NCBI RefSeq assembly: GCF_004363805.1
Contig: NZ_SNZP01000003.1
Location: 124,001 to 188,000 of the forward strand
Reading direction: 5' to 3'
DNA from: Paludibacterium purpuratum
GTDB taxonomy: Bacteria > Pseudomonadota > Gammaproteobacteria > Burkholderiales > Chromobacteriaceae
Length of the DNA stretch: 64,000 nucleotides
Below the pieces are notes generated by a model, which did not search any database, was not told the DNA's origin, and saw only the letters and a program-made list of their open reading frames with translations. Below, in pieces: positions 1-64,000 of the stretch (positions are counted from its first letter, which is position 1; each line of letters begins with the position of its first letter). A program made the position numbers and the translations under genes.

Positions 1-2
1 CG

Positions 3-947
3 ACGCACTTCACCAGCAACCCGGACACCGCAGGCAGCAACACTTTTCAGCATTCCGATATGACGCCTGAACAGGCGCAGGAGGCTGCGGTCAAGGAATT
101 CGACGAATACGTCGCTTTGCTGCGCGAAGCCGGCGTCGACGTCATGGTGATTCAGGATCGCCAAGTTCCGCACACGCCGGATTCGATCTTCCCGAATAAC
201 TGGATTACCACCCACGACGACGGCACGGTGATTCTGTATCCGATGGAAGCGCTCAATCGCCGGCTGGAGCGTCGCCGCGACATTCTGGAGTGCATCGGTG
301 AGCGTTTCGACATTTCCTCGTTGATGGACTTCAGCTCCTACGAGTCGAAGGAATACTTCCTGGAAGGCACCGGCTCGATGGTGCTGGATCGCGACAATCA
401 GATCGCTTATGTCTGCCGCTCGTCGCGCAGCCATGAAATGGTCGAAGGCGCCTTCGCCAAGGTGATGGGTTATAGCACCGTGTGGTTCACCGCGGTCGAC
501 AAGCACAACATGCCGATCTACCACACCAACGTGATGATGCACGTCGGCGACAAGATGGCCGTGGTCTGCCTGGAGTCGATCCTCAGCCCGTACGAACGCA
601 AGGCCGTGGTGCAGTCGCTGGAAAAGAGCGGCAAGGAAATCGTCGATATCACGCTGGATCAGGTCGAGCACTTCGCCGGCAACTGTATCGAACTGAAAGG
701 CCACAAGGATCAACCGATCCTGGCGCTGTCGCGTCAGGCCTGGGGTTCGTTGAGCAAGAGCCAGCAAGAGCAGATTCTGAAGTATGTCACCCCGGTACAA
801 GCGCCGGTCGAAACCATCGAGCGTCTCGGTGGCGGCGGTGCCCGCTGCATGGTGGCGGAGATCCATCTGCCGCTGCGCACGCCGAGCCAGGCGATCGTGT
901 TGCCGGAAGAGCATACCCGTCAGGACGACTCGCCGTACCTGGCCTGA
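3..947 (+). CDS. ctlX: Citrulline/arginine-deiminase-family hydrolase CtlX (5' partial)
   Basis: The reading frame is open to the left edge and the first visible residues (HFTSNPDTAGSNTFQ) match the conserved N-terminal stretch of CtlX-type amidinotransferase-fold proteins, so only a few residues are missing; 314 are visible. Seen motifs: NNWITTH near residue 67, EGTGSMV, YHTNVMM (catalytic His region), FAGNCIEL, and the C-terminal GGGGARCMVAEI with the probable nucleophilic Cys. The family hydrolyses citrulline or related guanidino/ureido substrates, giving ornithine. The next gene, convergent, is a PotE-type ornithine antiporter, which fits an ornithine theme. A shared bidirectional terminator separates them. 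The family assignment is strong; the exact substrate is inferred. Confidence 0.85.
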   Translation, partial: THFTSNPDTAGSNTFQHSDMTPEQAQEAAVKEFDEYVALLREAGVDVMVIQDRQVPHTPDSIFPNNWITTHDDGTVILYPMEALNRRLERRRDILECIGERFDISSLMDFSSYESKEYFLEGTGSMVLDRDNQIAYVCRSSRSHEMVEGAFAKVMGYSTVWFTAVDKHNMPIYHTNVMMHVGDKMAVVCLESILSPYERKAVVQSLEKSGKEIVDITLDQVEHFAGNCIELKGHKDQPILALSRQAWGSLSKSQQEQILKYVTPVQAPVETIERLGGGGARCMVAEIHLPLRTPSQAIVLPEEHTRQDDSPYLA

Positions 948-974
948 TCCGCGCGGACAGGGAGAGAAAACAGC

Positions 975-1006
975 AACCGCCGGCACGGGAAACCGTGCCG
1001 GCGGTT
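975..1006. terminator. Bidirectional Rho-independent terminator between ctlX and potE
   Basis: A perfect 14-bp inverted repeat (975-988 with 993-1006) encloses a GAAA tetraloop. On the plus strand it runs into TTTGCTTTA; on the minus strand it is followed by TTGCTGTTTT. The position between two convergent genes fits a terminator used from both sides. Confidence 0.93.
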
Positions 1007-1010
1007 TGCT

Positions 1011-2372
1011 TTATGGCATATCGCTTAGTGGGCGGCGTCGGTCACCGGCGTCGGTCACCGGCGACGGGAACCGGTCGGCGCGCAGACCGTACAAGATATA
1101 ACCCGCCAACATCACGATCGCACCCCAGAACACCGCATCGGTGCCAGAGGCGTAAATGCCGTACAGGCTATAAATCAACGCGACCATCACGATGATCATG
1201 TTGCGGACATAAGTGGCTTGGGCCACGCCATGCTTCTTCATGATGGCCGACAAGGCGGTCAGCGACAGGATGTAGGGCACGACGTTGGTGAACACCGCCA
1301 GATTGACCAGGGTGTTGAATTGCTGATTCAGACTAGGCGAAATGGTCATCAGCGAAATCAGCGTTTGGGCGACGGTAACGATCACCATGCCCTTGACCGG
1401 CGCATCCTTGCTGTTCACCGCACTGAATACCTTGGCGAACATGCCGTGATCGGCTGCGGCCTTGGAGACTTGGGCGATGGTGAATTGCCAGCCCAACAGC
1501 GAACCGGTGCAGGCGACGACCGCCAACAGGCTGACCAGGCTACCGAGTGCCGGCGAGAACAGCATGCTAAAGGCCAGTCCGAACGGTGCCGACGAGTTGG
1601 CCAGTTCATGGTTGGGCACGATGCCTTGCATGGCGGCGGTCGACAGAATGTAGATGACCGCGGCAATGCCGGTGCCGGCCATGACGGCGATCGGCACATT
1701 CTTCTTGGGGTTCTCTACCGCGTCGGAATTGGCGCAGGCCGATTCCATGCCGAGGAATGCCCACAAGGTGAGCGCGATACTGGAGGAGATCGCTTCGCCG
1801 AACGGCTTGTGCTGCACGTTCCAGGCGCTGGCGAACAGATGCGGGTCAAACCAGAACCAACCAAAGAATGCCAGGGTCGCCACCGGGATGATCACCCCCC
1901 ACACCGTCACGCCGCTGATACGGCCGGTAATGCGCGCACCGCGGAAGTTGGCGATGGCGGTCAGCCACAACAGGGCGATGACGCCGATGCAGGTGTTGAC
2001 CGGCGCAGCCGACAGCCAGGGCACGAAGGGCGACAGGTAGCCGATGGCGGTGATGGCGATCGCCACGTTGGCAATGGCCAGCGACAGGTAGTAGGTGTAC
2101 GAGGCCATGAAGAAGGACGACTTGCCGTGTGCTTCTTCGGCGTAGGCCGACATGCCGCCCGAGCGGGAAACGAAGAATCCACACTGGGCGAAGGAGTAGG
2201 CCAGGGCCATCGAACCCAGCGCGGTGACGAGCCAGGACAGGAGCGAGATGGTGCCGACTTTGGCCAGGCTTGCGGGCAACATGATGATGCCCGAGCCCAT
2301 CATATTGACGGCCACGATGATGGTCAGGCCGACCACCCCCATTTTGGTGCTTTTGGCAGAACTGGATGACAT
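1011..2372 (-). CDS. potE: Putrescine-ornithine antiporter PotE (APC superfamily)
   Basis: A 453-aa inner-membrane amino-acid/polyamine antiporter with about 12 hydrophobic segments. It matches Escherichia coli PotE throughout: N-terminal VNMMGSGIIMLP (substrate-binding helix 1), GGMSAYAEEAHGK, TVWGVIIPV, LWAFLGMESACANSDAVENP, GSLLGWQFTIAQV and MTISPSLNQQFN. The frame stays open about 100 codons upstream, but homology begins at MSSSSAKSTKMGVV, so the start at 2372 was chosen; GGGATC lies 5-10 nt upstream as a weak Shine-Dalgarno. It probably exchanges ornithine for putrescine (or imports putrescine). A small Arg/His-rich ORF ends 13 nt before the start and may regulate it. Convergent with ctlX. 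Confidence 0.92.
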   Translation of the reverse strand: MSSSSAKSTKMGVVGLTIIVAVNMMGSGIIMLPASLAKVGTISLLSWLVTALGSMALAYSFAQCGFFVSRSGGMSAYAEEAHGKSSFFMASYTYYLSLAIANVAIAITAIGYLSPFVPWLSAAPVNTCIGVIALLWLTAIANFRGARITGRISGVTVWGVIIPVATLAFFGWFWFDPHLFASAWNVQHKPFGEAISSSIALTLWAFLGMESACANSDAVENPKKNVPIAVMAGTGIAAVIYILSTAAMQGIVPNHELANSSAPFGLAFSMLFSPALGSLVSLLAVVACTGSLLGWQFTIAQVSKAAADHGMFAKVFSAVNSKDAPVKGMVIVTVAQTLISLMTISPSLNQQFNTLVNLAVFTNVVPYILSLTALSAIMKKHGVAQATYVRNMIIVMVALIYSLYGIYASGTDAVFWGAIVMLAGYILYGLRADRFPSPVTDAGDRRRPLSDMP

Positions 2373-2385
2373 TGTAGATCCCGAA

Positions 2386-2475
2386 TCAGTATTTAAAAAA
2401 TTTGCGAGTACTTTGCAGCGTGCGCCACAAGGCGCGGGTATGACGAAGGTGGTGTGCCAATCGACGTCTCTCCAT
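2386..2475 (-). CDS. Small Arg/His-rich upstream ORF before potE (candidate leader peptide)
   Basis: A 29-codon ORF starts at 2475 and stops 13 nt before the potE start. It encodes 7 Arg (including AGA and CGA codons), 3 His and an aromatic tail ending KFFKY; the centre reads HHLRHTRALWRT. In enterobacteria the speF-potE operon is controlled by SpeFL, a 34-residue ornithine-sensing arrest peptide with a HIRRTTH core and a Phe-rich end. The composition, position and H-x-R-x-T pattern resemble SpeFL, but identity is low. There is no clear Shine-Dalgarno. An in-frame extension to an ATG at 2538 is possible. This is inference from position and composition only. Confidence 0.4.
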   Translation of the reverse strand: MERRRLAHHLRHTRALWRTLQSTRKFFKY

Positions 2476-3190
2476 GGCGGGTTGAAAAAGCCGAGGCCTA
2501 TCAATGACGTTGTCATTACGTGGGCGCAAGGCATCCATAGCGGCAGCCTGAGCTGCTGAAAAAAATCGAAATCCAGACAAACGCCGCGATAAAGGGCGGG
2601 CGCACGAATGGTGTGCCTGGCGGCACGCGTTTTGACCTGGTCGCGCCTGTGGCGCGAACCAGCAGAAATCACGTCATACAACCGAATCAGCGTGGGGTAG
2701 TCTGATGAGGCCGACAGCGGGATACGTATGCCGGGGGTTTATCCCGGGGATGACAAAACGATCGGACTCGCAGTAGGAGTCTAAAAAGGCGGCAGGGCCT
2801 GCGCGAAACAGGCGGTAAATCAATCGAATCTTTTATTCTATTTAATTGTTATATTCGAAAATGATTCTATAGTAATGGGCCGGCGGCAGGCAATGTAACG
2901 GGTTGATCCAAATCAACTCGGCACTGAGTTAGCCAATTTGGGTAATTGGTATGTTTTGCAAATTTCAATGCTATTGTCTTAATTTTTTTCGTGGCATCAG
3001 TATAGAAAATAAATCCAATTTATAGGCTGAATGAGATTTATTTTTGATTGTATTTGAGAATGATTGTCGATTTTGTGAAGAGAAAAATAATCATCCCATG
3101 ATCGGTAGTCTAATATTTACAAGTATTTGTTTGCTGAATATCATGTAGTCCTAGTTTGTCATATTTATTTATATTTTTCGGTAAATTCCC
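2476..3190. other. Non-coding, strongly AT-rich interval upstream of potE and the CDF gene
   Basis: No convincing gene is seen in this 715-bp gap between divergent genes. The first half has normal GC and contains AATGACGTTGTCATT (2505-2519, perfect 6-bp arms) and a small GC hairpin near 2640-2660. From about 2820 to 3190 the base composition drops to roughly 30 percent GC, quite unlike the flanks, and it holds Fur-like motifs. It probably combines promoters and operators for both neighbours. Confidence 0.5.
3056..3074. promoter_or_regulatory. Possible Fur-box-like site upstream of the CDF transporter
   Basis: The 19-mer GAGAATGATTGTCGATTTT agrees with the Fur consensus at 12 of 19 positions. 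A related motif (GAAAATGATTC) lies near 2858. It sits about 120 bp before a FieF-like metal efflux gene, where metal-responsive control would make sense. AT-rich DNA yields such matches by chance, so confidence is low. Confidence 0.25.
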
Positions 3191-4111
3191 ATGGGACAAG
3201 ATGTTCAGGCGCTTGCCGGCGTCGGCGAACTGTCGCGTCAGCAGGTCGCCTCGAAGAGCACGCTGGTCAGCGTGGCGACTAATATCGCGCTGACGGCGGG
3301 GCAAGTGATTGCCGGTTGGTTGTCAGACTCGCAGGGGCTGATTGCCGACGGCATTCATTCGCTGTCCGATCTGTTCGCCGATTTCGTAGTGTTGCTGGCC
3401 AACCGTCACAGCCAGAAAGAGGCCGACGACGACCATCATTACGGCCATCTGCGCTATGAGACTGCGGCGTCGCTGGTACTGGGGGTACTGCTGCTGGTGG
3501 TCGGCGTCGGCATGGTGATCAATGGCACGCGTAAGGCGCTCGACCCCAGCCTGATTGCGCAGGTGCACGGCATGGCGCTGTGGGTGGCGCTCAGCGCACT
3601 GGTCGCCAAGGAGTTGTTGTTCCGCTATATGCTGCGCGCGGCGCGTAAGGTCGGGTCTAGCATGCTGGAAGCCAATGCCTGGCATGCGCGCTCCGACGCG
3701 GCATCGTCGCTGGTTGTCGCTTTCGGCATCGGCGGCAATCTGTTGGGGTTTCATCTGCTCGACCCGCTGGCCGCGCTGGTGGTCGGTGTCATGGTCGGCA
3801 AGATGGGCTGGACGTTCTCCTGGAATGCGCTGCACGATCTGATGGACCGCGCCGCCAGCGACGAGCAGGTCGCCCGCCTGCACGAGTGCCTGCTGGCGAC
3901 GCCGGGCGTGCTGGGTCTGCACGATCTGCGCACCCGCATGATGGGCGATCACATCGTGGTCGACGTGCACTTGGAAGTCGACGGTGAGCAAACTGTCCGC
4001 CAAGGGCACGCCATCACGGTGGAAGCGCGACGCCGTGTTGTGGCCGCGTTGCCGGTGCTGTATGTGACGACCCACCTGGATCCGGCCGGCGACGAACACG
4101 ACGACGCGTAG
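3191..4111 (+). CDS. Cation diffusion facilitator family metal efflux transporter (FieF/MamB-like)
   Basis: A 306-aa CDF protein that would export divalent metal (Fe, Zn, Mn or Co) in exchange for protons across the inner membrane. Transmembrane helix 2 carries ADGIHSLSDLFAD, with acidic and His residues at the usual metal-site spacing; helix 5 carries HARSDAASSL, the second half-site. Six hydrophobic segments are followed from about residue 215 by the cytoplasmic CDF dimerisation domain (HDLRTRMMGDHIVVDVHLEVDG). Length is normal for the family (290-310). The start at 3191 has only a weak ribosome site. AT-rich upstream DNA with Fur-like motifs suggests metal control. The metal cannot be assigned from sequence. 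Confidence 0.9.
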   Translation: MGQDVQALAGVGELSRQQVASKSTLVSVATNIALTAGQVIAGWLSDSQGLIADGIHSLSDLFADFVVLLANRHSQKEADDDHHYGHLRYETAASLVLGVLLLVVGVGMVINGTRKALDPSLIAQVHGMALWVALSALVAKELLFRYMLRAARKVGSSMLEANAWHARSDAASSLVVAFGIGGNLLGFHLLDPLAALVVGVMVGKMGWTFSWNALHDLMDRAASDEQVARLHECLLATPGVLGLHDLRTRMMGDHIVVDVHLEVDGEQTVRQGHAITVEARRRVVAALPVLYVTTHLDPAGDEHDDA

Positions 4112-4140
4112 GGTGGTTCGCGCAAGCAACGCACCACCCT
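4110..4140. repeat. Small inverted repeat after the CDF gene
   Basis: AGGGTGG (4110-4116) and CCACCCT (4134-4140) form a 7-bp stem around a 17-nt spacer, overlapping the CDF stop codon. There is no T-run, so it is a weak terminator at best. The pattern resembles short dispersed palindromic repeats often seen between genes in beta- and gammaproteobacteria. Confidence 0.35.
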
Positions 4141-4162
4141 CCCGCGGCACGGCGAATCCATC

Positions 4163-5293
4163 CTATGCCGCGATGTCCACCTGGCTGATCCGTCCTGCCT
4201 GGCCGTCCTCGGTCAGGTAGACCCCGCTTCTTTTCACTTCGCCTTGCTCGCGGTTGCCGCCGTCGCGCAGGCTGAACGGCGTCGCGACGCTGGGCAGCAG
4301 GATGGCGCCGATGTGCAGCGACGACAGCGTCGCCAATTGGGCATTGCCTTTGGCGTCGACACCGGTCCAGACCTTGAGGTCGGCATAGGCGGCGTCGCTG
4401 CTGTCGATGACCCCATCGTGATTGCTGTCCAGCTGTGCCAGGTCGCCGAAACCATTGCCGCTTTGCGGGCCGAACAGCTGGCTGCCGTCGCTGACCTTGC
4501 CATCGTGCCGCTTATCCCAGACCAGCCAGCCGCCGCCCGAGACAAAGGGTAGCGATACTTGGCTACCGTTATTTTGCAGATCGAAAGACACACTGGCGCC
4601 ACTGAAGCGGCCATTGCCATCCGGCAGCGTAATCATCAACGGATCGACCGAACCGCTCGCGCCGACCTGGCGCGTGACGGTACTGGATGTCTGGTAGTCG
4701 CGCTGTAATCGGCTATCCAGCTGGAACGAAATAGTCTGCCCATCCGCCGTGGTGATGCTGCCGTTGGCACTGAAGTCCGTTTGTTCTTGTTCGCGGTATT
4801 GGCTGCTGGTCGTCTGGGTGCCGCTCTTGTCGGCCGCAGGCGCCGGTGTGCCGGCGGACGTGCTCGGCGCCGAGCTGCCGTCGTCCGGCACCAGTTTGCC
4901 GTTGTAGAGGGTGAAATGAATGCCGAGTACTTTTTCCAGGATTTGTTTGGCCAGGCTCAGTAGCGGCGGCAGATCCTGCTCGCTCAGCGGCTGAGCGGTG
5001 GCTGCCGGCTCGTTGGCGCTGACTGTGCGACCAGGCTTGGGCAGGTTGACGGCGCCGGTCTGCGATTCGGTTTGGCTGTGGCTGAGTGTCCGGGTGGCCG
5101 TATGCAGGGCGGCCTGCCCGGTGGCGCTATTCAGGTCGAGGGTGTCGGTAGCGGACTGCAGGTCGACCGTGTCGGTCTGCCGGTCGGTGGCCGCCGCGGT
5201 CGATGTCCTCGGCGTGAATTGTGTCCGGCTGCTTTGCTGTTGCCGAAGCAGATGGCTCGAACCCATGTCGAGCGTAAAAGAACGAATCTGCAT
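4163..5293 (-). CDS. Uncharacterised Ser/Thr/Gln-rich protein with EF-hand-like loop
   Basis: A 376-aa protein I cannot name. No signal peptide or membrane segment is visible. Residues 20-100 are low-complexity (S/T/Q/A). Residues about 105-125 form a predicted helix (LLSLAKQILEKVLGI). A middle segment reads NGSITTADGQTISFQLDS. The C-terminal third has WDKRHDGKVSDGSQLFGP followed by LDSNHDGVIDSSDAAYADL, an EF-hand/dockerin-type calcium loop in a context also common in RTX-type secreted proteins. It is paralogous to the upstream gene in helix, ADGQT-type and FSGASVSFD motifs. A 19-nt gap and GGAG ribosome site suggest co-transcription with that gene. Location (secreted by a signal-less route, or cytoplasmic) is unknown. 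Confidence 0.7.
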   Translation of the reverse strand: MQIRSFTLDMGSSHLLRQQQSSRTQFTPRTSTAAATDRQTDTVDLQSATDTLDLNSATGQAALHTATRTLSHSQTESQTGAVNLPKPGRTVSANEPAATAQPLSEQDLPPLLSLAKQILEKVLGIHFTLYNGKLVPDDGSSAPSTSAGTPAPAADKSGTQTTSSQYREQEQTDFSANGSITTADGQTISFQLDSRLQRDYQTSSTVTRQVGASGSVDPLMITLPDGNGRFSGASVSFDLQNNGSQVSLPFVSGGGWLVWDKRHDGKVSDGSQLFGPQSGNGFGDLAQLDSNHDGVIDSSDAAYADLKVWTGVDAKGNAQLATLSSLHIGAILLPSVATPFSLRDGGNREQGEVKRSGVYLTEDGQAGRISQVDIAA

Positions 5294-5312
5294 ACCACTA
5301 CTCCATCGATCA

Positions 5313-6437
5313 TTAGCCGGCGGCCGTCACCTGCTTGTTCTGAGCGGTTTGCGGTGTATCGCTGTCAGCCGAGGTTTGCGAACTTGGCGTGGCTGTGCCG
5401 TTCGCCTGGTGGCCGGCGCCATGCGCGTGACGGCCGTGCTTGCGATGCATGAGCGCGCTGACTTGCTGCTGTTGCGGCGTCTGCTTGTCGTCCGTCTTTT
5501 CCGGCGTCAGCTTCAGGGTGGCCAGTGCGCTGGTGATTGCCTGGCCGATGGTGGCCGCCGAGGTCGCAGCCGAATCGTCCGTCTTGGCCGCCTTGTCATC
5601 GCCCGTCGGATTGCTCTTCTGCAGATTCTGGCTATCGAAGTTGACGTTGGCGCCGCTAAACAGACCCGCTTGTTGACCAAGCTGCAGGCTTTGCGGCGCG
5701 GTGTTCTGACTGCTCGGGCCGAACACCCCCGACTGGCTGCTGGTAATCGACACACTGGCTTGCAGTTCGACTTGTAGCGAGAACTGGAAGGTCTGGCCGG
5801 ATGCGGTGGTAAGTTTACCGCTGGCGCTGAATTGATAACTTTCGCTTTCCTGTACCGACACCAGGCTCTGGTAGCTACCCGAGGCGCCATGGGCGGCGGC
5901 ATCCGATACCATGCCGTTCATGGCTGACTGATTTTGCGCCGACAGGTTGTTGAACAACGACATGGCGTCGTTCTCGACCGACTTGCCCATGGCGCCGAGC
6001 GCCGACAACAGGCTGTCCTGGTTGCCGCCGCTTTGGGCCGCGTGGCTGCCGTTGTCGCCCTGCAATGCCGACAGGATCGACGAAGTCAGTTGATCCAGCG
6101 GCGAGGAGGGGGCGTTTTGGCTGCCGCTGCTTTGGCCGGCTTTGTCCGCCGCGCTGGGATGCGAGGTGGCTGCCACGGTCGAAAGCGTCGTGCCGAGCAC
6201 CTGCTGCAGAATGTTCTCCATCATGCCGAGCAGCGAGGCCATCTGGTCGTTCTGCCCGTTGGCTCGGCCCATGGTCAATGCGCCGGGGCTCAGACTCACT
6301 TGGTCGGCGGGGGTGTTCGGTTTGCCCGTCGAAGTCGAGCCGTCGAGCGCTTGTAGCTGGAATTGCGTTTGCGCCATCAGCGTTTCGCTGAAGCCATAAG
6401 CCGCATCGCTGCGCTGAGTCTGGTTGGAAATCTGCAT
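5313..6437 (-). CDS. Uncharacterised Ser/Gln-rich protein, paralogue of the downstream gene
   Basis: A 374-aa protein without recognisable family. It shares an order of motifs with the next gene: N-terminal MQI start, helix LLGMMENILQQVLG (about 66-80), SGKLTTASGQTFQFSLQ (about 205-220) and FSGANVNFDSQN (about 265). It lacks the EF-hand-like C-terminus; instead the end is Gln/Thr-rich with a His-rich patch (HRKHGRHAHGAGH). No signal peptide or transmembrane helix. The start at 6437 has GGAG 8 nt upstream. The two genes form a minus-strand pair that looks like an old tandem duplication followed by divergence. Confidence 0.7.
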   Translation of the reverse strand: MQISNQTQRSDAAYGFSETLMAQTQFQLQALDGSTSTGKPNTPADQVSLSPGALTMGRANGQNDQMASLLGMMENILQQVLGTTLSTVAATSHPSAADKAGQSSGSQNAPSSPLDQLTSSILSALQGDNGSHAAQSGGNQDSLLSALGAMGKSVENDAMSLFNNLSAQNQSAMNGMVSDAAAHGASGSYQSLVSVQESESYQFSASGKLTTASGQTFQFSLQVELQASVSITSSQSGVFGPSSQNTAPQSLQLGQQAGLFSGANVNFDSQNLQKSNPTGDDKAAKTDDSAATSAATIGQAITSALATLKLTPEKTDDKQTPQQQQVSALMHRKHGRHAHGAGHQANGTATPSSQTSADSDTPQTAQNKQVTAAG

Positions 6438-6591
6438 GGCCGTACTCCGGGGGGACGTGACCTAAATATCGACCAGTCCGAGGCGAACTTGATGGTCCTT
6501 TTGGGCAGTAGGATACGATGGCCGATATGGAATTTGGTTGACAATGTCATGGAGTGTGCGTAAATGACGCGATTCCCCTCAGGAGACCGCC

Positions 6592-7227
6592 ATGCTTGTT
6601 GCTTCCGCCGCCCAGGCTCAAAGCCTGTTACGCGATACCGCTCATTTCCAGTGGATCGTGCTGCCGATGTTTCTGCTGGTGCTGTATGTCTATAACGAGC
6701 AGATCGCCGAGCGACGTTGGAGCGTGGTTCTGGGCGGCGTGGCGTTTTGGCTCATGGATTGGGTCAACGAAATCTGGAATGGCCTGCTGGCCCATTTTTC
6801 CGGCTTCGCGCCGGTATGGGGTACACCCAATGGCTCGTCCTCGCTGGTGTTGTTGATCGGATTGAATATCGAAATCTCGCTGATGTTCGCGGTCATGGGC
6901 CTGATGGCGGTGCGCATGCTGCCGCCGCGGCGCGACTTGGTGTTTCTCGGCATCAACAACCGCCTCTGGCTTGCACTCGCCAATTCGGCTTTGTGCGTGA
7001 TCGTAGAGTGCTGGTTGAACCATATCGGCGTGCTGACCTGGGAATGGCCCGCCTGGAATCTGCATGCGCCCTGGCTGATTTTCCTGGTCGGTTATCTGCC
7101 GTTCTTTCTGGTTGCCTACTGGGTACACGATATGCCGTCGATGGTACGCAAACTCAAAGTGGTGGCGGGCTTGGCCTCTGTTGTCGTGTTGTCGCTGCTG
7201 GTCTTCGGCAATCTAGGATGGATCTAG
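6592..7227 (+). CDS. Uncharacterised six-helix inner-membrane protein
   Basis: A 211-aa hydrophobic protein with about six membrane segments (roughly residues 18-35, 42-62, 80-105, 118-140, 155-175, 185-207). Notable conserved-looking motifs are [11 protein letters not shown] and [16 protein letters not shown], rich in Trp and acidic residues inside the membrane region. The ribosome site AGGAGACC sits 6 nt before the ATG. I do not recognise the family. It lies upstream of rlmF with a short gap and may be transcribed on its own. Confidence 0.75.
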
Positions 7228-7246
7228 CCCCATTCTGTTAAAATGG

Positions 7247-7280
7247 CGCCCATTAAAGTCAAAGGATGCTTTCATGGGCG
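7247..7280 (+). promoter_or_regulatory. Inverted repeat that buries the rlmF start codon
   Basis: CGCCCAT (7247-7253) is perfectly complementary to ATGGGCG (7274-7280), which begins with the rlmF start codon. The 20-nt loop holds the Shine-Dalgarno AAAGGA. A -10-like TAAAAT lies at 7239-7244. In mRNA this hairpin would occlude the ATG and could limit translation. Confidence 0.35.
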
Positions 7281-8203
7281 ACAAATCCGCCGCAACCCTC
7301 CACCCGCGCAATCGCCATCAAGGGCGCTATGACCTGGATGCGCTGTGCGCGCTGCAGCCGGACTTGGCGCCGTTTGTCCATCCCAATCCAGTTGGCGAGG
7401 CAACGATCGATTTTGCCGATCCGCAGGCGGTGCGTTTGCTCAATGGCGCGCTATTGCGGCAGCAGTACGGTATTCAATTCTGGGATCTGCCGGAAGGCTA
7501 TCTGTGCCCGCCGATTCCCGGCCGTGCCGACTATTTGCATTACCTGGCCGACCTGTTGGCCAGCGATCGCGGCGGCGAGATTCCACGCGGCGGTTCGGTG
7601 CGGGTGCTGGATGTGGGGGTCGGCGCCAACTGCATCTATCCGCTGATCGGGCACGCAGAGTACGGCTGGCGTTTCGTCGGCAGCGATATCGACCCGCTGG
7701 CGGTGCAGACCGCCCGCGTCATCGTTCAGGCCAATCGGCTCGACAAGCAAATCGAGCTGCGCCAGCAGCCCGTTGCCCAAGCCATCTTTCATCATGTGCT
7801 GCATGCCGACGAACACTTCGACCTGACGCTGTGCAATCCGCCGTTTCATTCCTCGGCGGACGAGGCCCGCGCCGGTTCCGCGCGCAAATGGCGCAATCTG
7901 GGGCGTGCGCGTCCCGGCCAGCCGGTGCTGAATTTCGGCGGCCAGAGCAACGAGTTGTGGTGCCCGGGCGGCGAAATGGCTTTTCTGCGGCGTATGGTCG
8001 ACGAGAGCCGCGATATGGCCGAGCAGTGCGTCTGGTTCACGAGCCTGGTGTCGCGCGCCGAAACCATCACGGCCATGCGACCGTTCCTGAGCCAGGTCGG
8101 CGCTGTCGAGGTGCGCACCGTCGCCATGGCCCAGGGCCAGAAGCAAAGCCGTTTTCTCGCCTGGACCTTCCACTCGGCCGAGGCGCGCTCGGGCGGCGCC
8201 TAA
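7274..8203 (+). CDS. rlmF: 23S rRNA (adenine-1618-N6)-methyltransferase RlmF
   Basis: A 309-aa SAM-dependent methyltransferase that modifies A1618 of 23S rRNA. The N-terminal signature [16 protein letters not shown] and the stretch [21 protein letters not shown] are diagnostic for RlmF. The SAM site is [16 protein letters not shown] (about 116-131), the acidic loop [10 protein letters not shown], and the N6-adenine methylase catalytic motif is NPPF in LCNPPFHSS (about residue 190). Length is typical. The stop overlaps by 3 nt the stop of the convergent ClpP-like gene. Confidence 0.95.
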
Positions 8204-8847
8204 GCCGTCGGCGCGGTCTTCTTCCTTTTCGGTTTGACCGCCGGCTCGCCCTTTTGCAGGTGTGCCAGCCGGCGGCGGATATCGTCCGTATCCATCCAGA
8301 TATCCTCGCCGCGCAAAATACGGTCGACTTCCTCGTCGCTCAGGAACGGCCGGCACACATGACGCATCACCTTGCCGAACCACTTGCTGACGGCGCCTAC
8401 CTGCGCCTTCTGCTCGTTGCCCTTGCCGATCAGCGCCGACGAGTAGTTGTGGAACATCAATTGGCAGGTGTCGTGCACGATCAGTTCGTCGCCGGCCAGA
8501 AAAATCATCGCGCCCATCGAGTAGGCGCGCGCCTCCAGCACGGTTAGCACGCGCGCATCGCTGGCGGCGATATTGTTGATGATCTGCAATCCGGTATCGA
8601 AATTACCGCCCGGCGTGTTCAGGTGCAGCAGGATCAGGTCGGTGTTGCTGGCGCTGCGCAGCGTATAGAGCAGGTCGGTGTAGTGAATCGGATCGCCGAT
8701 CTCGCCGGATAAGTAGAACGAAATCTGCCGCGCCGTCGCTTGGCTTTCGTAGCGTTTGAACAGCGGCAGGCTTTCGATCTCCGGTTCGTCGTCGCGTGCG
8801 TCGGCCCGCACCGTCGCGGTATTCGGGGACTTCCCTATGGCAGTCAT
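8200..8847 (-). CDS. ClpP-like serine peptidase domain protein
   Basis: A 215-aa stand-alone ClpP/crotonase-fold protein. [10 protein letters not shown] forms the oxyanion-side loop, the nucleophile elbow is AYSMGAM and the catalytic His lies in LMFHNYSS, 23 residues later (25 in ClpP). The start at 8847 has an excellent AGGAGG 7 nt upstream; homology begins about residue 25. A charged Lys-rich tail ([12 protein letters not shown]) follows an extra helical segment. It is not the housekeeping ClpP, which is shorter at the C-terminus and usually sits beside clpX. The function is probably ATP-independent or specialised proteolysis. No partner ATPase is encoded nearby. Confidence 0.82.
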
Positions 8848-8894
8848 GTTGTTTTTCCTCCTGACTTCAGCATAGGCTGCCCGCGCGCAAGGGA

Positions 8895-10274
8895 CTAGCC
8901 GATGGCCCGCACCTGAACCCCATCGGCACCATCCTCGACAGTGAAACCGCGTGTGGCGAGTTCGTTGCGCAAAGCGTCGGCCTCGGCCCACTGCTTGGCC
9001 TGCCGCGCCGCCTGGCGCGCGTCGACCAGCGCCTGAATGTCGGCCGGAATGGCTTGTCGGCAGGGGCGCCAATGTTCGAGCCCCAGTCCGAGTACGCGAT
9101 CACAGTGGCGCAGCGTGGCTTTCTTGTCGGCATCGGCCAGGGGTTGCTTGACGAGGCCCCAAACCAGCGCCAAGGCGCGCGCGGTATTCAAGTCCTGATT
9201 GATTTCGCGCGTGAAGGCGTCGACGAAATCTTGATCGATTCGTCCACCGTCCGGCCAGGACGCATAGGCGGTGCGCAAGCGGGAGAGCGCCTGCGCCGCA
9301 CCATCGAGCGCAGCCCAGCCGAAGGTCATTTGCTTGCGGTAGTGGGCGGCCAGACACAGATAACGATAGGCGAGCGGATCGTAGCCACGATCGATCAGGG
9401 TCCGCAGGCGTAGAAAGTCGCCGCTCGATTTCGACATCTTGGCATCGTCCAGCTGCAGGAAATAGCCGTGCATCCAGAAATTGGCCGCGCGCGTGCCGTG
9501 GCATGCCTAGCTTTGCGCAATCTCGTTACTGTGATGCACGGCGATGTGATCCTCGCCGCCGCAGTGGATGTCGAACCACGGCGACAGATATTTGGCCGAC
9601 ATGGCCGAGCACTCGATATGCCAGCCGGGGAAGCCGCGTCCCCAGGGGCTGTCCCATTCCATTTGCCGTTTCGCATCGCGCGGGCTGAATTTCCACAACG
9701 CAAAGTCGGTGGCATGGCGCTTCTGGCCTTGTTCGACGCGGATGCCGGCTTGTAGGCCGTCGCGGTCGAGCCGCGCCAGGTAGCCGTAGTCGTCCTGACG
9801 GCTGGTGTCGAAGTAGATGCCGTCGTCGGTGCGATAGGTGAAGTCCTTTGCCGCCAAGGCGGCGATGAAATCGATCTGCTCGGGAATGTGATCGGTGGCG
9901 CGGCACCACAGTGTCGGGGCCAGCATGCCCAAGGCATCCATATCGTCTTGGAAGGCACGGGTAAACCGTTCCGCCAGCGTCCAGGCCGAAGCGCCGCCTG
10001 CGCGCCGGCTGCCTTTTTCCATTTTGTCCTCGCCGTCGTCGCCATCGGATACCAAGTGGCCGACGTCGGTGATGTTGACGACATGCCGCACGGTATGTCC
10101 GTTGAATTCCAACACTCGCCGCAGTACGTCCTCGAACAGGTAGCTACGCAGATTGCCGATATGGGCGTAGTCGTAGACGGTGGGACCGCAGCAATACAGG
10201 CCGACATGCTCCGCGCGCAAGGGTTCGAAGAGGCGCAAGTCGCGTTGCCAGGTGTCGTACAGATAGAGCTGCAT
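8895..10274 (-). pseudogene. cysS: Cysteinyl-tRNA synthetase interrupted by an in-frame amber codon
   Basis: A 460-codon class I aminoacyl-tRNA synthetase frame charging tRNA-Cys. Codon 256 (9507-9509) is TAG; the frame is otherwise continuous, so this is a nonsense codon and not a frameshift. N-terminal part: [15 protein letters not shown] (Zn Cys and HIGH-type motif), WHIECSAM (Zn Cys) and HHSNEIAQS (Zn His/Glu). After the TAG come ACHGTRAANFWMHGYF, KMSKSSGD (KMSKS loop) and a full C-terminal domain. Most CysRS proteins have Glu at this position (AQSEA), so a single G-to-T change (GAG to TAG) explains it. Start at 10274 has GGAG 6 nt upstream. TAG ends other genes here, so the code is standard. 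It could be a sequencing error, suppressed amber, or a decayed second copy. Confidence 0.9.
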
Positions 10275-10284
10275 GGCTTTCTCC

Positions 10285-10383
10285 AAAAGAAAAAGCCGCC
10301 GGTTGAAGCAACGCGGCGGCCGTGGGCGAGCTGAACGTGTGCGCTAGGCGCGCGACGACCCCGGCCGTGCGGGACAACACGGC
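10285..10383 (-). promoter_or_regulatory. Transcription attenuator in front of cysS (alternative hairpins plus terminator)
   Basis: Reading leftwards: hairpin 1:2 pairs GCCGTG (10383-10378) with CACGGC (10369-10364) and encloses the two Cys codons of the leader ORF. Alternative 2:3 pairs CGGCCGGGG (10367-10359) with CCCACGGCCG (10326-10317, one bulged A). The terminator 3:4 is GCCGCCG (10320-10314), a bulged C, then GTTG-CTT-CAAC and CGGCGGC (10301-10295), followed by TTTTTCTTTT (10294-10285). The T-run abuts GGAG, the cysS ribosome site. Pairing 2:3 overlaps the left terminator arm, so a ribosome stalled on the Cys codons would favour antitermination. The terminator would also end cyd operon transcripts. 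Confidence 0.8.
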
Positions 10384-10421
10384 AGCAGGCGGGCGATCAG
10401 GTTCGGCTGGTTCGATTTCAT
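10344..10421 (-). CDS. Cys-codon leader peptide of cysS
   Basis: A 25-codon ORF running from ATG at 10421 to TAG at 10346-10344. Codons 15 and 16 are TGT TGT (LLPCCPAR), the only Cys codons, placed just inside the loop side of hairpin 1:2. Cys is among the rarest residues, so a Cys-Cys pair in a 25-aa ORF directly before a cysteinyl-tRNA synthetase is hard to explain by chance. There is no Shine-Dalgarno, and the promoter predicts a transcript starting at or next to the ATG, so translation would be leaderless. Its likely role is to sense Cys-tRNA shortage through ribosome stalling. Confidence 0.72.
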   Translation of the reverse strand: MKSNQPNLIARLLPCCPARPGSSRA

Positions 10422-10428
10422 ATTATCG

Positions 10429-10457
10429 ATACTATCGGCGGCGTGGCGGCGGGTCAA
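10429..10457 (-). promoter_or_regulatory. Sigma70-type promoter of the cysS leader
   Basis: TTGACC (10457-10452), a 17-nt spacer, then TAGTAT (10434-10429). The leader ATG begins 7 nt after the -10 element, which places the expected transcription start at about 10421-10423. It begins 4 nt after the cydX stop codon. Confidence 0.6.
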
Positions 10458-10460
10458 CCG

Positions 10461-10574
10461 TCAGGCCACCTCGTCCTCGACATCGTCGTGGTGCAGATTC
10501 TCTTCAATGATCGCGTTGATCACCGCCAACGAAACGGCAAGCGGCAGGCCGAGCATCCAGGCGAAATACCACAT
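10461..10574 (-). CDS. cydX: Cytochrome bd small subunit CydX
   Basis: A 37-aa single-helix membrane peptide that stabilises the haems of cytochrome bd oxidase. It begins MWYFAWMLGLPLAV, the hallmark of CydX/CbdX, with one hydrophobic helix and an acidic tail (EENLHHDDVEDEVA). The ribosome site AAGGAG lies 6 nt before the ATG. It is the last gene of cydP-cydA-cydB-cydX, 12 nt after cydB. Confidence 0.93.
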   Translation of the reverse strand: MWYFAWMLGLPLAVSLAVINAIIEENLHHDDVEDEVA

Positions 10575-10586
10575 GAAGGGCTCCTT

Positions 10587-11723
10587 TCAGTAAGCGGTTT
10601 TCGAGTTCTTGCGCACGGACTCGACCGTGACCGGGCCACGCATGACGCGGTAGCACCAACTGGTGTAGAGCACGATCAACGGTGTGAAGATCACGGCCAC
10701 CCAGAACATGACCGACAGCGTCAGGTGGCTGGATGTGGCATCCCAAACGGTCAGGCTGGCATTGGGGTTGAGGCTCGACGGCAGCAGGAAGGGGAACATG
10801 CTGATGCCCGCCGTGCCGATGATGCCGGCTTGGGTGAAGCTGGAGGCGATGAAGGCCAAGCCGCCGCGGCCGGCCCGCGCCAGTCGGCTGCCGGCCAGCG
10901 CCGCAAGTACGCCGATAGTCGGCACCAGCCATAGCCATGGCCATTGATGGTAATTGGCCATCCAGGCACCGGGCTGGATCGCCACCACCTTGGCCAGCGG
11001 ATTGGACTCGGCCGACGGCAGTGCGCCTGCCAGAATCCGGTAGCCGGGCAATTGGCTGGCCCATACCCCGGCGGCGACGAACAACAAGGCGGCGGCAAGC
11101 CCGGTCAACTCGGCGGCGCGCCGAGCGCGTTGGCGCGGGGCGCCTTCCGTCTTGATGATCAGGAAGGTGGCGCCTTGGAAGGTGATCATTGCGCTGGCGA
11201 CCAGGCCGCACAATAAGGCGAACGGATTAAGCAGCGCCCAGAACGAGCCGGTGTAGCTGGCACGCAAGGTATCGTCGAAAGTGAACGGTACGCCTAGCAG
11301 CAGGTTGCCGAACGCCACGCCGAAGATGAGCGGCGGCACAAAGCCACTGAGGAACAGTGCGCCGTCCCAGGCCCGACGCCAGCCGGCGTAGGGGAGTTTG
11401 CTGCGATAGTCGAAGCCGACCGGGCGCAGGAACAGCGTCCATAGCACCGCCAGCATTGCCCAATAGAAGCCCGAGAAGGCGGTGGCGTAGATGAATGGCC
11501 AGGCGGCGAACATGGCGCCGCCGCCGGTGATGAACCACACTTGGTTGCCGTCCCAGTGCGGGCCGACCGTGTTGAGCAGTACGCGGCGCTCATCGTCGTC
11601 GCGGCCGACCCAGGGCAGTAGCGTGCCGACGCCCAGGTCGTGGCCGTCCATGATGGCGAAACCGATCAACAGCAAGCCGATCAACAGCCACCAGATGATG
11701 CGTAAGGTTGGGTAGTCCAGCAT
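10587..11723 (-). CDS. cydB: Cytochrome bd ubiquinol oxidase subunit II
   Basis: A 378-aa membrane subunit (E. coli CydB is 379 aa) that pairs with CydA to reduce oxygen with ubiquinol in the inner membrane. Seen features: N-terminal GFAIMDGHDLGVGTLLP (conserved acidic proton-channel residues), ERRVLLNTVGPHWDGNQVWFITGGGAMFAAWP, FRALxPxGFDYRSK-type segment LRPVGFDYRSKL, and SMFPFLLPSSLNPNASLTVWDA. About eight to nine helices. The start overlaps the cydA stop by one base (TGATG), so the two are translationally coupled. Confidence 0.97.
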   Translation of the reverse strand: MLDYPTLRIIWWLLIGLLLIGFAIMDGHDLGVGTLLPWVGRDDDERRVLLNTVGPHWDGNQVWFITGGGAMFAAWPFIYATAFSGFYWAMLAVLWTLFLRPVGFDYRSKLPYAGWRRAWDGALFLSGFVPPLIFGVAFGNLLLGVPFTFDDTLRASYTGSFWALLNPFALLCGLVASAMITFQGATFLIIKTEGAPRQRARRAAELTGLAAALLFVAAGVWASQLPGYRILAGALPSAESNPLAKVVAIQPGAWMANYHQWPWLWLVPTIGVLAALAGSRLARAGRGGLAFIASSFTQAGIIGTAGISMFPFLLPSSLNPNASLTVWDATSSHLTLSVMFWVAVIFTPLIVLYTSWCYRVMRGPVTVESVRKNSKTAY

Positions 11724-13300
11724 CAGCGTGCTCCCTCGGTGATGGTGCTGCGCGTCTGCGACTCATGATGGTAGCGGCCGGTGCCAAGGCTGGAGGGGCC
11801 GAGGCGGGCGTACTTGATCATCAGGAACAGCTCGACCACCAGCAAAACGGTATAGAACAGGACGAAACCCGCCAGCGAGCCGGCCACCGCGCCCACGCTG
11901 AGTTGCGAGGTCGAAAGATGGGTCGGCAGCAGGCCGTAGATGGTCCAGGGCTGGCGACCGTACTCGGCCACGAACCAGCCGAGTTCGCAGGCGAGCCACG
12001 GCATTGGAATCCAGCACAGCGCCCAGCGCAACAGCCACTTCTGCTGGGCGAAAGTGTTCTTTAGCGAGCAGAACAGCGCAGCGCTGAACAGTAGCAGGAA
12101 ACTCATACCCAGCCCGACCATGGCGCGGAAACCCCAGAACAGCGGCGCCACGCGCGGGATCGTACTCCAGGCCGCCTGATCGATGATGGCCGGGGTGGCC
12201 TCGCGCACGTCGGCGACATATTTCTTCAGCAGCAGCCCGAAGCCAAGATTGGCCTCATGCTGCTCGAAGGCGGCGCGCAAAGCCGGGTCGTCCGGTGCTT
12301 TGCGCAGCGCTTCGAGCGCGATCACAGCCTCTTGGCCATCGACGATGCGCGCGCGGTTCTTGGCCACGATCTGGTTGATGCCGGGGATTTCTTTGGTGGT
12401 GGAGCGCGTGCCGATCAATCCCATCAGGTAGGGAATCTGCAGTTGGTAGTGGTTGGTGCGCGCCGTTTGGTCGGGCAGGGCGAACACGGTCAGGCCGGCC
12501 GGCGCCGGTTCTGTGTCCCAAATGGCTTCGATGGCGGCCATCTTGGTTTGCTGCGATTCGCTGACGGTGTAGCCGGATTCGTCGCCCAGCACGATCACCG
12601 ACAAGGCGGCGGCGAAGCCGAAGGCGGCGGCGATGCGGAAGCTGCGGCGCGCAAAGGCGATGTCGCGCCCCCGCAGCAGATACCAACTTGAGATGCCCAG
12701 TACGAAACAGGCCGCGGTGACGTAGCCGGCGCTCACGGTATGGACGAACTTGGCCTGAGCGGTCGGGTTGAACACGATTTCCCAGAAGCTGGACAACTCC
12801 ATGCGCATGGTGCGGTAGTTGAAGTGCGCGCCGACCGGATCCTGCATCCAGCCGTTGGCGATCAGAATCCACAGCGCCGACAGGTTGGAGCCGATGGCCA
12901 TCAGCATGGTGACCATCAGGTGCTTGATGCGCGACAGTCGTTCCCAGCCGAAGAAGAACAGGCCGATGAAGGTCGACTCCAGGAAGAAGGCCATCATGCC
13001 TTCGATGGCCAGCGGTGCGCCGAAGATGTCGCCGACGTAGTGCGAGTAGTAGGCCCAGTTGGTACCGAACTGGAACTCCATGGTGATGCCGGTGGTGACG
13101 CCGAGCGCGAAGTTGATGCCGAAAAGCTTGCCCCAGAACCGGGTCATGTCATGGTAGATCTGCTGCTTGGTGATCACATAGACCGACTCCATGATCACCA
13201 GCATGATGCTCAGACCGAGGGTCAGGGGGACGAAAAGAAAGTGATACAGCGCCGTGACGGCGAACTGTAGGCGGGAAAGGTCGACCAGTGTTTCTGTCAT
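11723..13300 (-). CDS. cydA: Cytochrome bd ubiquinol oxidase subunit I
   Basis: A 525-aa haem-bearing subunit. Haem ligands are in place: His in TALYHFLFVPLTLG (about residue 19), His in KFVHTVSAGY (about 186) and Met in FRAMVGLGMSF (about 393). The quinol-binding loop contains the K/E-rich insert of the long Q-loop class (E. coli type), with ESQQTKMAAIEA and the C-terminal GRQPWTIYGLLPT motif also present. High-affinity oxidase for low-oxygen respiration. Start overlaps the upstream cydP stop by 4 nt (ATGA). Confidence 0.97.
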   Translation of the reverse strand: MTETLVDLSRLQFAVTALYHFLFVPLTLGLSIMLVIMESVYVITKQQIYHDMTRFWGKLFGINFALGVTTGITMEFQFGTNWAYYSHYVGDIFGAPLAIEGMMAFFLESTFIGLFFFGWERLSRIKHLMVTMLMAIGSNLSALWILIANGWMQDPVGAHFNYRTMRMELSSFWEIVFNPTAQAKFVHTVSAGYVTAACFVLGISSWYLLRGRDIAFARRSFRIAAAFGFAAALSVIVLGDESGYTVSESQQTKMAAIEAIWDTEPAPAGLTVFALPDQTARTNHYQLQIPYLMGLIGTRSTTKEIPGINQIVAKNRARIVDGQEAVIALEALRKAPDDPALRAAFEQHEANLGFGLLLKKYVADVREATPAIIDQAAWSTIPRVAPLFWGFRAMVGLGMSFLLLFSAALFCSLKNTFAQQKWLLRWALCWIPMPWLACELGWFVAEYGRQPWTIYGLLPTHLSTSQLSVGAVAGSLAGFVLFYTVLLVVELFLMIKYARLGPSSLGTGRYHHESQTRSTITEGAR

Positions 13301-13479
13301 GGATGCTCCTTCGAGCCGCCCGCGACGGACGCGGTCGCACTGGGCGACAGCAGTCGGTCGGCAACGGTTTGACTGGAGACCTCTTGTCGGTCGGAGAACC
13401 AGATCATTTTGATGATGAGAATCAATATGATCTTGATCGCCAGCACGGCAATGATTTCATGTCGGTAACGGCTCATCAT
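13297..13479 (-). CDS. cydP: Cytochrome oxidase putative small subunit CydP
   Basis: A 60-aa protein with one N-terminal transmembrane helix (IIAVLAIKIILILIIKMIWF) and a short soluble tail. Position directly before cydA, with ATGA overlap, and the charged start MSRYRHE followed by a single helix fit the CydP small-subunit family found in beta- and gammaproteobacterial cyd operons. Start at 13479 or at the adjacent ATG 13476; the ribosome site is weak. The upstream 97-nt gap should hold the operon promoter; no clear FNR box was seen. Confidence 0.75.
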   Translation of the reverse strand: MMSRYRHEIIAVLAIKIILILIIKMIWFSDRQEVSSQTVADRLLSPSATASVAGGSKEHP

Positions 13480-13576
13480 GGCTTTTGTTGTTTAGTTTGG
13501 ATTGTGCAGCACAGTTTGCATGATAGGGGGTGGGGGTATCGATGGGGATGCGACAAATCGTCGCAGTGCCACTCGT

Positions 13577-14473
13577 TCAACCACGGTTTTGCGTCCACAA
13601 ACGATAAATGCCCGGCGTGACGCCGAGCGCTTCGCGGAAGTGACGCGTCAGATGACTGGCGTGACTGAAACCCGACCGATGAGCCACGACCGTCAGCGGT
13701 AGATCGCCCCGGGACAGCAGATCGCGTGCGCGAGCCAGACGGCGGCGCATGATCCAGCGGTGCGGCGCTTCGCCGACCGACTCGCGGAACATGCGGGCGA
13801 AATGGTATTCGGATAGCGAGAGCGCCTGGGCCAGCTCGCCCACGGTCAATTCGCCGTCGAGCCGATGGTCGATCAGCTCGAGCGCGCGCCGGCGTAAGGT
13901 GGGCGCCAGACCGCCGCGCACGGGCAGGCCGCGCTGCCGGTCGCTGTGGTTGAGCAGCAGATAGGCCAGCATCTCGTGGCCGATGGCGTTGGCGTTGAGC
14001 CGGCTCTCGCTGTCCTGCCAGTGTTGGGCGGCCAATTGCCGGCCCAAGCCGGCCAGCCGGTCGTCTTCCCAGTAGATGTTCTGACGTAAAGCCAAGAGAC
14101 GCGGCTCGCGATCGAGCATGCGCACGGCCAACTCGCCAAACTGTTCCTGGGTGAAATAGAAATGCACGAAGCGGATGCGGCCATTAATGCGCCAGTACGA
14201 CTCGTGCTCGGCCGGCAGCAGGCAGAGCTTGCCCGGGCCGCCGCGCCGTGACGGCTGGCCGTTTAGATACACGTCGTAGCCGTCCTCCAGGTAGAGCGAC
14301 AGCGTGTGATGGGTCGGCCGGTCATAGATCGTGTCCTCCAACTGCTCGCGCCGCCATAATGCCGCGCGCAGGCCGTCGCCCAGCAAGGCCTCGCGTTCCA
14401 GATCGGCGCGGGACTGGCTGAGGACTTCGTAGACCGGGCTGGCCGGTTGTGGGCGGTGGATCGGCGTTTCCAT
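13577..14473 (-). CDS. AraC-family transcriptional regulator
   Basis: A 298-aa regulator: N-terminal cupin-like sensor domain (residues about 35-170, with LSLYLEDGYDVYLNG and GKLCLLPAEHESYW) and C-terminal double helix-turn-helix (about 195-295; LTVGELAQALSLSEYHFARMF and LTVVAHRSGFSHASHLTRHF). The start METPIHR at 14473 is preferred over longer in-frame extensions because homology starts just after it. It is divergent from an EamA exporter, a common AraC/LysR-transporter arrangement, so it probably controls that gene. Confidence 0.88.
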   Translation of the reverse strand: METPIHRPQPASPVYEVLSQSRADLEREALLGDGLRAALWRREQLEDTIYDRPTHHTLSLYLEDGYDVYLNGQPSRRGGPGKLCLLPAEHESYWRINGRIRFVHFYFTQEQFGELAVRMLDREPRLLALRQNIYWEDDRLAGLGRQLAAQHWQDSESRLNANAIGHEMLAYLLLNHSDRQRGLPVRGGLAPTLRRRALELIDHRLDGELTVGELAQALSLSEYHFARMFRESVGEAPHRWIMRRRLARARDLLSRGDLPLTVVAHRSGFSHASHLTRHFREALGVTPGIYRLWTQNRG

Positions 14474-14603
14474 ACTGATCAGTTTAGCGCGGGCATAGGC
14501 GTTGGCGCGAAATCGACTGCAGAAATCCGCAGGAATGTGCAATGCCGGCTTGCCGTCGCGGCGCATGCTGAAGCGAATAAAAGGATGCCGGAAGGAGCCG
14601 ACC

Positions 14604-15533
14604 ATGAATGCCGTGTTGTATCTACTGACCGTATTAATCTGGGGAACCACCTGGATCGCCATCAAATGGGAACTGGGCGTGACGCCGATCCCGTTGTCGA
14701 TCGCACTGCGCTTTGCCATCGCCGCTTTGGTGTTGTTCGCCATCCTGGCTTGGAAACGCCGCTTGGCGCCGCCGCGCGGCGAAGCGGCGCGCCTGGTGCT
14801 GGCGCAGGGGCTCTGTCTGTTCTGCTGTAACTTCCTGTGTTTCTACAATGCCACGCGCTGGGTGCCCAGCGGCCTGGTCGCCGTGGTGTTCTCCATGGCG
14901 ACGCTGCTCAACGCCTTCAATGCCCGGCTGTTCTTTAAACAGCGGATCGCACCGCAAGTACTGGTTGGCGGTGCCTTCGGCCTGGCCGGTGTGATGGCGC
15001 TCTCTTGGCAACAGTTGGCCGGCGAATCGTTTTCATGGTCGAGCCTGCTCGGCCTGGGCCTGGCGTTTGCCGGGACACTGTGCTTCTCTTTCGGCAACCT
15101 GTTGTCGAGCCGCTTGCAGAAGCAGGGCTATACGCCGCTGCAGACCAATGCCTGGGCGATGTTGACCGGCACGACGGTGCTGGTGGTCGGCAGCCTGATT
15201 GCCGGTGTGCCGCTGCGGGTCGACGGCGATCCGCGCTTCTGGGGCGCCATGCTGTACTTGGCGGTGCCGGGCTCGGTCATCGGTTTTACCGCCTATCTGA
15301 TGCTGGTCGGTCGCATGGGCGCTGCGCGTGCGGCCTATTGCACGGTCTTGTTTCCCCTGGTGGCGTTGAACGTCTCGGCGATTTTCGAGGGCTATCGCTG
15401 GGCGCCGTCGGCCCTGGTCGGTATCGTGCTGGTGTTGGTCGGCAATGTGCTGGTGTTCAGAAAGCCGACCGCCAGGCTAGCCGGTGCCACTGACGCTCGT
15501 CGGCCACAACGGCCAGCCGCGCATCGGGGTTGA
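14604..15533 (+). CDS. EamA-family (DMT) metabolite exporter
   Basis: A 309-aa inner-membrane transporter with ten hydrophobic helices in two EamA repeats (about 5-140 and 150-290). Typical motifs: VLIWGTTWIAIKWELG in helix 1 and the repeat end LxGRMGAARAAY-type segment VGRMGAARAAYCTVLFPLVA. Start at 14604 has AAGGAG 7 nt upstream. The last 26 codons (77 bp) overlap the 3' end of the convergent HAD gene and look non-conserved. Substrate unknown; exporters of this family move amino acids, purines or drugs. Confidence 0.88.
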   Translation: MNAVLYLLTVLIWGTTWIAIKWELGVTPIPLSIALRFAIAALVLFAILAWKRRLAPPRGEAARLVLAQGLCLFCCNFLCFYNATRWVPSGLVAVVFSMATLLNAFNARLFFKQRIAPQVLVGGAFGLAGVMALSWQQLAGESFSWSSLLGLGLAFAGTLCFSFGNLLSSRLQKQGYTPLQTNAWAMLTGTTVLVVGSLIAGVPLRVDGDPRFWGAMLYLAVPGSVIGFTAYLMLVGRMGAARAAYCTVLFPLVALNVSAIFEGYRWAPSALVGIVLVLVGNVLVFRKPTARLAGATDARRPQRPAAHRG

Positions 15534-16116
15534 CGACGTGCGCCCGATCGACCGCCGCCAACAGCGGCACGTCGTTGATCGAATCGCTGTAGCCGTGGCT
15601 GCCGTCGAGCGTTTCGCCGTGTGCGGCCAACCATTCGTTCAGCCGGATGACCTTGCCCTGCTGGTAGGTCAGCGTGTCGACGGTCTGGCCGGTGTAGCGG
15701 CCGTCGGCGCTGGCCAGCCTAATGGCCAGGACATCGGCGACGCCGAGCGCGGCGGCGATCGGCCGCACCAGGTGTTCGCCGGTGGCCGAGATGATGACGA
15801 TGCGCCAGCCCGCGTCGCGGTAGTGTGCCAAGGCGGCATGGGCCTGGGGAAACACGCGCGGCAGAATGCGTTCGCGCAAAAAGACTTCGGCCCAGTGCGC
15901 CACCTGCTCGGTGGCGCACTGTTGCAGCGGCTGCAGAGTGAAACGCATGTATTCATCCATGGCCAGCCGACCGGCGCGGTAATCGTCCATCATGGCGGCC
16001 TCGCGCGCAGGCATGTCGGCATCCGCCTGGCCAATCTCCACCAGGAAGCGCAAAAACAGCGACGAGCTGTCGCCGTCGATCAGGGTGTCGTCTAGGTCGA
16101 AAATAGCGAGCGGCAT
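15457..16116 (-). CDS. HAD-IB family phosphatase (phosphoserine-phosphatase-like)
   Basis: A 219-aa haloacid-dehalogenase-fold hydrolase. Motif I FDLDDTLIDGDSS (nucleophile Asp), motif II IISATGEHL, motif III Lys in QGKVIRL, motif IV GYSDSINDVPLL. The helical cap (residues about 15-95) matches HAD subfamily IB. It is coupled to the upstream phosphodiesterase gene (TGATG overlap), implying a joint pathway: the phosphodiesterase may release a phosphomonoester that this enzyme dephosphorylates. The substrate is not determinable from sequence. Confidence 0.88.
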   Translation of the reverse strand: MPLAIFDLDDTLIDGDSSSLFLRFLVEIGQADADMPAREAAMMDDYRAGRLAMDEYMRFTLQPLQQCATEQVAHWAEVFLRERILPRVFPQAHAALAHYRDAGWRIVIISATGEHLVRPIAAALGVADVLAIRLASADGRYTGQTVDTLTYQQGKVIRLNEWLAAHGETLDGSHGYSDSINDVPLLAAVDRAHVVNPDARLAVVADERQWHRLAWRSAF

Positions 16117-16922
16117 CAGGCAAGCAACTCCAGGCAATAAGGTTTGTCGTGGTCGAGCCCCAGCAACTGCGCCATGCTGCCGCACAGTGCCGTTTGGGCG
16201 ATGGCGAGGCCGGGGCGATGGCTGAAGCCATCGCCCAGCACAAATAGCGGGACCTCGCGTTCTTCGGGCAGGCTGCCGCCGTGCGTGTGGTCGGCATTCA
16301 TACCGTGATCGCTGGTGATCAGGATCTGGTAGCCCTGCTCGCGCCAAGTCGGTAGAAACGCCGACAGGAGCGTATCGATGCGCCGCGCCGCGTTGCGGTA
16401 AGCGGCCGAGTCCAGGCCGTGACGATGGCCGGTGTCATCCACGTTCATCGGGTGGATCAGCAGGAAATCCGGGTCATGGCGTTGCCGTAGCATTTCGGCG
16501 TCCAGCAACAGATGGTCGTCCGGGTAGTCGTCGCGATGGTAGAACATGCCGTGCTGAATCGGTAAGGCGGGATCGTCTGTCAGACGGTCGCGGCTCGCCA
16601 AGTACGGCGAGCGGTTATACAGTTCGCTGAACCAGTGGTAGGCCGCGGCGGCGGTCGTCAAGCCGGCCGATCGCGCCAGGTGGAATAGGCTTTGCTGATT
16701 CGACAGGCGGTTCACGTCGTTGTGGACGATGCCGCTGTCGACCGGCGCCACACCGGTGAGAATGCACTCGTACAAAGGGCGGGACAGCGAGGGGAGTGCG
16801 GCGCGTAGCGAATAGCCGGTGGCGCGCTGCGCTTCGCATAGCCCCAATAGATAACCCAGGCTGTCGCGCGCCACCTGCCAGGCCAACCCATCGATCAATA
16901 CCAGAATCACTTTCTTGCGCAT
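16116..16922 (-). CDS. Alkaline-phosphatase-superfamily phosphodiesterase/nucleotide pyrophosphatase-like enzyme
   Basis: A 268-aa two-metal hydrolase. Metal and catalytic residues visible: VLIDG (Asp 11), SLSRPLYE (Ser 47, probable nucleophile), MNVDDTGHRHG (Asp 162/163, His 166), TSDHGMN (Asp 205, His 206) and HTHGG (His 214). No signal peptide, so cytoplasmic. It heads an operon with the HAD phosphatase and is divergent from a GntR-UTRA regulator whose palindrome recurs upstream of this gene. Phosphonate- or glycerophosphodiester-type substrates are possible. Confidence 0.85.
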   Translation of the reverse strand: MRKKVILVLIDGLAWQVARDSLGYLLGLCEAQRATGYSLRAALPSLSRPLYECILTGVAPVDSGIVHNDVNRLSNQQSLFHLARSAGLTTAAAAYHWFSELYNRSPYLASRDRLTDDPALPIQHGMFYHRDDYPDDHLLLDAEMLRQRHDPDFLLIHPMNVDDTGHRHGLDSAAYRNAARRIDTLLSAFLPTWREQGYQILITSDHGMNADHTHGGSLPEEREVPLFVLGDGFSHRPGLAIAQTALCGSMAQLLGLDHDKPYCLELLA

Positions 16923-16981
16923 ACGGTTTCCTGTGGCTCGTCTCGGCGGTATCGTGTGCCCCGCGCAGGTATGGGCCGGCT

Positions 16982-16993
16982 TGGACTAGGTCA
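16982..16993. promoter_or_regulatory. Operator-like palindrome upstream of the phosphodiesterase operon
   Basis: TGGACTAGGTCA matches the perfect palindrome TGGACTAGTCCA (17160-17171) at 10 of 12 positions. It lies 60 nt before the phosphodiesterase start, in a suitable place for the divergent GntR-family regulator to act. Confidence 0.45.
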
Positions 16994-17159
16994 GCCGTTG
17001 GCCAGCGATCATAGCCAGGGAAAATGACAAACATATGACTAATGCGCGGCGGTTGCCGGCGAGGCGAGTCCCGATGAGGTGCTATCATCTTTTTGCAATA
17101 TCGGGCGGGTAGGGTGGCGAAATTTATCGCCTTGCGATTCAATCGTTCCAAAAAGATGA

Positions 17160-17171
17160 TGGACTAGTCCA
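17160..17171. promoter_or_regulatory. GntR/HutC-type operator in front of the regulator gene
   Basis: Perfect 12-bp palindrome TGGACTAGTCCA ending 2 nt before the regulator's ATG, overlapping its ribosome-binding region. NagR/DasR-type UTRA regulators bind TGGTCTAGACCA-like palindromes, which share the TGG-N6-CCA form and the CTAG core. Suggests autorepression. Confidence 0.55.
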
Positions 17172-17173
17172 AG

Positions 17174-17902
17174 ATGAGCCACCCCCCCCGCTCCCAAGCG
17201 GCTCAAATCCGCGAATCCCTGGGTGCACAGATGGATAGCGGTTTGTTGCCGCCCGGCGCCAAGCTGCCTTCGGAGCGCGAACTGTCCGAATTGTTCTCCA
17301 CCACTCGCATCACCATCAAGGACGCGCTGCTGGCGCTGGAGGCCGAAGGCCGCATTTATCGGGAAGATCGGCGTGGCTGGTTCGTGTCGCCGCCGCGGCT
17401 GGTCTACAATCCGCAGTACCGCTCGCATTTCCATGAGATGGTCACGCGCCAGCAGCGGCAGGTGGAGACCCGCGTGCTATCCGCCGGCATGGTGTTGGCC
17501 ACGCCGGCGTTGAGCCAGGCGCTGGAACTGGGGCCGCTGGCACAACTTTGCCGGATACGGCGCACACGCTCTATCGACGGCCGGGTGGTGATGTATGTCG
17601 AGCATCACCTCAAGCCGTCCTTCTTTCCCGACATCCTGGCGCGAGACCTGTCGCAGTCTCTGACCCTGATCTACCAACGCGAATATGGCATCCGTTACGG
17701 GCGCTCGCGCTTCGATATTTACCCAAGCGCCGCACGCGGCGACGTGGCGCAGGCCTTGACCCTGGCCGAAGGCAGCCCGATATTGTTGGTATTTCGTATC
17801 AACTATGACCAGCACGGCCGAATTATCGACTGCGATCACGAGTATTGGCGCCACGACGCCATCCGTATCACCGTCGACAGTCAAACCGCCGAACGTGACT
17901 GA
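17174..17902 (+). CDS. GntR-family transcriptional regulator with UTRA domain
   Basis: A 242-aa HutC-type regulator. The winged helix-turn-helix occupies residues about 8-75 (LPSERELSELFSTTRITIKDALLALEAEG split around the recognition helix) and the UTRA effector domain residues about 95-235. The segment YREDRRGWFVSPPRLVYNP is typical of PhnR-like phosphonate-utilisation regulators, which makes a phosphonate or aminophosphonate effector plausible. Start at 17174 has no strong Shine-Dalgarno and abuts the palindrome. Followed after 11 nt by the nitrilase-family gene. Confidence 0.88.
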   Translation: MSHPPRSQAAQIRESLGAQMDSGLLPPGAKLPSERELSELFSTTRITIKDALLALEAEGRIYREDRRGWFVSPPRLVYNPQYRSHFHEMVTRQQRQVETRVLSAGMVLATPALSQALELGPLAQLCRIRRTRSIDGRVVMYVEHHLKPSFFPDILARDLSQSLTLIYQREYGIRYGRSRFDIYPSAARGDVAQALTLAEGSPILLVFRINYDQHGRIIDCDHEYWRHDAIRITVDSQTAERD

Positions 17903-17913
17903 ACGGAGATTTC

Positions 17914-18759
17914 ATGCGTATCGAACTCGCCCAGCTTCCTTGCGAAGACGGGAATCTGCAGGCCAACCTGAAAACCGCGCTGGCCGCCATCGCCAGGACC
18001 CGCTCGGACTCCGACCTGATCGTTTTTCCGGAAACCTTCCTCAGCGGATTCCCCACCCCCGAGAACGTGGCGAGCCTGGCTCAGCCGCTCGATGGTCACG
18101 CCGTATCGCTGCTTTTGGGGGCTGCGCGCGAGCATAAGCTGTCGATCGCCATCGGCCTGGCCGAAGCGTGCGACGGGCGCTTCTTCAATACCACGGTGCT
18201 GCTGACACCGAGCGGACTGGCAATGTCGTATCGCAAGGTGCACATGTGGGCGTCGGATCAGGGCGTGTTCGCCCCGGGCGAGCGCATCGAATGCTGCGAG
18301 TGGCGTGGTCTGCAGGTCGGCACGCTGATTTGCTACGACATCGAATTTCCCGAGTCGGCACGTGCGCAGGCGATACTCGGTACCGAATTATTGCTGGTCA
18401 CCGACGGCAATATGGATCCGTTCGGCCCGGTGCATCGGCGCGCCATCGTGGCCCGGGCGATGGAAAATCAAATGTTCGCCGTGCTAGTCAACCGCTGTGA
18501 CCGCAATAGCAGCGGTACCGGACTCCAGTTTCCGGGCGAAAGCGTGGTGGTCGACCCGTTCGGCGAGATCGTCGCCGAGTGTGGCGCCGGCCCGGAACAG
18601 CGGGTGGTGGAGCTCGATCTGACGGTGCTGACGCGCGCTCGGGCGCAGTACGATTACCGCAAGGAACGCCGTATCGGCCTGGGCGGCGCCGTTCATCAAG
18701 ACAAGAACGGCCGGCGTTGGTTTAGCGTCGAGCCTGAGAATACGCCGCCGTCTGCCTGA
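17914..18759 (+). CDS. Carbon-nitrogen hydrolase (nitrilase superfamily)
   Basis: A 281-aa amidase/nitrilase-fold enzyme. The catalytic triad is visible: Glu in VFPETFLSG (about 42), Lys in SYRKVHMW (about 108) and Cys in GTLICYDIEFPE (about 142). These enzymes hydrolyse amides, carbamoyl groups or omega-amides in the cytoplasm. The ribosome site ACGGAGA precedes the start by 6 nt; it forms an operon with the GntR regulator. Its last codons were copied into the tandem duplication downstream (see 18717-20470). Confidence 0.9.
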   Translation: MRIELAQLPCEDGNLQANLKTALAAIARTRSDSDLIVFPETFLSGFPTPENVASLAQPLDGHAVSLLLGAAREHKLSIAIGLAEACDGRFFNTTVLLTPSGLAMSYRKVHMWASDQGVFAPGERIECCEWRGLQVGTLICYDIEFPESARAQAILGTELLLVTDGNMDPFGPVHRRAIVARAMENQMFAVLVNRCDRNSSGTGLQFPGESVVVDPFGEIVAECGAGPEQRVVELDLTVLTRARAQYDYRKERRIGLGGAVHQDKNGRRWFSVEPENTPPSA

Positions 18760-19602
18760 AGGGCGGAGATCGTCAATCCTCGCGCAGGATGATCGACAGC
18801 GAGCGCTTGCTGAGGCCGGGGGGCAGGTTGTGCAGGTAGCCTAGCTCGATGGCCTTGTCGATCAGTTCGCTTTTGCTCAAAGCGGCGAATTTCTCCTTGA
18901 GCATGACCAGATGCCACTCGACGGTGCGGGTGGCAATGCCGAGCGCCCGGCCGATCAGCCGGGCGGAACGTCCGCGTAGCAGCAAGAACAGAATCTCCTG
19001 CTGCCGTTGAGTGAGTTTGGGACCTAGACCCGGGTGGCCGATGATGTAGCTGGTGCGGGAGGTGAGCAGGTTGTTGCCGCTCATGGGGCCATCGGCGGTT
19101 TTACCCAGTAGCACCCCGAGTTCCAGCAGCCAGCGGCTGTCGAGCTCTTGCGATTGGCAAATCGTACCGACGATGTTTTGCGCCGGGTCGCGCCACGGTG
19201 TTTTGTAGGCGATTAATGTACGCCACTGATTGCCGGCATAGCGGTGGATATCGAGAATGCGCAATGGCTGCCCAGTGCGGATGACCTCGCGATCCTGCGC
19301 CCGGAACAAGTGCGCGCTCTCCACTGCGCCGCAGGGTAGATCCAGGTCGGTCATGCCGACGGCCTCTTCTTTGTATCGCAGTCCAATCAGATCCGCCGAT
19401 TGTTGATTGGTGTAAAGGTGAGTGGACTGCAAATCTTTGCAGGTCACAAAGCCGGATAGAGTGTCGATCATCTGTTGCAGTTGTGGGGTGATGGGCGAAT
19501 CCATTCGCTGTCTCCTTTGGATGGAATAGCTTCATGCGGTCATGGTGGGGATCGGACTTCGAAAGCGCTGCGGCTCGGGGTTTGTCGGTCGAGCGGCGGA
19601 CA
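18717..19602. repeat. Tandem duplication, copy 1
   Basis: This unit starts inside the last codons of the nitrilase gene (TTGGTTTAGC...GAGCCTGAGAA) and ends with GTCGAGCGGCGGACA. It contains one PAS-LuxR gene. Copy 2 (19603-20470) starts with a near-identical remnant of the nitrilase 3' end and lacks about 19 nt just after it. The offset between the two coding regions is 867 bp and they look about 85-90 percent identical. Confidence 0.9.
18773..19504 (-). CDS. PAS-LuxR transcriptional regulator, copy A
   Basis: A 243-aa regulator with an N-terminal PAS-like sensor (residues about 10-125; DLQSTHLYTNQQSADLIGLRY is its start) and a C-terminal LuxR/GerE helix-turn-helix (about 165-230; LTQRQQEILFLLLRGRSARLIGRALGIATRTVEWH split across the two helices). 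No receiver domain or autoinducer-binding fold is visible. The start at 19504 is preceded by AGGAGA. It is a tandem paralogue of the gene at 19640-20371. Confidence 0.85.
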   Translation of the reverse strand: MDSPITPQLQQMIDTLSGFVTCKDLQSTHLYTNQQSADLIGLRYKEEAVGMTDLDLPCGAVESAHLFRAQDREVIRTGQPLRILDIHRYAGNQWRTLIAYKTPWRDPAQNIVGTICQSQELDSRWLLELGVLLGKTADGPMSGNNLLTSRTSYIIGHPGLGPKLTQRQQEILFLLLRGRSARLIGRALGIATRTVEWHLVMLKEKFAALSKSELIDKAIELGYLHNLPPGLSKRSLSIILRED

Positions 19603-20470
19603 TTGGTTTAGCTTTCAGCCTGAGAAAGGGCGGAGATCGTCAATCTTCGCGCAGGATGATCGACAGCGAGCGCTTGCTGAGGCCGGGCGGCAGGTTGTGC
19701 AGGTAGCCTAGCTCGATGGCCTTGTCGATCAGTTCGCTTTTGCTCAAAGCGGCGAATTTCTCCTTGAGTATGACCAGATGCCATTCGACGGTGCGGATGG
19801 CAATGCCGAGCGCCCGGCCGATCAGCCGGGCGGAACGCCCGCGTAGCAGCAAGAACAGAATTTCCTCCTGCCGCTGGCTGAGTTTGGGGCCATGAGTCGG
19901 GCTGCCGATGATGTAGCTGGTGCGGGAGGTGAGCAGGTAGTTGCCGCTCATGGGGCTATAGGCGATCTTTCCCAGCAGCGCACCGAGCGCCACGAGTTCG
20001 CGGTTGTCCAGCTCTTGTCCATGGCCAATGGTGCCGACGATGTTCTGCGCCGGATCGCGTAACGGCACCTTGCAGAGGAGCAGTGAGCGCCACTGGCTAC
20101 CGCCATAGCAGTGGATATCCAGAATGCGCACTGGCTGCCCCGTGCGGATGACCTCGCGATCCTGCGCCCGGAACAAGTGCGCGCTCTCCACTGCGCCGCA
20201 GGGGAGATCCAGGTCGGTCATGCCGACGGCCTCTTCTTTGTATCGCAGTCCAACCAGATTCGCCGCCTGTTGATTGGCGTAAAGGTAGTTGGACTGCAAA
20301 TCCTTGGCGACACAATAATTGGGCAGGGTGTCGATCAACTGTTGCTGGTGTGGCGTGATGAGGGAATCCATTCGCAGTCTCCTTGGCGTGGAATAGCTTG
20401 ATGCGGCGCACGGGGGCTTTGGACTTCGAAAGCGCGAGCGACCCGGGGTTTGTCGGCCGAGCGGCGGACG
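19603..20470. repeat. Tandem duplication, copy 2
   Basis: Second copy of the unit described at 18717-19602. It begins with a 24-nt remnant of the nitrilase gene end (TTGGTTTAGCTTTCAGCCTG...) now non-coding, which marks the duplication junction, and ends near GAGCGGCGGACGTTA at the stop codon of the next gene. Confidence 0.9.
19640..20371 (-). CDS. PAS-LuxR transcriptional regulator, copy B
   Basis: A 243-aa paralogue of the 18773-19504 product. The HTH region and the PAS segment GMTDLDLPCGAVESAHLFR are identical or nearly so, while differences cluster at the N-terminus (NYCVAKDLQSNYLYANQQ) and in residues 105-150 around the PAS-HTH linker. That pattern fits changed input or partner specificity with retained DNA-binding specificity. 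It has its own AGGAGACTGC ribosome site. Confidence 0.85.
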   Translation of the reverse strand: MDSLITPHQQQLIDTLPNYCVAKDLQSNYLYANQQAANLVGLRYKEEAVGMTDLDLPCGAVESAHLFRAQDREVIRTGQPVRILDIHCYGGSQWRSLLLCKVPLRDPAQNIVGTIGHGQELDNRELVALGALLGKIAYSPMSGNYLLTSRTSYIIGSPTHGPKLSQRQEEILFLLLRGRSARLIGRALGIAIRTVEWHLVILKEKFAALSKSELIDKAIELGYLHNLPPGLSKRSLSIILRED

Positions 20471-20959
20471 TTATGGCAATGAGTTAGAAAAACATCTCAT
20501 GTTAGAAATGGTTCGCCGCATCTCCAGCTCCCCACGTATTTGCCTGGCTGTGTGGGCATCCCGGTTCACGCTCTGTTTTGCAAGAAACTCGAAATAAGCC
20601 GCTTTTTGTGCGTTCATCGGGAGTGTGCAGTTTTCCCATTGATTCGTGCCAATCCGATCCTGATGCGGTGTGGGCGCAAGATTGTTAAGCCTTACCGGAG
20701 AGGTGATCGCTTCGAGAGCTGGTGGCGTCGGCTCTTTATAGCTGCTGCTTTGTGTAGTAAACGCCTTCTCGGTTTGATGGTCTTCCAATTCGATTGAAAT
20801 CAGTGGCCATTCCCACGCTTTTTCGGTCGCGATTTTTTCGATTGGCGGAAAATTCACTTCGCTGGCGAACGTATTCGGCGGATAGCCTATTGAGGTCAAC
20901 AAAAACAGCATGGGGTTTATTTGCATGTTGTACCGTCCATTTAAGAAGGATGTCTTCAT
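20471..20959 (-). CDS. Hypothetical secreted protein
   Basis: A 162-aa protein of no recognised family. A hydrophobic N-terminal stretch (INPMLFLLTSIGYPPNTFASEV) resembles a signal peptide, cleaved near residue 33 of the long form. Start could be 20959 or the internal ATG at 20926; the latter has GGA at suitable spacing. The mature part is hydrophilic with a few Cys (ENCTLP, MRCFSN) and a charged helix RQIRGELEMRR. GC is lower than in the neighbours. Its stop touches the end of the tandem duplication. Confidence 0.55.
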   Translation of the reverse strand: MKTSFLNGRYNMQINPMLFLLTSIGYPPNTFASEVNFPPIEKIATEKAWEWPLISIELEDHQTEKAFTTQSSSYKEPTPPALEAITSPVRLNNLAPTPHQDRIGTNQWENCTLPMNAQKAAYFEFLAKQSVNRDAHTARQIRGELEMRRTISNMRCFSNSLP

Positions 20960-21249
20960 CCTGTTTTTGGGATCTCCGAGGGGCGGTATAAGGATGGGTA
21001 TGCCGCAGCCCTAACGGTCATGACGCGCTGGCGAAGTAAATCGATAGCGGGTGTTTAGGCTCTCATACGGTGTAACGAGCGTATGTCGGTTGCTGCCTTG
21101 GAAAATGAGGGAATTTATTGCTGTATTCGGCCAGTCGATACGGGGCTATTGGGTAGGATTTATCTTGCAAAGGACGATGGGGCTCCCCAAGTCGCGTCTG
21201 TGACCTGACGAGCAGACCGGCGTGATGTTGCGTGTCGAATAAACAATCG
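20960..21249. other. Intergenic region without visible genes
   Basis: Nothing coding is seen. A short inverted repeat CATACG-N10-CGTATG lies near 21065-21088. The region leads into the promoter and leader of the dapA-family gene. Confidence 0.4.
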
Positions 21250-21261
21250 CCACACGTGTGG
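21250..21261. promoter_or_regulatory. 12-bp palindrome upstream of the dapA leader promoter
   Basis: CCACACGTGTGG is a perfect palindrome centred about 30 bp upstream of the -35 element at 21282. Its position fits an operator for an activator or repressor of the leader promoter. The binding protein is unknown. Confidence 0.4.
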
Positions 21262-21281
21262 ATATTTGTCGGACAAAACTA

Positions 21282-21310
21282 TTGCCAAACGTCATGAAGC
21301 CATTTACATT
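21282..21310 (+). promoter_or_regulatory. Sigma70-type promoter of the dapA-family leader
   Basis: TTGCCA (21282-21287), a 17-nt spacer, TACATT (21305-21310), then 7 nt to an ATG at 21318. The geometry equals that of the cysS leader promoter, again predicting a transcript that starts at or next to the ATG. Confidence 0.5.
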
Positions 21311-21317
21311 GCTACGC

Positions 21318-21416
21318 ATGAATACCGCACACGCACATCTCGCCGACTCCCTCGCCCACCTGGGCGCGGCGTCAGTGCGTGCGTTCGCCAAAGCCAAAAA
21401 ACAGCAGCTCATCTGA
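21318..21416 (+). CDS. Small leader-like ORF before the dapA-family gene
   Basis: A 32-codon ORF rich in Ala and His at the start and with Lys codons at positions 25, 27 and 28 (AFAKAKKQQLI end). Its stop codon TGA (21414-21416) lies inside the left arm of the first downstream hairpin. Lysine is the end product of the DapA pathway, so a Lys-sensing leader peptide is an attractive reading. There is no Shine-Dalgarno; the promoter geometry predicts leaderless translation. Chance cannot be excluded for an ORF this short. Confidence 0.45.
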   Translation: MNTAHAHLADSLAHLGAASVRAFAKAKKQQLI

Positions 21417-21453
21417 CCGGAGCGCGCTGTTCCGTCAGATGAGCGACGGAACA
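21407..21453 (+). promoter_or_regulatory. Mutually exclusive RNA hairpins after the leader ORF
   Basis: Hairpin A: GCTCATCTGAC (21407-21417) pairs perfectly over 11 bp with GTCAGATGAGC (21434-21444). Hairpin B: TGTTCCGTC (21428-21436) pairs over 9 bp with GACGGAACA (21445-21453). They share bases 21434-21444, so only one can form at a time. A ribosome finishing the small ORF would cover the left arm of A and favour B. No U-run follows, so the outcome would be Rho-dependent or translational if this is regulatory. Confidence 0.55.
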
Positions 21454-21548
21454 ACGGCCCTGGTCTCGCGCCTCCTCCAGCCTTGCCTTCCGATCGCTCT
21501 GCCCTGACGGATACCGAAATACGGTCTCGAAAGGAGAAGGGTGTCAAC

Positions 21549-22433
21549 ATGGATTTTTCAGGTATTTGGATTCCGCTGGTCACGCCATTTCGCGATGGCG
21601 CAGTCGATTATGTCGCCTTGCGCTCGCTGACCGAGCATTATTGTCGAGCCGGGGTTGCCGGCATCGTGGCGCTGGGCACTACCGGCGAAGCCGCTGCGCT
21701 GGATGACGACGAGCAACTGGCGGTGGTCGATAGCGTCCTGGCGGCCGCCGACGGCCTGCCGGTGGTGGTTGGCCTGGCAGGCAATCACCTCGGCCATCTG
21801 CAGGCGCGCCTGGGCGCTTTTTGTCAGCGACCGATCGCCGGTCTGCTGACCCCCGCACCTTATTACATTCGGCCTTCGCAGCAGGGGTTGGTCGATTATT
21901 TCACTGGGCTTGCCGATGCCAGCAGCGTGCCGCTGGTGCTGTACGACATTCCCTTCCGCACTGGAGTGCGGCTCGAATTGGATTCGTTGCTGGCGCTGGC
22001 GGGGCACGAGAATATCCACGCCATCAAGGATTGTGCCGGCTCGATCGATACCACCCAGGCGCTGATCGCCGACGGTCGGCTGCAGGTGCTGGCGGGCGAG
22101 GATATGAACATCCTCTATACCTTGTGCATGGGGGGGGGCGGTGCGATTGCCGCCTCGGCGCATATTCGCCCGGATCTGTTCGTGGCCTTGCAGCGGGCGG
22201 TGGCGGCCAGCGATCTGCCGTTGGCGCGTGCGATCTTCCATGTGCTGGCGCCGCTCATACGGCTGATGTTTGCCGAGGCCAATCCCGGCCCGGTCAAGGC
22301 CGCCCTGGCTTTGCAGGGACATATTCATAACGAATTACGCGCGCCGATGAGCGTGGTGTCGCAAGGGTTGGAGATTCGACTGGGGCAGGCGCTGACCACC
22401 TTGGATCAGCGTGCGCGCGGGCTGGTGGACTAA
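21549..22433 (+). CDS. Dihydrodipicolinate synthase family protein (DapA-like)
   Basis: A 294-aa (beta/alpha)8 aldolase that makes a Schiff base with pyruvate. Motifs: GTTGEAAALDDDE (about 44-56), YYIRPSQQGLVDYF, Tyr in LYDIPFRTG (about 135) and the Schiff-base Lys in HAIKDCAGS (about 160). Length and motifs fit DapA (lysine/diaminopimelate synthesis) but also related aldolases. The Shine-Dalgarno AAGGAGAAGG lies before the ATG at 21549. The elaborate leader with a Lys-containing small ORF favours a biosynthetic role. Confidence 0.85.
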   Translation: MDFSGIWIPLVTPFRDGAVDYVALRSLTEHYCRAGVAGIVALGTTGEAAALDDDEQLAVVDSVLAAADGLPVVVGLAGNHLGHLQARLGAFCQRPIAGLLTPAPYYIRPSQQGLVDYFTGLADASSVPLVLYDIPFRTGVRLELDSLLALAGHENIHAIKDCAGSIDTTQALIADGRLQVLAGEDMNILYTLCMGGGGAIAASAHIRPDLFVALQRAVAASDLPLARAIFHVLAPLIRLMFAEANPGPVKAALALQGHIHNELRAPMSVVSQGLEIRLGQALTTLDQRARGLVD

Positions 22434-22523
22434 GATCGGCTTAAGACGGTGCGGATAGACTGCTTGGCGGCTCCCCGATCAGGGGAATAAGATTCACCGC
22501 TTTTGTCGTTCGCTACTGAAATA

Positions 22524-23090
22524 ATGGAATCACTCAACCACACTTTGTTTTTATGGCTCAATGCCGCGCCGGACGCCGGCCTGGTTCCGGTCGCCCTGGC
22601 GATGTTCGGCGGCGAGATGTTGATCTGGGCGCTGCCGCTGATGTTGCTGGCCGGTTGGCTGCGCGGCGGCGCGGCAACCCGTCGCGTCATGCTGGAAGTT
22701 TTTGCGGCAGCCCTGCTGGCCCTGGCCGTCAATCAACTGATCGGTGCGATCTGGCCGCATCCGCGGCCATTCATGATCGGGTTGGGGCATACCTTGATCG
22801 CGCATGCGGCCGATCCGTCTTTTCCCAGCGATCACATGACGTTGATGTCGGTCACTGCGGCCAGTCTATGGCTGCAAGGCTGGCGCCGCGCCGCCCGGCT
22901 GTGGGCGGTCATGGCGCTGGCCACGGCCTGGGGGCGGATCTATCTCGGGGTGCATTTCCCATTCGATATGCTGGGCGCCATCGTCGTCGCCTACGCGGTG
23001 GCATGGTTCTGCCGCCGGTACGGCGCCATGCTGCTCGACCCGGCGCATCGCCTGCTAGAGTCGATCTGGCCGCGCCGATTCAGACCTTGA
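22524..23090 (+). CDS. PAP2-superfamily phosphatase (undecaprenyl-diphosphatase BcrC/YbjG-like)
   Basis: A 188-aa membrane phosphatase with five to six helices. The three lipid-phosphatase motifs are present: PHPRPFMIG (motif 1), PSFPSDHMT (motif 2) and GRIYLGVHFPFD (motif 3 with catalytic His). It would recycle undecaprenyl pyrophosphate for cell-wall synthesis or act on another lipid phosphate. Start ATG 22524 has a weak ribosome site; an upstream in-frame TTG at 22503 is an alternative. Ends 4 nt from the convergent GGDEF/EAL gene. Confidence 0.88.
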   Translation: MESLNHTLFLWLNAAPDAGLVPVALAMFGGEMLIWALPLMLLAGWLRGGAATRRVMLEVFAAALLALAVNQLIGAIWPHPRPFMIGLGHTLIAHAADPSFPSDHMTLMSVTAASLWLQGWRRAARLWAVMALATAWGRIYLGVHFPFDMLGAIVVAYAVAWFCRRYGAMLLDPAHRLLESIWPRRFRP

Positions 23091-23094
23091 GACC

Positions 23095-26000
23095 CTATGC
23101 CGGCGTCCAGGCCGGTTGATGCGCGCGGTCGCGTTCGAAGTCGCCCTTCGGTACTGGCGGGCTGAATAGGTAACCTTGGCCGATGTCGCAACCTTCCCGC
23201 AGCAGGAAGTGCCATTGGTCGTCGGTTTCCACGCCTTCGGCCACCACTTTCAACCCCAAGCTGTGCCCCATGTTGATGATGGCGCGCACAATGGCCGCAT
23301 CGTTGGGGTCGGTCAGGATATCGCGGACAAAGGAGCGGTCGATCTTCAACTGTTCCAGCGGCAAGGTTTTCAGGTAGGACAGCGATGAGTAGCCGGTGCC
23401 GAAGTCGTCCAAGCTGAACTTCACGCCCATGGCACGCAGCGTGCCCATCTTGGCGGCGGCTTCGTCCATGTCGTGCAGCAGCAGGCTTTCGGTCAACTCA
23501 AGCTTCAGTCGCGCCGGGTCGATGGCGAAGCGTGTCAACAGATCGCGGATTTGCGGTACGAATTCGCGATGGCGGAACTGCCTGGCGCTGACATTGACCG
23601 CCATGGTGATCCGACTCATGGTCGGACATTCTCGCCAGATCGCCAGTTGCCCACAGGCGATTTCCAATACCCGCAGGCCGAGCTGGTGTACCAGCCCGCA
23701 CTCTTCGGCCAAGCCGATGAATTGTGCCGGCGGGATCAAGCCGCGCTCCGGGTGTAACCAACGTACCAGCGCCTCGGCGCCGATGATGCTGCCGTTGCGG
23801 TCGATCTGCGGTTGGTAGTACAGCACCAAATGGTCGCGGCGTAGCGCGTTGCGCAGCTCGCCCTCCAGCGTACTGCGGGTCTCGAGCTCCGCCTGGGTGA
23901 CCGGGTCGAAGAAGCACAGCGTGTTGCGGCCGGCGGCCTTGGCCTGGTACATCGCCAGGTCGGCATGCTTGAGTTGCTCTTCGACCGAGGTGTTCTCCTG
24001 GTCGTTGAACATGGCGATGCCGATGCTCGGGGTGTTGTGATATTCCAGTTGGGCAAGCGGGTAGGGCTGGCCCAGCGCTTCCATGATCATGCCGGCGACG
24101 GCGCGGATCTGGGTCGCGGCCCGCTCGCGCCGTTCGTCCAACTCTTCCAGCAGGATGACAAATTCGTCGCCTCCCAGGCGCGCGACCGTGTCCTTGCCGC
24201 GTACGCAGGCCTTGAGCCGTTTGGCCACCATCACCAGCAGGCGGTCGCCCATGTCGTGTCCCAGGGTGTCGTTGAGCAGTTTGAAGTTGTCCAGGTCGAT
24301 GAACAGCAGCGCGCCATGCCGGCGCGAGCGTTTGCAGGTTTCCAACGCTTGCTGCAGTCGGTCGATCAATAACTGACGGTTGGGCAGCTTGGTGAGCGAG
24401 TCGTAGAACGCCAGCCGGCGGATTTCATCCTCGTTGCGTTTGCGCTCGGTGATGTCGCGCACAAAAGCATAGATGCGGTCGCCGCTGCCGCCGACGCAAC
24501 TGGCCGATATCTCCGCCGGCCAATGCGTGCCGTTTTTGCGGCGCATGCGGCATTCGAAACGTTCGTTGCCTTTGTGGACGATACGATGAATCCGCGCCGC
24601 GATATCCTCGGCGCTGGCATCCAGTTCGAGATCGGCGGCCGACATGCCGAGCAGCGTCTCTGGTTCGTAGCCGCAAAGCTTGACGAACACATCGTTGGTT
24701 TCCAGCAACTGGCCGCGGCTGTCGATGGCGAAAAAGCCGTCGACCATGTTTTCCACCACCTGGCGGTACTGCAGATCGAGACGCGACTTCTCAAGCTCGG
24801 CGTCCATCGCCTGCTTCATCAAATAGGCCGCCTGGCGATAAGGCGTGATGTCCTTGGCTAGCAGCATCAAGTAGCGCACGCCTTGTACGACCGGCAGGGT
24901 GAACTCGCATTCCACTTCCATCCGCTTGCCGAAGCTGGACACCATTTGCAACTCGTAGCGTTGCGGCAGCCCGCTTTCAAGCGTGCGCAGCGCCACGGTC
25001 AACAGGCCGGAGTCGCGCCAGGTTTGGACGTGGCGGAAATTCTGCTTCAACAGTTGCTCGCGGCTTGCTCCGGCAAGCTCAGCCAAGGCCTGATTGGCCA
25101 TGATGCACTGACCATCGCTGTGATAGAGCGAAATGCCGACCGGCGCCGCTTCGAACAATTGCCGGAAGCGACCTTCCGATTCGCGCAGCGCCGCTTCGGC
25201 GTTGCGGATCGGGGTGAAATCCAGGATCAGGGCGAACAGACCATGAACTTGCTCGCCCTCCAGGTCGGGGATCAGGTGGATCTGCGCCTGCCAGGATTCG
25301 CCGCTGCCGGGGCGGTCGATGCGATATTCGAAAATCTGCGTCTCGCCGCTGAGCGCTTGGCGAATGCGCGGCAGCACCCGGGCCAATTGCCCTGCCGGCA
25401 GCAGTTCGGCCAGCGGCAGGCCGGCCAGTTGCGTCGAATCGATGCCATACCAGTCGCAATAACCCTGGTTGCCGAAACGGTGGCGCAAATCGGTATCGTA
25501 GTAGCTGATCAGCGCCGGCATGTTGTCGAGGATGGTGTGCAGTTCCTGTTCGCGCTGGCGCAAGAGCGCGGTCTTTTCCGCGACCTGCCGAGCCATTTCG
25601 GCCTGATGGCGCTGCGATTCGGTGATGTCGATCAGCGAGCCGATGATGGCCGGGCGGTTGTCGTGCATGAAGCGCCGGCCATGCACCTCCACGATGAAGG
25701 GGCTGCCGTCGCGCCGCAAGGCGTTGAAGTGGTAACGTAGCGAGTCGGTATCGCCGCGCAGGCGCCGCAGTACATTGCGCACGACACGCTGTCTGTCTTG
25801 CGGCGCCACCAGCTTGATCGGCACTTGTTCGAGTGCCTCTTGCGGCGAGCCGTAACCGAAAATGTCGGCGAAGGCCTGGTTGGCGTAGATAACCTGCCGG
25901 TCCTGCACGATGTAGACCCCGGTGATCGCTTGTTCGACCAGGGCGCGGAACTTGGCTTCGACCTCGGCCTTTTCTTGTTCGGCGCGTTTTTTGTGGGTAA

Positions 26001-26739
26001 TGTCGCGCGAGATGCGCGATATCCCGATCGGCCAGCCCTGGCGATCCAATATCGTCGAGACCGTGGTGGAAATATCCACCAAATGACCTGCTTTGTGGAT
26101 GCGCTGGGTTTCATAGGCCGGCACATGTTCCCCCTTGCGGACGCGTGCCAGCACCGACAGCTCGTGTGCGACCAGCCATTTGGGAACCAGGATTTCCGCC
26201 GATTGGCCGATCATTTCATCGGCGCTGTAGCCGAACAATTGTTCCGCACCGCGGTTCCAGTGGGTGACGAGGGCGCCATCGCGCGAGGCGACGACCGAGT
26301 CGTCGGTCGAGTCGATCAACTGGGCGAAGGCCATCAGTTTGCCCTCCACCCGCGCGCGCAAGCGTAGCGCCGACAGCGAGCGCTGGCTGAGCACGCTGAC
26401 TGTCAAGCCGCCGCCAATGAAGGTCAACAACGCGCCCGCGGACTGCGACATGGCTGGATTCGCCTCGCCGGCCAGCCAAGCGCCAAGCAGCGTGGCAACT
26501 AGGCCGGGTAGCAAGCCGCCCAGGTAACCGCTGACGATGACGGGCAACATCCAGAGCAGTAACGGAGAGTGTGTGCCCCAAAGCGTCGGCCACTGCGAGT
26601 GGGCGGCAAAGGGCAGCAGAGTCAGTAGGGCAGCCAGCAGGCATTGCAGGCTTTGCGGCCAGTGCCGCAACGGATCGTCGCAAAGAACCAGCTTCCACTT
26701 CACGTGATTTTCATCCTCCGGACGGTACGGAAATTTCAT
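23095..26739 (-). CDS. Membrane PAS-GGDEF-EAL cyclic di-GMP signalling protein
   Basis: A 1214-aa protein. N-terminal hydrophobic region with about four helices (residues 30-125), then about five PAS/PAC modules (about 135-770), a GGDEF domain with intact RLGGDEFVILLEEL (about 860) and an EAL domain with EALVRWLHPERG, NVSARQFR, ELTES, DDFGTGYSSL and LKIDRSFV. Both catalytic sets look complete, so it may make and degrade c-di-GMP. The annotated start MKFPYRPEDEN has a poor ribosome site; a GTG at 26703 (codon 13) with GGAGGA upstream may be the true start. Divergent from the chemoreceptor. Confidence 0.93.
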   Translation of the reverse strand: MKFPYRPEDENHVKWKLVLCDDPLRHWPQSLQCLLAALLTLLPFAAHSQWPTLWGTHSPLLLWMLPVIVSGYLGGLLPGLVATLLGAWLAGEANPAMSQSAGALLTFIGGGLTVSVLSQRSLSALRLRARVEGKLMAFAQLIDSTDDSVVASRDGALVTHWNRGAEQLFGYSADEMIGQSAEILVPKWLVAHELSVLARVRKGEHVPAYETQRIHKAGHLVDISTTVSTILDRQGWPIGISRISRDITHKKRAEQEKAEVEAKFRALVEQAITGVYIVQDRQVIYANQAFADIFGYGSPQEALEQVPIKLVAPQDRQRVVRNVLRRLRGDTDSLRYHFNALRRDGSPFIVEVHGRRFMHDNRPAIIGSLIDITESQRHQAEMARQVAEKTALLRQREQELHTILDNMPALISYYDTDLRHRFGNQGYCDWYGIDSTQLAGLPLAELLPAGQLARVLPRIRQALSGETQIFEYRIDRPGSGESWQAQIHLIPDLEGEQVHGLFALILDFTPIRNAEAALRESEGRFRQLFEAAPVGISLYHSDGQCIMANQALAELAGASREQLLKQNFRHVQTWRDSGLLTVALRTLESGLPQRYELQMVSSFGKRMEVECEFTLPVVQGVRYLMLLAKDITPYRQAAYLMKQAMDAELEKSRLDLQYRQVVENMVDGFFAIDSRGQLLETNDVFVKLCGYEPETLLGMSAADLELDASAEDIAARIHRIVHKGNERFECRMRRKNGTHWPAEISASCVGGSGDRIYAFVRDITERKRNEDEIRRLAFYDSLTKLPNRQLLIDRLQQALETCKRSRRHGALLFIDLDNFKLLNDTLGHDMGDRLLVMVAKRLKACVRGKDTVARLGGDEFVILLEELDERRERAATQIRAVAGMIMEALGQPYPLAQLEYHNTPSIGIAMFNDQENTSVEEQLKHADLAMYQAKAAGRNTLCFFDPVTQAELETRSTLEGELRNALRRDHLVLYYQPQIDRNGSIIGAEALVRWLHPERGLIPPAQFIGLAEECGLVHQLGLRVLEIACGQLAIWRECPTMSRITMAVNVSARQFRHREFVPQIRDLLTRFAIDPARLKLELTESLLLHDMDEAAAKMGTLRAMGVKFSLDDFGTGYSSLSYLKTLPLEQLKIDRSFVRDILTDPNDAAIVRAIINMGHSLGLKVVAEGVETDDQWHFLLREGCDIGQGYLFSPPVPKGDFERDRAHQPAWTPA

Positions 26740-26875
26740 GATCTTGTCATGGTCAAGTGTACCCGAACGGGGAGAGGGCGCAACTATGCTTTAAGCTTAA
26801 ATTTTTCGCAGTTACCAATGTTTCATCGCAAGCAAACATAGCTATAAATGAACGAACAACAATGAGGGATAAACA

Positions 26876-28510
26876 GTGAGAAACAACCAACCCGTTACCC
26901 AGCAGGAATACATTATCCCGCAAGGTGTATTCATCTACTCCCGTACCGACACCAGGGGCATGATCACCGAAGTCAATCCCGCCTTCGCCGAAATCAGCGG
27001 TTATGCGCCGGACGAGATGGTCGGTCAGCCGCACAACATGATCCGCCATCCAGATATGCCATCCGATGCTTTCGAGGATTTGTGGCGCGACCTGAAGGCC
27101 GGTAGGCCGTGGAAGGGGATGGTGAAAAACCGCCGCAAAAACGGCGATTTCTACTGGGTGGTGGCCAATGCCTCGCCGGTACGCGAGCGCGGCAACATCA
27201 TCGGTTATCAGTCGGTGCGCACCAGCCCGACGCGCGAGCAGGTCGCGGCGGCCGAGGCGGCCTATCGCCGACTCAATCAAGGCGACAAGTCGATCCACGT
27301 TCAACACGGGCGGGTGGTCAGAAACCGTTCGCCTTTCATGGAAAAGCTAATCTCGTTCGAAGCGCGATTGTACGGTTTCATTCTGTTTGCCGTGCTGACG
27401 CTGCTGTGCGGCACGGTGGTCAGCGAAGGCTGGCTGCCGTCGCTCGGGGTGGTGTATCACGGGCTGACGCTGGCGTTGCTGCTGGCCGCGCTCTACATGG
27501 GGTGCTTCTATCTGCCGCGTGCGATGGGCCGATTGCAGCGGATTGGCGACTATCTCGAACGCACCTTGAGCGCCGGCGACCTGACCGACACGCTGGTGCC
27601 GCAGCAAAACGATGTGATCGGCCGGATCGGCGGTCGCCTCGACACCCAGCTGTCCGCCATGCGCGCCACTTTGCAGGTGATCGCCGATGCCTCGCGCGAA
27701 GTCGGCGATTCGAGCGGCGCCCTGCAGAACACGGTGACGCAGCTCGCCGCCGCAGCCGAAAAACAATCGGGCTCATCGGCCTCGGCCGCTGCCGGTGTCG
27801 AGCAGGTCTCGGTGTCGATCAACGAAGTGGCGCAGCATGCGGCCTCCACCCGCACCGTGGCCGAAGAGGCCAGAGAGCTGGCCGAGGACGGCGCGCGTCT
27901 ATCCGGCAAAGCCACGGATACGATCCTGGCGTTGGCCGAAACGGTGACGCAGTCGGCGGGTACGGTCCAACAGCTGGGTCAGCGCACCGAGGAAGTCGGC
28001 AAAGTGGCCGGGGTGATCAAGGATATTGCCGATCAGACCAACCTGCTGGCGCTCAACGCCGCGATCGAGGCTGCGCGCGCCGGCGAGCAGGGGCGCGGTT
28101 TCGCCGTGGTGGCCGACGAAGTGCGCAAGCTGGCCGAGCGCACCTCGCGCGCCACCCAGGAGATCGACCAAATGATCGTGCGCATTCAACAAGAAACCGA
28201 CAATGCGGTCGGTAGCATGCGCCAAAGCGCCGACCAAGTCGGCGTCAGTGTCGATTTGGTGCGCGAGGCGGAGCGCTCGTTGCAACGCATCAACGAGGAG
28301 ATGCGCCGCACCCTGGAAATGGTTTCGCATATTTCCCATTCGTCCGGCGAGCAAAGCAGCGCGATGCAGGTCATGGCCCAGGGGGTCGAGCAAGTGGCCC
28401 AACTGACCGATGCAAACCTCGCCGTGGCGCATCAGACCGAAGGCATCGCCGGTCAATTGCAGAACAGCATCGAAAAAATGCGTAAAGCAGTGACCCAGTA
28501 CCGCGTCTGA
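26876..28510 (+). CDS. Aer-type PAS-containing methyl-accepting chemotaxis protein
   Basis: A 544-aa chemoreceptor. Residues about 10-115 form an Aer-like PAS domain ([16 protein letters not shown] and [18 protein letters not shown] are hallmarks of FAD-binding Aer PAS). Two adjacent membrane helices (about 160-210) replace a periplasmic domain, then HAMP-like region and signalling domain with the hairpin tip [41 protein letters not shown] (centred about residue 395; divided here only for description). Likely senses redox/energy state. Start codon is GTG with GAGGGA 6-11 nt upstream. The preceding 136-bp gap is AT-rich and holds divergent promoters. Confidence 0.93.
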
Positions 28511-28527
28511 AGGAGCGGTCTAGTGTC

Positions 28528-28558
28528 CCCGTGCCATTCTGGCTCTTTGCGGCACGGG
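28528..28558. terminator. Hairpin after the chemoreceptor gene
   Basis: CCCGTGCC (28528-28535) pairs with GGCACGGG (28551-28558) across a 15-nt loop, 17 nt after the stop codon. No U-run follows, so it is a candidate terminator or 3' end stabiliser only. Confidence 0.4.
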
Positions 28559-28651
28559 AGACCGACGTTACAGTGCCCGCTCGATTTTTTTGCGAGTACT
28601 GCGAATGACTGCCTGGCAATCGCTGCGCTAGCCTCCTCGATCGAAGGCGTG

Positions 28652-28905
28652 ATGGTCGCGCGTCTGCTACAGGCGCCTGTCTTTGCGCCGATGCTGGGCG
28701 GGCGGATCGAAACCCATGCCGGTTGTTTTGCGCTTTCGGTGCTCGGCTACCTGGTCGGCGCCCGCCCTCTCAATCCGGCGGCCAGCCTGCCGCTGTTGGC
28801 CTGCGGCTGGCGCTGGCCGGTGTGTTGACCAATCTGGTTTGGCACGGTTTGCGCCCCGCACGCTTGGGAAAAAGCATTCGGGCGGCCAGTGAACTAGAAT
28901 CGTAG
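28652..28905 (+). pseudogene. Possible frameshifted small membrane-protein gene
   Basis: Starting at ATG 28652 a frame reads VARLLQAPVFAPMLGG then a hydrophobic segment (CFALSVLGYLVGARPL) and dies at TGA near 28826. A one-base shift near 28800 opens the second frame, GLRLALAGVLTNLVWHGL, ending with RAASELES at TAG 28905. Two consecutive hydrophobic segments in different frames with one shared boundary look like a small two-helix membrane protein broken by a frameshift. It lies in the 450-bp gap between the chemoreceptor and the hybrid kinase. Weak evidence. Confidence 0.28.
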
Positions 28906-28961
28906 AGACTTGCCCTCCCACCCTTCCTTCCGGGCAAGTCATCGAACCGGAAAGGGGCACG

Positions 28962-31900
28962 ATGGGGCAACGCACACTGACTGATCGACAAAAATGTCTA
29001 TGCATTGCCTTGTTGTTTCCTCTGTTGGCTTGTGTGCTGCAGTGGTGGCTATGGCCCTATGTCCGGCCGCTGATCTGGCTGTGCTTCTATCCCGCGGTCT
29101 TCTTTGCCGCCAGCCTGACCGATGTGGCCGGCGGATTGATGGCGGTCGCGGTGTCCACCCTATTGGGGGTGACCTTTTTCGCATCCTCGCAGGATTTTTC
29201 CTCCTGGCCTGCCATCAGGGCATCTTTGCTGCGGGTGATGGTATTCGTACTGGCGGGCACGCTGTACAGCGTGGTGTTCGCGCGCTTGCGCGCACGCCTG
29301 GTCGTCAGCGCCCAATCCCGTAGCGACGCCAAGTTGCGGCGCATGTTGGATAACATCGCCGATGCCGTTTTGGTCTTCGACCGTACCGGTCGCTACCGCT
29401 ATATCAATCAGCAGGCCGTGCAACTGTTGGGCTACAGCGAGACAACGTTGTTGACGATGGGCTTGCCCGATTTGTCGCCGCCGCAGGAAATCCCCCGGGT
29501 GCAGGCATTGCTCGCCGAGTTGTATCAGACCGGCCATGTCCGGGCGGAGCTACGCTTGTGCAAGGCGGATGGCGCGCAAGTGCCGGTCGAGGTCAACGCC
29601 ATCTTGCAATCGGATGGCTCCGCCTACGGCGCTTGCCGGGACATCACCGAGCGATTGCGGGCCGAGTGGGCATTGCATGAAAGCGAGCAACGGCTGAACT
29701 TGTTCATCGAACATGCGCCGGCCGCCTTGGCCATGTTCGACCGCGGCATGCGTTATCTCGCCGTCAGCCGTCGCTGGCTCGAAGATTACGGACTGGTCGG
29801 CAAAACCGTGCTGGGCGCCTGCCACTACGACTTGTTTCCGGCCCTGCCCGACAGTTGGCGCGAGGCGCATGACCGCGGTCTGGCCGGCGAAGTGGTGCGG
29901 AAGGAGGAAGAACCCTATCAACGTCCCAGTGGCACGAGCCAATGGCTGCGCTGGGAGGTCCGACCCTGGCGTACCATGGATGGCTCGGTGGGCGGTATCG
30001 TGATCTTTACCGAGGACATCAGCGGCCGAAAGCAAGCCGAACAGGCATTGAATGCCGAGCGGCAACTGTTGCGCACCTTAGTGGATACTTCGCCGGATCT
30101 GATCTGGCTGAAGGACGCCGAGGGCATCTATCTGTCTTGTAATCGGCGCTTCGCCGAGTTCTTCGGTATGGAGGAGGCCGATATCATCGGCAAGAACGAT
30201 TACGATCTGGTCGACCGCAACCATGCGGAGGTTTTTTTGGCGACCGACCGGCGCGTGCTTCAGAGTGAAGCGCTGGTGAAGCAGGAGGCGGTATCGGTCT
30301 GCGCATTCGACGGCCAAAGCAAGGTGGTGGAAACCATCAAGGTACCGATGTATGACGAGGCGCATCAATTGATCGGTGTGCTGGGGGTGGGGCGCGACAT
30401 CTCCGAACGCCAGCAGGCCGAGCAGGAGCGGCTGCGAAACGAGGCGCGCTATCGAGATCTGTTCGAAGCCAATCCGCAACCGATGTGGATTTTCGACCCG
30501 GAAACCTTGGCGTTTCTCGCCGTCAACGACGCGGCGGTTCAGCATTATGGTTACAGCCGCGAGGCTTTCCAGTCGATGACCATCAACGATATCCGGCCGG
30601 AGGAAGACCGGACACACCTTGCCGCGCACCTCGCCACGGTGCGATCCGGTGCGACCGATGAGGGCGTCTGGCGCCACCTGTGCCAGGATGGCCGCTTGAT
30701 CCAGGTGGAGATCACCGCGCACCCCATCCAGTATGCCGGCCGCGCGGCGGTGGTGATCCAGGCCAACGACATCACACAGCGCCTGCAGGTCGAGCAATCG
30801 TTGCGTAAGTTGTCGCTGGCGGTGGAGCAAAGCCCGGAGAGCGTCATCATCACCGACCTTAAGGAGCAGGTCGAGTTCGTCAACGAGGCCTTCGAACGCA
30901 ATACCGGATATCGACGCGAAGAGGTGATCGGGCGCCATACCCGCATGCTGCAGTCCGGCCATACGCCGCCCGAGACGTTCCAGTCGCTGCGCGAGGCTTT
31001 GCAGCAGGGCGAGAGCTGGCGTGGCGAGTTTTACAATCGGCGTAAGGACGGTAGCGAGTACATCGATTTCGCCATCGTTTCGCCGATTCGCCAGGCCGAT
31101 GGCGCAATCACCCATTACGTTGCGGTGCAGGAAGACATCAGCGAGAAAAAGCGCCTCGGCCAGGAGCTCGACCAGCATCGCCACCACTTGGAGGAGCTGG
31201 TCGCCCAGCGTACCGAGGAATTAACGATCGCCAAGGCGGCGGCCGAGGCCGCCAATGTCGCCAAGAGTGCCTTCCTCGCCAATATGAGCCACGAAATCCG
31301 TACGCCGATGAACGCCATCATCGGCTTTGCCTTGCTGTTGCGGCGCAGTGAGCTGAGCACCGAGCAGCTGGATCAAGTGGAAAAGATCAATACGGCGGGC
31401 AAACACCTGCTGTCGATCATCAACGACATCCTGGATCTGTCCAAGATCGAAGCGGGCAAGTTGGATCTGGAGTACTGCGATTTCGCCCTTAGCGCAGTGC
31501 TGGATCATGTCGGCTCGTTGATCGCGCCGGCAGCGCAAGCCAAAGGCATTCAGGTTCATATCGAGTACAACGACGTGCCGCACGGCCTGCGCGGCGATCC
31601 GACCCGCCTGCGTCAGGCCTTGCTCAATTTCGCCGGCAATGCGGTCAAGTTCACCGCCAGCGGCGACATCCACTTGCGCTGTCGGGTGGTACAGCGCGAG
31701 GGGGAGATGCTGCTGGTGCGTTTCGAGGTTGTCGATACCGGGGTCGGCATTCCGGCATCGCACCAGTCCCAACTGTTCCAGGCCTTCGTGCAGGGCGACG
31801 CCTCGACCACGCGCCGTTTCGGCGGCACCGGGTTGGGACTGGCCATTACCCGGCATCTGGCCGAATTGATGGGGGGCGAGGTCGGCGTCAGCTCGCGCGA

Positions 31901-33041
31901 AGGCCAAGGCAGCACCTTCTGGTTTACCGCGCAGCTGCGCCTCGGTCATTTGCCGGCGATGTCGCAAGAGGTGGCGCCCTGGGAAGAGGCCGAGCGGCTG
32001 GTGTCCGAATCGTTTGCCGGCAGTCGGATACTGTTGGTCGAGGACGATGAGATCAATCTGCAGGTGACCTTGGCCATGCTGGATCACACCGATTTAGCGG
32101 TGGATATCGCCGGTAATGGCCGCAAGGCGGTCGACATGGTCGCGCAGACCGACTATGCGCTGGTCCTGATGGACGTGCAGATGCCGGATATGGACGGCAT
32201 GTCGGCGACGCGGTTGATCCGCGCCATGCCGACACGGCGAACCACGCCGATCTTGGCCATGACCGCCAATGTATTCAGCGAGGATCGCGAGCAATGCCGG
32301 GCTGCCGGCATGGATGATTTTGTGCCAAAGCCTGTCGAACCGGAAATGCTGCTGGCGGCGTTGCTGCGCTGGCTGCCCGTGCGCCGGGCGCTGCAGGAGG
32401 CGGCGCCCGAGCCCGAGCCCACGCCTCGGCCCGAACCCGCGGCGCCGGATCCCAACGATATGCGACGTTTGCGGCAAGGATTGCTGGCGTTGCCCGGTGT
32501 GGCCGCCGATGAAGGTTTGCGGGCGCTGGGCGGCGATGTGGCATTCTATTGGCGCATGCTGGGGTTGCTGCAGGCGCATTATCAGTCGATCCCCGACGAG
32601 CCCGATATCTATTGGACGCATTCGCTGAAAGGTTCGGCCGGCAATCTGCGTTTGACCGAATTGCAAGCGCGTGCGGCGGCGCTGGAGTCGGCGCTGAACG
32701 CCGGCGAGGCTGGGCAAGAGGCCCTGGCGGCGGTGAAAGAGGAGATGGCGCGGCTGTTCGCGGCCTTCGATACTCTGGCGGCGCCGGTTGTGGCCTTGCC
32801 GCCCGCCGATGTGCCGCAGGCCATGGCGCTGTTGCGCGACATACTCGGTTGGCTGGCCCAGTCCGATTTTCAGGCCTGCAAGCTGTACGAGCACCATAAG
32901 CCCTTGCTGTCCGCCAGTTGCGACCAGGCGGCGATGGCCGTATTGGATCAGGCCATGCAGAACTACGACTTCACCAGCGCCCAGGCGGCGGTCGAGGGGC
33001 TGTTGGCGATATCTTCTTCCGACGAGGGGTGTTTGCGATGA
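28962..33041 (+). CDS. Hybrid sensor histidine kinase with five PAS domains, REC and HPt
   Basis: A 1359-aa membrane kinase. Residues about 12-115 hold about four helices resembling a DUF4118/MASE-type sensor, then about five PAS/PAC modules (about 125-730), a coiled segment, HisKA with ANMSHEIRTPMN (His 777), HATPase with GTGLGLAITRHLAELMGG, a receiver domain (LMDVQMPDMDG, Asp 1071) and a C-terminal HPt domain (YWTHSLKGSAGN, His 1220). All phosphorelay residues are present (His-Asp-His). The stop overlaps the start of the REC-HD-GYP gene (ATGA), which is the obvious output partner. Confidence 0.94.
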   Translation: MGQRTLTDRQKCLCIALLFPLLACVLQWWLWPYVRPLIWLCFYPAVFFAASLTDVAGGLMAVAVSTLLGVTFFASSQDFSSWPAIRASLLRVMVFVLAGTLYSVVFARLRARLVVSAQSRSDAKLRRMLDNIADAVLVFDRTGRYRYINQQAVQLLGYSETTLLTMGLPDLSPPQEIPRVQALLAELYQTGHVRAELRLCKADGAQVPVEVNAILQSDGSAYGACRDITERLRAEWALHESEQRLNLFIEHAPAALAMFDRGMRYLAVSRRWLEDYGLVGKTVLGACHYDLFPALPDSWREAHDRGLAGEVVRKEEEPYQRPSGTSQWLRWEVRPWRTMDGSVGGIVIFTEDISGRKQAEQALNAERQLLRTLVDTSPDLIWLKDAEGIYLSCNRRFAEFFGMEEADIIGKNDYDLVDRNHAEVFLATDRRVLQSEALVKQEAVSVCAFDGQSKVVETIKVPMYDEAHQLIGVLGVGRDISERQQAEQERLRNEARYRDLFEANPQPMWIFDPETLAFLAVNDAAVQHYGYSREAFQSMTINDIRPEEDRTHLAAHLATVRSGATDEGVWRHLCQDGRLIQVEITAHPIQYAGRAAVVIQANDITQRLQVEQSLRKLSLAVEQSPESVIITDLKEQVEFVNEAFERNTGYRREEVIGRHTRMLQSGHTPPETFQSLREALQQGESWRGEFYNRRKDGSEYIDFAIVSPIRQADGAITHYVAVQEDISEKKRLGQELDQHRHHLEELVAQRTEELTIAKAAAEAANVAKSAFLANMSHEIRTPMNAIIGFALLLRRSELSTEQLDQVEKINTAGKHLLSIINDILDLSKIEAGKLDLEYCDFALSAVLDHVGSLIAPAAQAKGIQVHIEYNDVPHGLRGDPTRLRQALLNFAGNAVKFTASGDIHLRCRVVQREGEMLLVRFEVVDTGVGIPASHQSQLFQAFVQGDASTTRRFGGTGLGLAITRHLAELMGGEVGVSSREGQGSTFWFTAQLRLGHLPAMSQEVAPWEEAERLVSESFAGSRILLVEDDEINLQVTLAMLDHTDLAVDIAGNGRKAVDMVAQTDYALVLMDVQMPDMDGMSATRLIRAMPTRRTTPILAMTANVFSEDREQCRAAGMDDFVPKPVEPEMLLAALLRWLPVRRALQEAAPEPEPTPRPEPAAPDPNDMRRLRQGLLALPGVAADEGLRALGGDVAFYWRMLGLLQAHYQSIPDEPDIYWTHSLKGSAGNLRLTELQARAAALESALNAGEAGQEALAAVKEEMARLFAAFDTLAAPVVALPPADVPQAMALLRDILGWLAQSDFQACKLYEHHKPLLSASCDQAAMAVLDQAMQNYDFTSAQAAVEGLLAISSSDEGCLR

Positions 33042-34174
33042 ATGCCAAGAGTCCGTCCATCGAAGCGCCGCCGGTGCTGTTGGTGGTCGACGATCAACCC
33101 GATAACCTTAGCCTGCTCGGCGAGTTGCTGACGCTGCTTTATCGCGTGCGCATCGCCAATTCCGGCGAACGGGCACTGGCGCTGGTGCGCACGCCGCCGA
33201 AGCCGGATCTCATCTTGCTGGACGTCATGATGCCGGGCATGGATGGCTATGCGGTACTCGATGCCTTGCGGCGCGATATCTCTCTGGCGGAAGTGCCGGT
33301 CATCTTCCTGACCGCGCTGGATGGTTCGGTGGACGAGGAGAAGGGACTGGCGCTGGGCGCGATCGATTACATCGCCAAGCCGATCCGTCCCGCGGTGGTG
33401 CTGGCGCGCGTCAAGACCCATCTGACGCTCAAGCAGATGCGCGACGCGCTGGTGGGGCGCAACAGCCTGCTGGAAGAAGAGGTCGAGCGCCGCATGCAGG
33501 AGAACCAGCGGATCCAGGATGTCAGCATCCTGGCGCTGGCCCACCTGGCCGAGACCCGCGACAGCGCAACGGGTAACCATCTGCGGCGCACCAAGGAATA
33601 TATCGCCATTCTCGCCAACCACCTCTTGGCCCATGGCTATGCCGACGATACCTTGACGCCGCATTCCGTGCGGCTGTTGGTCAAGTCCGCCGTGCTGCAC
33701 GATATCGGCAAGGTGGGGGTGCCGGATTACATCCTGCTCAAACCGGGAAGGCTGGACGCCGACGAGTGGAAAATCATGCAGCGCCACGCCCAGCTAGGGG
33801 CCGAGGCCATCGAGCTTGCCGAGCGCGAGGCGGAGCAGCCGGTGGCTTTCCTGGCGCTGGCCAAGCAGATTGCGCGCTGGCATCACGAGCGTTGGGACGG
33901 CACCGGCTATCCGGATGGCCTCAAGGGGCGGGATATCCCGCTGGCTGCGCGCTTGATGGCGTTAGCCGACGTCTTCGACGCGCTGATTTCGCACCGGGTC
34001 TACAAGATGGCCATTCCCGCCGCCGAGGCGCGCGTCATGATCCTGGCCGCGAGCGGCAGCCATTTCGACCCGGACATCGTCGACGCCTTCGATCGCAACT
34101 TCGACCATTTCGTGGCCGTCGCCGAGCGTTACGGCGACGATTCAGGCCAGGTGGAAACGCCAGAGCATCGATAA
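33038..34174 (+). CDS. REC-HD-GYP response regulator (c-di-GMP phosphodiesterase)
   Basis: A 378-aa RpfG-like regulator. Receiver domain residues about 12-130 with LLVVDDQPDN and LILLDVMMPGMDG (phospho-Asp), a short coiled linker (LLEEEVERRMQENQRIQD), then an HD-GYP domain: HLAETRDSATGNHLRRT, LHDIGKVGVPDYIL (HD) and WHHERWDGTGYPDGLKG (GYP). It would hydrolyse c-di-GMP when phosphorylated. Start at 33038 overlaps the kinase stop. Its 3' end overlaps the convergent lysE gene by 33 bp. Confidence 0.94.
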   Translation: MNAKSPSIEAPPVLLVVDDQPDNLSLLGELLTLLYRVRIANSGERALALVRTPPKPDLILLDVMMPGMDGYAVLDALRRDISLAEVPVIFLTALDGSVDEEKGLALGAIDYIAKPIRPAVVLARVKTHLTLKQMRDALVGRNSLLEEEVERRMQENQRIQDVSILALAHLAETRDSATGNHLRRTKEYIAILANHLLAHGYADDTLTPHSVRLLVKSAVLHDIGKVGVPDYILLKPGRLDADEWKIMQRHAQLGAEAIELAEREAEQPVAFLALAKQIARWHHERWDGTGYPDGLKGRDIPLAARLMALADVFDALISHRVYKMAIPAAEARVMILAASGSHFDPDIVDAFDRNFDHFVAVAERYGDDSGQVETPEHR

Positions 34175-34765
34175 CGCCGTGCCGAACATCACCATGGCCA
34201 CCCCGCCGTCCAGCCAGCGCCAGCTGGCCGGGCGCGCAAACCACGGCGCAAGCCGGGTGGATAAGCCGCCGATCAGGCAGAACCACAAGACCGATGCGAA
34301 CAGGGCGCCGGCATAGAAAGAGGGGCGCGCCTCGGGCTGGCAACTGGCGGACACCCCACCGATCAGTACCACGGTATCGAACCAGGCATAGGGATTGAGC
34401 AGCGTGACGGCCAAAATCGTGCGGATCGCGGCGCGGCGCTCGGCTGCCACTTTGGTCGTGGGTATGCCCGAGCCCGGCCGCAGCGCGGCTCGCAACGCAC
34501 GTAGTCCCAGGTAAGCCACCAACAGCGCCGAGGCCAGCAGCGTCAAACCGAAGAACCCCGGAATGGCGTTGAGCAGCTTGCCCATGCCCATGACCCCCAG
34601 CCCGATGAGCAGTACATCGCACAGGATGCAGATGGCGACGATCGGCACGATATGCTGTCGCGCCAGGCCCTGGCGAATAACGAAAGCGTTTTGCGGCCCG
34701 ATGCTGACGATCTGCGATGCCGCCAGAGCGGCCGCGGAGAAGAATACGGCGGGCGCGAAATTCAT
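34142..34765 (-). CDS. LysE/ArgO-family amino acid exporter
   Basis: A 207-aa inner-membrane exporter with about six helices. The signature VSIGPQNAFVIRQGLAR near the N-terminus and TLLNPYAWFDTVVLIGG in the middle are typical of LysE/ArgO exporters of lysine and arginine. Start ATG 34765 overlaps the stop of the upstream B3/4-domain gene by 4 nt. An ArgP-like regulator is encoded divergently just upstream of that gene, and ArgP controls argO in E. coli, so arginine/lysine export is a good inference. Confidence 0.92.
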   Translation of the reverse strand: MNFAPAVFFSAAALAASQIVSIGPQNAFVIRQGLARQHIVPIVAICILCDVLLIGLGVMGMGKLLNAIPGFFGLTLLASALLVAYLGLRALRAALRPGSGIPTTKVAAERRAAIRTILAVTLLNPYAWFDTVVLIGGVSASCQPEARPSFYAGALFASVLWFCLIGGLSTRLAPWFARPASWRWLDGGVAMVMFGTALSMLWRFHLA

Positions 34766-35427
34766 GCGTCTTCCTGCGGGTGGGCGGCATCGAGCCTGAA
34801 TGCGTGGATACGCTGGGCGGCGCCGGCCAGTTTCCGGGCCAGCCACGTCATGCCGTCTTGCGGATCGGGTAATTGCGGCACCGGCCGTTCACTGACGAAT
34901 ACCACGTCGCACGTGCGTTCGGTGATCTTGTGCCGATCCGATTCCAGCCAGTTAAGTGCCCGGCACACCACTTGATCTTCGCCGTCCAGCCAGACGACCT
35001 CGCCGTTGCCCGGCCGCTGCAGCTCGTCCGGCCGCCCCAGCGGCACGAAGCCTTCCTGCCCATGCGCCAGCGTCAGGGTGAGCGCACCTTGCAAGCGGGC
35101 GATGTCTTCGCCGCCGAACGGGCAGAGACTGCCGAGCGAGGCCTGGTTGTACAGATCGACCAGCGGATGGATACGTCGCAGGCGCTCGGTCGCGGCGGCC
35201 TTGACCAGCCAGGCGATCGAACAGCGAGCGTGCTTATCGGCGGACAGGGTCTTGTGCAGTGCTTTCCAATGCGCGACCACTTCCTCGGCGCGTCCCGTCT
35301 CCGGCGTCGGCCAGCCGTCGAAAGACAGCGCATCGACCGCCGCAGCATCCACCCCGCGTACCACCAGCCCGCAGACCTGCATGTCGGGATAACGCGCCAG
35401 TACCTTGGCGTCGAGCGTGATGAGCAT
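34762..35427 (-). CDS. B3/B4 tRNA-binding-domain protein
   Basis: A 221-aa stand-alone protein matching the B3/B4 editing domain of phenylalanyl-tRNA synthetase beta chains: IHPLVDLYNQASLGSLCPFGGED (start of the conserved core, about 110), EVVWLDGEDQVVCRALNWLES and CDVVFVSERPV. Stand-alone copies are common but poorly understood; deacylation of mischarged tRNA or an amino-acid-related role is possible. Ribosome site AGGAG 6 nt before the ATG. It overlaps lysE by 4 nt, so the two are co-expressed under probable ArgP control. Confidence 0.85.
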   Translation of the reverse strand: MLITLDAKVLARYPDMQVCGLVVRGVDAAAVDALSFDGWPTPETGRAEEVVAHWKALHKTLSADKHARCSIAWLVKAAATERLRRIHPLVDLYNQASLGSLCPFGGEDIARLQGALTLTLAHGQEGFVPLGRPDELQRPGNGEVVWLDGEDQVVCRALNWLESDRHKITERTCDVVFVSERPVPQLPDPQDGMTWLARKLAGAAQRIHAFRLDAAHPQEDA

Positions 35428-35544
35428 GTTTTTCTCCTGGGATTCAATTGGTTATGGCTGGATTGTGATGTGTGCGGTTGATTTGGTGAACAAAATTCAG
35501 CATATTTCAGATAGGATAAATTTTTCTTAATATACGGGGCGGCG
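35428..35544. promoter_or_regulatory. Divergent argP / B3-4-lysE control region
   Basis: A 117-bp AT-rich gap between divergent genes. It contains TTCAGCATATTTCAGATAGG and a run of A/T near 35515-35535. LysR-type regulators bind T-N11-A sites in such gaps, but no single site stands out. Start-proximal GGGGCGGCG near 35538 is the argP ribosome region. Confidence 0.4.
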
Positions 35545-36435
35545 ATGCAATTCGATTGGCGCAAAGGCGAGGCCTTGCTTGCCGTGCTGGCAACCGGCAG
35601 CTTCGAGCGCGCGGCGGCACAGCTGCATCTGACCGCATCGGCGATATCCCAGCGTGTGCGTGCGCTGGAAGACGAGATCGGCCAACCGCTGATTGTGCGC
35701 ACGCGGCCCTGCCTGCCGACGCCGGCCGGCCGCAAGATTCTGCTGTACCTGCAGCGTAGTCGTTTGCTGGAGCAGGAGTGGCGAGCGGAAATGGCGCGCG
35801 AGGACGAGGGCTGGTTGTCGGTGCCGTTGGCGGTCAATCACGATTCGATGGCGACATGGCTATTGCCGGCGCTGGGCGATTGTCTGCAGCGAGAGCGCAT
35901 CCTGCTCGATATCACGCTGGACGATCAGTCCCACACCCAGGCGTTGATGGAGGCCGGCCGCGCGGTGGCCGGCATTGCCAGCCAGCCCGATACCCTGCGC
36001 GGTTGCCGTGCCGAATGGCTGGGTGCCATGCGCTATCGACTGGCGGCCAGTCCGGCCTTCATGGCGCGCTGGTTTGCCGACGGCTTCACGCGCCAAGCCG
36101 CGCAACGCGCGCCGCTGGCGGTCTTCGACCGCAAGGATTTGCTGCAGTGGCAAATCCTGCAGCAAGTGTTCGCGCTGACGCCCGAGTCGTTGTCGTGCCA
36201 TTATTTGCCATCGAGCGAAGCGTTCATGCGCGCGATCGAACAGGGGCTGTGCTATGGCTTGCTGCCCGAACTGCAAGCGGCCGACGCGTTTGCGCAAGGC
36301 CGACTCATCGATCTGCTGCCCGGGCGGCCATTGGATGTGCCGCTGTGGTGGCATTGCTGGAATTTGCAAACGCCGCGGCTTGAGCGGTTGACGCAGGCTG
36401 TCTGCACGGGCGCGCGCGCCTGCCTGCTGCCGTAG
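35545..36435 (+). CDS. argP: LysR-family regulator ArgP
   Basis: A 296-aa LysR-type regulator. N-terminal winged helix: FDWRKGEALLAVLATGSFERAA and LTASAISQRVRALEDEIGQPL (residues about 3-60); effector-binding domain about 90-290. HLTASAISQRVRALE and VLATGSFERAA are characteristic of ArgP (IciA), which senses arginine/lysine and activates argO. Divergent location next to a LysE/ArgO exporter supports the name. Confidence 0.88.
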   Translation: MQFDWRKGEALLAVLATGSFERAAAQLHLTASAISQRVRALEDEIGQPLIVRTRPCLPTPAGRKILLYLQRSRLLEQEWRAEMAREDEGWLSVPLAVNHDSMATWLLPALGDCLQRERILLDITLDDQSHTQALMEAGRAVAGIASQPDTLRGCRAEWLGAMRYRLAASPAFMARWFADGFTRQAAQRAPLAVFDRKDLLQWQILQQVFALTPESLSCHYLPSSEAFMRAIEQGLCYGLLPELQAADAFAQGRLIDLLPGRPLDVPLWWHCWNLQTPRLERLTQAVCTGARACLLP

Positions 36436-36474
36436 GCTGGCAACCTCTCTTATCGCGGGCCATTTTGTTAGGGG

Positions 36475-37230
36475 ATGACATTGGAGCAGACACTTTCTTT
36501 CGACGACCAGCCGTTTCCCGCTGCGGCGCGCGCGGCGGTCTATCAAGCCATCTTCAGCCGGCGCGATGTGCGCGGACAATTCCTGCCCGAGCCGATCGAC
36601 GACGCGGTGTTGGCTCGACTGTTGATGGCGGCACACCACGCGCCGTCGGTGGGGTTCATGCAGCCGTGGAATTTTCTATTGATACGTGACGCCGCGACGC
36701 GCCGGCGCGTGCACGATCTGTTCGACACGGCCAATCAGGAGGCGCACGCGCAATTCAGCGGCGAACGGCGCGAGCTGTACAGCCGTTTCAAGCTGGAGGG
36801 CATCCTGGAGGCGCCATTCAATCTGTGCATTACCTGCGACCGTGAGCGCACCGGGCCGGTAGTGATCGGGCGCACCCACATCAAGACCATGGATTTGTAC
36901 AGCTGTGTTTGCGCGGTGCAGAACCTGTGGCTGGCGGCGCGCGCCGAAGGCTTGGGCGTCGGCTGGGTCAGTATTTTCGACCAGGAGCGGTTACAGGCGG
37001 CGCTGGGCATTCCGGCGCATATCGTGCCGATTGCCTATCTCTGCGTTGGCAAGGTCAGCCACTTTCATGACAAGCCGGAGTTGGAGAAGGCCGGCTGGTT
37101 ACCGCGCCTGCCGGTGGAGGAGCTGGTGTATCTGGATCGTTGGGGGCAGGCGACGGCCGATGACGATTCGTTGCGCCTGACGTTGCAAGCCATGCGCCAG
37201 GATGCCGCCGAGGGGCGCTGGCCCGCGTAG
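36475..37230 (+). CDS. bluB: 5,6-dimethylbenzimidazole synthase BluB
   Basis: A 251-aa flavin destructase that converts reduced FMN into dimethylbenzimidazole, the lower ligand of vitamin B12. Nitroreductase-fold motifs: FSRRDVRGQFLPEPID, HHAPSVGFMQPWNF, LEAPFNLCITCDRERTGPVV, GVGWVSIFD. TGPVVIGRTHIKTMDLYSC is specific to BluB. It starts 39 nt after argP and may be read from the same promoter; no cobalamin riboswitch fits in the gap. No other cobalamin gene is in the window. Confidence 0.93.
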   Translation: MTLEQTLSFDDQPFPAAARAAVYQAIFSRRDVRGQFLPEPIDDAVLARLLMAAHHAPSVGFMQPWNFLLIRDAATRRRVHDLFDTANQEAHAQFSGERRELYSRFKLEGILEAPFNLCITCDRERTGPVVIGRTHIKTMDLYSCVCAVQNLWLAARAEGLGVGWVSIFDQERLQAALGIPAHIVPIAYLCVGKVSHFHDKPELEKAGWLPRLPVEELVYLDRWGQATADDDSLRLTLQAMRQDAAEGRWPA

Positions 37231-37250
37231 ACCGATACGGAAGGAAAACC

Positions 37251-37565
37251 ATGCATCCGGATAAAGTCAATCGTGCCGCCGTGCGGCAGCTGACCGATTT
37301 GCCGAATATCGGCCCGGCCGGGGCGCGCGATTTGCAGTTGTTGGGGATTTCGCGCCCGCAGGAGCTGGCCGGGCGCGACCCGTTGGCGCTTTACTGGCAG
37401 TTGTGCGATCTGACTGGCGAACGGCACGATCCATGCGTGCTCGATACGCTGATCTCGGTGGTGCGCTTTGCCGATGGCGCCGAACCGCGCCCTTGGTGGC
37501 ACTACACCGCCGAACGCAAGGCGCTGATGGCGAACTGGGCGGCGCAAGGCCGCCCGCCGGGCTAG
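37251..37565 (+). CDS. Helix-hairpin-helix protein, Cdd1/pathogenicity-locus family
   Basis: A 104-aa protein. LTDLPNIGPAGARDLQLLGI is a helix-hairpin-helix-type motif, followed by ALYWQLCDLTGERHDPCVLDTLISVV and a Trp-rich end (RPWWHYTAERKALM). This matches the small Cdd1 (TfoX-C-like) family, of unproven function, often annotated mitomycin-resistance-like. GGAAGG ribosome site 6 nt upstream; follows bluB by 20 nt. Confidence 0.82.
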   Translation: MHPDKVNRAAVRQLTDLPNIGPAGARDLQLLGISRPQELAGRDPLALYWQLCDLTGERHDPCVLDTLISVVRFADGAEPRPWWHYTAERKALMANWAAQGRPPG

Positions 37566-38587
37566 TAGTTCGGCCAAATGGCTTGCAGCAGTTGCGCCAA
37601 CCGTGCACCGCCCTTGACGAGCTGTGCGTTTTGTATCTGCTGGCGTGTCTTGATATAGCTGCGGCGATTGTCGAACTCGACCGGCCAGCTCTTGCCTTCG
37701 CGCGCGCCGAATTGCAGGTTGTCGAACGCTTTGCCGGCGACTAGCACCGACTCGCTCGCCCAGACGGTCGGCCAGGTGCCGACCTGGCCCGCGGTGACGG
37801 GCACTTTGCGGCTTTGCGAAACCAAAGCGTGCGGATCCAGCGAGCTGGGAACGCTGTCCCACTCCCCATGCAGCTCGCCAGTGCCCACCGTCAGTAGATT
37901 GCCGCCTTGGGTGGATGTTTGGCTGAGGTCGTCGCCCGGCTGCGGGTTCAGCGGCTGGCCGTTCTGATCGAGATAAATGGCGCCGACATGCAGCGGCTGA
38001 TGCTCGTCGCCGACCAGATGGGCCAGCAGTCGCAACGCTTCCGTTTGGCCCGCGCGGCCCTCGGCGAAGTTGAAGCCCTCCGGCGCCGGATGCCCCTGCA
38101 GCACCTGCACTGCCGCATTCATGGCATGGACGATGTCATGCGCGTCGGCGCCGGCGAAGTGCTCATCGTAGCGCTTCTGCTGAATCGGGATGTCGGTGAA
38201 ATGGTAGCTTTTGTGACAGTTCTGATCTTTGCCGCCGTACAGGCAGTTGCTGTTGTTGCGCTCGACGTAGTCCTGCATGGCCTGGATGCCGGCCTGGGTA
38301 TTGTCGAAGAATTGGCATTGATGGTCGTAATACTTGCTCTTGATGTAAGCGAAATTCTGGGTCGGATCGACCGACTTGGCACAGTCCGCCCAGATGGCGG
38401 CTTCGCGCAAGCCCTCGCCCGGCCCGAGAATCTGCTTCACATGATCTGCCGCTGGCGTGCCGGCGATCAATTCGTCGGCAATGGCGCCGATCGCCATATG
38501 CCCGGTCGATCCCCAGCCCCATGCCGCGGTCGATATCAGTAGGCCGAGTACGCAAATAGCGCGCCGGTAAAACGGTTTGATACTCAT
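37562..38587 (-). CDS. Secreted S1/P1-type zinc nuclease
   Basis: A 341-aa exported single-strand nuclease/phosphatase. Signal peptide residues 1-23 (ICVLGLLISTAAWG) with cleavage leaving Trp as the first mature residue, which is itself a zinc ligand in S1/P1 nucleases. Other ligand segments: GHMAIG, AIWADCAKS, YHFTDIP, LLAHLVGDEHQPLHVG and LHGEWDS. Cys pairs (NCLYGG, DQNCHKS) suggest disulfides. The start at 38587 was chosen at the signal peptide. It overlaps the Cdd1-like stop by 3 nt at the 3' end. Confidence 0.93.
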   Translation of the reverse strand: MSIKPFYRRAICVLGLLISTAAWGWGSTGHMAIGAIADELIAGTPAADHVKQILGPGEGLREAAIWADCAKSVDPTQNFAYIKSKYYDHQCQFFDNTQAGIQAMQDYVERNNSNCLYGGKDQNCHKSYHFTDIPIQQKRYDEHFAGADAHDIVHAMNAAVQVLQGHPAPEGFNFAEGRAGQTEALRLLAHLVGDEHQPLHVGAIYLDQNGQPLNPQPGDDLSQTSTQGGNLLTVGTGELHGEWDSVPSSLDPHALVSQSRKVPVTAGQVGTWPTVWASESVLVAGKAFDNLQFGAREGKSWPVEFDNRRSYIKTRQQIQNAQLVKGGARLAQLLQAIWPNY

Positions 38588-38748
38588 AGGGATAGAATTT
38601 CCTCTCTCGGTTGAGTACGGCCGACAGCCGGCCGCGCATAATGTTCTATAGTGAGACATATCAACATTTCTCCTTTCTTACACGGCATGGGCAACTGTCC
38701 TTTTGTTCGGTGCGGGTGCGCTTGCAAACTACTCGGCGGGTGACGGGA

Positions 38749-39825
38749 ATGAAAAAACCGACGATTCTCGCCATTGACGATCAGCTCATCAATTTGAAAC
38801 TGCTAGGCAAACTCATGTCGCAGGAGTTCGAGCTGATTACCGCCGTTTCCGGGTTCGAGGGTCTCCAGCTTTTAAAAAACGGCGCATTTCCCGACTTGAT
38901 TCTGCTCGACGTCATGATGCCGGAGCTCGACGGGTTTCGCGTGCTGGAGATTCTGCGCAAAAGCCCTGTCTGGAACGATATTCCAGTTATTTTGCTGACG
39001 TCGCTGGATAGCGAGCACGACGAGGAGCTGGGATTCGCCTGCGGCGCCAACGACTTTGTCAGCAAGCCCTTCAAGCCCGCGGTCTTGCTGGCCCGGGTCA
39101 GAAACCACCTCCAGGCCAAGAGAGCGCGCGACCTGCTTCGGCTCAACAGCAACGTGCTGTCGGAGGAGGTGTTGCGCGAATCGGCCGAAAACCGTGCCAT
39201 CCAGAAAGCTTGTATTCACGCCTTGGCGCATTTGGCCGAGTTTCGCGATGAAAACACCGGCGGTCATTTGATGCGAACCCAACATTACGTGCGCATCCTG
39301 TGCGAGTTGTTGGTTGACAATGACCTCTATAGCGAGGTACTGGTTCCCGATTATGTGGATTGGCTGGTGCTGTCGGCGCCGTTGCACGATATCGGCAAAG
39401 TGGGGATTCCAGATGCCATACTGCAAAAACCGGGTCCCTTGACGGTGGAGGAACGTCGTATCATGCAAACGCACTCGGCGCGCGGCCGTGAAGCGATCGA
39501 GCGCGCCGAGACCGATATTGGCCAGCCATTGACGTTCTTGGCCGTGGCCAAGGATATCGCCAAATGGCACCACGAACGTTGGGATGGTTCGGGCTATCCC
39601 GACCACCTAAAAGGCGAGGAGATTCCCTTGTCGGCCAGAATCATGGCGATAGCCGATGTTTTCGACGCGATGACGACCAGGCGCATTTATAAAACCGCCA
39701 TTTCGGCGCAGGATGCCAAACGCTATATTTGCGGCGCCAGCGGTCATTATTTCGATCCGGCCTTGGCGGAGGTATTCGAATCGGGCTTCCAACGCTTCGA
39801 TTTGGTCTTGTCGGGCTTCTTGTGA
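38749..39825 (+). CDS. REC-HD-GYP response regulator (second copy)
   Basis: A 358-aa regulator like that at 33038. Receiver: ILAIDDQLINLKLLGK and LILLDVMMPELDGF (phospho-Asp). HD-GYP: HLAEFRDENTGGHLMRT, LHDIGKVGIPDAIL, WHHERWDGSGYPDHLKGEEIP. Likely c-di-GMP phosphodiesterase. The start ATG 38749 (MKKPTILAIDD) has GGGTGACGGG upstream. It leads a signalling run with the hemerythrin (26 nt gap), receiver protein and hybrid kinase. Confidence 0.94.
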   Translation: MKKPTILAIDDQLINLKLLGKLMSQEFELITAVSGFEGLQLLKNGAFPDLILLDVMMPELDGFRVLEILRKSPVWNDIPVILLTSLDSEHDEELGFACGANDFVSKPFKPAVLLARVRNHLQAKRARDLLRLNSNVLSEEVLRESAENRAIQKACIHALAHLAEFRDENTGGHLMRTQHYVRILCELLVDNDLYSEVLVPDYVDWLVLSAPLHDIGKVGIPDAILQKPGPLTVEERRIMQTHSARGREAIERAETDIGQPLTFLAVAKDIAKWHHERWDGSGYPDHLKGEEIPLSARIMAIADVFDAMTTRRIYKTAISAQDAKRYICGASGHYFDPALAEVFESGFQRFDLVLSGFL

Positions 39826-39851
39826 GTGATATATGAGGGCGGGGGGAGGTT

Positions 39852-40283
39852 ATGCGCTTTACGTGGAGCAATGAGTTTGCCACCGGTATTCAAACCATTG
39901 ACTTGCAGCATCAAGCTTTGTTCTCGACCATTAATGCTCTGCATGATTGCTATGAGAATGGCGGTACCCACGAGCAACTGCAGCCGATATTGCTGCGCTT
40001 GACTCATTACATTCTCTTTCATTTTCGGACCGAGGAGGGGCTGATGAGCCAGGCGACGCTGCCGCCGGACTGGTATGCCGAACACCTGGCGGCACACCAT
40101 GAATTTACCGTGAAAATCAACGATTACGCCGATCGGTTGCCGCAGTTGACGCCAGCCGAGGTCGAGGACTTGTTGAACTATCTGGTGGAGTGGCTGAAAG
40201 ACCACATCCTGGTAACCGATAAGTCGTTGGCCAGTTACCTGGCGCGTTCCGCGCCCGGGGGCGCTTTCGACGATCGGCGCTAA
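39852..40283 (+). CDS. Bacteriohemerythrin
   Basis: A 143-aa four-helix di-iron protein that binds oxygen. Ligands follow the hemerythrin pattern: His in DLQHQALF (about 20), His in FHFRTEEGLM with Glu, His in EHLAAHHEF, and HxxxxD in WLKDHILVTDKSL. Ribosome site GGGAGG. Between two signalling genes, it could report oxygen to the REC-HD-GYP or hybrid-kinase neighbours or to the chemotaxis system. Confidence 0.93.
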   Translation: MRFTWSNEFATGIQTIDLQHQALFSTINALHDCYENGGTHEQLQPILLRLTHYILFHFRTEEGLMSQATLPPDWYAEHLAAHHEFTVKINDYADRLPQLTPAEVEDLLNYLVEWLKDHILVTDKSLASYLARSAPGGAFDDRR

Positions 40284-40396
40284 ATGGTAATTTGCTATGA
40301 AATATAGTATTCATTCATAATTCAAAATGCCATTTGTTTGGTGCAATACCGAACGATGGACATAAGCGAAATCAATCTGTCACAGGTGGAGCGCTC

Positions 40397-41152
40397 ATGG
40401 GCGTCGATTTATCTACTGTCAAAGTCCTGGTCGTCGACGATCAGCTGCTGGTGAGAACGTTGATCAGCCAGGTGCTGCGCAATTTCGGCGTGAAATCGGA
40501 AGCGGTTTTTCAGGCGACCGACGGCAATAACGCGCTGCACGTCTTGGCCGCCAGGCAAGTCGACATCATTCTTTGCGATATGCAGATGGCGCCGGTCAAC
40601 GGCATGGATTTGCTGAAGGAAATCCGCTGCGCGCGCACCCCCAATCCGCCGAACCTACCATTCGTGTTCTTATCCGGGCACCCGGAGCGCAACAATATTT
40701 TGCTGGCGTCGAAGTTGCACGCCGACGGTTTCGTGATCAAGCCGCCCAAGCCCAACGACATCGAGAAGAATTTGCTCACCGCCCTGGAGCGCCCGCGGCC
40801 GGCCATCGATCCTTTCGGCTATCTGGCGATCGCCACCGGCTCCGAATACGACACGCGTAATTTCGAGTTGCCGTTGGCGCCGAAGCAGAGCCACGATCTG
40901 GATCTGCTGCTGGATCGTTTCCACGTCGACAAGGAAATCAAGGCGGTGGTGCCGGGCGATATCATGTCCAAGGATTTGCTGGATCAGAACGGACGCGTGC
41001 TGTTGCCGCGCGGTGTCAAGATCCAGAAGGTGCAATTGGCCATTTTGGCCAAGTACCAAGCGTTGTACGGGGTGCATACCCTGGCGGTGGCGGAGCTGCC
41101 GCATGACCAGATGATCATGTATCAGGACTATTACGGCATTAATCCCGAGTAG
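40397..41152 (+). CDS. Stand-alone receiver protein with unassigned C-terminal domain
   Basis: A 251-aa protein. Residues about 8-130 are a receiver domain (VLVVDDQLLVRTL, ILCDMQMAPVNGMDLL with the phospho-Asp, FLSGHPERNN, Lys in FVIKPPKP). Residues about 170-251 (VVPGDIMSKDLLDQNGRVLLPRGVKIQ) resemble the small module often found before or within HD-GYP-type proteins, here without any HD domain. Start 40397 has AGGTGGAG upstream. Nine nt before the hybrid kinase, so almost certainly its partner. Confidence 0.85.
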   Translation: MGVDLSTVKVLVVDDQLLVRTLISQVLRNFGVKSEAVFQATDGNNALHVLAARQVDIILCDMQMAPVNGMDLLKEIRCARTPNPPNLPFVFLSGHPERNNILLASKLHADGFVIKPPKPNDIEKNLLTALERPRPAIDPFGYLAIATGSEYDTRNFELPLAPKQSHDLDLLLDRFHVDKEIKAVVPGDIMSKDLLDQNGRVLLPRGVKIQKVQLAILAKYQALYGVHTLAVAELPHDQMIMYQDYYGINPE

Positions 41153-41161
41153 GGGTAGACG

Positions 41162-44100
41162 ATGACCGAGGTGAATACCAACGCGTCACAAATCGAGTTG
41201 ATCCGGCGCAGTCTGATCTTTATCGTGATCGTGATCAGCGTGTTTCAACTCATCAGTTACGGCTTGCTCATCGGCCAGGCGGTGCACGAATACCGTAATG
41301 CACAGAGCTTGGCCGAGGCCGACCGCGTCAGCCGGGCGCTGTTTTCAGCCACCGATGCGCTGGCCCGCGAGCGTAACATTTACCAGTCGATTCTGGCCGG
41401 TACGCGCCCGCAGACCCCCCAAGAGCGTCAGGCGCTGGCGCAGCTGCAAAGCCGCGCCGACCGCGGCTTCTCGCTGGCGTTCGCCACACTGGACGCGTCG
41501 CGGCTGATCGTCGACGATAAGATCGTCAGCTCGATGCGGAATCGCTGGGATCACTTCCAGACAGTGCGCGCCGCGCTCGATAACAGGCTGGCGACGGGCG
41601 GGGCGACCGACGAAACGCTGTCGTTCGAGCTATCGCTTTCTATCGACGACCTGTTCGAACGCACCTCGCTGGTGTCCCACGAGTTGACTCGCCGGCTTTC
41701 CAGTGCGCCCGACGACGCCATCGGCCGGCTGGCGGAAGTCAGCTACCTGCTATGGCAGATTCGCAACCAGGTGGCGACCGACGGCACGGCGATGATTCAG
41801 CGCGCCCAGCTCGGCCACTTGCTGAATTCCTCCACCGAGGCGGAGCTCGACTCCCAACGCAGTCTGGCGGCCAATGCCATGAACCAGATGCAGATCGGCA
41901 TCCGCTTTTTGCCCGACGTTCAAGGCGGTTGGCATGGCGCGGAGCTGGGCGAGCGTCTGACGGATTTCCAGGCCTTGAGTTCGGCGCAGACCGCCAGCCT
42001 GGCGCAGCGTCAGAGTTCGCCTTACAACGCCGACCAGTACCGGCAGCGCACCGAGAGCCTGCAGGATGTGGTGATTCAGCGTTTCCGTCTGTTTTCGCTA
42101 TTCCTGCGCGACCGGGTCGAACAAGATACCCGTGCTGCGCTGGGCCAGTTGGTGCAGAACACGCTGTTCCTCTGTCTGGCCATCCTGTTGAACTTGGCCT
42201 TGGTCTTCTGGCTACAGCGGCGGGTGCTGCGGCCGTTGCTGCTGCTCAACAAGGTTCAGGACGCCGCGCGCGAAGCGATTTTGCTGACCAATACCCAGGG
42301 CCGCATCTTCATGGCCAACCGCGGCGCGGAAGGGCTATTCGCGCTGTCGGCCCATCAACTGGCCGCCCTCAATATCAACGAGTTGCTTCTCGATGCCGGG
42401 TTGGATCGCACCCGGCTGGAAGAGCTGGCCGTCACCGGCCAGGAACTACAAACCCAGCTCACGCGCAAAGGAGAAGCGCCGTTCCATGTCAGCGTGATCG
42501 CCAGTCCTTTGCTGGTTCACAACGATCAGAAAGGCATTTTGCTGATCGTGCGCGACGACCAGGAGCGCTTCAACGCCGAGTTGGCGCGGCGTCACAGCCT
42601 GGAGGTGATGTCGGATATTTCCCGTATTCAGAACCTGCTGTTTACGCCGATCCTGCGCCAAGTGGTGTTCGACGACCTGTTGGAAATCCTGCTGCAGCAT
42701 GCCGGCGGGCAAGCGGGGTTGTTGTTGGAGTCGAAAGGCGGCTTGTCGGGCGAGACCTACCGCTGCCGGGCCCGGCTGGGCGACGTCGAACCGTTGATCG
42801 CCTGTGACCAGACCGGCGATTTGACCGATCTGCGGCAGGCGCTGATCAAGGATCCGCGCTGGATCCTGTTCCCGGTGTCGTTGCAAGAGGGGTTGAGCGG
42901 GCTGGTCGCCATTTGGCGCGAGCGTCGCGATCAGGTGCCGGAGAGCTTCGGCCCGCTATTGGCCTTGTTCGCCAGTGTGTTGGGCTTCGTGTCCGAAGAG
43001 GAGTCGCGCAAGCAATCCTCATTGAGGCTGAGCGAGGTGCTGCGCGAGCAGGAGGCGATCTTCAAGGCGTCGCCGGTCGGTCTGCTGCTGATCGACGACA
43101 CCGACCGGATTTTGAAGGTCAACCACCTGGTGAGCCGCATCTTCGGCATCGATGAGTCGTCGCTGGCGTTGAGCAAACTGGAAAAATTGCTCAACGCGCC
43201 GGAGGCCTGGGCGCTGTTATCCAAGCAAATGAGCCGGGTGAAGCAGGGTAAGCAGGCCACCTCGCTGGAAGTGGCGTGCAAGACCCGAGCCGGGGCCGAT
43301 ATCTGGCTGTTGTTCGAAACCAACGCGCTGCACGAAGGGCTGCCGAACGAAGGATTGATTCTCTCCTGCATCGACATCACCAGCCTGAAACGCACCGAGA
43401 TGGCACTGCGGGATGCCCGCGATAGCGCCGCGGAGTCGCGCAGCCGGCTGGGGGCGGCCATCGAGGCCATTCCGGAAGCCTTCGGCTTCTACGACATCGA
43501 AGATCACATGGTGATCTGTAACCAGCATTACGCCAATCTGTTCTTCTCCGGCATCTCCGCCGAGCAGGTGGTCGGAGAGAGCTTCGAGTCGCTGGTGCGC
43601 TTGTCGTTGCTGAGCGGGAAGGAAGTCATCGAGGAAGGCTTCTCGCCCGAGGAGTGGGTTGGCGAGCGCGTGCGCCGACATTTGCTGGAACAGTCCTCTT
43701 TTGTCTTGCAGGTCGGCGAGCGCTGGTACCTGGCCAGCGATCAAAAGATTCCCGGGCTGGGTACGGTCTGCCTGCGTGCCAATATTACCGACTTGAAGGC
43801 CAAGGAGCAGGAGCTGCTGCTGGCCAAGAGTAAGGCGGATGACGCCAACAAGGCCAAGAGCGCCTTCCTGGCTTCCATCAGCCACGAAATCCGCACGCCA
43901 CTCAACGGCATACTGGGATTGCTGGAGCTATTGCGCATCGCGATTCAGGATCGTCAACAACAGGATACGCTGGCGTCGATTCAGGAGTCGGCCAATACCT
44001 TGTTGCGGCTCATCGACGACATTCTGGACTTTTCCAAGATCGAGGCCGGCAAGCTGCAGATCACGCCGGAGCCGGTCGCCTTGGAGGGGGTGCTGCGTAG

Positions 44101-45373
44101 TGTGCATGGTCTGTATCAGGAGACGGCCCGTAACAAGAACATCCGTTTCGAGCTGGTCGTCGCCGATGGCCTGGCGCCGGCGCATTTGGCCGACCCTTTG
44201 CGCCTACGGCAGATCCTGCAGAATTTTGTCAGCAATGCGTTGAAATTCACCGAGACCGGCAAGGTCGAGTTGCAGGTGCGAGTACTGTCGAGCACGCCCG
44301 AAGCGCAAACGTTGCAATTCGCCTGCATCGACAGCGGCATCGGTATCGCGCAGGAAAATCTGGAAAAGCTGTTCCAGCCCTTTACCCAAGCGGAGTCGAG
44401 TACCACGCGCCGCTTTGGCGGCACGGGCCTGGGGCTGGCAATCTGCCGTCGCCTGGCCGACTTGATGGGCGGCCACATCGACATGATCAGCCAGCTTGGC
44501 GAAGGCACGACCGTGCACTTCGAGGTGACCCTGCCGCTCGCCGATGAGAGCCGGGTGGTCCGGCGCGACGAGCAGCCGGTCGTGCCGGAAGGCATTGCCT
44601 TCGCGCTCGATGCGCCGATCCTGTTCGTCGAGGACAATCCGATCAACCGCAAGTTGACGACCATGCAGTTGAACAAGCTGGGTGTGCCTTTCCAGGTGGC
44701 GGAGAATGGCAAGGAAGCACTGGACTACTGGATGGAAAACCCTGTGTCGCTGATTCTGACCGACTGCCATATGCCGGTCATGGATGGCCATCAGTTGGCG
44801 CGGGAGGTGCGCCAGATCGAACAGCTGATGCCTGGGCGCGAGCCGGTGCCGATTCTGGCCTGCACCGCCAATGTCGCAAGCGACGAGGCCGCGCATGCCA
44901 AGGAGGCCGGCATGAACGAGGTGTTGACCAAGCCGCTCAACCTGCTCGCCCTACAAAGCGCGTTGTCGCGCTGGCTGCCGCAGCACGGCGATCAGGCGGA
45001 GCAGCCTGCGCAGACTGCCGGCGCAGGGGCCGATACCGACGCGATCGATCGCAGCGCGCTTGAAATCTACAGCCAAGGCGATATCGCCGTCGAACTCAGC
45101 CTGATCCAGGAATTCCTGGCCTCGGAACGGGAGGATCTGGCCGGCGCCCAGGCGGCGGTCGCCGCGCAGGATTACGAGCAGGCGCGGTGGTTCACCCATC
45201 GCATCAAAGGCGCCGGGCGCATGATCGGCGCCATGCAACTGGGCGATGCGGCCGAGGCCCTGGAGCGCTGCGCCAAACAGCAAGGTGAAATGGGCGGGGC
45301 GTTCGAACAGTTGGATGCCGCTTTCCGCGAGGTCGATCACTGGGTTGCCCGGCACCAACCTGGCGAGGTTTGA
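41162..45373 (+). CDS. Hybrid sensor histidine kinase with periplasmic sensor, PAS, REC and HPt
   Basis: A 1403-aa kinase. Transmembrane helix 1 about 18-40, periplasmic helical sensor about 45-325 (AxDALARERNIYQSI-like start, long coiled helices), transmembrane helix 2 about 333-355 with HAMP-like exit, then PAS and GAF-like modules (about 370-880), HisKA with ASISHEIRTPLN (His 908), HATPase with GTGLGLAICRRLADLMGG, receiver (LILTDCHMPVMDG, Asp 1201) and HPt (WFTHRIKGAGRM, His 1346). Complete phosphorelay. Transcriptionally linked to the upstream receiver protein and ended by a strong terminator. Confidence 0.94.
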   Translation: MTEVNTNASQIELIRRSLIFIVIVISVFQLISYGLLIGQAVHEYRNAQSLAEADRVSRALFSATDALARERNIYQSILAGTRPQTPQERQALAQLQSRADRGFSLAFATLDASRLIVDDKIVSSMRNRWDHFQTVRAALDNRLATGGATDETLSFELSLSIDDLFERTSLVSHELTRRLSSAPDDAIGRLAEVSYLLWQIRNQVATDGTAMIQRAQLGHLLNSSTEAELDSQRSLAANAMNQMQIGIRFLPDVQGGWHGAELGERLTDFQALSSAQTASLAQRQSSPYNADQYRQRTESLQDVVIQRFRLFSLFLRDRVEQDTRAALGQLVQNTLFLCLAILLNLALVFWLQRRVLRPLLLLNKVQDAAREAILLTNTQGRIFMANRGAEGLFALSAHQLAALNINELLLDAGLDRTRLEELAVTGQELQTQLTRKGEAPFHVSVIASPLLVHNDQKGILLIVRDDQERFNAELARRHSLEVMSDISRIQNLLFTPILRQVVFDDLLEILLQHAGGQAGLLLESKGGLSGETYRCRARLGDVEPLIACDQTGDLTDLRQALIKDPRWILFPVSLQEGLSGLVAIWRERRDQVPESFGPLLALFASVLGFVSEEESRKQSSLRLSEVLREQEAIFKASPVGLLLIDDTDRILKVNHLVSRIFGIDESSLALSKLEKLLNAPEAWALLSKQMSRVKQGKQATSLEVACKTRAGADIWLLFETNALHEGLPNEGLILSCIDITSLKRTEMALRDARDSAAESRSRLGAAIEAIPEAFGFYDIEDHMVICNQHYANLFFSGISAEQVVGESFESLVRLSLLSGKEVIEEGFSPEEWVGERVRRHLLEQSSFVLQVGERWYLASDQKIPGLGTVCLRANITDLKAKEQELLLAKSKADDANKAKSAFLASISHEIRTPLNGILGLLELLRIAIQDRQQQDTLASIQESANTLLRLIDDILDFSKIEAGKLQITPEPVALEGVLRSVHGLYQETARNKNIRFELVVADGLAPAHLADPLRLRQILQNFVSNALKFTETGKVELQVRVLSSTPEAQTLQFACIDSGIGIAQENLEKLFQPFTQAESSTTRRFGGTGLGLAICRRLADLMGGHIDMISQLGEGTTVHFEVTLPLADESRVVRRDEQPVVPEGIAFALDAPILFVEDNPINRKLTTMQLNKLGVPFQVAENGKEALDYWMENPVSLILTDCHMPVMDGHQLAREVRQIEQLMPGREPVPILACTANVASDEAAHAKEAGMNEVLTKPLNLLALQSALSRWLPQHGDQAEQPAQTAGAGADTDAIDRSALEIYSQGDIAVELSLIQEFLASEREDLAGAQAAVAAQDYEQARWFTHRIKGAGRMIGAMQLGDAAEALERCAKQQGEMGGAFEQLDAAFREVDHWVARHQPGEV

Positions 45374-45396
45374 CGCGCCATTCGACCGGCAAGACC

Positions 45397-45433
45397 AAAA
45401 ATGCCCACTGTGAAAACGGTGGGCATTTTTTTT
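45397..45433 (+). terminator. Strong Rho-independent terminator after the hybrid kinase
   Basis: A 14-bp stem (45397-45410 with 45417-45430, one G-T pair), 6-nt loop TGAAAA, then a run of T to 45433. The A-rich left flank makes it usable in both directions. Confidence 0.95.
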
Positions 45434-45796
45434 GGCGCCGACCTCGTCCTCCGGGGCACGCCTTGGCCCACACCTCACGTCAGCCCGGCTGTCGGCCCGT
45501 AGATCCCCACATCCCTTCCCGCGCAACGCCGCGGACCTTGCTAGATACCTGGTTTTCTCCGTTGTTTTTCAGACTATTCCTTTTAGGTTTTGCGCTATGA
45601 CGTCTGCAACTGCAGGCAATTTCGGCCAAGAAGGGAGAGTATGACTTGATCTCATCGGCATACGTCAGATGGCTTATGAATTTGGGATAGATTATCCAGG
45701 CGCGGCTGTGGTGCTTGAGCGGGCCACGGCGTCTTTGCCTGATGTTGTTTCCATTCAGGCCCGGGAGGAACCGCTCTATACCCTAAGGAGAAAAAA
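45434..45796. other. Non-coding leader region before the autoinducer synthase gene
   Basis: A 363-bp gap without a convincing gene. A 15-codon ORF (45598-45645) and the repeat CTGCAACTGCAG are visible but unsupported. The region becomes AT-rich toward 45660-45700 and ends with the strong ribosome site AAGGAG of the synthase gene. A long 5' UTR or promoter region is likely, as quorum-sensing synthases are usually tightly controlled. Confidence 0.4.
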
Positions 45797-47077
45797 ATGA
45801 ACCATTCCGTCATGACGCTTCATCGTACTAAGCCTTTCCACCATGCGCCGGAGCCGGCATTCCTGGCTCGCCGCGTGGAGGGCTATTACCGTGAGCGAGT
45901 CCAGAATACTTGGGACGGTGGGCATATCATGCGTGGCAGGCAGCCCGGGGAGGGCGCTATCCATTTGAGCAGCAACGACTACTTGTCATTGGCACGGCAT
46001 CCGAAGATTCTGCGGGCGGCCGCAGAGTGCCTGCTGAAAAGTGGCAATGGCTTGCTGATGTCGGGTATTTTCCTGCACGGCGCCAATCCGCTGCTCGAAT
46101 TCGAAAAGCGGTTGGCGAATTTCATGGGCGCGCAGGCCGGTGTGCTTTGCCAATCGGGCTTTGCCGCCAACACGGGGCTGGTTCAGTCCATCGCCGACGA
46201 GAACACACCGGTTTACGTGGACAAGATGGCTCATATGTCGTTGTGGGAGGGCATCCGTAGTGCCGGTGCGCAGGCTGTGGCCTTCCATCATAACGACATG
46301 GAACATTTAAATCGCCAAATCCTTAAATACGGTCCCGGCGTGATCCTGGTCGACTCCGTCTACAGCACCAACGGCAGCGTATGCCCGCTGGATGTGCTGG
46401 TCGAGGTGGGCGCCTCGCACGGATGCGTGCTGGTGGTGGACGAATCCCATTCGCTGGGTACCCATGGCGTGCATGGCGAGGGTCTGGTCGCGGCGCTAGG
46501 CTTGTGCGACAAGGTGCATTTTCGCACGGCGAGCTTGGCCAAGGCGTTTGCCGGGAGAGCGGGGTTTATTACTTGCTCCGAGCGCTTCAGCGAGTATTTC
46601 AAGTTCGAAGCGAACCCGGCGATCTTCAGTTCGACGCTGCTGCCCCACGAGATCGCCGGTCTCGATGCCACGCTGACGGTGATCCGCGACGAACCCTGGC
46701 GGCGCAAAGCGTTACACGGCAATGCCGCTTACCTGCGCGATCATCTGGACGATCTAGGCTACAACCTGAACGGTTGCCAGTCGCAGATCATCGCCCTGGA
46801 GTCCGGCACCGAGCGGCAAACCATTGCACTGCGAGATGCGCTCGAGGCCCGGGGGATCTTCGGTTCGGTCTTTTGCGCACCGGCCACGGCGAAGAATCGC
46901 GCGCTGATCCGGCTGTCGATCAACGGCACGCTGACGGATGACGAACTGGCGCGCATCGTCGACGTTTGTCGCCAGATCCGCGACGAGGTCGGCATGGCCG
47001 ACTGGGCCTCGACACGTCGCAAGAAGGCGCAGCCGCCGGTGATCGAGCATCGCGAGGCAATCGCCGCCGTCGCGTAA
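45797..47077 (+). CDS. lqsA: Alpha-hydroxyketone autoinducer synthase (CqsA/LqsA/JqsA-like)
   Basis: A 426-aa pyridoxal-phosphate enzyme of the alpha-oxoamine synthase group that would condense an acyl-CoA with an amino acid or S-adenosylmethionine to make an aminoketone/hydroxyketone autoinducer. Motifs: IHLSSNDYLSLARHP, GLLMSGIFLHG, CQSGFAANTGL, VDESHSLGTHGVHGEG and the PLP lysine in TASLAKAFAGRAG. SGIFLHGANP distinguishes CqsA/LqsA-type enzymes from BioF and Kbl. Neighbouring receiver protein and sensor kinase resemble LqsR and LqsS, which settles the assignment. Confidence 0.9.
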   Translation: MNHSVMTLHRTKPFHHAPEPAFLARRVEGYYRERVQNTWDGGHIMRGRQPGEGAIHLSSNDYLSLARHPKILRAAAECLLKSGNGLLMSGIFLHGANPLLEFEKRLANFMGAQAGVLCQSGFAANTGLVQSIADENTPVYVDKMAHMSLWEGIRSAGAQAVAFHHNDMEHLNRQILKYGPGVILVDSVYSTNGSVCPLDVLVEVGASHGCVLVVDESHSLGTHGVHGEGLVAALGLCDKVHFRTASLAKAFAGRAGFITCSERFSEYFKFEANPAIFSSTLLPHEIAGLDATLTVIRDEPWRRKALHGNAAYLRDHLDDLGYNLNGCQSQIIALESGTERQTIALRDALEARGIFGSVFCAPATAKNRALIRLSINGTLTDDELARIVDVCRQIRDEVGMADWASTRRKKAQPPVIEHREAIAAVA

Positions 47078-47097
47078 GCCGGGGCGCGGGAGGGGGA

Positions 47098-48117
47098 CTA
47101 TTGTTGGCCCCCCTCCTGCTGGTCTAGCCATTCTAGGAAAGCGTTATAGGAGACGATCCCTTTGAGATCCCCGCCGGTCGGATTCGAGACCACGGCGTAA
47201 TGGTACAGCTCCTCGCCCAGGAAAGCGGTCGCGGGGTGGAGATAGGCCTGCCAGTTACGACAGTGGGGCATGTACTCGCCTTCCGGTGTAGGAAAGTAAG
47301 GCACGTACAGCCTGCTGGCCAGGCGTTGCAGCAGCGCCGCGGGCGCGCCCTGGTCTTGAGCGATATCGTAATGGCTGCGCAGATCCTCTTCCGTCTTGAT
47401 GATCATCAGATGCGCCTTGCCCTGCGCATCCAGCATCAAAAAACCATCTGGCGTGGCGGTCAAATAAAACTCGACGATGTTGAGCCGCGCGCGCAGTTCG
47501 GCAAACGCCACGGCGAAGTGCGCATCTCGCAGAAAGCGGTACGAACCCAGCGACAAGGCTTCCATGACCGTGCGCGCCATGTGTTCGAAATAGGCTACTT
47601 GCAGTTCCGCAATCGCCTGATTCAGCGTCGGGATGACGTCGGCGTCCTGCTTGAGAATGAAGCGGTCGATCAAGCCTTGATTAAAGGCCTGCACTGCGAG
47701 CTTCTCATCGGCTTTGCCGGTCAGCAGGATTTTCTTGATGGCTGGATTTTCGATCCCGCGACAGAATGCCAGGCCGTCGATTTCCGGCATGTCGTAGTCG
47801 ACCACCACAACCGAAATTCGCTCGAAACGGTGCCGGTTGTGCACCTCTCGCAAGATGTTGTCCAGATTCAGATCGAGCACTCGGTGCGACATCGGCAGTT
47901 CGTCGCCGAACGGCGAGACCGAAAAAAATCGTTCGATCAGCGGCGAGCTGGAAGACGGTCCGTTGAGATCGGCCAGCGCGTCGAGAGGGGCGTCGTAGAG
48001 CCGAAAGGCCAGGTTGGCATCGAGCTGCAGGCTCAGGTTGTCGAGAAAGGCGCGGCTGTCGTCGACCAACGCGACCATCGATGGAAAGTACAAAGGAGGA
48101 GTGTCATTTCGTGGCAT
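47098..48117 (-). CDS. lqsR: LqsR-like response regulator
   Basis: A 339-aa protein with a receiver domain at residues about 12-150 (MVALVDDSRAFLDNLSLQL; VVVDYDMPEIDGLAFC with phospho-Asp; ILLTGKADEK with the conserved Lys) containing an unusual insert of about 40 residues. The C-terminal half (about 190-335; FYLTATPDGFLMLDAQGKAHLMI) matches the uncharacterised output domain of LqsR rather than a DNA-binding domain. ATG at 48117 is used because the upstream codon is TTG; it overlaps the kinase stop by one base. Confidence 0.82.
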   Translation of the reverse strand: MPRNDTPPLYFPSMVALVDDSRAFLDNLSLQLDANLAFRLYDAPLDALADLNGPSSSSPLIERFFSVSPFGDELPMSHRVLDLNLDNILREVHNRHRFERISVVVVDYDMPEIDGLAFCRGIENPAIKKILLTGKADEKLAVQAFNQGLIDRFILKQDADVIPTLNQAIAELQVAYFEHMARTVMEALSLGSYRFLRDAHFAVAFAELRARLNIVEFYLTATPDGFLMLDAQGKAHLMIIKTEEDLRSHYDIAQDQGAPAALLQRLASRLYVPYFPTPEGEYMPHCRNWQAYLHPATAFLGEELYHYAVVSNPTGGDLKGIVSYNAFLEWLDQQEGGQQ

Positions 48118-49439
48118 CAATGATTCACCGCAGGAAAGGTTAGTACGAACTCGCTGAACTCGCCCAGCGTCGATGTGCAGGTAATGTTGCCGTCGAATGC
48201 CTGCATCACGCTACGACAATATGCTAGCCCGATTCCTGCGCCTGAGCCATCGTCATGACCAAATGACCAGGAGTAAAAGCGAGTGAAGATATGCGGCAAC
48301 ACTTGTGGCGGAATGCCCGATCCGGTATCCCTGAAAATCAGCCGGCCACCCTCGGGCAACACTTCGAAGCGAATGAGAATATTGCCCTTGCCGGCCTGGG
48401 CGATGTGGCGCAGGGCATTTTTCAGCAGATTGAAGAACACATGCACCATCAGGAGTTCGTTGCCGTGGAATTGGAAATCCGCCGGTGTGTCCAGCCTGAC
48501 GAGCTGGCGTTCTTTTTCTGAGGAAAAGGAGTAGCGCTGCAAGGCCATCTCCAGACAGCTCGACATGCTGCAGGTGGCAAAAGGGACGTCTTTGAAGTCG
48601 AAGGGCTTGGCATTGGCCAGCAACATGTCGATGACGATGTTGGAGTAGTTGACCTCTTCTTCGATACGCGCCAGCACGCGGCGCATCGATTCGCGGTGTA
48701 CTTCGCGGATCGGCTCGACCGGCAGGCCGGCCTCCTGTGCCGAGCGGTAAGCATTGAGCAAGATCGGCAAATGCTGCATCAGGCCGGTCGCCCCCGCCTT
48801 GATGCCCAATAACGGCGTGCGCAATTCATGCGCAATCATGCTGGCCGTACTGCGCATGGCGCGCAGGCGTTCCTGTTTGACGACTTCGGAGCTGTAATTG
48901 GCCACCGCACCGAAAACGATCACGAATAGATAAATGGGCGCATGTTCCAGGCTCTGGAACGGCATATGCGTCGTTGTGCTTGTCAGGCGGTAGGCGAGCC
49001 AAGCCCCGCCGACGCCGAGGGTGACCTGGATAAAAAGGTTGCGCCAGTCCAGTAGCAGCACCATGAGCGCGGCGGCGGCCAGCGTGGAGAGCAGCCAAGC
49101 CGAGCAGCCGTTGTTCTTCAGCAGCATGAAGGTGAAAAAGAAGGGGAGTGCGAACAGCGTGGCGGCGTACCAATAGATCGGCACAAAGCGGCGCGCTGCT
49201 GCCGGCCAGTGCTTGGCCAGCATGATCGGCACGAACAGCGCGCTACCCAGCAGGCGCAGCGGTAGATTCTCGTAGGGCTGGGGAAACAGGTAGTGCCAGA
49301 CGAAGTAATACAGCGGGAAGCCGATCACGGCGACCAGCCCGAAAGGCAGGAAGCGCGGTTCGAAGTATTGGGCGCTTTGCACCATGCCGTCGAGAATCCG
49401 GCGGGTAAAAGTCTGCGTGGCTTGCTGGATCTCTATCAT
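48117..49439 (-). CDS. lqsS: LqsS/CqsS-like quorum-sensing histidine kinase
   Basis: A 440-aa sensor with six hydrophobic helices in the first 190 residues (LVAVIGFPLYYFVWHYLFP begins the sensor; RRFVPIYWYAATLFALPFFFTFMLL) and no large periplasmic domain, the typical CqsS/LqsS layout. The kinase core has MIAHELRTPLLGIKAGA (phospho-His), and an ATPase domain with LKNALRH (N box), FRDTGSGIPP and GAGIGLAYCRSVM. There is no receiver domain, so it would signal to the adjacent LqsR-like protein. Coupled (TGATG). Confidence 0.87.
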   Translation of the reverse strand: MIEIQQATQTFTRRILDGMVQSAQYFEPRFLPFGLVAVIGFPLYYFVWHYLFPQPYENLPLRLLGSALFVPIMLAKHWPAAARRFVPIYWYAATLFALPFFFTFMLLKNNGCSAWLLSTLAAAALMVLLLDWRNLFIQVTLGVGGAWLAYRLTSTTTHMPFQSLEHAPIYLFVIVFGAVANYSSEVVKQERLRAMRSTASMIAHELRTPLLGIKAGATGLMQHLPILLNAYRSAQEAGLPVEPIREVHRESMRRVLARIEEEVNYSNIVIDMLLANAKPFDFKDVPFATCSMSSCLEMALQRYSFSSEKERQLVRLDTPADFQFHGNELLMVHVFFNLLKNALRHIAQAGKGNILIRFEVLPEGGRLIFRDTGSGIPPQVLPHIFTRFYSWSFGHDDGSGAGIGLAYCRSVMQAFDGNITCTSTLGEFSEFVLTFPAVNH

Positions 49440-49561
49440 GGTGGGCAGGCTTGGGTGGAAACGGATGCGAAGCCTCTCCGTCTAGGCGCGGCCGGACTGT
49501 CGAGGGGGTGGCGTATTGTGGCATACCCGCGGCGGGTGGTGGAATCCTTACGCAAGTGGCA

Positions 49562-50044
49562 TCACCCGATATCGTCCAGACGTTTGGCGATCTGTACTAA
49601 CCAGTGGCGCACGGCGCGTTCTTCGTCTGCCGGGATGTCGGCCAAGAGCGCCGCTTCGACCGCCTGGGTTGCGGCTTTGCCACTCGCCAGCAGCGATTCG
49701 CCCGCCGCGGTGAGTTCGATGACCTGAATGCGGCCATGTTGCGCGTGCGGTCGCCGCGATACGGCGCCGGCCCGTGCCAGGTTGCCGACGATGACGCTCA
49801 AGGTTTGCGGCGTCAGGAGCGACAATCGGGCCAGATCGGCGCTCGATGCGCCGGGGTAGCTGGCCAGCATGGTCAGCACCGAGAATTGCGGCAAGGTCAG
49901 GCCGACATCCTGGAGTGCGTGTTCCATCCTGATTCGGTGGGCGGCATGGGCTTGTCGCAGCAGGTAGCCGATGTGGCCGGCTTCACCCCGTTTACCTTCG
50001 CCGATGGCCGGCATCGGCGCCTGGTGCGTGCATGTCTTGCGCAT
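49562..50044 (-). CDS. MarR-family transcriptional regulator
   Basis: A 160-aa winged-helix regulator: GHIGYLLRQAHAAHRIRMEHAL, LTLPQFSVLTMLASYPGASSADLARLSLL and TPQTLSVIVGNLARAGAVSRRP, then the wing HAQHGRIQVIELT. The start is 50044 (MRKTC) or 50014 (MPAIG); neither has a clear ribosome site. The intergenic DNA carries a perfect palindrome CGAATATATTCG (50057-50068) and further TTCGAA sites. Divergent from a GNAT acetyltransferase gene that it probably represses. Confidence 0.85.
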   Translation of the reverse strand: MRKTCTHQAPMPAIGEGKRGEAGHIGYLLRQAHAAHRIRMEHALQDVGLTLPQFSVLTMLASYPGASSADLARLSLLTPQTLSVIVGNLARAGAVSRRPHAQHGRIQVIELTAAGESLLASGKAATQAVEAALLADIPADEERAVRHWLVQIAKRLDDIG

Positions 50045-50056
50045 AATGTCAGAGTT

Positions 50057-50068
50057 CGAATATATTCG
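50057..50068. promoter_or_regulatory. MarR-type operator palindrome
   Basis: CGAATATATTCG is a perfect 12-bp palindrome, extended by TTCGAA at 50055-50060 and a second TTCGAA at 50074-50079. Located in the 62-bp gap between the MarR gene and the GNAT gene, overlapping both likely promoters. Confidence 0.5.
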
Positions 50069-50106
50069 CTGTGTTCGAATTCTGATATTAACCCATGGGG
50101 GGCGAC

Positions 50107-50577
50107 ATGACATCTCCGAGACATGACTGTGGAAGTCTTGCAACGGCGGCTTGCCTAGGTGCGATCGACGACGCAGCCGGCGTGCAGAATTGCTTCGAGC
50201 TGATGCGGCAACTGCGTCCGCAACTCGGCTCGGTGGCTGAATGGCTGGCCTATTGGCAGCGGCAGTCGGCACAGGGCTACCGGCTGGCCGGCGTGCTCGA
50301 CGGCTCCCAGCCGGTGGCGTTGGCCGGTTACCGTGTGCAAGAGAACCTGGTGCACGGCCGCTATCTCTATGTCGACGACTTGGTGACCGATGCGGCGCAA
50401 CGCAGCCGTGGCCATGGCGAACGGCTGATGGCCCATCTGCGCGATCAGGCGCGTGCCTTGGGCTGTGGCAAGGTGATACTGGACACGCCGCTATCGAACG
50501 CGTTGGGCCACCGTTTCTATTTCCGCTGCGGCCTGTTGGCAAGCTCCCTGCGCTTCAACGTGCCGATCGAGCCGTGA
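50107..50577 (+). CDS. GNAT-family N-acetyltransferase
   Basis: A 156-aa acetyltransferase with YLYVDDLVTDAAQRSRGHGERLMAHLRDQARALGC (acetyl-CoA loop R/Q-x-x-G-x-G/A as QRSRGHGERL) and a C-terminal NALGHRFYFRCGLL motif. Start 50107 has GGGGGG 4-9 nt upstream; an in-frame ATG at 50095 is less likely. Substrate unknown. Divergent partner of MarR. Confidence 0.85.
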   Translation: MTSPRHDCGSLATAACLGAIDDAAGVQNCFELMRQLRPQLGSVAEWLAYWQRQSAQGYRLAGVLDGSQPVALAGYRVQENLVHGRYLYVDDLVTDAAQRSRGHGERLMAHLRDQARALGCGKVILDTPLSNALGHRFYFRCGLLASSLRFNVPIEP

Positions 50578-50583
50578 CGCGCG

Positions 50584-51141
50584 TCAATGCGGCCAGTCGC
50601 CATCGTCTTGGCAGTTTTCAACAAAAACCTGATTGTTTTGCGCATCGTTGGGGATATAGACCTGGTTGACCGGCGAGGTAGGGTAATTCAGATCGTCGCT
50701 GCATTTCGCGCTTTGCCCCGGGCCGACCACGATCAGTGCGCCCGCCTTGATGGTGCAGTGGCTGACCTTGTTCAGCGCACTCCAGGCCGGACAGATTTCG
50801 TTTTCCTGCCGATAAGCGTCGCGCGGGCCTTGCGGCGCGCTGAACGACCACCAACCGCCCAGGGCCGTATAGGGCTTGCTTGCGTCCCAGACGCGATACA
50901 CCGTCACCATGTTGCCGCCGGTTTCCGCCAACTTAAAGACCTTGCCGGTACACAATTTTCCTTGCTGCGGTGCGCCGATGGCCTTGGCGAGTAGGGTCGG
51001 ATCCTGGACTTCCTCCAACCCGGCCGGCGGCGCTTGCACATCGCCGGTACACATTGTTGCGTTTTGATCGGCAGCCATGGACGGCGTGCCGATGCCGCCG
51101 ATCATAACGGCCAGCACGGCGACGGTAATGAGTCTGAGCAC
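50584..51141 (-). CDS. Hypothetical secreted cysteine-containing protein
   Basis: A 185-aa protein with signal peptide (LITVAVLAVMIGGIGTPSMA, cleavage about residue 23) and six mature Cys (TMCTG, KLCTGK, EICPA, SHCTIK, AKCSDD, ENCQDD), likely three disulfides. GTG start with AGGGAG upstream. No family recognised; a small exported protein with YRVWDASKPYTALGGWW core. Convergent with the GNAT gene. Confidence 0.7.
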   Translation of the reverse strand: MLRLITVAVLAVMIGGIGTPSMAADQNATMCTGDVQAPPAGLEEVQDPTLLAKAIGAPQQGKLCTGKVFKLAETGGNMVTVYRVWDASKPYTALGGWWSFSAPQGPRDAYRQENEICPAWSALNKVSHCTIKAGALIVVGPGQSAKCSDDLNYPTSPVNQVYIPNDAQNNQVFVENCQDDGDWPH

Positions 51142-51309
51142 GGTGACACTCCCTAGTTTGCTCCGGTCGGATCTGACCGGAGCCTCTAGGTAGTCTAAGT
51201 GCGACAGACGGAGATACCAACCGCACTATCGGATAGCCCGTCCAAACGCGACACACGCGATGGACGGAACCAGGGGACGAGTGGCTGGCCGGTAAACTGA
51301 CTCAATAGG
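51142..51309. other. Intergenic gap upstream of the secreted protein
   Basis: This 168-bp gap holds CTCCGGTCAGATCCGACCGGAG-like inverted repeat near 51161-51183 on the plus strand (CTCCGGTCGGATCTGACCGGAG). It may be an operator or a terminator of the AT-rich gene that ends at 51310. Confidence 0.4.
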
Positions 51310-52722
51310 TTATACGCTGGATTTGGCGACAGCGCGCCGCCCGGCTATGGGGGGGTATTGAAAGGCTTCTATGCCTAAATAAAGCGATTTCAATACCTGC
51401 GTTCTTGGTCCTGAGGATATGAAATAATTTTTTTCGAAGAAAATTTGGCAATCCTTTATTTGTTCGGCCAATTCCTTCTTTATGCCACTTGCTGGATATT
51501 TGGCAATGTCGATATCCATCATGTATTTGTAAAGTTCATTTAATTTCTCGAATTTTTTCATTTTTGTGCTGAACTTTGGCGCGTTAATTGGTAAGTTAAG
51601 AATATAGGGTTTCTTTTCAAGTAACTCTGCCGTTGTTCTCAAAGCATCAAATAACATGCGCATATTGCCGGCTTGGCTTTGTGGCCATTCGCTTAATGGG
51701 GGGAGTTGGTGGGTGCCAAGATTGTCTTGATTGGAATTCATGAATGACTCAAGGCTTGCCGTTACTCTTTTGAATTTTTTCTCTATGGTGGCACTTGCCG
51801 CAATGCTGGCTTCGTTGATCTTATGAATTATTTCTTCGCTTGATTTTTCGCCGAGGCATTTGTTTTTCATGAGGTTTAGTTCGCGAAGCGCATTATCTTT
51901 TACCTTGACTAGCATGTTTTTAAGGAAATGCCCGCTGGAGTATGAAAGCATTGCCCCAAGCCGGAATGATATATTGTTGCCGTTGTATAAAAAATTATTG
52001 GTGAGCGTGTCTTGCGTTTTTTCTATAAATGTAACTATTTTGGCAATTTCGACTTTTAATTTTATTTCCTCAAGGTCGCGAAGAAATAGTGCTTGGTTCG
52101 ATTGATTGGCGAAGCTTTTGCATAGATCATCCATCTCTTTTATTTTGGCAAATTGATCGTTGCTGTCGTTTTTTATGACGATAGCGTCCGCTATGTTTTT
52201 GAAGGCATCCATATACCCTTGATATTTGACGACGCCTTTGAATAGGTCTACCGTTTTTTCTTTGTTATCATTTAATTTATTTTCAATGGCTTCGGCAAAG
52301 GTCTGTTGGTGAAATTTTGCCAGAATACCCTGCTTTTTTACGATGTACTTCCCGTCTTCTAGATAAATGTCATAACGATCGGATTTGTTTGCCGATGGGA
52401 TGATGGTGACATTGTCGTTGTCTTTAAGGACGGATATTATTTTTTTGCATTCTTCATTGTTTATTTCTAGTGCTTTGTTTTTTCCGTCCCAGGCGCATTC
52501 GATGTATAGCATATTAATGCCGGAACGATGGGAGCGGCTTTTGTTCCGAGGCTGTTCGATTTCTGGTGACGGTGGGCAAGAAGCGTCACTTACTTTTCGA
52601 GGGGATGAGGTCGCTCTCTTCCATGGGGCGAATGAATCTCTTGCTTCTTTCCCGAAGTCGGGTACGAAGTAGGCGATCTCACTTGTTTTCTGTATTGCAT
52701 CTTCGATAAATTTGTTTCTCAT
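51310..52722 (-). CDS. AT-rich 470-aa protein of unknown function, probably horizontally acquired
   Basis: A Lys/Asn/Ile-rich, mostly helical protein. GC is roughly 35-40 percent by eye against about 60 percent around it, with AT-ending codons, so foreign origin is likely. Start ATG 52722 (MRNKFIEDAIQKTSEIAYF) is chosen because upstream codons are implausible. An N-terminal Ser/Pro-rich stretch (RATSSPRKVSDASCPPSPE) precedes a folded body with LYIECAWDGKNKALEI and long helices (EEIKLKVEIAKIVTFIEK; ENKLNDNKEKTVDLF). No signal peptide or membrane span. This composition, with a disordered Ser-rich N-terminus, resembles type III or IV secreted effectors, but no domain is recognised. Confidence 0.6.
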   Translation of the reverse strand: MRNKFIEDAIQKTSEIAYFVPDFGKEARDSFAPWKRATSSPRKVSDASCPPSPEIEQPRNKSRSHRSGINMLYIECAWDGKNKALEINNEECKKIISVLKDNDNVTIIPSANKSDRYDIYLEDGKYIVKKQGILAKFHQQTFAEAIENKLNDNKEKTVDLFKGVVKYQGYMDAFKNIADAIVIKNDSNDQFAKIKEMDDLCKSFANQSNQALFLRDLEEIKLKVEIAKIVTFIEKTQDTLTNNFLYNGNNISFRLGAMLSYSSGHFLKNMLVKVKDNALRELNLMKNKCLGEKSSEEIIHKINEASIAASATIEKKFKRVTASLESFMNSNQDNLGTHQLPPLSEWPQSQAGNMRMLFDALRTTAELLEKKPYILNLPINAPKFSTKMKKFEKLNELYKYMMDIDIAKYPASGIKKELAEQIKDCQIFFEKNYFISSGPRTQVLKSLYLGIEAFQYPPIAGRRAVAKSSV

Positions 52723-53103
52723 AATATTTTTTCGCTTCTTTATGATGTGAGATATTGGGCACGACGGATGTCGCACGAGTAAAAAGCGCACTGCACACGC
52801 AACACAATCCGTTTTACTGGACATGAATGCCCTGGATTGATGGAGTCGAATACTCTATGGGCGTAAAAACAGAGGCAATAAGTGCTGTCCGAAATGCTTT
52901 TCCACAGGGCATTGTTGCGGGGTTAGGCTTTTGTCATGACGGGGTGGTCTGGCCGGCATCGATGCCGGCTGCTCTGCGGCGTTTCCCGGCGTTTATCCGC
53001 CATTCGCCGACACGCGCCGGCCGTTCGCCGAATGACGCGCGCCAGTCGTACAAGGATTGGTTAATGTGTCGCCATATCGTGTCGATTCCTTGAAAGGGCC
53101 GTT
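52723..53103. other. Control region of the AT-rich gene and of the LiaF-like operon
   Basis: No credible gene in this 381-bp divergent gap. GC rises from AT-rich at 52723-52760 to normal. Near 53005-53040 a CATTCGCC...GCCGAATG pair with GC-rich core (GCGCCGGC) is visible. Nothing else identified. Confidence 0.4.
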
Positions 53104-53490
53104 ATGGACTACCATCGCTTTAAATCTCCGATCGAACATCGGCATGGCCGGATCGCGCATGGCTTGCTGGGCTTGGCCTTGATCGGCATCGGCGTGCTCT
53201 ATGCGCTGGGCCGCCCGGATAGGTTCGGAGCGCATTCGGTCTGGGATGTTTTCCCCGCCTTGATTGCGCTGTCCGCGGCGATGCGCCTGGCCACGGCGCG
53301 GCGTGTGGCCCAGGTGGTCAAAGGTGTGCTTCGGTTCGGTGTCGCCGCATGGCTGTATGTCTGTATCGAGCATATCTGGGGGCTGACGTTTGCTTCCGGC
53401 TGGCCGTTTTTGATGATTCTCTTCGGCGCCAGCGTGTTGCTGCGGGGCCTGACGAACCGTTCGTTTGTGTGCAAGGGGGCAGTGCAATGA
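53104..53490 (+). CDS. Small LiaI/LiaF-type membrane protein
   Basis: A 128-aa membrane protein with about four short helices (ALIGIGVLYALG, ALIALSAAMRLA, FGVAAWLYVCIEHIW, FLMILFGASVLL) in the LiaF-TM/DUF5668 style (helix pair ending with a DVFPALIA-type WP/FP motif). It overlaps the next gene's start (ATGA), so it is translationally coupled. Probably a membrane partner of the LiaF-like protein and sensor kinase. Confidence 0.75.
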   Translation: MDYHRFKSPIEHRHGRIAHGLLGLALIGIGVLYALGRPDRFGAHSVWDVFPALIALSAAMRLATARRVAQVVKGVLRFGVAAWLYVCIEHIWGLTFASGWPFLMILFGASVLLRGLTNRSFVCKGAVQ

Positions 53491-54209
53491 AGTGTCATTT
53501 CAACGATGGGCGTCGTCGACAGCAGCGCCGTATCGTCTTTGGGCTGTTCTTCATCGTGGCCGGCGTCCTGGCCTTGCTCGGCAATCTCCACCTGATCGAG
53601 ATCGGCGACATCGGCCACTATTGGCCGACCGTTTTCTGCGTTTTCGGTGCCTTGCACGTGGTCCAGGCTCGGCGGCTGTCAGGCGCGGCTTTCGGTATCG
53701 CCCTCATTGTTCTCGGCGCCGGTTTGACCTTGCAGAATCTGGGTATCGTCCACCATGTCATGCCGCTGATCTTGCCGGTGTTCCTGATTCTGGCCGGACT
53801 GTCCGTGGTCGCCCGCGCGTTCCGTCCACATGGCTTGACTGTTGGCGGCTCGGAACCGGCTGTCTCGCAGATCGGGCAGCAGGACGGCGTCGTGCACATG
53901 AACGTCACGATGAGCGGTGCGCCGTTGCGCTGCGATTCGCAGGATTTCAAAGGCGGCGAGCTGCGGGCCATCATGGGGGGGATCGAACTCGATTTGCGTC
54001 AGGCCTCGATGGCGTCGCAGGCCGTGCTGCGTATTTCCGCCGTTTGCAGCGGCATTCAAATCCGCATTCCGCAGGATTGGTCGTTACAAGTGCGTATCGC
54101 ACCAGTGCTCGGTGGGATCGAAGATAAGACGATACCGCCCGCCGTCGCGTCCAAGACGTTGATTCTGGAGGGCGAGATGATCATGGGCGGGATTCAGGTG
54201 CAGAACTGA
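53487..54209 (+). CDS. LiaF-like cell-envelope protein (DUF5668/DUF2154)
   Basis: A 240-aa protein. Residues about 15-125 have four hydrophobic helices with the LiaF-TM motif (GLFFIVAGVLALLGNL; GHYWPTVFCVFG). Residues about 150-240 form a beta-rich C-terminal domain: ELRAIMGGIELDLRQA, SGIQIRIPQDWSL, LGGIEDKT and EMIMGGIQVQN, the GG-repeat pattern of LiaF-C (cell-wall-active-antibiotic response proteins). In firmicutes LiaF inhibits a sensor kinase; here a LytS-type kinase follows 2 nt later, suggesting a comparable three-part envelope-stress module. Confidence 0.85.
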   Translation: MKCHFNDGRRRQQRRIVFGLFFIVAGVLALLGNLHLIEIGDIGHYWPTVFCVFGALHVVQARRLSGAAFGIALIVLGAGLTLQNLGIVHHVMPLILPVFLILAGLSVVARAFRPHGLTVGGSEPAVSQIGQQDGVVHMNVTMSGAPLRCDSQDFKGGELRAIMGGIELDLRQASMASQAVLRISAVCSGIQIRIPQDWSLQVRIAPVLGGIEDKTIPPAVASKTLILEGEMIMGGIQVQN

Positions 54210-54211
54210 GC

Positions 54212-55297
54212 ATGCTTCGGCTATCGATCATGCATCCCTTCCTCAGCGACAACCGCAAGCTATTCCGTTACATGCTGGCATGGTTGACCGCCAGCTTGCC
54301 GGCCGCCGCCGCGCTTCATTGGAGCGGTCGCGCCGGCTGGCCGCAGGGCTTGTTGTTCGCGTTACCGCTGTGTCTGGTGTTGGGTTTCTCGGTCTTGTCG
54401 GCCTACTATGTCTGCCGCGCCTTACCCTATGCACAACGGCGGCTGGCGCGCGTCGTCGGACTTTTCGGCGCCGCGTCGCTGGTTTCGGCGGGCGCGTGGC
54501 TGTTGTTGGCGTTGGCGTGGAACGGCATATGGCCGTTGCTGGATGCCGGTCAGCCGCTAGTGAGGCTGGACGACGACGCGCAAGGCGTTCTCTTCATCGC
54601 CGCTGCCTGCCTGTATCTGCTGTCGCTGCTGGCTCACGATGTCTTGATCGCTTTCGACAATGCGCGCGATGCGACCGAGCGCGCCGCAGCCATGCGCGCC
54701 TTGGCGCGCGAGGCCGAGCTGCAGATGCTGCGGTCCCAGGTCGATCCCCATTTCCTGTTCAACAGCCTCAATTCGATCTGCGCATTGATCGATCTCGCGC
54801 CCGCCGACGCGCGCGCCATGACCATCGACCTGGCCGAGTTTTTTCGGCGCACCTTGGCTTTGTCGGCGCGCACCGAGATCACGCTCGCCGAGGAGGTGGC
54901 GCTGTGCGAGCATTATCTGGCTATCGAAAAGCGCCGTTTCGGCGCCAAGTTGGCGGTCGAGCTGCAGATCGAGGCCGAGGCGCGCCCCTGCTTGCTGCCG
55001 CCCATGTGTCTGCAACCGCTGATCGAGAACGCACTCAAGCATGGCATCCGCCACTTGGACGCGGGCGGTATGGTCAGCGTGCGCGCGGCCGTGCGCGATG
55101 GCTGGTTGCACCTGACGGTGGCCAACCCTATCGATGAGCTCGCGGTGTCCGCCGGGCCGGGCGGCGTGGGGCTCAAAAATCTGCGCGAGCGCCTTGGCGT
55201 GTTCTACGACACCCGGGCGCGCATTCGCTGGTGGCGCGAAGCGGCAAGCTTTCACATCGAATTGACCCTGCCAGGCCTGGAGAGCCGCGAACCATGA
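54212..55297 (+). CDS. LytS-type sensor histidine kinase
   Basis: A 361-aa kinase with four hydrophobic helices (residues about 18-145), a short linker and a His_kinase (LytS/YehU) core: QMLRSQVDPHFLFNSLNSI (phospho-His), PLIENALKHGIRH (N box) and GGVGLKNLRERLGVFY (G box). There is no receiver or HPt. Start 54212 follows the LiaF-like stop by 2 nt. The stop overlaps the LytTR regulator's start. Confidence 0.93.
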   Translation: MLRLSIMHPFLSDNRKLFRYMLAWLTASLPAAAALHWSGRAGWPQGLLFALPLCLVLGFSVLSAYYVCRALPYAQRRLARVVGLFGAASLVSAGAWLLLALAWNGIWPLLDAGQPLVRLDDDAQGVLFIAAACLYLLSLLAHDVLIAFDNARDATERAAAMRALAREAELQMLRSQVDPHFLFNSLNSICALIDLAPADARAMTIDLAEFFRRTLALSARTEITLAEEVALCEHYLAIEKRRFGAKLAVELQIEAEARPCLLPPMCLQPLIENALKHGIRHLDAGGMVSVRAAVRDGWLHLTVANPIDELAVSAGPGGVGLKNLRERLGVFYDTRARIRWWREAASFHIELTLPGLESREP

Positions 55298-56025
55298 GCC
55301 ATACGCTGCGCGCCCTGATCGTCGACGACGAATCGCTGGCACGACACCTGATCCGCGAGTACCTGCAACGCCATACCGACATCGATCTCGTCGGCGAGTG
55401 CGATAGCGGCCTGCAAGCCGTGCGCGACATTGACACGCTCGAACCCGATCTGATCTTTCTCGATATTCAGATGCCCAAACTCACCGGCCTTGAAGTGTTG
55501 GCGTTGACCGGCCGGCGCAGCGGCGTGATTTTCACTACCGCCTATGATGCCTATGCGTTGCAAGCTTTCGATCTACATGCCGTCGATTATCTGCTCAAGC
55601 CGTTTTCGCAAGAGCGATTCGACGCAGCGCTGGCCCGTGCCCGGGCCATGCTCGGGCGGTCGCAACCGGCGCTCGATGCCCTGATCGCCGCCTCGGCGCC
55701 TTGGCTTGAGCGCGTGCTGATCCGCGACCGGGAGCAGGTGCATGTGATTTTGGTGTCGAGCATCGACTACATCGAGGCCCAGGACGACTATATCGCCATC
55801 CATGCCGAGGGGAAGTGTTACCTGAAGACGCAAAGCCTGGCCGATATCGAAGCGCGCCTCGACCCGAAAGGCTTCGTTCGCGTGCATCGTTCCTATCTGA
55901 TCAATCTGGCGCGGCTGCAGACGATCGAGCGTCACGGCAAGGACGGGCATGCCGCCCGGCTGGCGGGCGGCCACAAGGTGCCGATCAGCCGCACCGGCTA
56001 CGAGCGGCTGCGCACCATCATCTAA
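55294..56025 (+). CDS. LytTR-family response regulator
   Basis: A 243-aa regulator. Receiver residues about 5-120 (ALIVDDESLARHL; DLIFLDIQMPKLTGLEV; Lys in DYLLKPFSQERF) and a LytTR DNA-binding domain about 145-243 (IDYIEAQDDYIAIHAEG, FVRVHRSYLINLARL). Start 55294 by ATGA overlap with the kinase. Final gene of the LiaF-like-LytS-LytTR operon. Confidence 0.95.
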   Translation: MSHTLRALIVDDESLARHLIREYLQRHTDIDLVGECDSGLQAVRDIDTLEPDLIFLDIQMPKLTGLEVLALTGRRSGVIFTTAYDAYALQAFDLHAVDYLLKPFSQERFDAALARARAMLGRSQPALDALIAASAPWLERVLIRDREQVHVILVSSIDYIEAQDDYIAIHAEGKCYLKTQSLADIEARLDPKGFVRVHRSYLINLARLQTIERHGKDGHAARLAGGHKVPISRTGYERLRTII

Positions 56026-56040
56026 ACACGGCCGGTTGGT

Positions 56041-57666
56041 CTACCGCCGATATAGATCCACCGACAGCGGCCGTTGCGCGATGTCGTAGGCGACCACATA
56101 GAGCTGGCGTACCGGCGGATTGCCGCCAGCCGCCGCGGCGAGATCCAAGCGGCCACGCTCGATCGCGACGATCGGCAGCTTGCGCGTCAAAGCCAGCGGA
56201 AACTCCCGCAAATGATCCACCGACGTCCAATTGCCGAAGCGGCTTTGATCCGCGCGTAGATAGCGGATCAGACCTTGCCGCACTTCCAGCAGGTCGCGTC
56301 CGGTGGCGTCCGCCGGATAGACAATGCGTGCCGGCACCTGCTCGGCCCAGTCGGCGGATGCCGGCAGCCGATCGCGGTAAACCCGTAGAAACTGCAGGTC
56401 GGTGCCCGCCGCCGATGGCAACGCCACTCGCCCCCATTGGGCGACCGAGTGGATGCGCGGCGTCAGCGCGCGTGCCGCAGGCTCGCCCCATAACCGGGAG
56501 CGCTCCAGTGTTCCGGGCAGGCGGCCCATGGTCTTGAATGCCATCAGCACCAGGCCCGTACCGTCCAGATCCGCCTTGGCGTCGGCGGCGTAATAGGCGA
56601 AGCCGCCGTCGGCCGGGCGGTAGAGCCGATCGAACTGCAGCTGGGTCAGCAGCAACTGCCGGCGGATCTTGTCCTGTACCGCGGGGGTGAGATGGGGCCA
56701 CAGGTAGCGCGTCAAGATTTTCGCGCCCTGAGACTGGTTCAGCCCCCAAGCATGCTGCTCATCCGCCTCGTCGGGCATCGGACCTGACATCGACTGCAGG
56801 ATGCTGTTGGCCAAGGCATCGCCATGACGCAGCGGAAAGTCCGGTCGCAGGTTATTGCCTTGCTCGTCCAGCATCAGTTTGATGATGTGAAATGTCGAAT
56901 TGATATCCGGGTTTTGCCGCCAATGTGCCGGGCTGCCGATTCGGGCGCCCCAATAGCCCGTCGCCGGATCCTGGGTGCTATTCAGCCAACGCAGTAGCGT
57001 GCTTTTCCACGCCTCGGAGAAACGATAGAGTCCCGCGTCTTCCAGCTCCTGGACACAGGCCAGCTCCGAGACGCCCGGACCATAAGGGCCGGGGCCTGGC
57101 AAGCGGGCGCTCGTTTCGTTCAAGTACAGCAGCGAGTCGAGATAGGGCACCAGTGTGGCCGGCGTGTCGATTCGACCCAGGAAGGTCAGCGGATATTTCA
57201 ACTTGAGCGGGCGGCCGGTTGTGGCGGCAAGCTGTCGCAGCGCTTCGACCACGTTGCAGGTCGGCGCGATGTAACTGAACAACGGGTAGTGCCGATCCAT
57301 GAAGGCCCCGGTGGCCGGGTCTTGTTGAGCGAGCAGGAAAGCCATCTGCTGCTCGGCGCTGGCATGGGGCGGCATTTGCGGCAGCGCGACGGGCGGCTGC
57401 ATTTCGTCGCGTATCCGACGCAGCGTGCTAAATGCCCGCAGGTATTGGCCATCGTTCAGGTATTGCTGGCTCGCCAGCATCTTGAATTCGAATTCGCCCA
57501 CGTAATAACCCTGGGCTTTCAATTGAGCGTTGCGCTGGAACAGCGCCGGCACGCTGCGGATGGTCGAGACGGCTTGATAAGCGATCAGGGACAGGGCGAG
57601 GACGGCACTGAGAATGACAAGCCAAACGATACGCGCCACCCGCGACGGCGAGGATAAGCGTTTCAT
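56041..57666 (-). CDS. Membrane-anchored periplasmic protein with alpha/alpha-toroid repeats, unknown function
   Basis: A 541-aa protein. An N-terminal anchor (IVWLVILSAVLALSLIAYQAV, about 14-34) precedes a large periplasmic domain. Repeated motifs of the QDPATGAFMDRHY, QDPATGYWGAR, PADGGFAYY type (about 115-125, 225-235, 350-360), with helices between, resemble the QW-type repeats of terpene-cyclase/prenyltransferase-like toroids. Catalytic DCTAE or metal motifs are not evident. Convergent with the LytTR gene; the next gene on the same strand (57721-59241) ends 54 nt upstream of its start. Function unknown. Confidence 0.7.
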   Translation of the reverse strand: MKRLSSPSRVARIVWLVILSAVLALSLIAYQAVSTIRSVPALFQRNAQLKAQGYYVGEFEFKMLASQQYLNDGQYLRAFSTLRRIRDEMQPPVALPQMPPHASAEQQMAFLLAQQDPATGAFMDRHYPLFSYIAPTCNVVEALRQLAATTGRPLKLKYPLTFLGRIDTPATLVPYLDSLLYLNETSARLPGPGPYGPGVSELACVQELEDAGLYRFSEAWKSTLLRWLNSTQDPATGYWGARIGSPAHWRQNPDINSTFHIIKLMLDEQGNNLRPDFPLRHGDALANSILQSMSGPMPDEADEQHAWGLNQSQGAKILTRYLWPHLTPAVQDKIRRQLLLTQLQFDRLYRPADGGFAYYAADAKADLDGTGLVLMAFKTMGRLPGTLERSRLWGEPAARALTPRIHSVAQWGRVALPSAAGTDLQFLRVYRDRLPASADWAEQVPARIVYPADATGRDLLEVRQGLIRYLRADQSRFGNWTSVDHLREFPLALTRKLPIVAIERGRLDLAAAAGGNPPVRQLYVVAYDIAQRPLSVDLYRR

Positions 57667-57720
57667 GACGACACCGTTATGCCATATGAATAGGTGGCTA
57701 TTCTAGCATCAGCAAAACCG

Positions 57721-59241
57721 CTATACCGTGTTCTCGGTCGTTTGTTGAGCGGCATCAAGGGTGGATGGCGATAGCGGCAGCTGAATCAACGCATGCGCGA
57801 GGCGCATGTGCTTGGCGTGCTGCGCCTCGCGCTCGGCTGCGGTCTTCGTCGCGTCTTCGTGCGCATCGTCGATGACCAAAGGCCGCAGATCCACTGCTCG
57901 TGCGTTTTGCTTGGGCGTGGTGGTGTCGCTGACCTTTTGTCCGCGGATATATTGTTGCTGGAGCGTGCTCTGACTCGCCGATTGTTGCACCAGCGCCTGT
58001 GCCAGTTGGGCATTGTGGTAGGCGAATTCGGTGCGGCTTTGCACGCTGTCGTCGATCTGATTGTAAATGTAGGTTTGCGTCTTGAAATTCAGCCCTTCAC
58101 CCGGCACCGCCGTGTGGAAGCTAGCGCTCAGATGCGCTTGCTGTGTTTGGATGACATGGCGCTCCGCCATGTTTTTGTCGTCGATTTCGGTATGCTGCGA
58201 CAACTGATAGGAGAACGTCTTCCACTCGTCCGAGCGTTTGTCGTTCGGTTGCGTGGGCGTAGCGTCGACACTCGCGCTGAAATCAGCGAGGCCGGTCAAC
58301 ATGGCGTGATCCTGCTCATTGAGCGAGGGCAGCACGCCCGATCCCGCCGGTTTCTGGTCGTTGCGATTGAGCTGCGAGAAGCCATCCTTCAATAGCTTCA
58401 CCAAGCCATCGTCGGCCTGGCCGCGCGCGGCGGCCTGGTCGAATTGCTTCAGGGTGCTGTCGATCGAAGCGGCTTGCTGCGCCTGGTCGCCCCACTGTTG
58501 CGCATGACGGGTGTCGACCTTCAACGCGACTTTGCCGTCCGGCCCGTCGACACTCAGGCTGCGCGACTCGTTGTCGCTGTGGAAAACGAATTGCGTGGCG
58601 GGCGCATTCTCCGGCTTGATCTCCGTTTGGAAATCCACCGAACTCAGTTGCTGGCTGTCGTATTGCAGCAGGCCGCTCAGGTCGAGCTTGGACGACCCAG
58701 CGGTCAGCCCATCCACCGCCTGCTGCAAACCCTCGGCCAGACCGGCAATCGCCGCGCGCTCCTTGTCCGAAAGCTCGGCATGGGTGGTGATCCCGACGGC
58801 CAGGCTATCTTTCTGGCTGTTCAAGGTCAGCGTCACGTCGGCGCCGCCGGTGGTTTTTATCTGCAAGGTGCTGCGAATGTCCGGCAGTTGACTGCCGGAC
58901 AACCCCTTGGTCGACGTCAGGCTGACCATTTGAGAAAAATCGCTGGCATCGGTGCCGAAGCGCTGCAGCAGATTGGCCGCCAAGCCCTTTAAACGTCCGC
59001 GCGACGATGTCGCCTGAATATTTTCGGCCATCAAACCGGACACCGCGTCGCGGTTATCGCTTTGCCAGATGGTTTTTGCTGGCGTATAGGTGGCCGCCGC
59101 CGGATCCGGGGTGGCGCCGAGCGTGACGATGGTCGATGGCGTGACGGCGGTCGTTGTGTCCGGCGTGCTATCGGTTGTGGGGCTGGCCTCTGGCCAGAAG
59201 GCATAGGGGCTGGTCAAGCTGAGCGAAGGTATTGTTGTCAT
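57721..59241 (-). CDS. Uncharacterised 506-aa Gln/Ser/Thr-rich protein
   Basis: No family recognised. Features: disordered Thr/Pro-rich N-terminus (residues 15-55), predicted helical pieces (LKGLAANLLQRFG; ERAAIAGLAEGLQQAVDGL), beta-like alternating segments (VDFQTEIKPENAPATQFVF, SRSLSVDGPDGKVALKV) and a Gln-rich C-terminus (QQSASQSTLQQQYIRGQK) with acidic helices and AEREAQHAKHMRL. No signal peptide or transmembrane helix. Starts at ATG 59241 (a TTG 6 nt upstream is possible) without a clear ribosome site. The style resembles the two proteins at 4163-6437 but I see no clear homology. Confidence 0.6.
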   Translation of the reverse strand: MTTIPSLSLTSPYAFWPEASPTTDSTPDTTTAVTPSTIVTLGATPDPAAATYTPAKTIWQSDNRDAVSGLMAENIQATSSRGRLKGLAANLLQRFGTDASDFSQMVSLTSTKGLSGSQLPDIRSTLQIKTTGGADVTLTLNSQKDSLAVGITTHAELSDKERAAIAGLAEGLQQAVDGLTAGSSKLDLSGLLQYDSQQLSSVDFQTEIKPENAPATQFVFHSDNESRSLSVDGPDGKVALKVDTRHAQQWGDQAQQAASIDSTLKQFDQAAARGQADDGLVKLLKDGFSQLNRNDQKPAGSGVLPSLNEQDHAMLTGLADFSASVDATPTQPNDKRSDEWKTFSYQLSQHTEIDDKNMAERHVIQTQQAHLSASFHTAVPGEGLNFKTQTYIYNQIDDSVQSRTEFAYHNAQLAQALVQQSASQSTLQQQYIRGQKVSDTTTPKQNARAVDLRPLVIDDAHEDATKTAAEREAQHAKHMRLAHALIQLPLSPSTLDAAQQTTENTV

Positions 59242-59357
59242 AACCAATGACTATTTTTGATGTCATTGAGATCTTATCGGCCGGCAAACCCGTTTCTTTA
59301 GGGTGATCGGTGCCTTTTCGGCCGGGGAGCCTCGCTCCCCGCCTCCGGCTGAAGGCC

Positions 59358-59615
59358 TTAGTCGGCCGTGAGCACCAGGCACCCCGCCAGCTTCCGCGCC
59401 TGCGCGGCTTGCGGCAGATACAGCCAGGATGTGCCGCCATCGATCGGCTCGAATGCCCACGGCAGGCGGCTATCGACGATCAAGCGGCACTCGTCGGAAT
59501 TTGGACGACTGCCACGCGGCAAGCACAACATGGAAATCAGGGAAAGTAACTGCTGTTGGCGGGAATCCGGGTTTGAAGAAGAGATAGGGACTGCATTACC
59601 ATTTCGAGTAGCCAT
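59358..59615 (-). CDS. Small hypothetical protein
   Basis: An 85-aa ORF (MATRNGNAVPISSSNPDS start) with a good GGAGAG ribosome site 6 nt upstream and a plausible folded tail (RLIVDSRLPWAFEPIDGG, WLYLPQAAQARKLAG). No family known. The 116-nt space after it holds a perfect 7-bp hairpin GGGGAGC-CTC-GCTCCCC (59324-59340). Confidence 0.5.
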   Translation of the reverse strand: MATRNGNAVPISSSNPDSRQQQLLSLISMLCLPRGSRPNSDECRLIVDSRLPWAFEPIDGGTSWLYLPQAAQARKLAGCLVLTAD

Positions 59616-59826
59616 TCTGAACTCTCCGATAGTTTGGTTTGGTTAGCGGGTCCGACGGTGCTGCAACACCCCGGGCCCGCGCCTCTTACGGCAAATGCCG
59701 CGCCAAATACCTTACCCAGCAAGACGCAAACTGACAACCAAGCGCGGCCGTCAGAAAATGCTGAAATGTGGGGACGCTCATCGCGGCTCAAGCCGGCCGC
59801 GCAAAGATGGCTGTTTGTGTGTACAA
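59616..59826. other. Intergenic region before the tacAT module
   Basis: A 211-bp stretch with no gene seen; it has one short reading frame on each strand but no ribosome site. It leads to the TacA operator. Confidence 0.4.
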
Positions 59827-59836
59827 TGTAATTACA
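59827..59836. promoter_or_regulatory. TacAT autoregulatory operator palindrome
   Basis: TGTAATTACA is a perfect 10-bp palindrome next to GTGTACAATG, 38 nt before the antitoxin start. DUF1778 antitoxins bind such AT-rich palindromes at their own promoters. Confidence 0.5.
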
Positions 59837-59874
59837 GTTGACGACGCGCCCCATTGGATGGGCAAGAGGCCATC

Positions 59875-60165
59875 ATGACTTCCCCGACACTTACCCGAGC
59901 AACCACCATCAACCTGCGCGCGCCTAGCGCTCAGCGTGCGTTGATCGACCAGGCGGCGCACCTTGCCGGCAAGAGCCGCACGGAGTTCATGTTGGAAGCC
60001 GCCTGCGAAAAGGCTCAGCAGATGCTGCTGGATCGCACGGTGTTCGCGCTAGACGCCGCCGGCTTTCAGCGTTTCGCCGAGTTGCTGGACGCACCGTTGG
60101 AAAACCGCGAGGCGCTGACCCGGTTGTTGAACCGCCGCGCCGCATGGGAACCGGCTGATAAATGA
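59875..60165 (+). CDS. tacA: TacA-type (DUF1778) antitoxin
   Basis: A 96-aa antitoxin. Ribbon-helix-helix N-terminus: TTINLRAPSAQRALIDQAAHLAGKSRTEFMLEAA (DNA-binding, residues about 8-45, family hallmark RxSxxxKxLIDxAA), then a C-terminal toxin-binding region. Start ATG 59875 with AAGAGG upstream; ATGA overlap with the toxin gene. Confidence 0.93.
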   Translation: MTSPTLTRATTINLRAPSAQRALIDQAAHLAGKSRTEFMLEAACEKAQQMLLDRTVFALDAAGFQRFAELLDAPLENREALTRLLNRRAAWEPADK

Positions 60166-60656
60166 GTCTAACCGCACCCACTCCGCTTCAGGACGGTCAC
60201 TGCCTCGGTAGCTTCAGTTGTACCGAGCCCGGATTGGAAAGCTGGTTCAAACAGCGGGCGCGCAAGAACCAGCTGGAGGGGGCATCACGCTGCTTCGTCG
60301 TGTGTGACGGCGATACGGTCGTCGGCTATTACGCTTTGGCGGCCGGCTCTGTACTACATGCACAAGCATCCGGCAGCATTCGACGCAATATGCCCGATCC
60401 GATCCCCGTGGTGGTGCTCGGCCGTCTCGCCGTTCATGCCGGCTACCAAGGCCGTGGGCTGGGGGCCGATCTGCTCAAGGATGCCATTTTGCGCTCGCTG
60501 CGACTCGCGCAAGAAATGGGCATCCGCGCCTTGCTATGCCATGCCATCAACGAAAGCGCCAAACGCTTCTATTTACATCACGGTCTCGTCGAATCTCCCG
60601 ACGAACCGATGACTCTGATGTTGAACCTGGCTAAGCTGGCCCGCGTTGCCGATTGA
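60162..60656 (+). CDS. tacT: TacT-type GNAT toxin (tRNA acetyltransferase)
   Basis: A 164-aa GNAT toxin. The acetyl-CoA loop VHAGYQGRGLGADLLKDA and the C-terminal catalytic Tyr in NESAKRFYLHHGLVESPDEPMTLML match TacT, which acetylates the amino group on charged tRNAs and arrests translation. Overlaps tacA by 4 nt, so the antitoxin is made first. Confidence 0.93.
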   Translation: MSLTAPTPLQDGHCLGSFSCTEPGLESWFKQRARKNQLEGASRCFVVCDGDTVVGYYALAAGSVLHAQASGSIRRNMPDPIPVVVLGRLAVHAGYQGRGLGADLLKDAILRSLRLAQEMGIRALLCHAINESAKRFYLHHGLVESPDEPMTLMLNLAKLARVAD

Positions 60657-60679
60657 CGGCCTCTTTGTTGTCCGCTGCC

Positions 60680-60715
60680 CCCTATACGGCATAGGGAAAT
60701 CGCGGTTGAAACCGC
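60680..60715. repeat. Two small hairpins between the convergent toxin-antitoxin modules
   Basis: CCCTAT (60680-60685) pairs with ATAGGG (60691-60696), and GCGGTT (60702-60707) with AACCGC (60710-60715). They fill the 75-bp gap between tacT and the convergent higA. The second is REP-like. Weak terminators in either direction. Confidence 0.35.
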
Positions 60716-60731
60716 TCCTACCGCAGAAGGG

Positions 60732-61013
60732 TCAGGCGGCTTCTTTGATGTGCATTTCGACGTACAGCCCGGCCGCCGCCGCCATATTGACCAAGGCATC
60801 TAGGCCAAACAGGTCGATTTTGCCGCGCATCAAATCGGAGATTCGCGGCTGCGTCACGCCGAACAGCTTGGCGGCTTGCGCCTGGCTCATCTCGCTCCGC
60901 GCAATATGGTTTTTGAGCGCCATGATCAGCTCGGAGCGTAGTTTCATATTTTCGGCGGCGGCCGGCGTGTCCTCAATGGCATCCCATACGCTGGCATAGC
61001 GTGGATTGGTCAT
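60732..61013 (-). CDS. higA: HigA-type XRE antitoxin
   Basis: A 93-aa helix-turn-helix antitoxin: AAENMKLRSELIMALKNHI, then MSQAQAAKLFGVTQPRISDLMRGKIDLF (Cro/CI-type HTH, residues about 45-75). Typical HigA-2-like protein. Start 61013; overlaps the preceding truncated HigB stop by 4 nt (ATGA). Confidence 0.88.
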   Translation of the reverse strand: MTNPRYASVWDAIEDTPAAAENMKLRSELIMALKNHIARSEMSQAQAAKLFGVTQPRISDLMRGKIDLFGLDALVNMAAAAGLYVEMHIKEAA

Positions 61014-61267
61014 TGTCCCAACTCCTTCAATAAGTCCCGGTAACGCCTGGTGGCCAGGTCGAGATCCGTTTTGCCGGTTTTCTCCGTCTTTTTCTGAAAG
61101 CAATGCAGGACGTAAATGGCATCGGCGCACTTCGCGACATAGATCACGCGAAACGTGCCAGTCGCATCGCGTATCCGGATCTCTCGCACGGTTAAGGTTC
61201 CGTGCTCTTTGAGCGAGCTTTCTCGTTCTGGTTCAGTGCGTGTTATCGAAGGTGTTGTCGGATTCAC
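61010..61267 (-). pseudogene. higB: HigB/RelE-type toxin, N-terminally truncated
   Basis: An 85-codon frame whose last 60 residues (VREIRIRDATGTFRVIYVAKCADAIYVLHCFQKKTEK and KTDLDLATRRYRDLLKELGQ, split for description) match phage Gp49/HigB-like ribosome-dependent mRNA interferases. The first 45 or so residues of the family (the part holding the N-terminal beta hairpin) are missing; the 25 residues present there are unrelated, and an in-frame stop lies four codons upstream of the GTG start. Probably inactive; a change of the 5' end by recombination next to tatA is likely. HigA remains intact. Confidence 0.65.
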
Positions 61268-61269
61268 AT

Positions 61270-61310
61270 CGCCCGCCCGCTACATCAGTAGCAGGCGGTT
61301 CCGATGCTGC
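61270..61310. terminator. Hairpin between tatA and the truncated higB
   Basis: On the minus strand CCGCCTGCTAC and GTAGCGGGCGG form an 11-bp stem (one G-T pair) around TGAT, at about 61273-61298. There is no T-run, so it is a terminator candidate for the nos operon only. Confidence 0.45.
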
Positions 61311-61312
61311 CC

Positions 61313-61483
61313 CTACGGCCGCTTGGCCTCGTCGACCGCGTCCTTCCCCTCGCGCACGCCGTCCTTGAAGCCTTTGATGGCGCCGCCCAGGTCCTTGCCG
61401 ATGTTGGGCAGTTTCCTGGTGCCGAATACCAGTACGACAATCAGCAGGACGATTGCCCAATGGAACATGCTGAATGAGCCCAT
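61313..61483 (-). CDS. tatE: Short TatA/TatE-type twin-arginine translocase subunit
   Basis: A 56-aa protein: [21 protein letters not shown] (transmembrane helix) then [22 protein letters not shown], the F-G-x-K-K-L-P-type hinge and amphipathic helix of TatA. It is shorter than E. coli TatA (89) because the C-terminal tail is missing. Ribosome site AGGAGA. Placed 24 nt after nosR, like tatE in several nos operons, where it helps export the Tat substrate NosZ. Not detected as a long ORF because of its size. Confidence 0.88.
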
Positions 61484-61507
61484 ATTGTCTCCTTTGCTAA
61501 AAACGAT

Positions 61508-63643
61508 TTACTTGAGCAGTTTGATCGGGATGTAGTGGCCGTCCTTGCCCACGGGGGTGAGCGGCAGGCCATCGCGTTCTCTTTGTTTGCGTTCCTTGGC
61601 CAGCGGCGGGCAGCTGTGCTCGTCGTAGTACAGGATCATACAGTCCAGACACTGCAGGCACTCCATCTGATCGATCCGGCCTTGCTCGTCGATGGCGAGC
61701 GAGCCGCAGCCGTTGGCGCAGGCGTGGCAGGTCTGGCAGCCCGGTTTGCGGCGCAAGGCCAACATTCTAAAACGTGTCGGCAGGGCTAGCGCCGCGCCCA
61801 TCGGACAGAGGTATTTACAGAACGGCCGCTCCACGAAAATGGACAACCCGACGATCACGGTCCAAAACACCGCGAATGGCCACGGCCGGTGCAATACGCC
61901 GACCAGGAAGGTGGTTTTGAAGGGTTCGACCTCGGCCAGTTTCTCGGCCCACGGCATGGAGAAAACCGACACGATGAGCAAGAGAATAAAGACGCCATAT
62001 TTCAATCGTCTTAACCACTGATGAACCGGCATGGGCAGCGCAGTCTGGAAGCGCTGCAAGCCACAGGCGCGGGCGATCTTGTAGATGAGCTCGGTCATCG
62101 AGCCGAAGGGGCACATCCAACCGCAGAACAGGCCGCGCCCCCAGATGATCGTGGTGATGGCGATGACGATCCAGAACAGGAAAATCAACGGATCGGACAG
62201 GAACAGCCCCCAATGCCAGCCGTCGAACAGCGCGTGCGTCAGCGTCAGGATCTGCGTGACCGACGGTTGCGCCATGGCATACCAGCCGGCAAAGCCGACG
62301 GCGATCAGCCAGCTTGCGGTTTTGGGCCAGGAGACCCCGCGTTTCTTGATGCGTTTGGCTTTGCGCACCCAGCGGTCGCGGGTGGCGAAAAACAGCATGA
62401 CGGCAATACTCCAGGCAGCGAAAGCCGCGATGGCGCCGCCGCGGGTTTGCCAGGCTTTTTGCCAGGAGGGGGTTTCTTCCGCGACCACCGGGCGGCCGCC
62501 AGTCAGGAAGTCCGCCGGCAGCCAGTAGGCGGCGTCGAACACCGAGAAGGTTTTTGCGCCGGTTTCTTGGTCCAGCTTATGACCGAGAAAATCGAACTGC
62601 CAGGGATAGGCGGCGCTGAATTTGCCGCTGCGAATGATGAAAATCCCGGTTTCGTTGAATGAAGGCGCGCCAGCCGCCTGCATGTTGTACAGGTTGAGGT
62701 AATCGGTGTCCTTGAAGGTAAAGGCATTGATACCTTGCTTGACTTGGATGCGGTCGTAAATGCCGCCGCGGACGAAGCCCGAGCCCTTGAACGATTCGGT
62801 GCCGTTGGCCACCACGAACAGTGCATGCTCGCCCGGCTTCAGGGTGTGCATCAATTGCTCGTAATCGTAATCGCCGAGGATGCTGCGCCCAATGGCCGGA
62901 GCATTGAGATAGCCGTAATACAGGTCCAGATACGGCGTGCCGGACGCCGGCAAGCCGACGTCGGTGGCGTTGATGCTCAGGTGCTGTACCGCGCCCATGT
63001 TCAACAGGCTGTTCCAGTCGTACTTGTGGGTGAAGGGCTGGAGCTTTGCTTGTGGCAGCGGCACTTCCTTCATGATGCCCACCTGGCTGGCGATGGCCAC
63101 GGCGCTACGGGAAATCAATTGGTTTTCCGAGATGACCGTGACCGTGGCGCCGGAGATGGCATCGATGTCGGTGGCGCCGGTCTCGCCCTTGCCGATTTCG
63201 AAACGCGAGCCGGCGAATTTGCCGACATATTGCTGCAGAAAGGCCAGCAGCTTGTTCTCCGGAATGCCGACCAACAATATCGGTTCGCTATGCTTCAACA
63301 CGCGTACGCCGGTGATGTTGCCCTTGGGATCCATGCCGATCAGGGTAACGATCGGTTTGCCGGAATAGCCCATGATGTCGACGATGTCGGTCGACAAGAA
63401 GACATAGCCTTTCAGCGTATGTTGCTGGCCTTCGTTGCGGTAGGCCTCGACATAAGGCGGCGAGCCTTTGCGGTTGGAAAAGGCGTTGGCGCCGGGCAGC
63501 ACCGCTTTGCAGTCGACCCATTGGCACATATTGCCTGCGGAAAACAGTTCCGGGGGCAGTTCTTGTTCGTAGACGGAGGCCATCGCGTGCGAGGCGAAGA
63601 GGATGACCCACGTAAGACTGATCAGAGATAAAAGTGCTCGCAT
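61508..63643 (-). CDS. nosR: Nitrous oxide reductase expression/electron-transfer protein NosR
   Basis: A 711-aa membrane flavo-iron-sulfur protein needed for N2O reductase synthesis and electron supply. Signal-like helix at the N-terminus, periplasmic FMN-binding domain (DAISGATVTVISE, flavin attachment Thr about residue 165), five to six membrane helices (about 405-600) with CGWMCPFG and CKYLCPMG, and C-terminal cytoplasmic 4Fe-4S clusters (CQTCHACANGC, CLQCLDC). Start at 63643 (MRALLSLISL) has AGGAAA 8 nt upstream; a longer start at 63667 is possible. Confidence 0.93.
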   Translation of the reverse strand: MRALLSLISLTWVILFASHAMASVYEQELPPELFSAGNMCQWVDCKAVLPGANAFSNRKGSPPYVEAYRNEGQQHTLKGYVFLSTDIVDIMGYSGKPIVTLIGMDPKGNITGVRVLKHSEPILLVGIPENKLLAFLQQYVGKFAGSRFEIGKGETGATDIDAISGATVTVISENQLISRSAVAIASQVGIMKEVPLPQAKLQPFTHKYDWNSLLNMGAVQHLSINATDVGLPASGTPYLDLYYGYLNAPAIGRSILGDYDYEQLMHTLKPGEHALFVVANGTESFKGSGFVRGGIYDRIQVKQGINAFTFKDTDYLNLYNMQAAGAPSFNETGIFIIRSGKFSAAYPWQFDFLGHKLDQETGAKTFSVFDAAYWLPADFLTGGRPVVAEETPSWQKAWQTRGGAIAAFAAWSIAVMLFFATRDRWVRKAKRIKKRGVSWPKTASWLIAVGFAGWYAMAQPSVTQILTLTHALFDGWHWGLFLSDPLIFLFWIVIAITTIIWGRGLFCGWMCPFGSMTELIYKIARACGLQRFQTALPMPVHQWLRRLKYGVFILLLIVSVFSMPWAEKLAEVEPFKTTFLVGVLHRPWPFAVFWTVIVGLSIFVERPFCKYLCPMGAALALPTRFRMLALRRKPGCQTCHACANGCGSLAIDEQGRIDQMECLQCLDCMILYYDEHSCPPLAKERKQRERDGLPLTPVGKDGHYIPIKLLK

Positions 63644-63667
63644 GACATTTTCCTGTTTTCGATGCAC

Positions 63668-64000
63668 TTACGATTTAGCGGGGTTCATGTGGCAAGTTGC
63701 CTGCATCATGGAATAGCGTTGTTGCGGGTGATACCAGTGCATGCGCTGCATCATTCCGGGGCTGACCCAGATGTCGCCTTGCTGGGTTTCGACCAGTAGA
63801 GGGCGGCGGATTCCCTGGTGCAGGCGCTGCATGGCGCTGCCGTTGTCGGCCTTGCCGCCGGTCAGGGCGGACAGGGGCGCGAGCTCGGGCTTGGCGCGGT
63901 CTGCGAAATACTGAATCAATACGATCTGTCTGGCGGTCCGCGGCATGGCCGCCGTTTGGGCCAGTTCGCCGTCGTATAGTGGCATGTTGCCAAGCATCGC
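63668..64000 (-). CDS. Unrecognised protein upstream of nosR (5' partial)
   Basis: The frame is open to the right edge of the window; 111 codons are visible including a possible start at 63997 or 63982. Visible motifs: PRTARQIVLIQYFADRAKPELAPLS, LLVETQQGDIWVSPGMMQRMHWYHP and CHMNPAKS at the end. There is no obvious membrane segment. It ends 24 nt before nosR, so the two are co-transcribed. I do not recognise a family; a nos accessory role is inferred from position. Confidence 0.55.
   Translation of the reverse strand, partial: AMLGNMPLYDGELAQTAAMPRTARQIVLIQYFADRAKPELAPLSALTGGKADNGSAMQRLHQGIRRPLLVETQQGDIWVSPGMMQRMHWYHPQQRYSMMQATCHMNPAKS

What the first reader, a model, noticed from the sequence alone, without database searches (positions are those of the whole stretch)
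10285..10457. A complete Cys-codon leader-peptide attenuator in front of cysS
Seen: promoter, 25-codon ORF with adjacent TGT TGT codons, hairpin 1:2 enclosing those codons, a 9-bp alternative pairing that steals the left arm of the terminator, an 11-bp GC terminator, T-run, then the cysS ribosome site. This is the classical architecture of ribosome-mediated attenuation, but the amino acid is cysteine and the target an aminoacyl-tRNA synthetase in a proteobacterium, where leader-peptide control of cysS is not something I know as described. The terminator also sits between cyd and cysS.
Basis: partly seen in the sequence, partly recalled or inferred. Interest (0 to 1): 0.85.

Follow-up and report, generated by a model that had tools for sequence, protein, structure and literature searches.

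The report
Cysteine-sensing attenuator before spare cysteinyl-tRNA synthetase
A short RNA leader with two adjacent cysteine codons probably lets the cell switch on a spare cysteinyl-tRNA synthetase gene only when cysteine-charged tRNA runs low; the same switch stands before this gene in many beta- and some gammaproteobacteria, although the gene itself is interrupted by a stop codon in this genome.

Summary
Confirmed: on the minus strand at 10457-10285 lie a promoter, a 25-codon ORF with TGT TGT, a pause hairpin, a 9-bp alternative pairing, a terminator with T-run, and the cysS ribosome site. Alone, the sequence folds no better than chance. The case is comparative: 51 of 92 relatives of this cysS have an upstream ATG mini-ORF with adjacent Cys codons (shuffles 4.7), housekeeping cysS 1 of 17; 45 of the 51 also have a strong hairpin plus T-run. 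Pause hairpin and terminator show compensatory changes in Burkholderia-type leaders; the antiterminator is conserved without significant covariation. Best explanation: ribosome-mediated transcription attenuation sensing Cys-tRNA. New beyond the finding: the gene is a second, divergent cysS, patchily distributed and probably horizontally moved; the leader ORF is probably leaderless (ATG 7 nt after -10 in 31 of 51); here the cysS is interrupted by an in-frame TAG after codon 255. A cysS attenuator was already predicted in Rhodobacterales (PMC8632094, passages), so this is a new variant of a known kind. No expression data were available.

The parts
10429..10457 (-). promoter: TTGACC - 17 nt - TAGTAT; 7 nt before the leader ATG, so the predicted transcript starts at or next to the ATG
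   Evidence: same spacing in relatives
10344..10421 (-). leader ORF, 25 codons, MKSNQPNLIARLLPCCPARPGSSRA, stop TAG 10346-10344
10374..10379 (-). adjacent Cys codons TGT TGT (codons 15, 16)
   Evidence: adjacent Cys codons conserved
10365..10382 (-). pause hairpin 1:2 (10382-10377 with 10370-10365) containing the Cys codons
10317..10367 (-). predicted antiterminator 2:3: 10367-10362 with 10322-10317 and 10361-10359 with 10326-10324, bulged A 10323
10285..10321 (-). intrinsic terminator 3:4 (10321-10294) and T-rich tail (10294-10285)
10281..10284 (-). GGAG ribosome site of cysS
9507..10274 (-). second cysS, N-terminal 255 codons, ending at in-frame TAG 9509-9507
8895..9506 (-). rest of the cysS frame after the TAG, still conserved
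10461..10574 (-). cydX, upstream neighbour (cydB 10587-11723, cydA 11723-13300)

Best explanation
It is a ribosome-mediated transcription attenuator that senses charged tRNA-Cys. Transcription starts at or beside the leader ATG (inferred) and a ribosome starts on that 5' AUG without a Shine-Dalgarno site (inferred). With enough Cys-tRNA the ribosome runs to the stop codon and covers arm 2, so the terminator forms before cysS. When Cys-tRNA is scarce it stalls on TGT TGT, masks arm 1, frees arm 2 to pair with arm 3, and RNA polymerase reads into cysS. Without translation, hairpin 1:2 forms and termination is again the default. All these steps are inferred from conserved anatomy; none is shown by experiment here. 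The target is a spare, divergent cysteinyl-tRNA synthetase gene that probably moves between genomes with this leader. In this genome it is interrupted by TAG, so here the switch probably controls a truncated product unless the stop is read through.
For: Adjacent Cys codons: 51 of 92 upstream regions (shuffle mean 4.7, sd 2.2, highest of 30 shuffles 10); the next amino acids by standard deviations are E (7 vs 2.4) and W (4 vs 0.9); housekeeping cysS 1 of 17 vs 0.8. Hairpin of -10 kcal/mol or better plus T-run in 45 of 51 with the ORF, 6 of 41 without, 2 of 92 in one shuffle each. Compensatory changes in 1:2 (C-G to U-A at the third base of a Cys codon, 6 of 18 sequences) and 3:4 (A-U to G-C, 8 of 18), covariation score higher than in any of 500 shuffles or slid versions. 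ATG exactly 7 nt after -10 in 31 of 51, 5-9 nt in 41 of 51. Own arm 2/arm 3 duplexes stronger than swapped ones (-18.1 vs -16.3; 0 of 200 swaps as strong). In folding with a stalled-ribosome mask the terminator probability is lower than with a ribosome at the stop in 30 of 42 leaders, higher in 1, equal at two decimals in 11; window 0.62 against 0.97. A related Cys-rich leader with terminator precedes cysE in G466.
Against: No expression data. The antiterminator has no significant covariation, and its duplex beats shuffled arm 2 at p<=0.05 in only 7 of 43 leaders, the window not among them (p 0.587); the swap test can partly reflect base composition. In one search two of the five measures do not exceed shuffles (pairs changed on both sides 3 vs 2.5; further pair types 6 vs 8.0), and the changed cells may be few inherited events; no measure does. 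At equilibrium the terminator wins in nearly all leaders in every ribosome state (mean 0.88 stall, 0.95 none, 0.97 stop), and the share of arm 3 tied up before arm 4 is made does not separate stall (0.43) from no ribosome (0.45), so switching would have to be kinetic. In 41 of 92 relatives no adjacent-Cys ORF was found, though 3 of these carry leader variants by eye. Undibacterium leaders L030, L032, L076 lack a strong terminator. The leader also occurs where this is the only CysRS found (11 of 37), so 'spare' is not essential. In this genome the target is interrupted.
Confidence: 0.83

Rival explanations
1. The hairpin is just the terminator of the cydABX operon and the mini-ORF is chance.
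For: The terminator lies downstream of cydX; GC-rich sequence folds easily (z -0.08).
Against: The same promoter, Cys ORF and hairpin stand before this cysS in relatives with other upstream sequence: of ten loci printed, cydX is upstream in three (L007-L009; by eye). Adjacent Cys codons exceed chance about tenfold. The terminator lies between the cysS promoter and cysS.
Confidence: 0.04
2. A Cys leader peptide acts, but through translation coupling, Rho or sequestration of the cysS ribosome site rather than an intrinsic terminator switch.
For: Cys leaders of mycobacterial cys operons were reported without conserved terminator hairpins (PMC1262725, passages); three Undibacterium leaders here lack a strong terminator; the antiterminator signal is weak.
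Against: 45 of 51 have a hairpin with T-run before cysS, with compensatory changes in the Burkholderia-type set.
Confidence: 0.1
3. The leader senses a drug or other stress by peptide-specific ribosome arrest, with cysteine codons only part of an arrest peptide, and drives a resistance-type spare synthetase.
For: Spare synthetases are known as inhibitor-insensitive isozymes (PMC9437257, passages); a homologue sits beside an NRPS/PKS cluster on a Vibrio plasmid.
Against: Leader peptide sequences differ widely while Cys codons persist; the Vibrio plasmid copy shows no Cys leader.
Confidence: 0.06
4. In this genome the attenuator is a relic before a pseudogene (compatible with the best explanation for the family as a whole).
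For: In-frame TAG after codon 255 of cysS; normal cysS elsewhere.
Against: Leader parts are intact, and the frame after the TAG is as conserved as between intact relatives, so any decay is recent or the base call is wrong.
Confidence: 0.45

Closest known systems
uORFC-8-2 motif, Rhodobacterales cysS leader (PMC8632094; passages read)
   Same: Tandem Cys codons (usually 14 and 15) in a short ORF, first stem contains them, second stem with U-run taken as terminator, upstream of cysS; predicted attenuation.
   Different: Reported only in Rhodobacterales (alphaproteobacteria). Here beta- and gammaproteobacteria, a divergent second cysS, a predicted leaderless start and an explicit 2:3 pairing. Whether the alpha element is a homologue was not tested.
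Polycysteine leaderless short ORFs of mycobacteria (Canestrari 2020; only the title seen in a reference list; paper not held)
   Same: By its title: leaderless short ORFs with Cys runs that act as cysteine-responsive attenuators.
   Different: Mycobacteria; Cys leaders of mycobacterial cys operons were reported without conserved terminator hairpins (PMC1262725, passages). Here an intrinsic terminator is present before a synthetase gene.
pheST and Streptomyces trpS/leuS attenuators (named in PMC1262725, passages)
   Same: Classical leader-peptide attenuation of an aminoacyl-tRNA synthetase gene.
   Different: Other amino acids; those leaders were not compared here.
Sinorhizobium trpL attenuator (PMC7298713, passages)
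   Same: Proteobacterial attenuator whose RNA starts at the leader ATG.
   Different: Trp codons, biosynthetic operon.
Borrelia-type CysRS (PDB 3SP1, best of 8 solved sequences; the organism of 3SP1 is recalled)
   Same: Closest solved relative by sequence of the second CysRS.
   Different: Its gene's upstream region was not examined.

Membership tests
Classical ribosome-mediated transcription attenuator | Short leader ORF enriched in the regulatory codon | tested here: met
   51 of 92 vs 4.7 expected, Cys far above other amino acids
Classical ribosome-mediated transcription attenuator | Intrinsic terminator between leader ORF and gene | tested here: met
   45 of 51 (in L028 and L082 the hairpin found overlaps or adjoins the Cys codons); compensatory changes
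Classical ribosome-mediated transcription attenuator | Pause hairpin overlapping the regulatory codons | tested here: met
   85.7% of cells paired with one compensatory pair in A3; 95% paired, wobble changes only, in A2
Classical ribosome-mediated transcription attenuator | Mutually exclusive antiterminator | tested here: inconclusive
   Conserved pairing, no significant covariation; 7 of 43 beat shuffles; swap test positive
Classical ribosome-mediated transcription attenuator | Read-through rises when the cognate aminoacyl-tRNA is scarce | not testable with these tools
   needs expression data
uORFC-8-2 motif | Sequence and structure consensus of the Rhodobacterales motif | not tested
   no alignment or model of it was at hand
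T-box and other Rfam leaders | Match to a covariance model | tested here: not met
   0 matches at gathering thresholds in the 64-kb window
Leaderless leader ORF | Transcript begins at the ATG | tested here: inconclusive
   predicted only, from -10 to ATG spacing; no 5'-end data
Cysteinyl-tRNA synthetase (TIGR00435) | Score over curated cut-off and intact frame | tested here: inconclusive
   394.9 bits, over the cut-off of 340, when the search reads past one TAG; the two pieces alone score 275.7 and 90.5

The most novel reading that the evidence does not exclude
A horizontally moving cassette (promoter, leaderless Cys leader ORF, intrinsic attenuator, spare CysRS) serves as an inducible back-up that switches on whenever the housekeeping CysRS fails, for example under a natural inhibitor of that enzyme; the same leader type can also be attached to cysteine synthesis (cysE).
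Probability: 0.3. Interest if true: 0.78.

Novelty: new variant of a known kind. Interest (0 to 1): 0.6.

Why it matters
It extends leader-peptide control of cysS from one alphaproteobacterial order to beta- and gammaproteobacteria, ties it to a spare and patchily distributed CysRS, and suggests that the leader ORF is translated without a 5' leader. It makes testable the question of why bacteria keep a second cysteinyl-tRNA synthetase: the switch implies the gene is wanted when Cys-tRNA is low.

Tried and rejected
Single-sequence folding of the leader is uninformative (z -0.08). Low-zinc isozyme by loss of metal ligands: no support, since two Cys and the HHxNE motif (their ligand role is recalled from E. 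coli CysRS, not from a call) are shared by the normal and the second CysRS. Strict rule 'leader only where the CysRS is spare': not upheld. Among L027-L106, leader-positive genomes have two CysRS matches in 26 of 37, leader-negative in 9 of 38, the three variants in 3 of 3, but 11 leader-positive genomes show only this one; relatedness and missing genes of drafts were not corrected for. Conserved neighbours: the 14 largest clusters printed hold at most 7 loci; neighbours were not identified by a family search. Covariance model R1 in an order sample: 4 of 399 genomes at E<=1e-4 (own, two more before this type of cysS, one before cysE). In a phylum sample: 3 of 398 at E<=1e-3; besides the own one, two hairpins before which no Cys leader was recognised (in L166 the only short ATG ORF with adjacent Cys has its Cys codons at the T-run, behind the hairpin). 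R1 uses an automatic structure of only 11 pairs and strict filters; G043, whose locus L015 is leader-positive, gave no match, so these counts are lower bounds. In a set of 26 loci R1 found 10 sources at E<=1, among them none of the 9 housekeeping cysS loci given, but it also missed leader-positive L015, L016, L058, L094, L100 and L103. Second-best hit in the own genome (29 bits, E 0.001, L155) was only read by eye; no cysS was recognised there. cysE leader in the family of G466: no match to that cysE at E<=1e-50 in the other 9 genomes; G466 is marked 7% contaminated. My first comparison of the part after the TAG (query q2) was in the wrong frame and is discarded; one search replaces it. Rows left out before counts: L050 and L065 (same contigs as L013 and L012) and L111 (same upstream as L027); L028 and L082 in the duplex and folding counts, and the 6 of 51 without a hairpin of -10 or better; L049 from A3 and L013-L016 from A2, beforehand, as too divergent by eye; A4 leaves out L035, L036, L049, L056, L113 as well. 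L015 has no 'stop' state and is not in the 42. The accession tried turned out to be an unrelated family.

Full report
What is there. On the minus strand of the window, between cydX (10574-10461) and a cysS gene starting at 10274, lie a promoter (TTGACC, 17 nt, TAGTAT), a 25-codon ORF with TGT TGT at codons 15-16, a hairpin over those codons, a 9-bp alternative pairing with one bulged A, and a GC-rich terminator with a T-rich tail that runs straight into the GGAG of cysS. Rfam has no match in the window at gathering thresholds. Folding the region alone is no better than shuffles (z -0.08), so the sequence by itself does not prove an attenuator.

What the gene is. The frame scores as cysteine--tRNA ligase over the curated cut-off when the search reads past one TAG (394.9 bits), but it stops at an in-frame TAG after 255 codons. 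A normal cysS with 584 bits lies elsewhere in the genome. The N-terminal 255 residues are 40% identical to it. The nine relatives of the second gene examined (L008-L016) are intact. The part after the TAG is as similar to relatives (75.4% to L008, 70.9% to L009) as those are to each other (72.9%), so the interruption is recent or a base-calling error. The best-scoring solved sequence is the CysRS 3SP1.

Comparative test. I took ten loci from the first relatives scan (window included), the 78 non-duplicate loci of the best 80 homologues in named genomes, and four more from the family scan: 92 loci, not chosen by leader. An ATG mini-ORF of 8-50 codons with adjacent Cys codons lies within 300 nt upstream in 51 of 92, against 4.7 in shuffles (30 repeats, maximum 10). 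By standard deviations the next amino acids are E (7 against 2.4) and W (4 against 0.9). Seventeen housekeeping cysS genes give 1 against 0.8. A hairpin of -10 kcal/mol or better followed by T's is found in 45 of the 51, in 6 of the 41 without the ORF, in 2 of 92 shuffled regions (one shuffle each), and in 1 of 17 housekeeping genes. Of those six, L078 and L097 carry a leader with one Cys codon and L090 a leader with separated Cys codons (read by eye). Leader peptides otherwise vary widely.

Structure. In 18 Burkholderia-type leaders (A3) the pause hairpin and terminator have compensatory changes, one at the third base of a Cys codon (TGC to TGT) matched in the partner arm; the covariation score exceeds all 500 shuffles and all slid versions, but the number of pairs changed on both sides (3 against 2.5) and of further pair types (6 against 8.0) does not. 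In 11 leaders of the window's family (A2) these helices hardly vary and nothing exceeds shuffles. The antiterminator is kept (81% and 90% of cells paired) without significant covariation. In 43 leaders its duplex beats shuffled arm 2 at p<=0.05 in 7, including all four gammaproteobacterial ones tested (L094, L100, L103, L106), but not the window (p 0.587). Own arms pair better than swapped arms (-18.1 against -16.3, 0 of 200), a test that base composition can influence. A simple ribosome-mask folding gives mean terminator probability 0.88 for a stall, 0.95 without a ribosome, 0.97 at the stop; stall is lower than stop in 30 of 42, higher in 1, equal in 11. For the window the values are 0.62, 0.90, 0.97. 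A second measure, the share of arm 3 already paired before arm 4 is made, is 0.43, 0.45 and 0.28, so it does not separate a stall from no ribosome. The direction of the first measure is as expected, but the effect is small in most leaders, so the switch must rest on folding order.

Leaderless start. The best promoter upstream of the Cys codons places the leader ATG exactly 7 nt after the -10 box in 31 of 51 loci and 5-9 nt in 41 of 51. This predicts an RNA that begins at or next to the AUG, as reported for trpL of Sinorhizobium (PMC7298713, passages). An inference: transcripts arriving from cyd would lack efficient translation of the leader and would end at the same terminator.

Distribution. 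In a quick tree of 98 CysRS (92 plus 6 housekeeping), the leader-positive rows fall into one supported group of 64 (51 with adjacent Cys, 3 variants, 10 without). The rows do not follow taxonomy: the window's genus group is split, and a Chitinibacteraceae row lies with Burkholderiaceae. In the window's family the second cysS is found in 14 of 61 genomes at E<=1e-100, the own included. Copies lie on large plasmids or secondary replicons of Burkholderia and Paraburkholderia; the two Burkholderia plasmid copies that I read carry the leader. I take this as horizontal movement together with the leader (inference). Among L027-L106, leader-positive genomes hold two CysRS in 26 of 37, leader-negative ones in 9 of 38, the three variants in 3 of 3 (drafts may miss genes). 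So the leader goes with, but is not confined to, a spare CysRS; in three Undibacterium genomes (L030, L032, L076) it stands before the only one found.

Other targets. A covariance model finds one clear copy in the own genome (82 bits; the next has 29). In an order sample it hits 4 of 399 genomes, one of them (G466, 7% contamination) with a leader MNMPSRFFVPCCAQCCRPGPGELVA before a serine acetyltransferase, cysE. This suggests that the same type of switch also governs cysteine synthesis, from a single case that was not found again in the 9 other genomes of that family.

Literature. Searches for cysteinyl-tRNA synthetase with leader peptide and attenuation, cysS with leader peptide or cysteine codons, second copy or attenuator, cysS2, ribosome-mediated attenuation of synthetases, leaderless attenuators with cysteine, self-resistance, the motif name, indolmycin-type spare synthetases and cysteine-responsive attenuators turned up one direct precedent for cysS: uORFC-8-2, 145 examples before cysS in Rhodobacterales (PMC8632094, passages). 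A survey of attenuators has no 'cysS' in its main text (PMC2965389, find). Other papers of these lists were seen as listings only, except the passages named above. The held library lacks most subscription journals, so absence there is weak. From memory, not from a call: Streptomyces coelicolor has an attenuator-controlled spare, indolmycin-resistant TrpRS, which is the closest functional parallel.

Verdict. Cysteine-sensing transcription attenuation is well supported as a conserved device (0.83), not shown experimentally. In this genome its target is interrupted, so its present use is uncertain.

Noticed in passing
window 9509-9507 (minus strand): In-frame TAG interrupts the second cysS after codon 255; the frame continues conserved after it, and nine relatives examined have intact copies.
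   Followed up: yes
L164, minus strand, about 1642-1463: Cys-rich leader (PCCAQCC) with terminator before cysE in an unnamed betaproteobacterial genome marked 7% contaminated.
   Followed up: partly
L031, L035, L037, L040, L056 upstream flanks: In these five loci the upstream genes look like a cyo-type quinol oxidase operon (recognised by eye, no family search), while the window has cydABX; two different quinol oxidases beside the same cysS cassette.
   Followed up: no
L153 2028-27086 (Vibrio coralliilyticus plasmid): A related cysS lies beside an NRPS/PKS cluster with a serine acetyltransferase, an aminotransferase and an exporter gene; no Cys leader was seen there.
   Followed up: partly
L073 upstream of cysS: Possible compact variant, by eye: a short ORF with separated Cys codons runs through the terminator hairpin itself, so a stalled ribosome would block the terminator directly.
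   Followed up: no
plasmid collection: Extra cysS genes are common on plasmids: 620 records match at E<=1e-30, 503 of them Klebsiella; 613 are under 60% identical to this type.
   Followed up: no
L168 309-4068 (Paracoccus plasmid): A plasmid cysS sits between genes annotated as GTP-binding proteins and an oxidoreductase, with 49 bases to the gene upstream, so little room for a leader.
   Followed up: no
L030, L032, L076 (Undibacterium): Leaders with six or more Cys codons but no strong terminator, before what is the only CysRS gene found in those genomes; possibly a different way of control.
   Followed up: no
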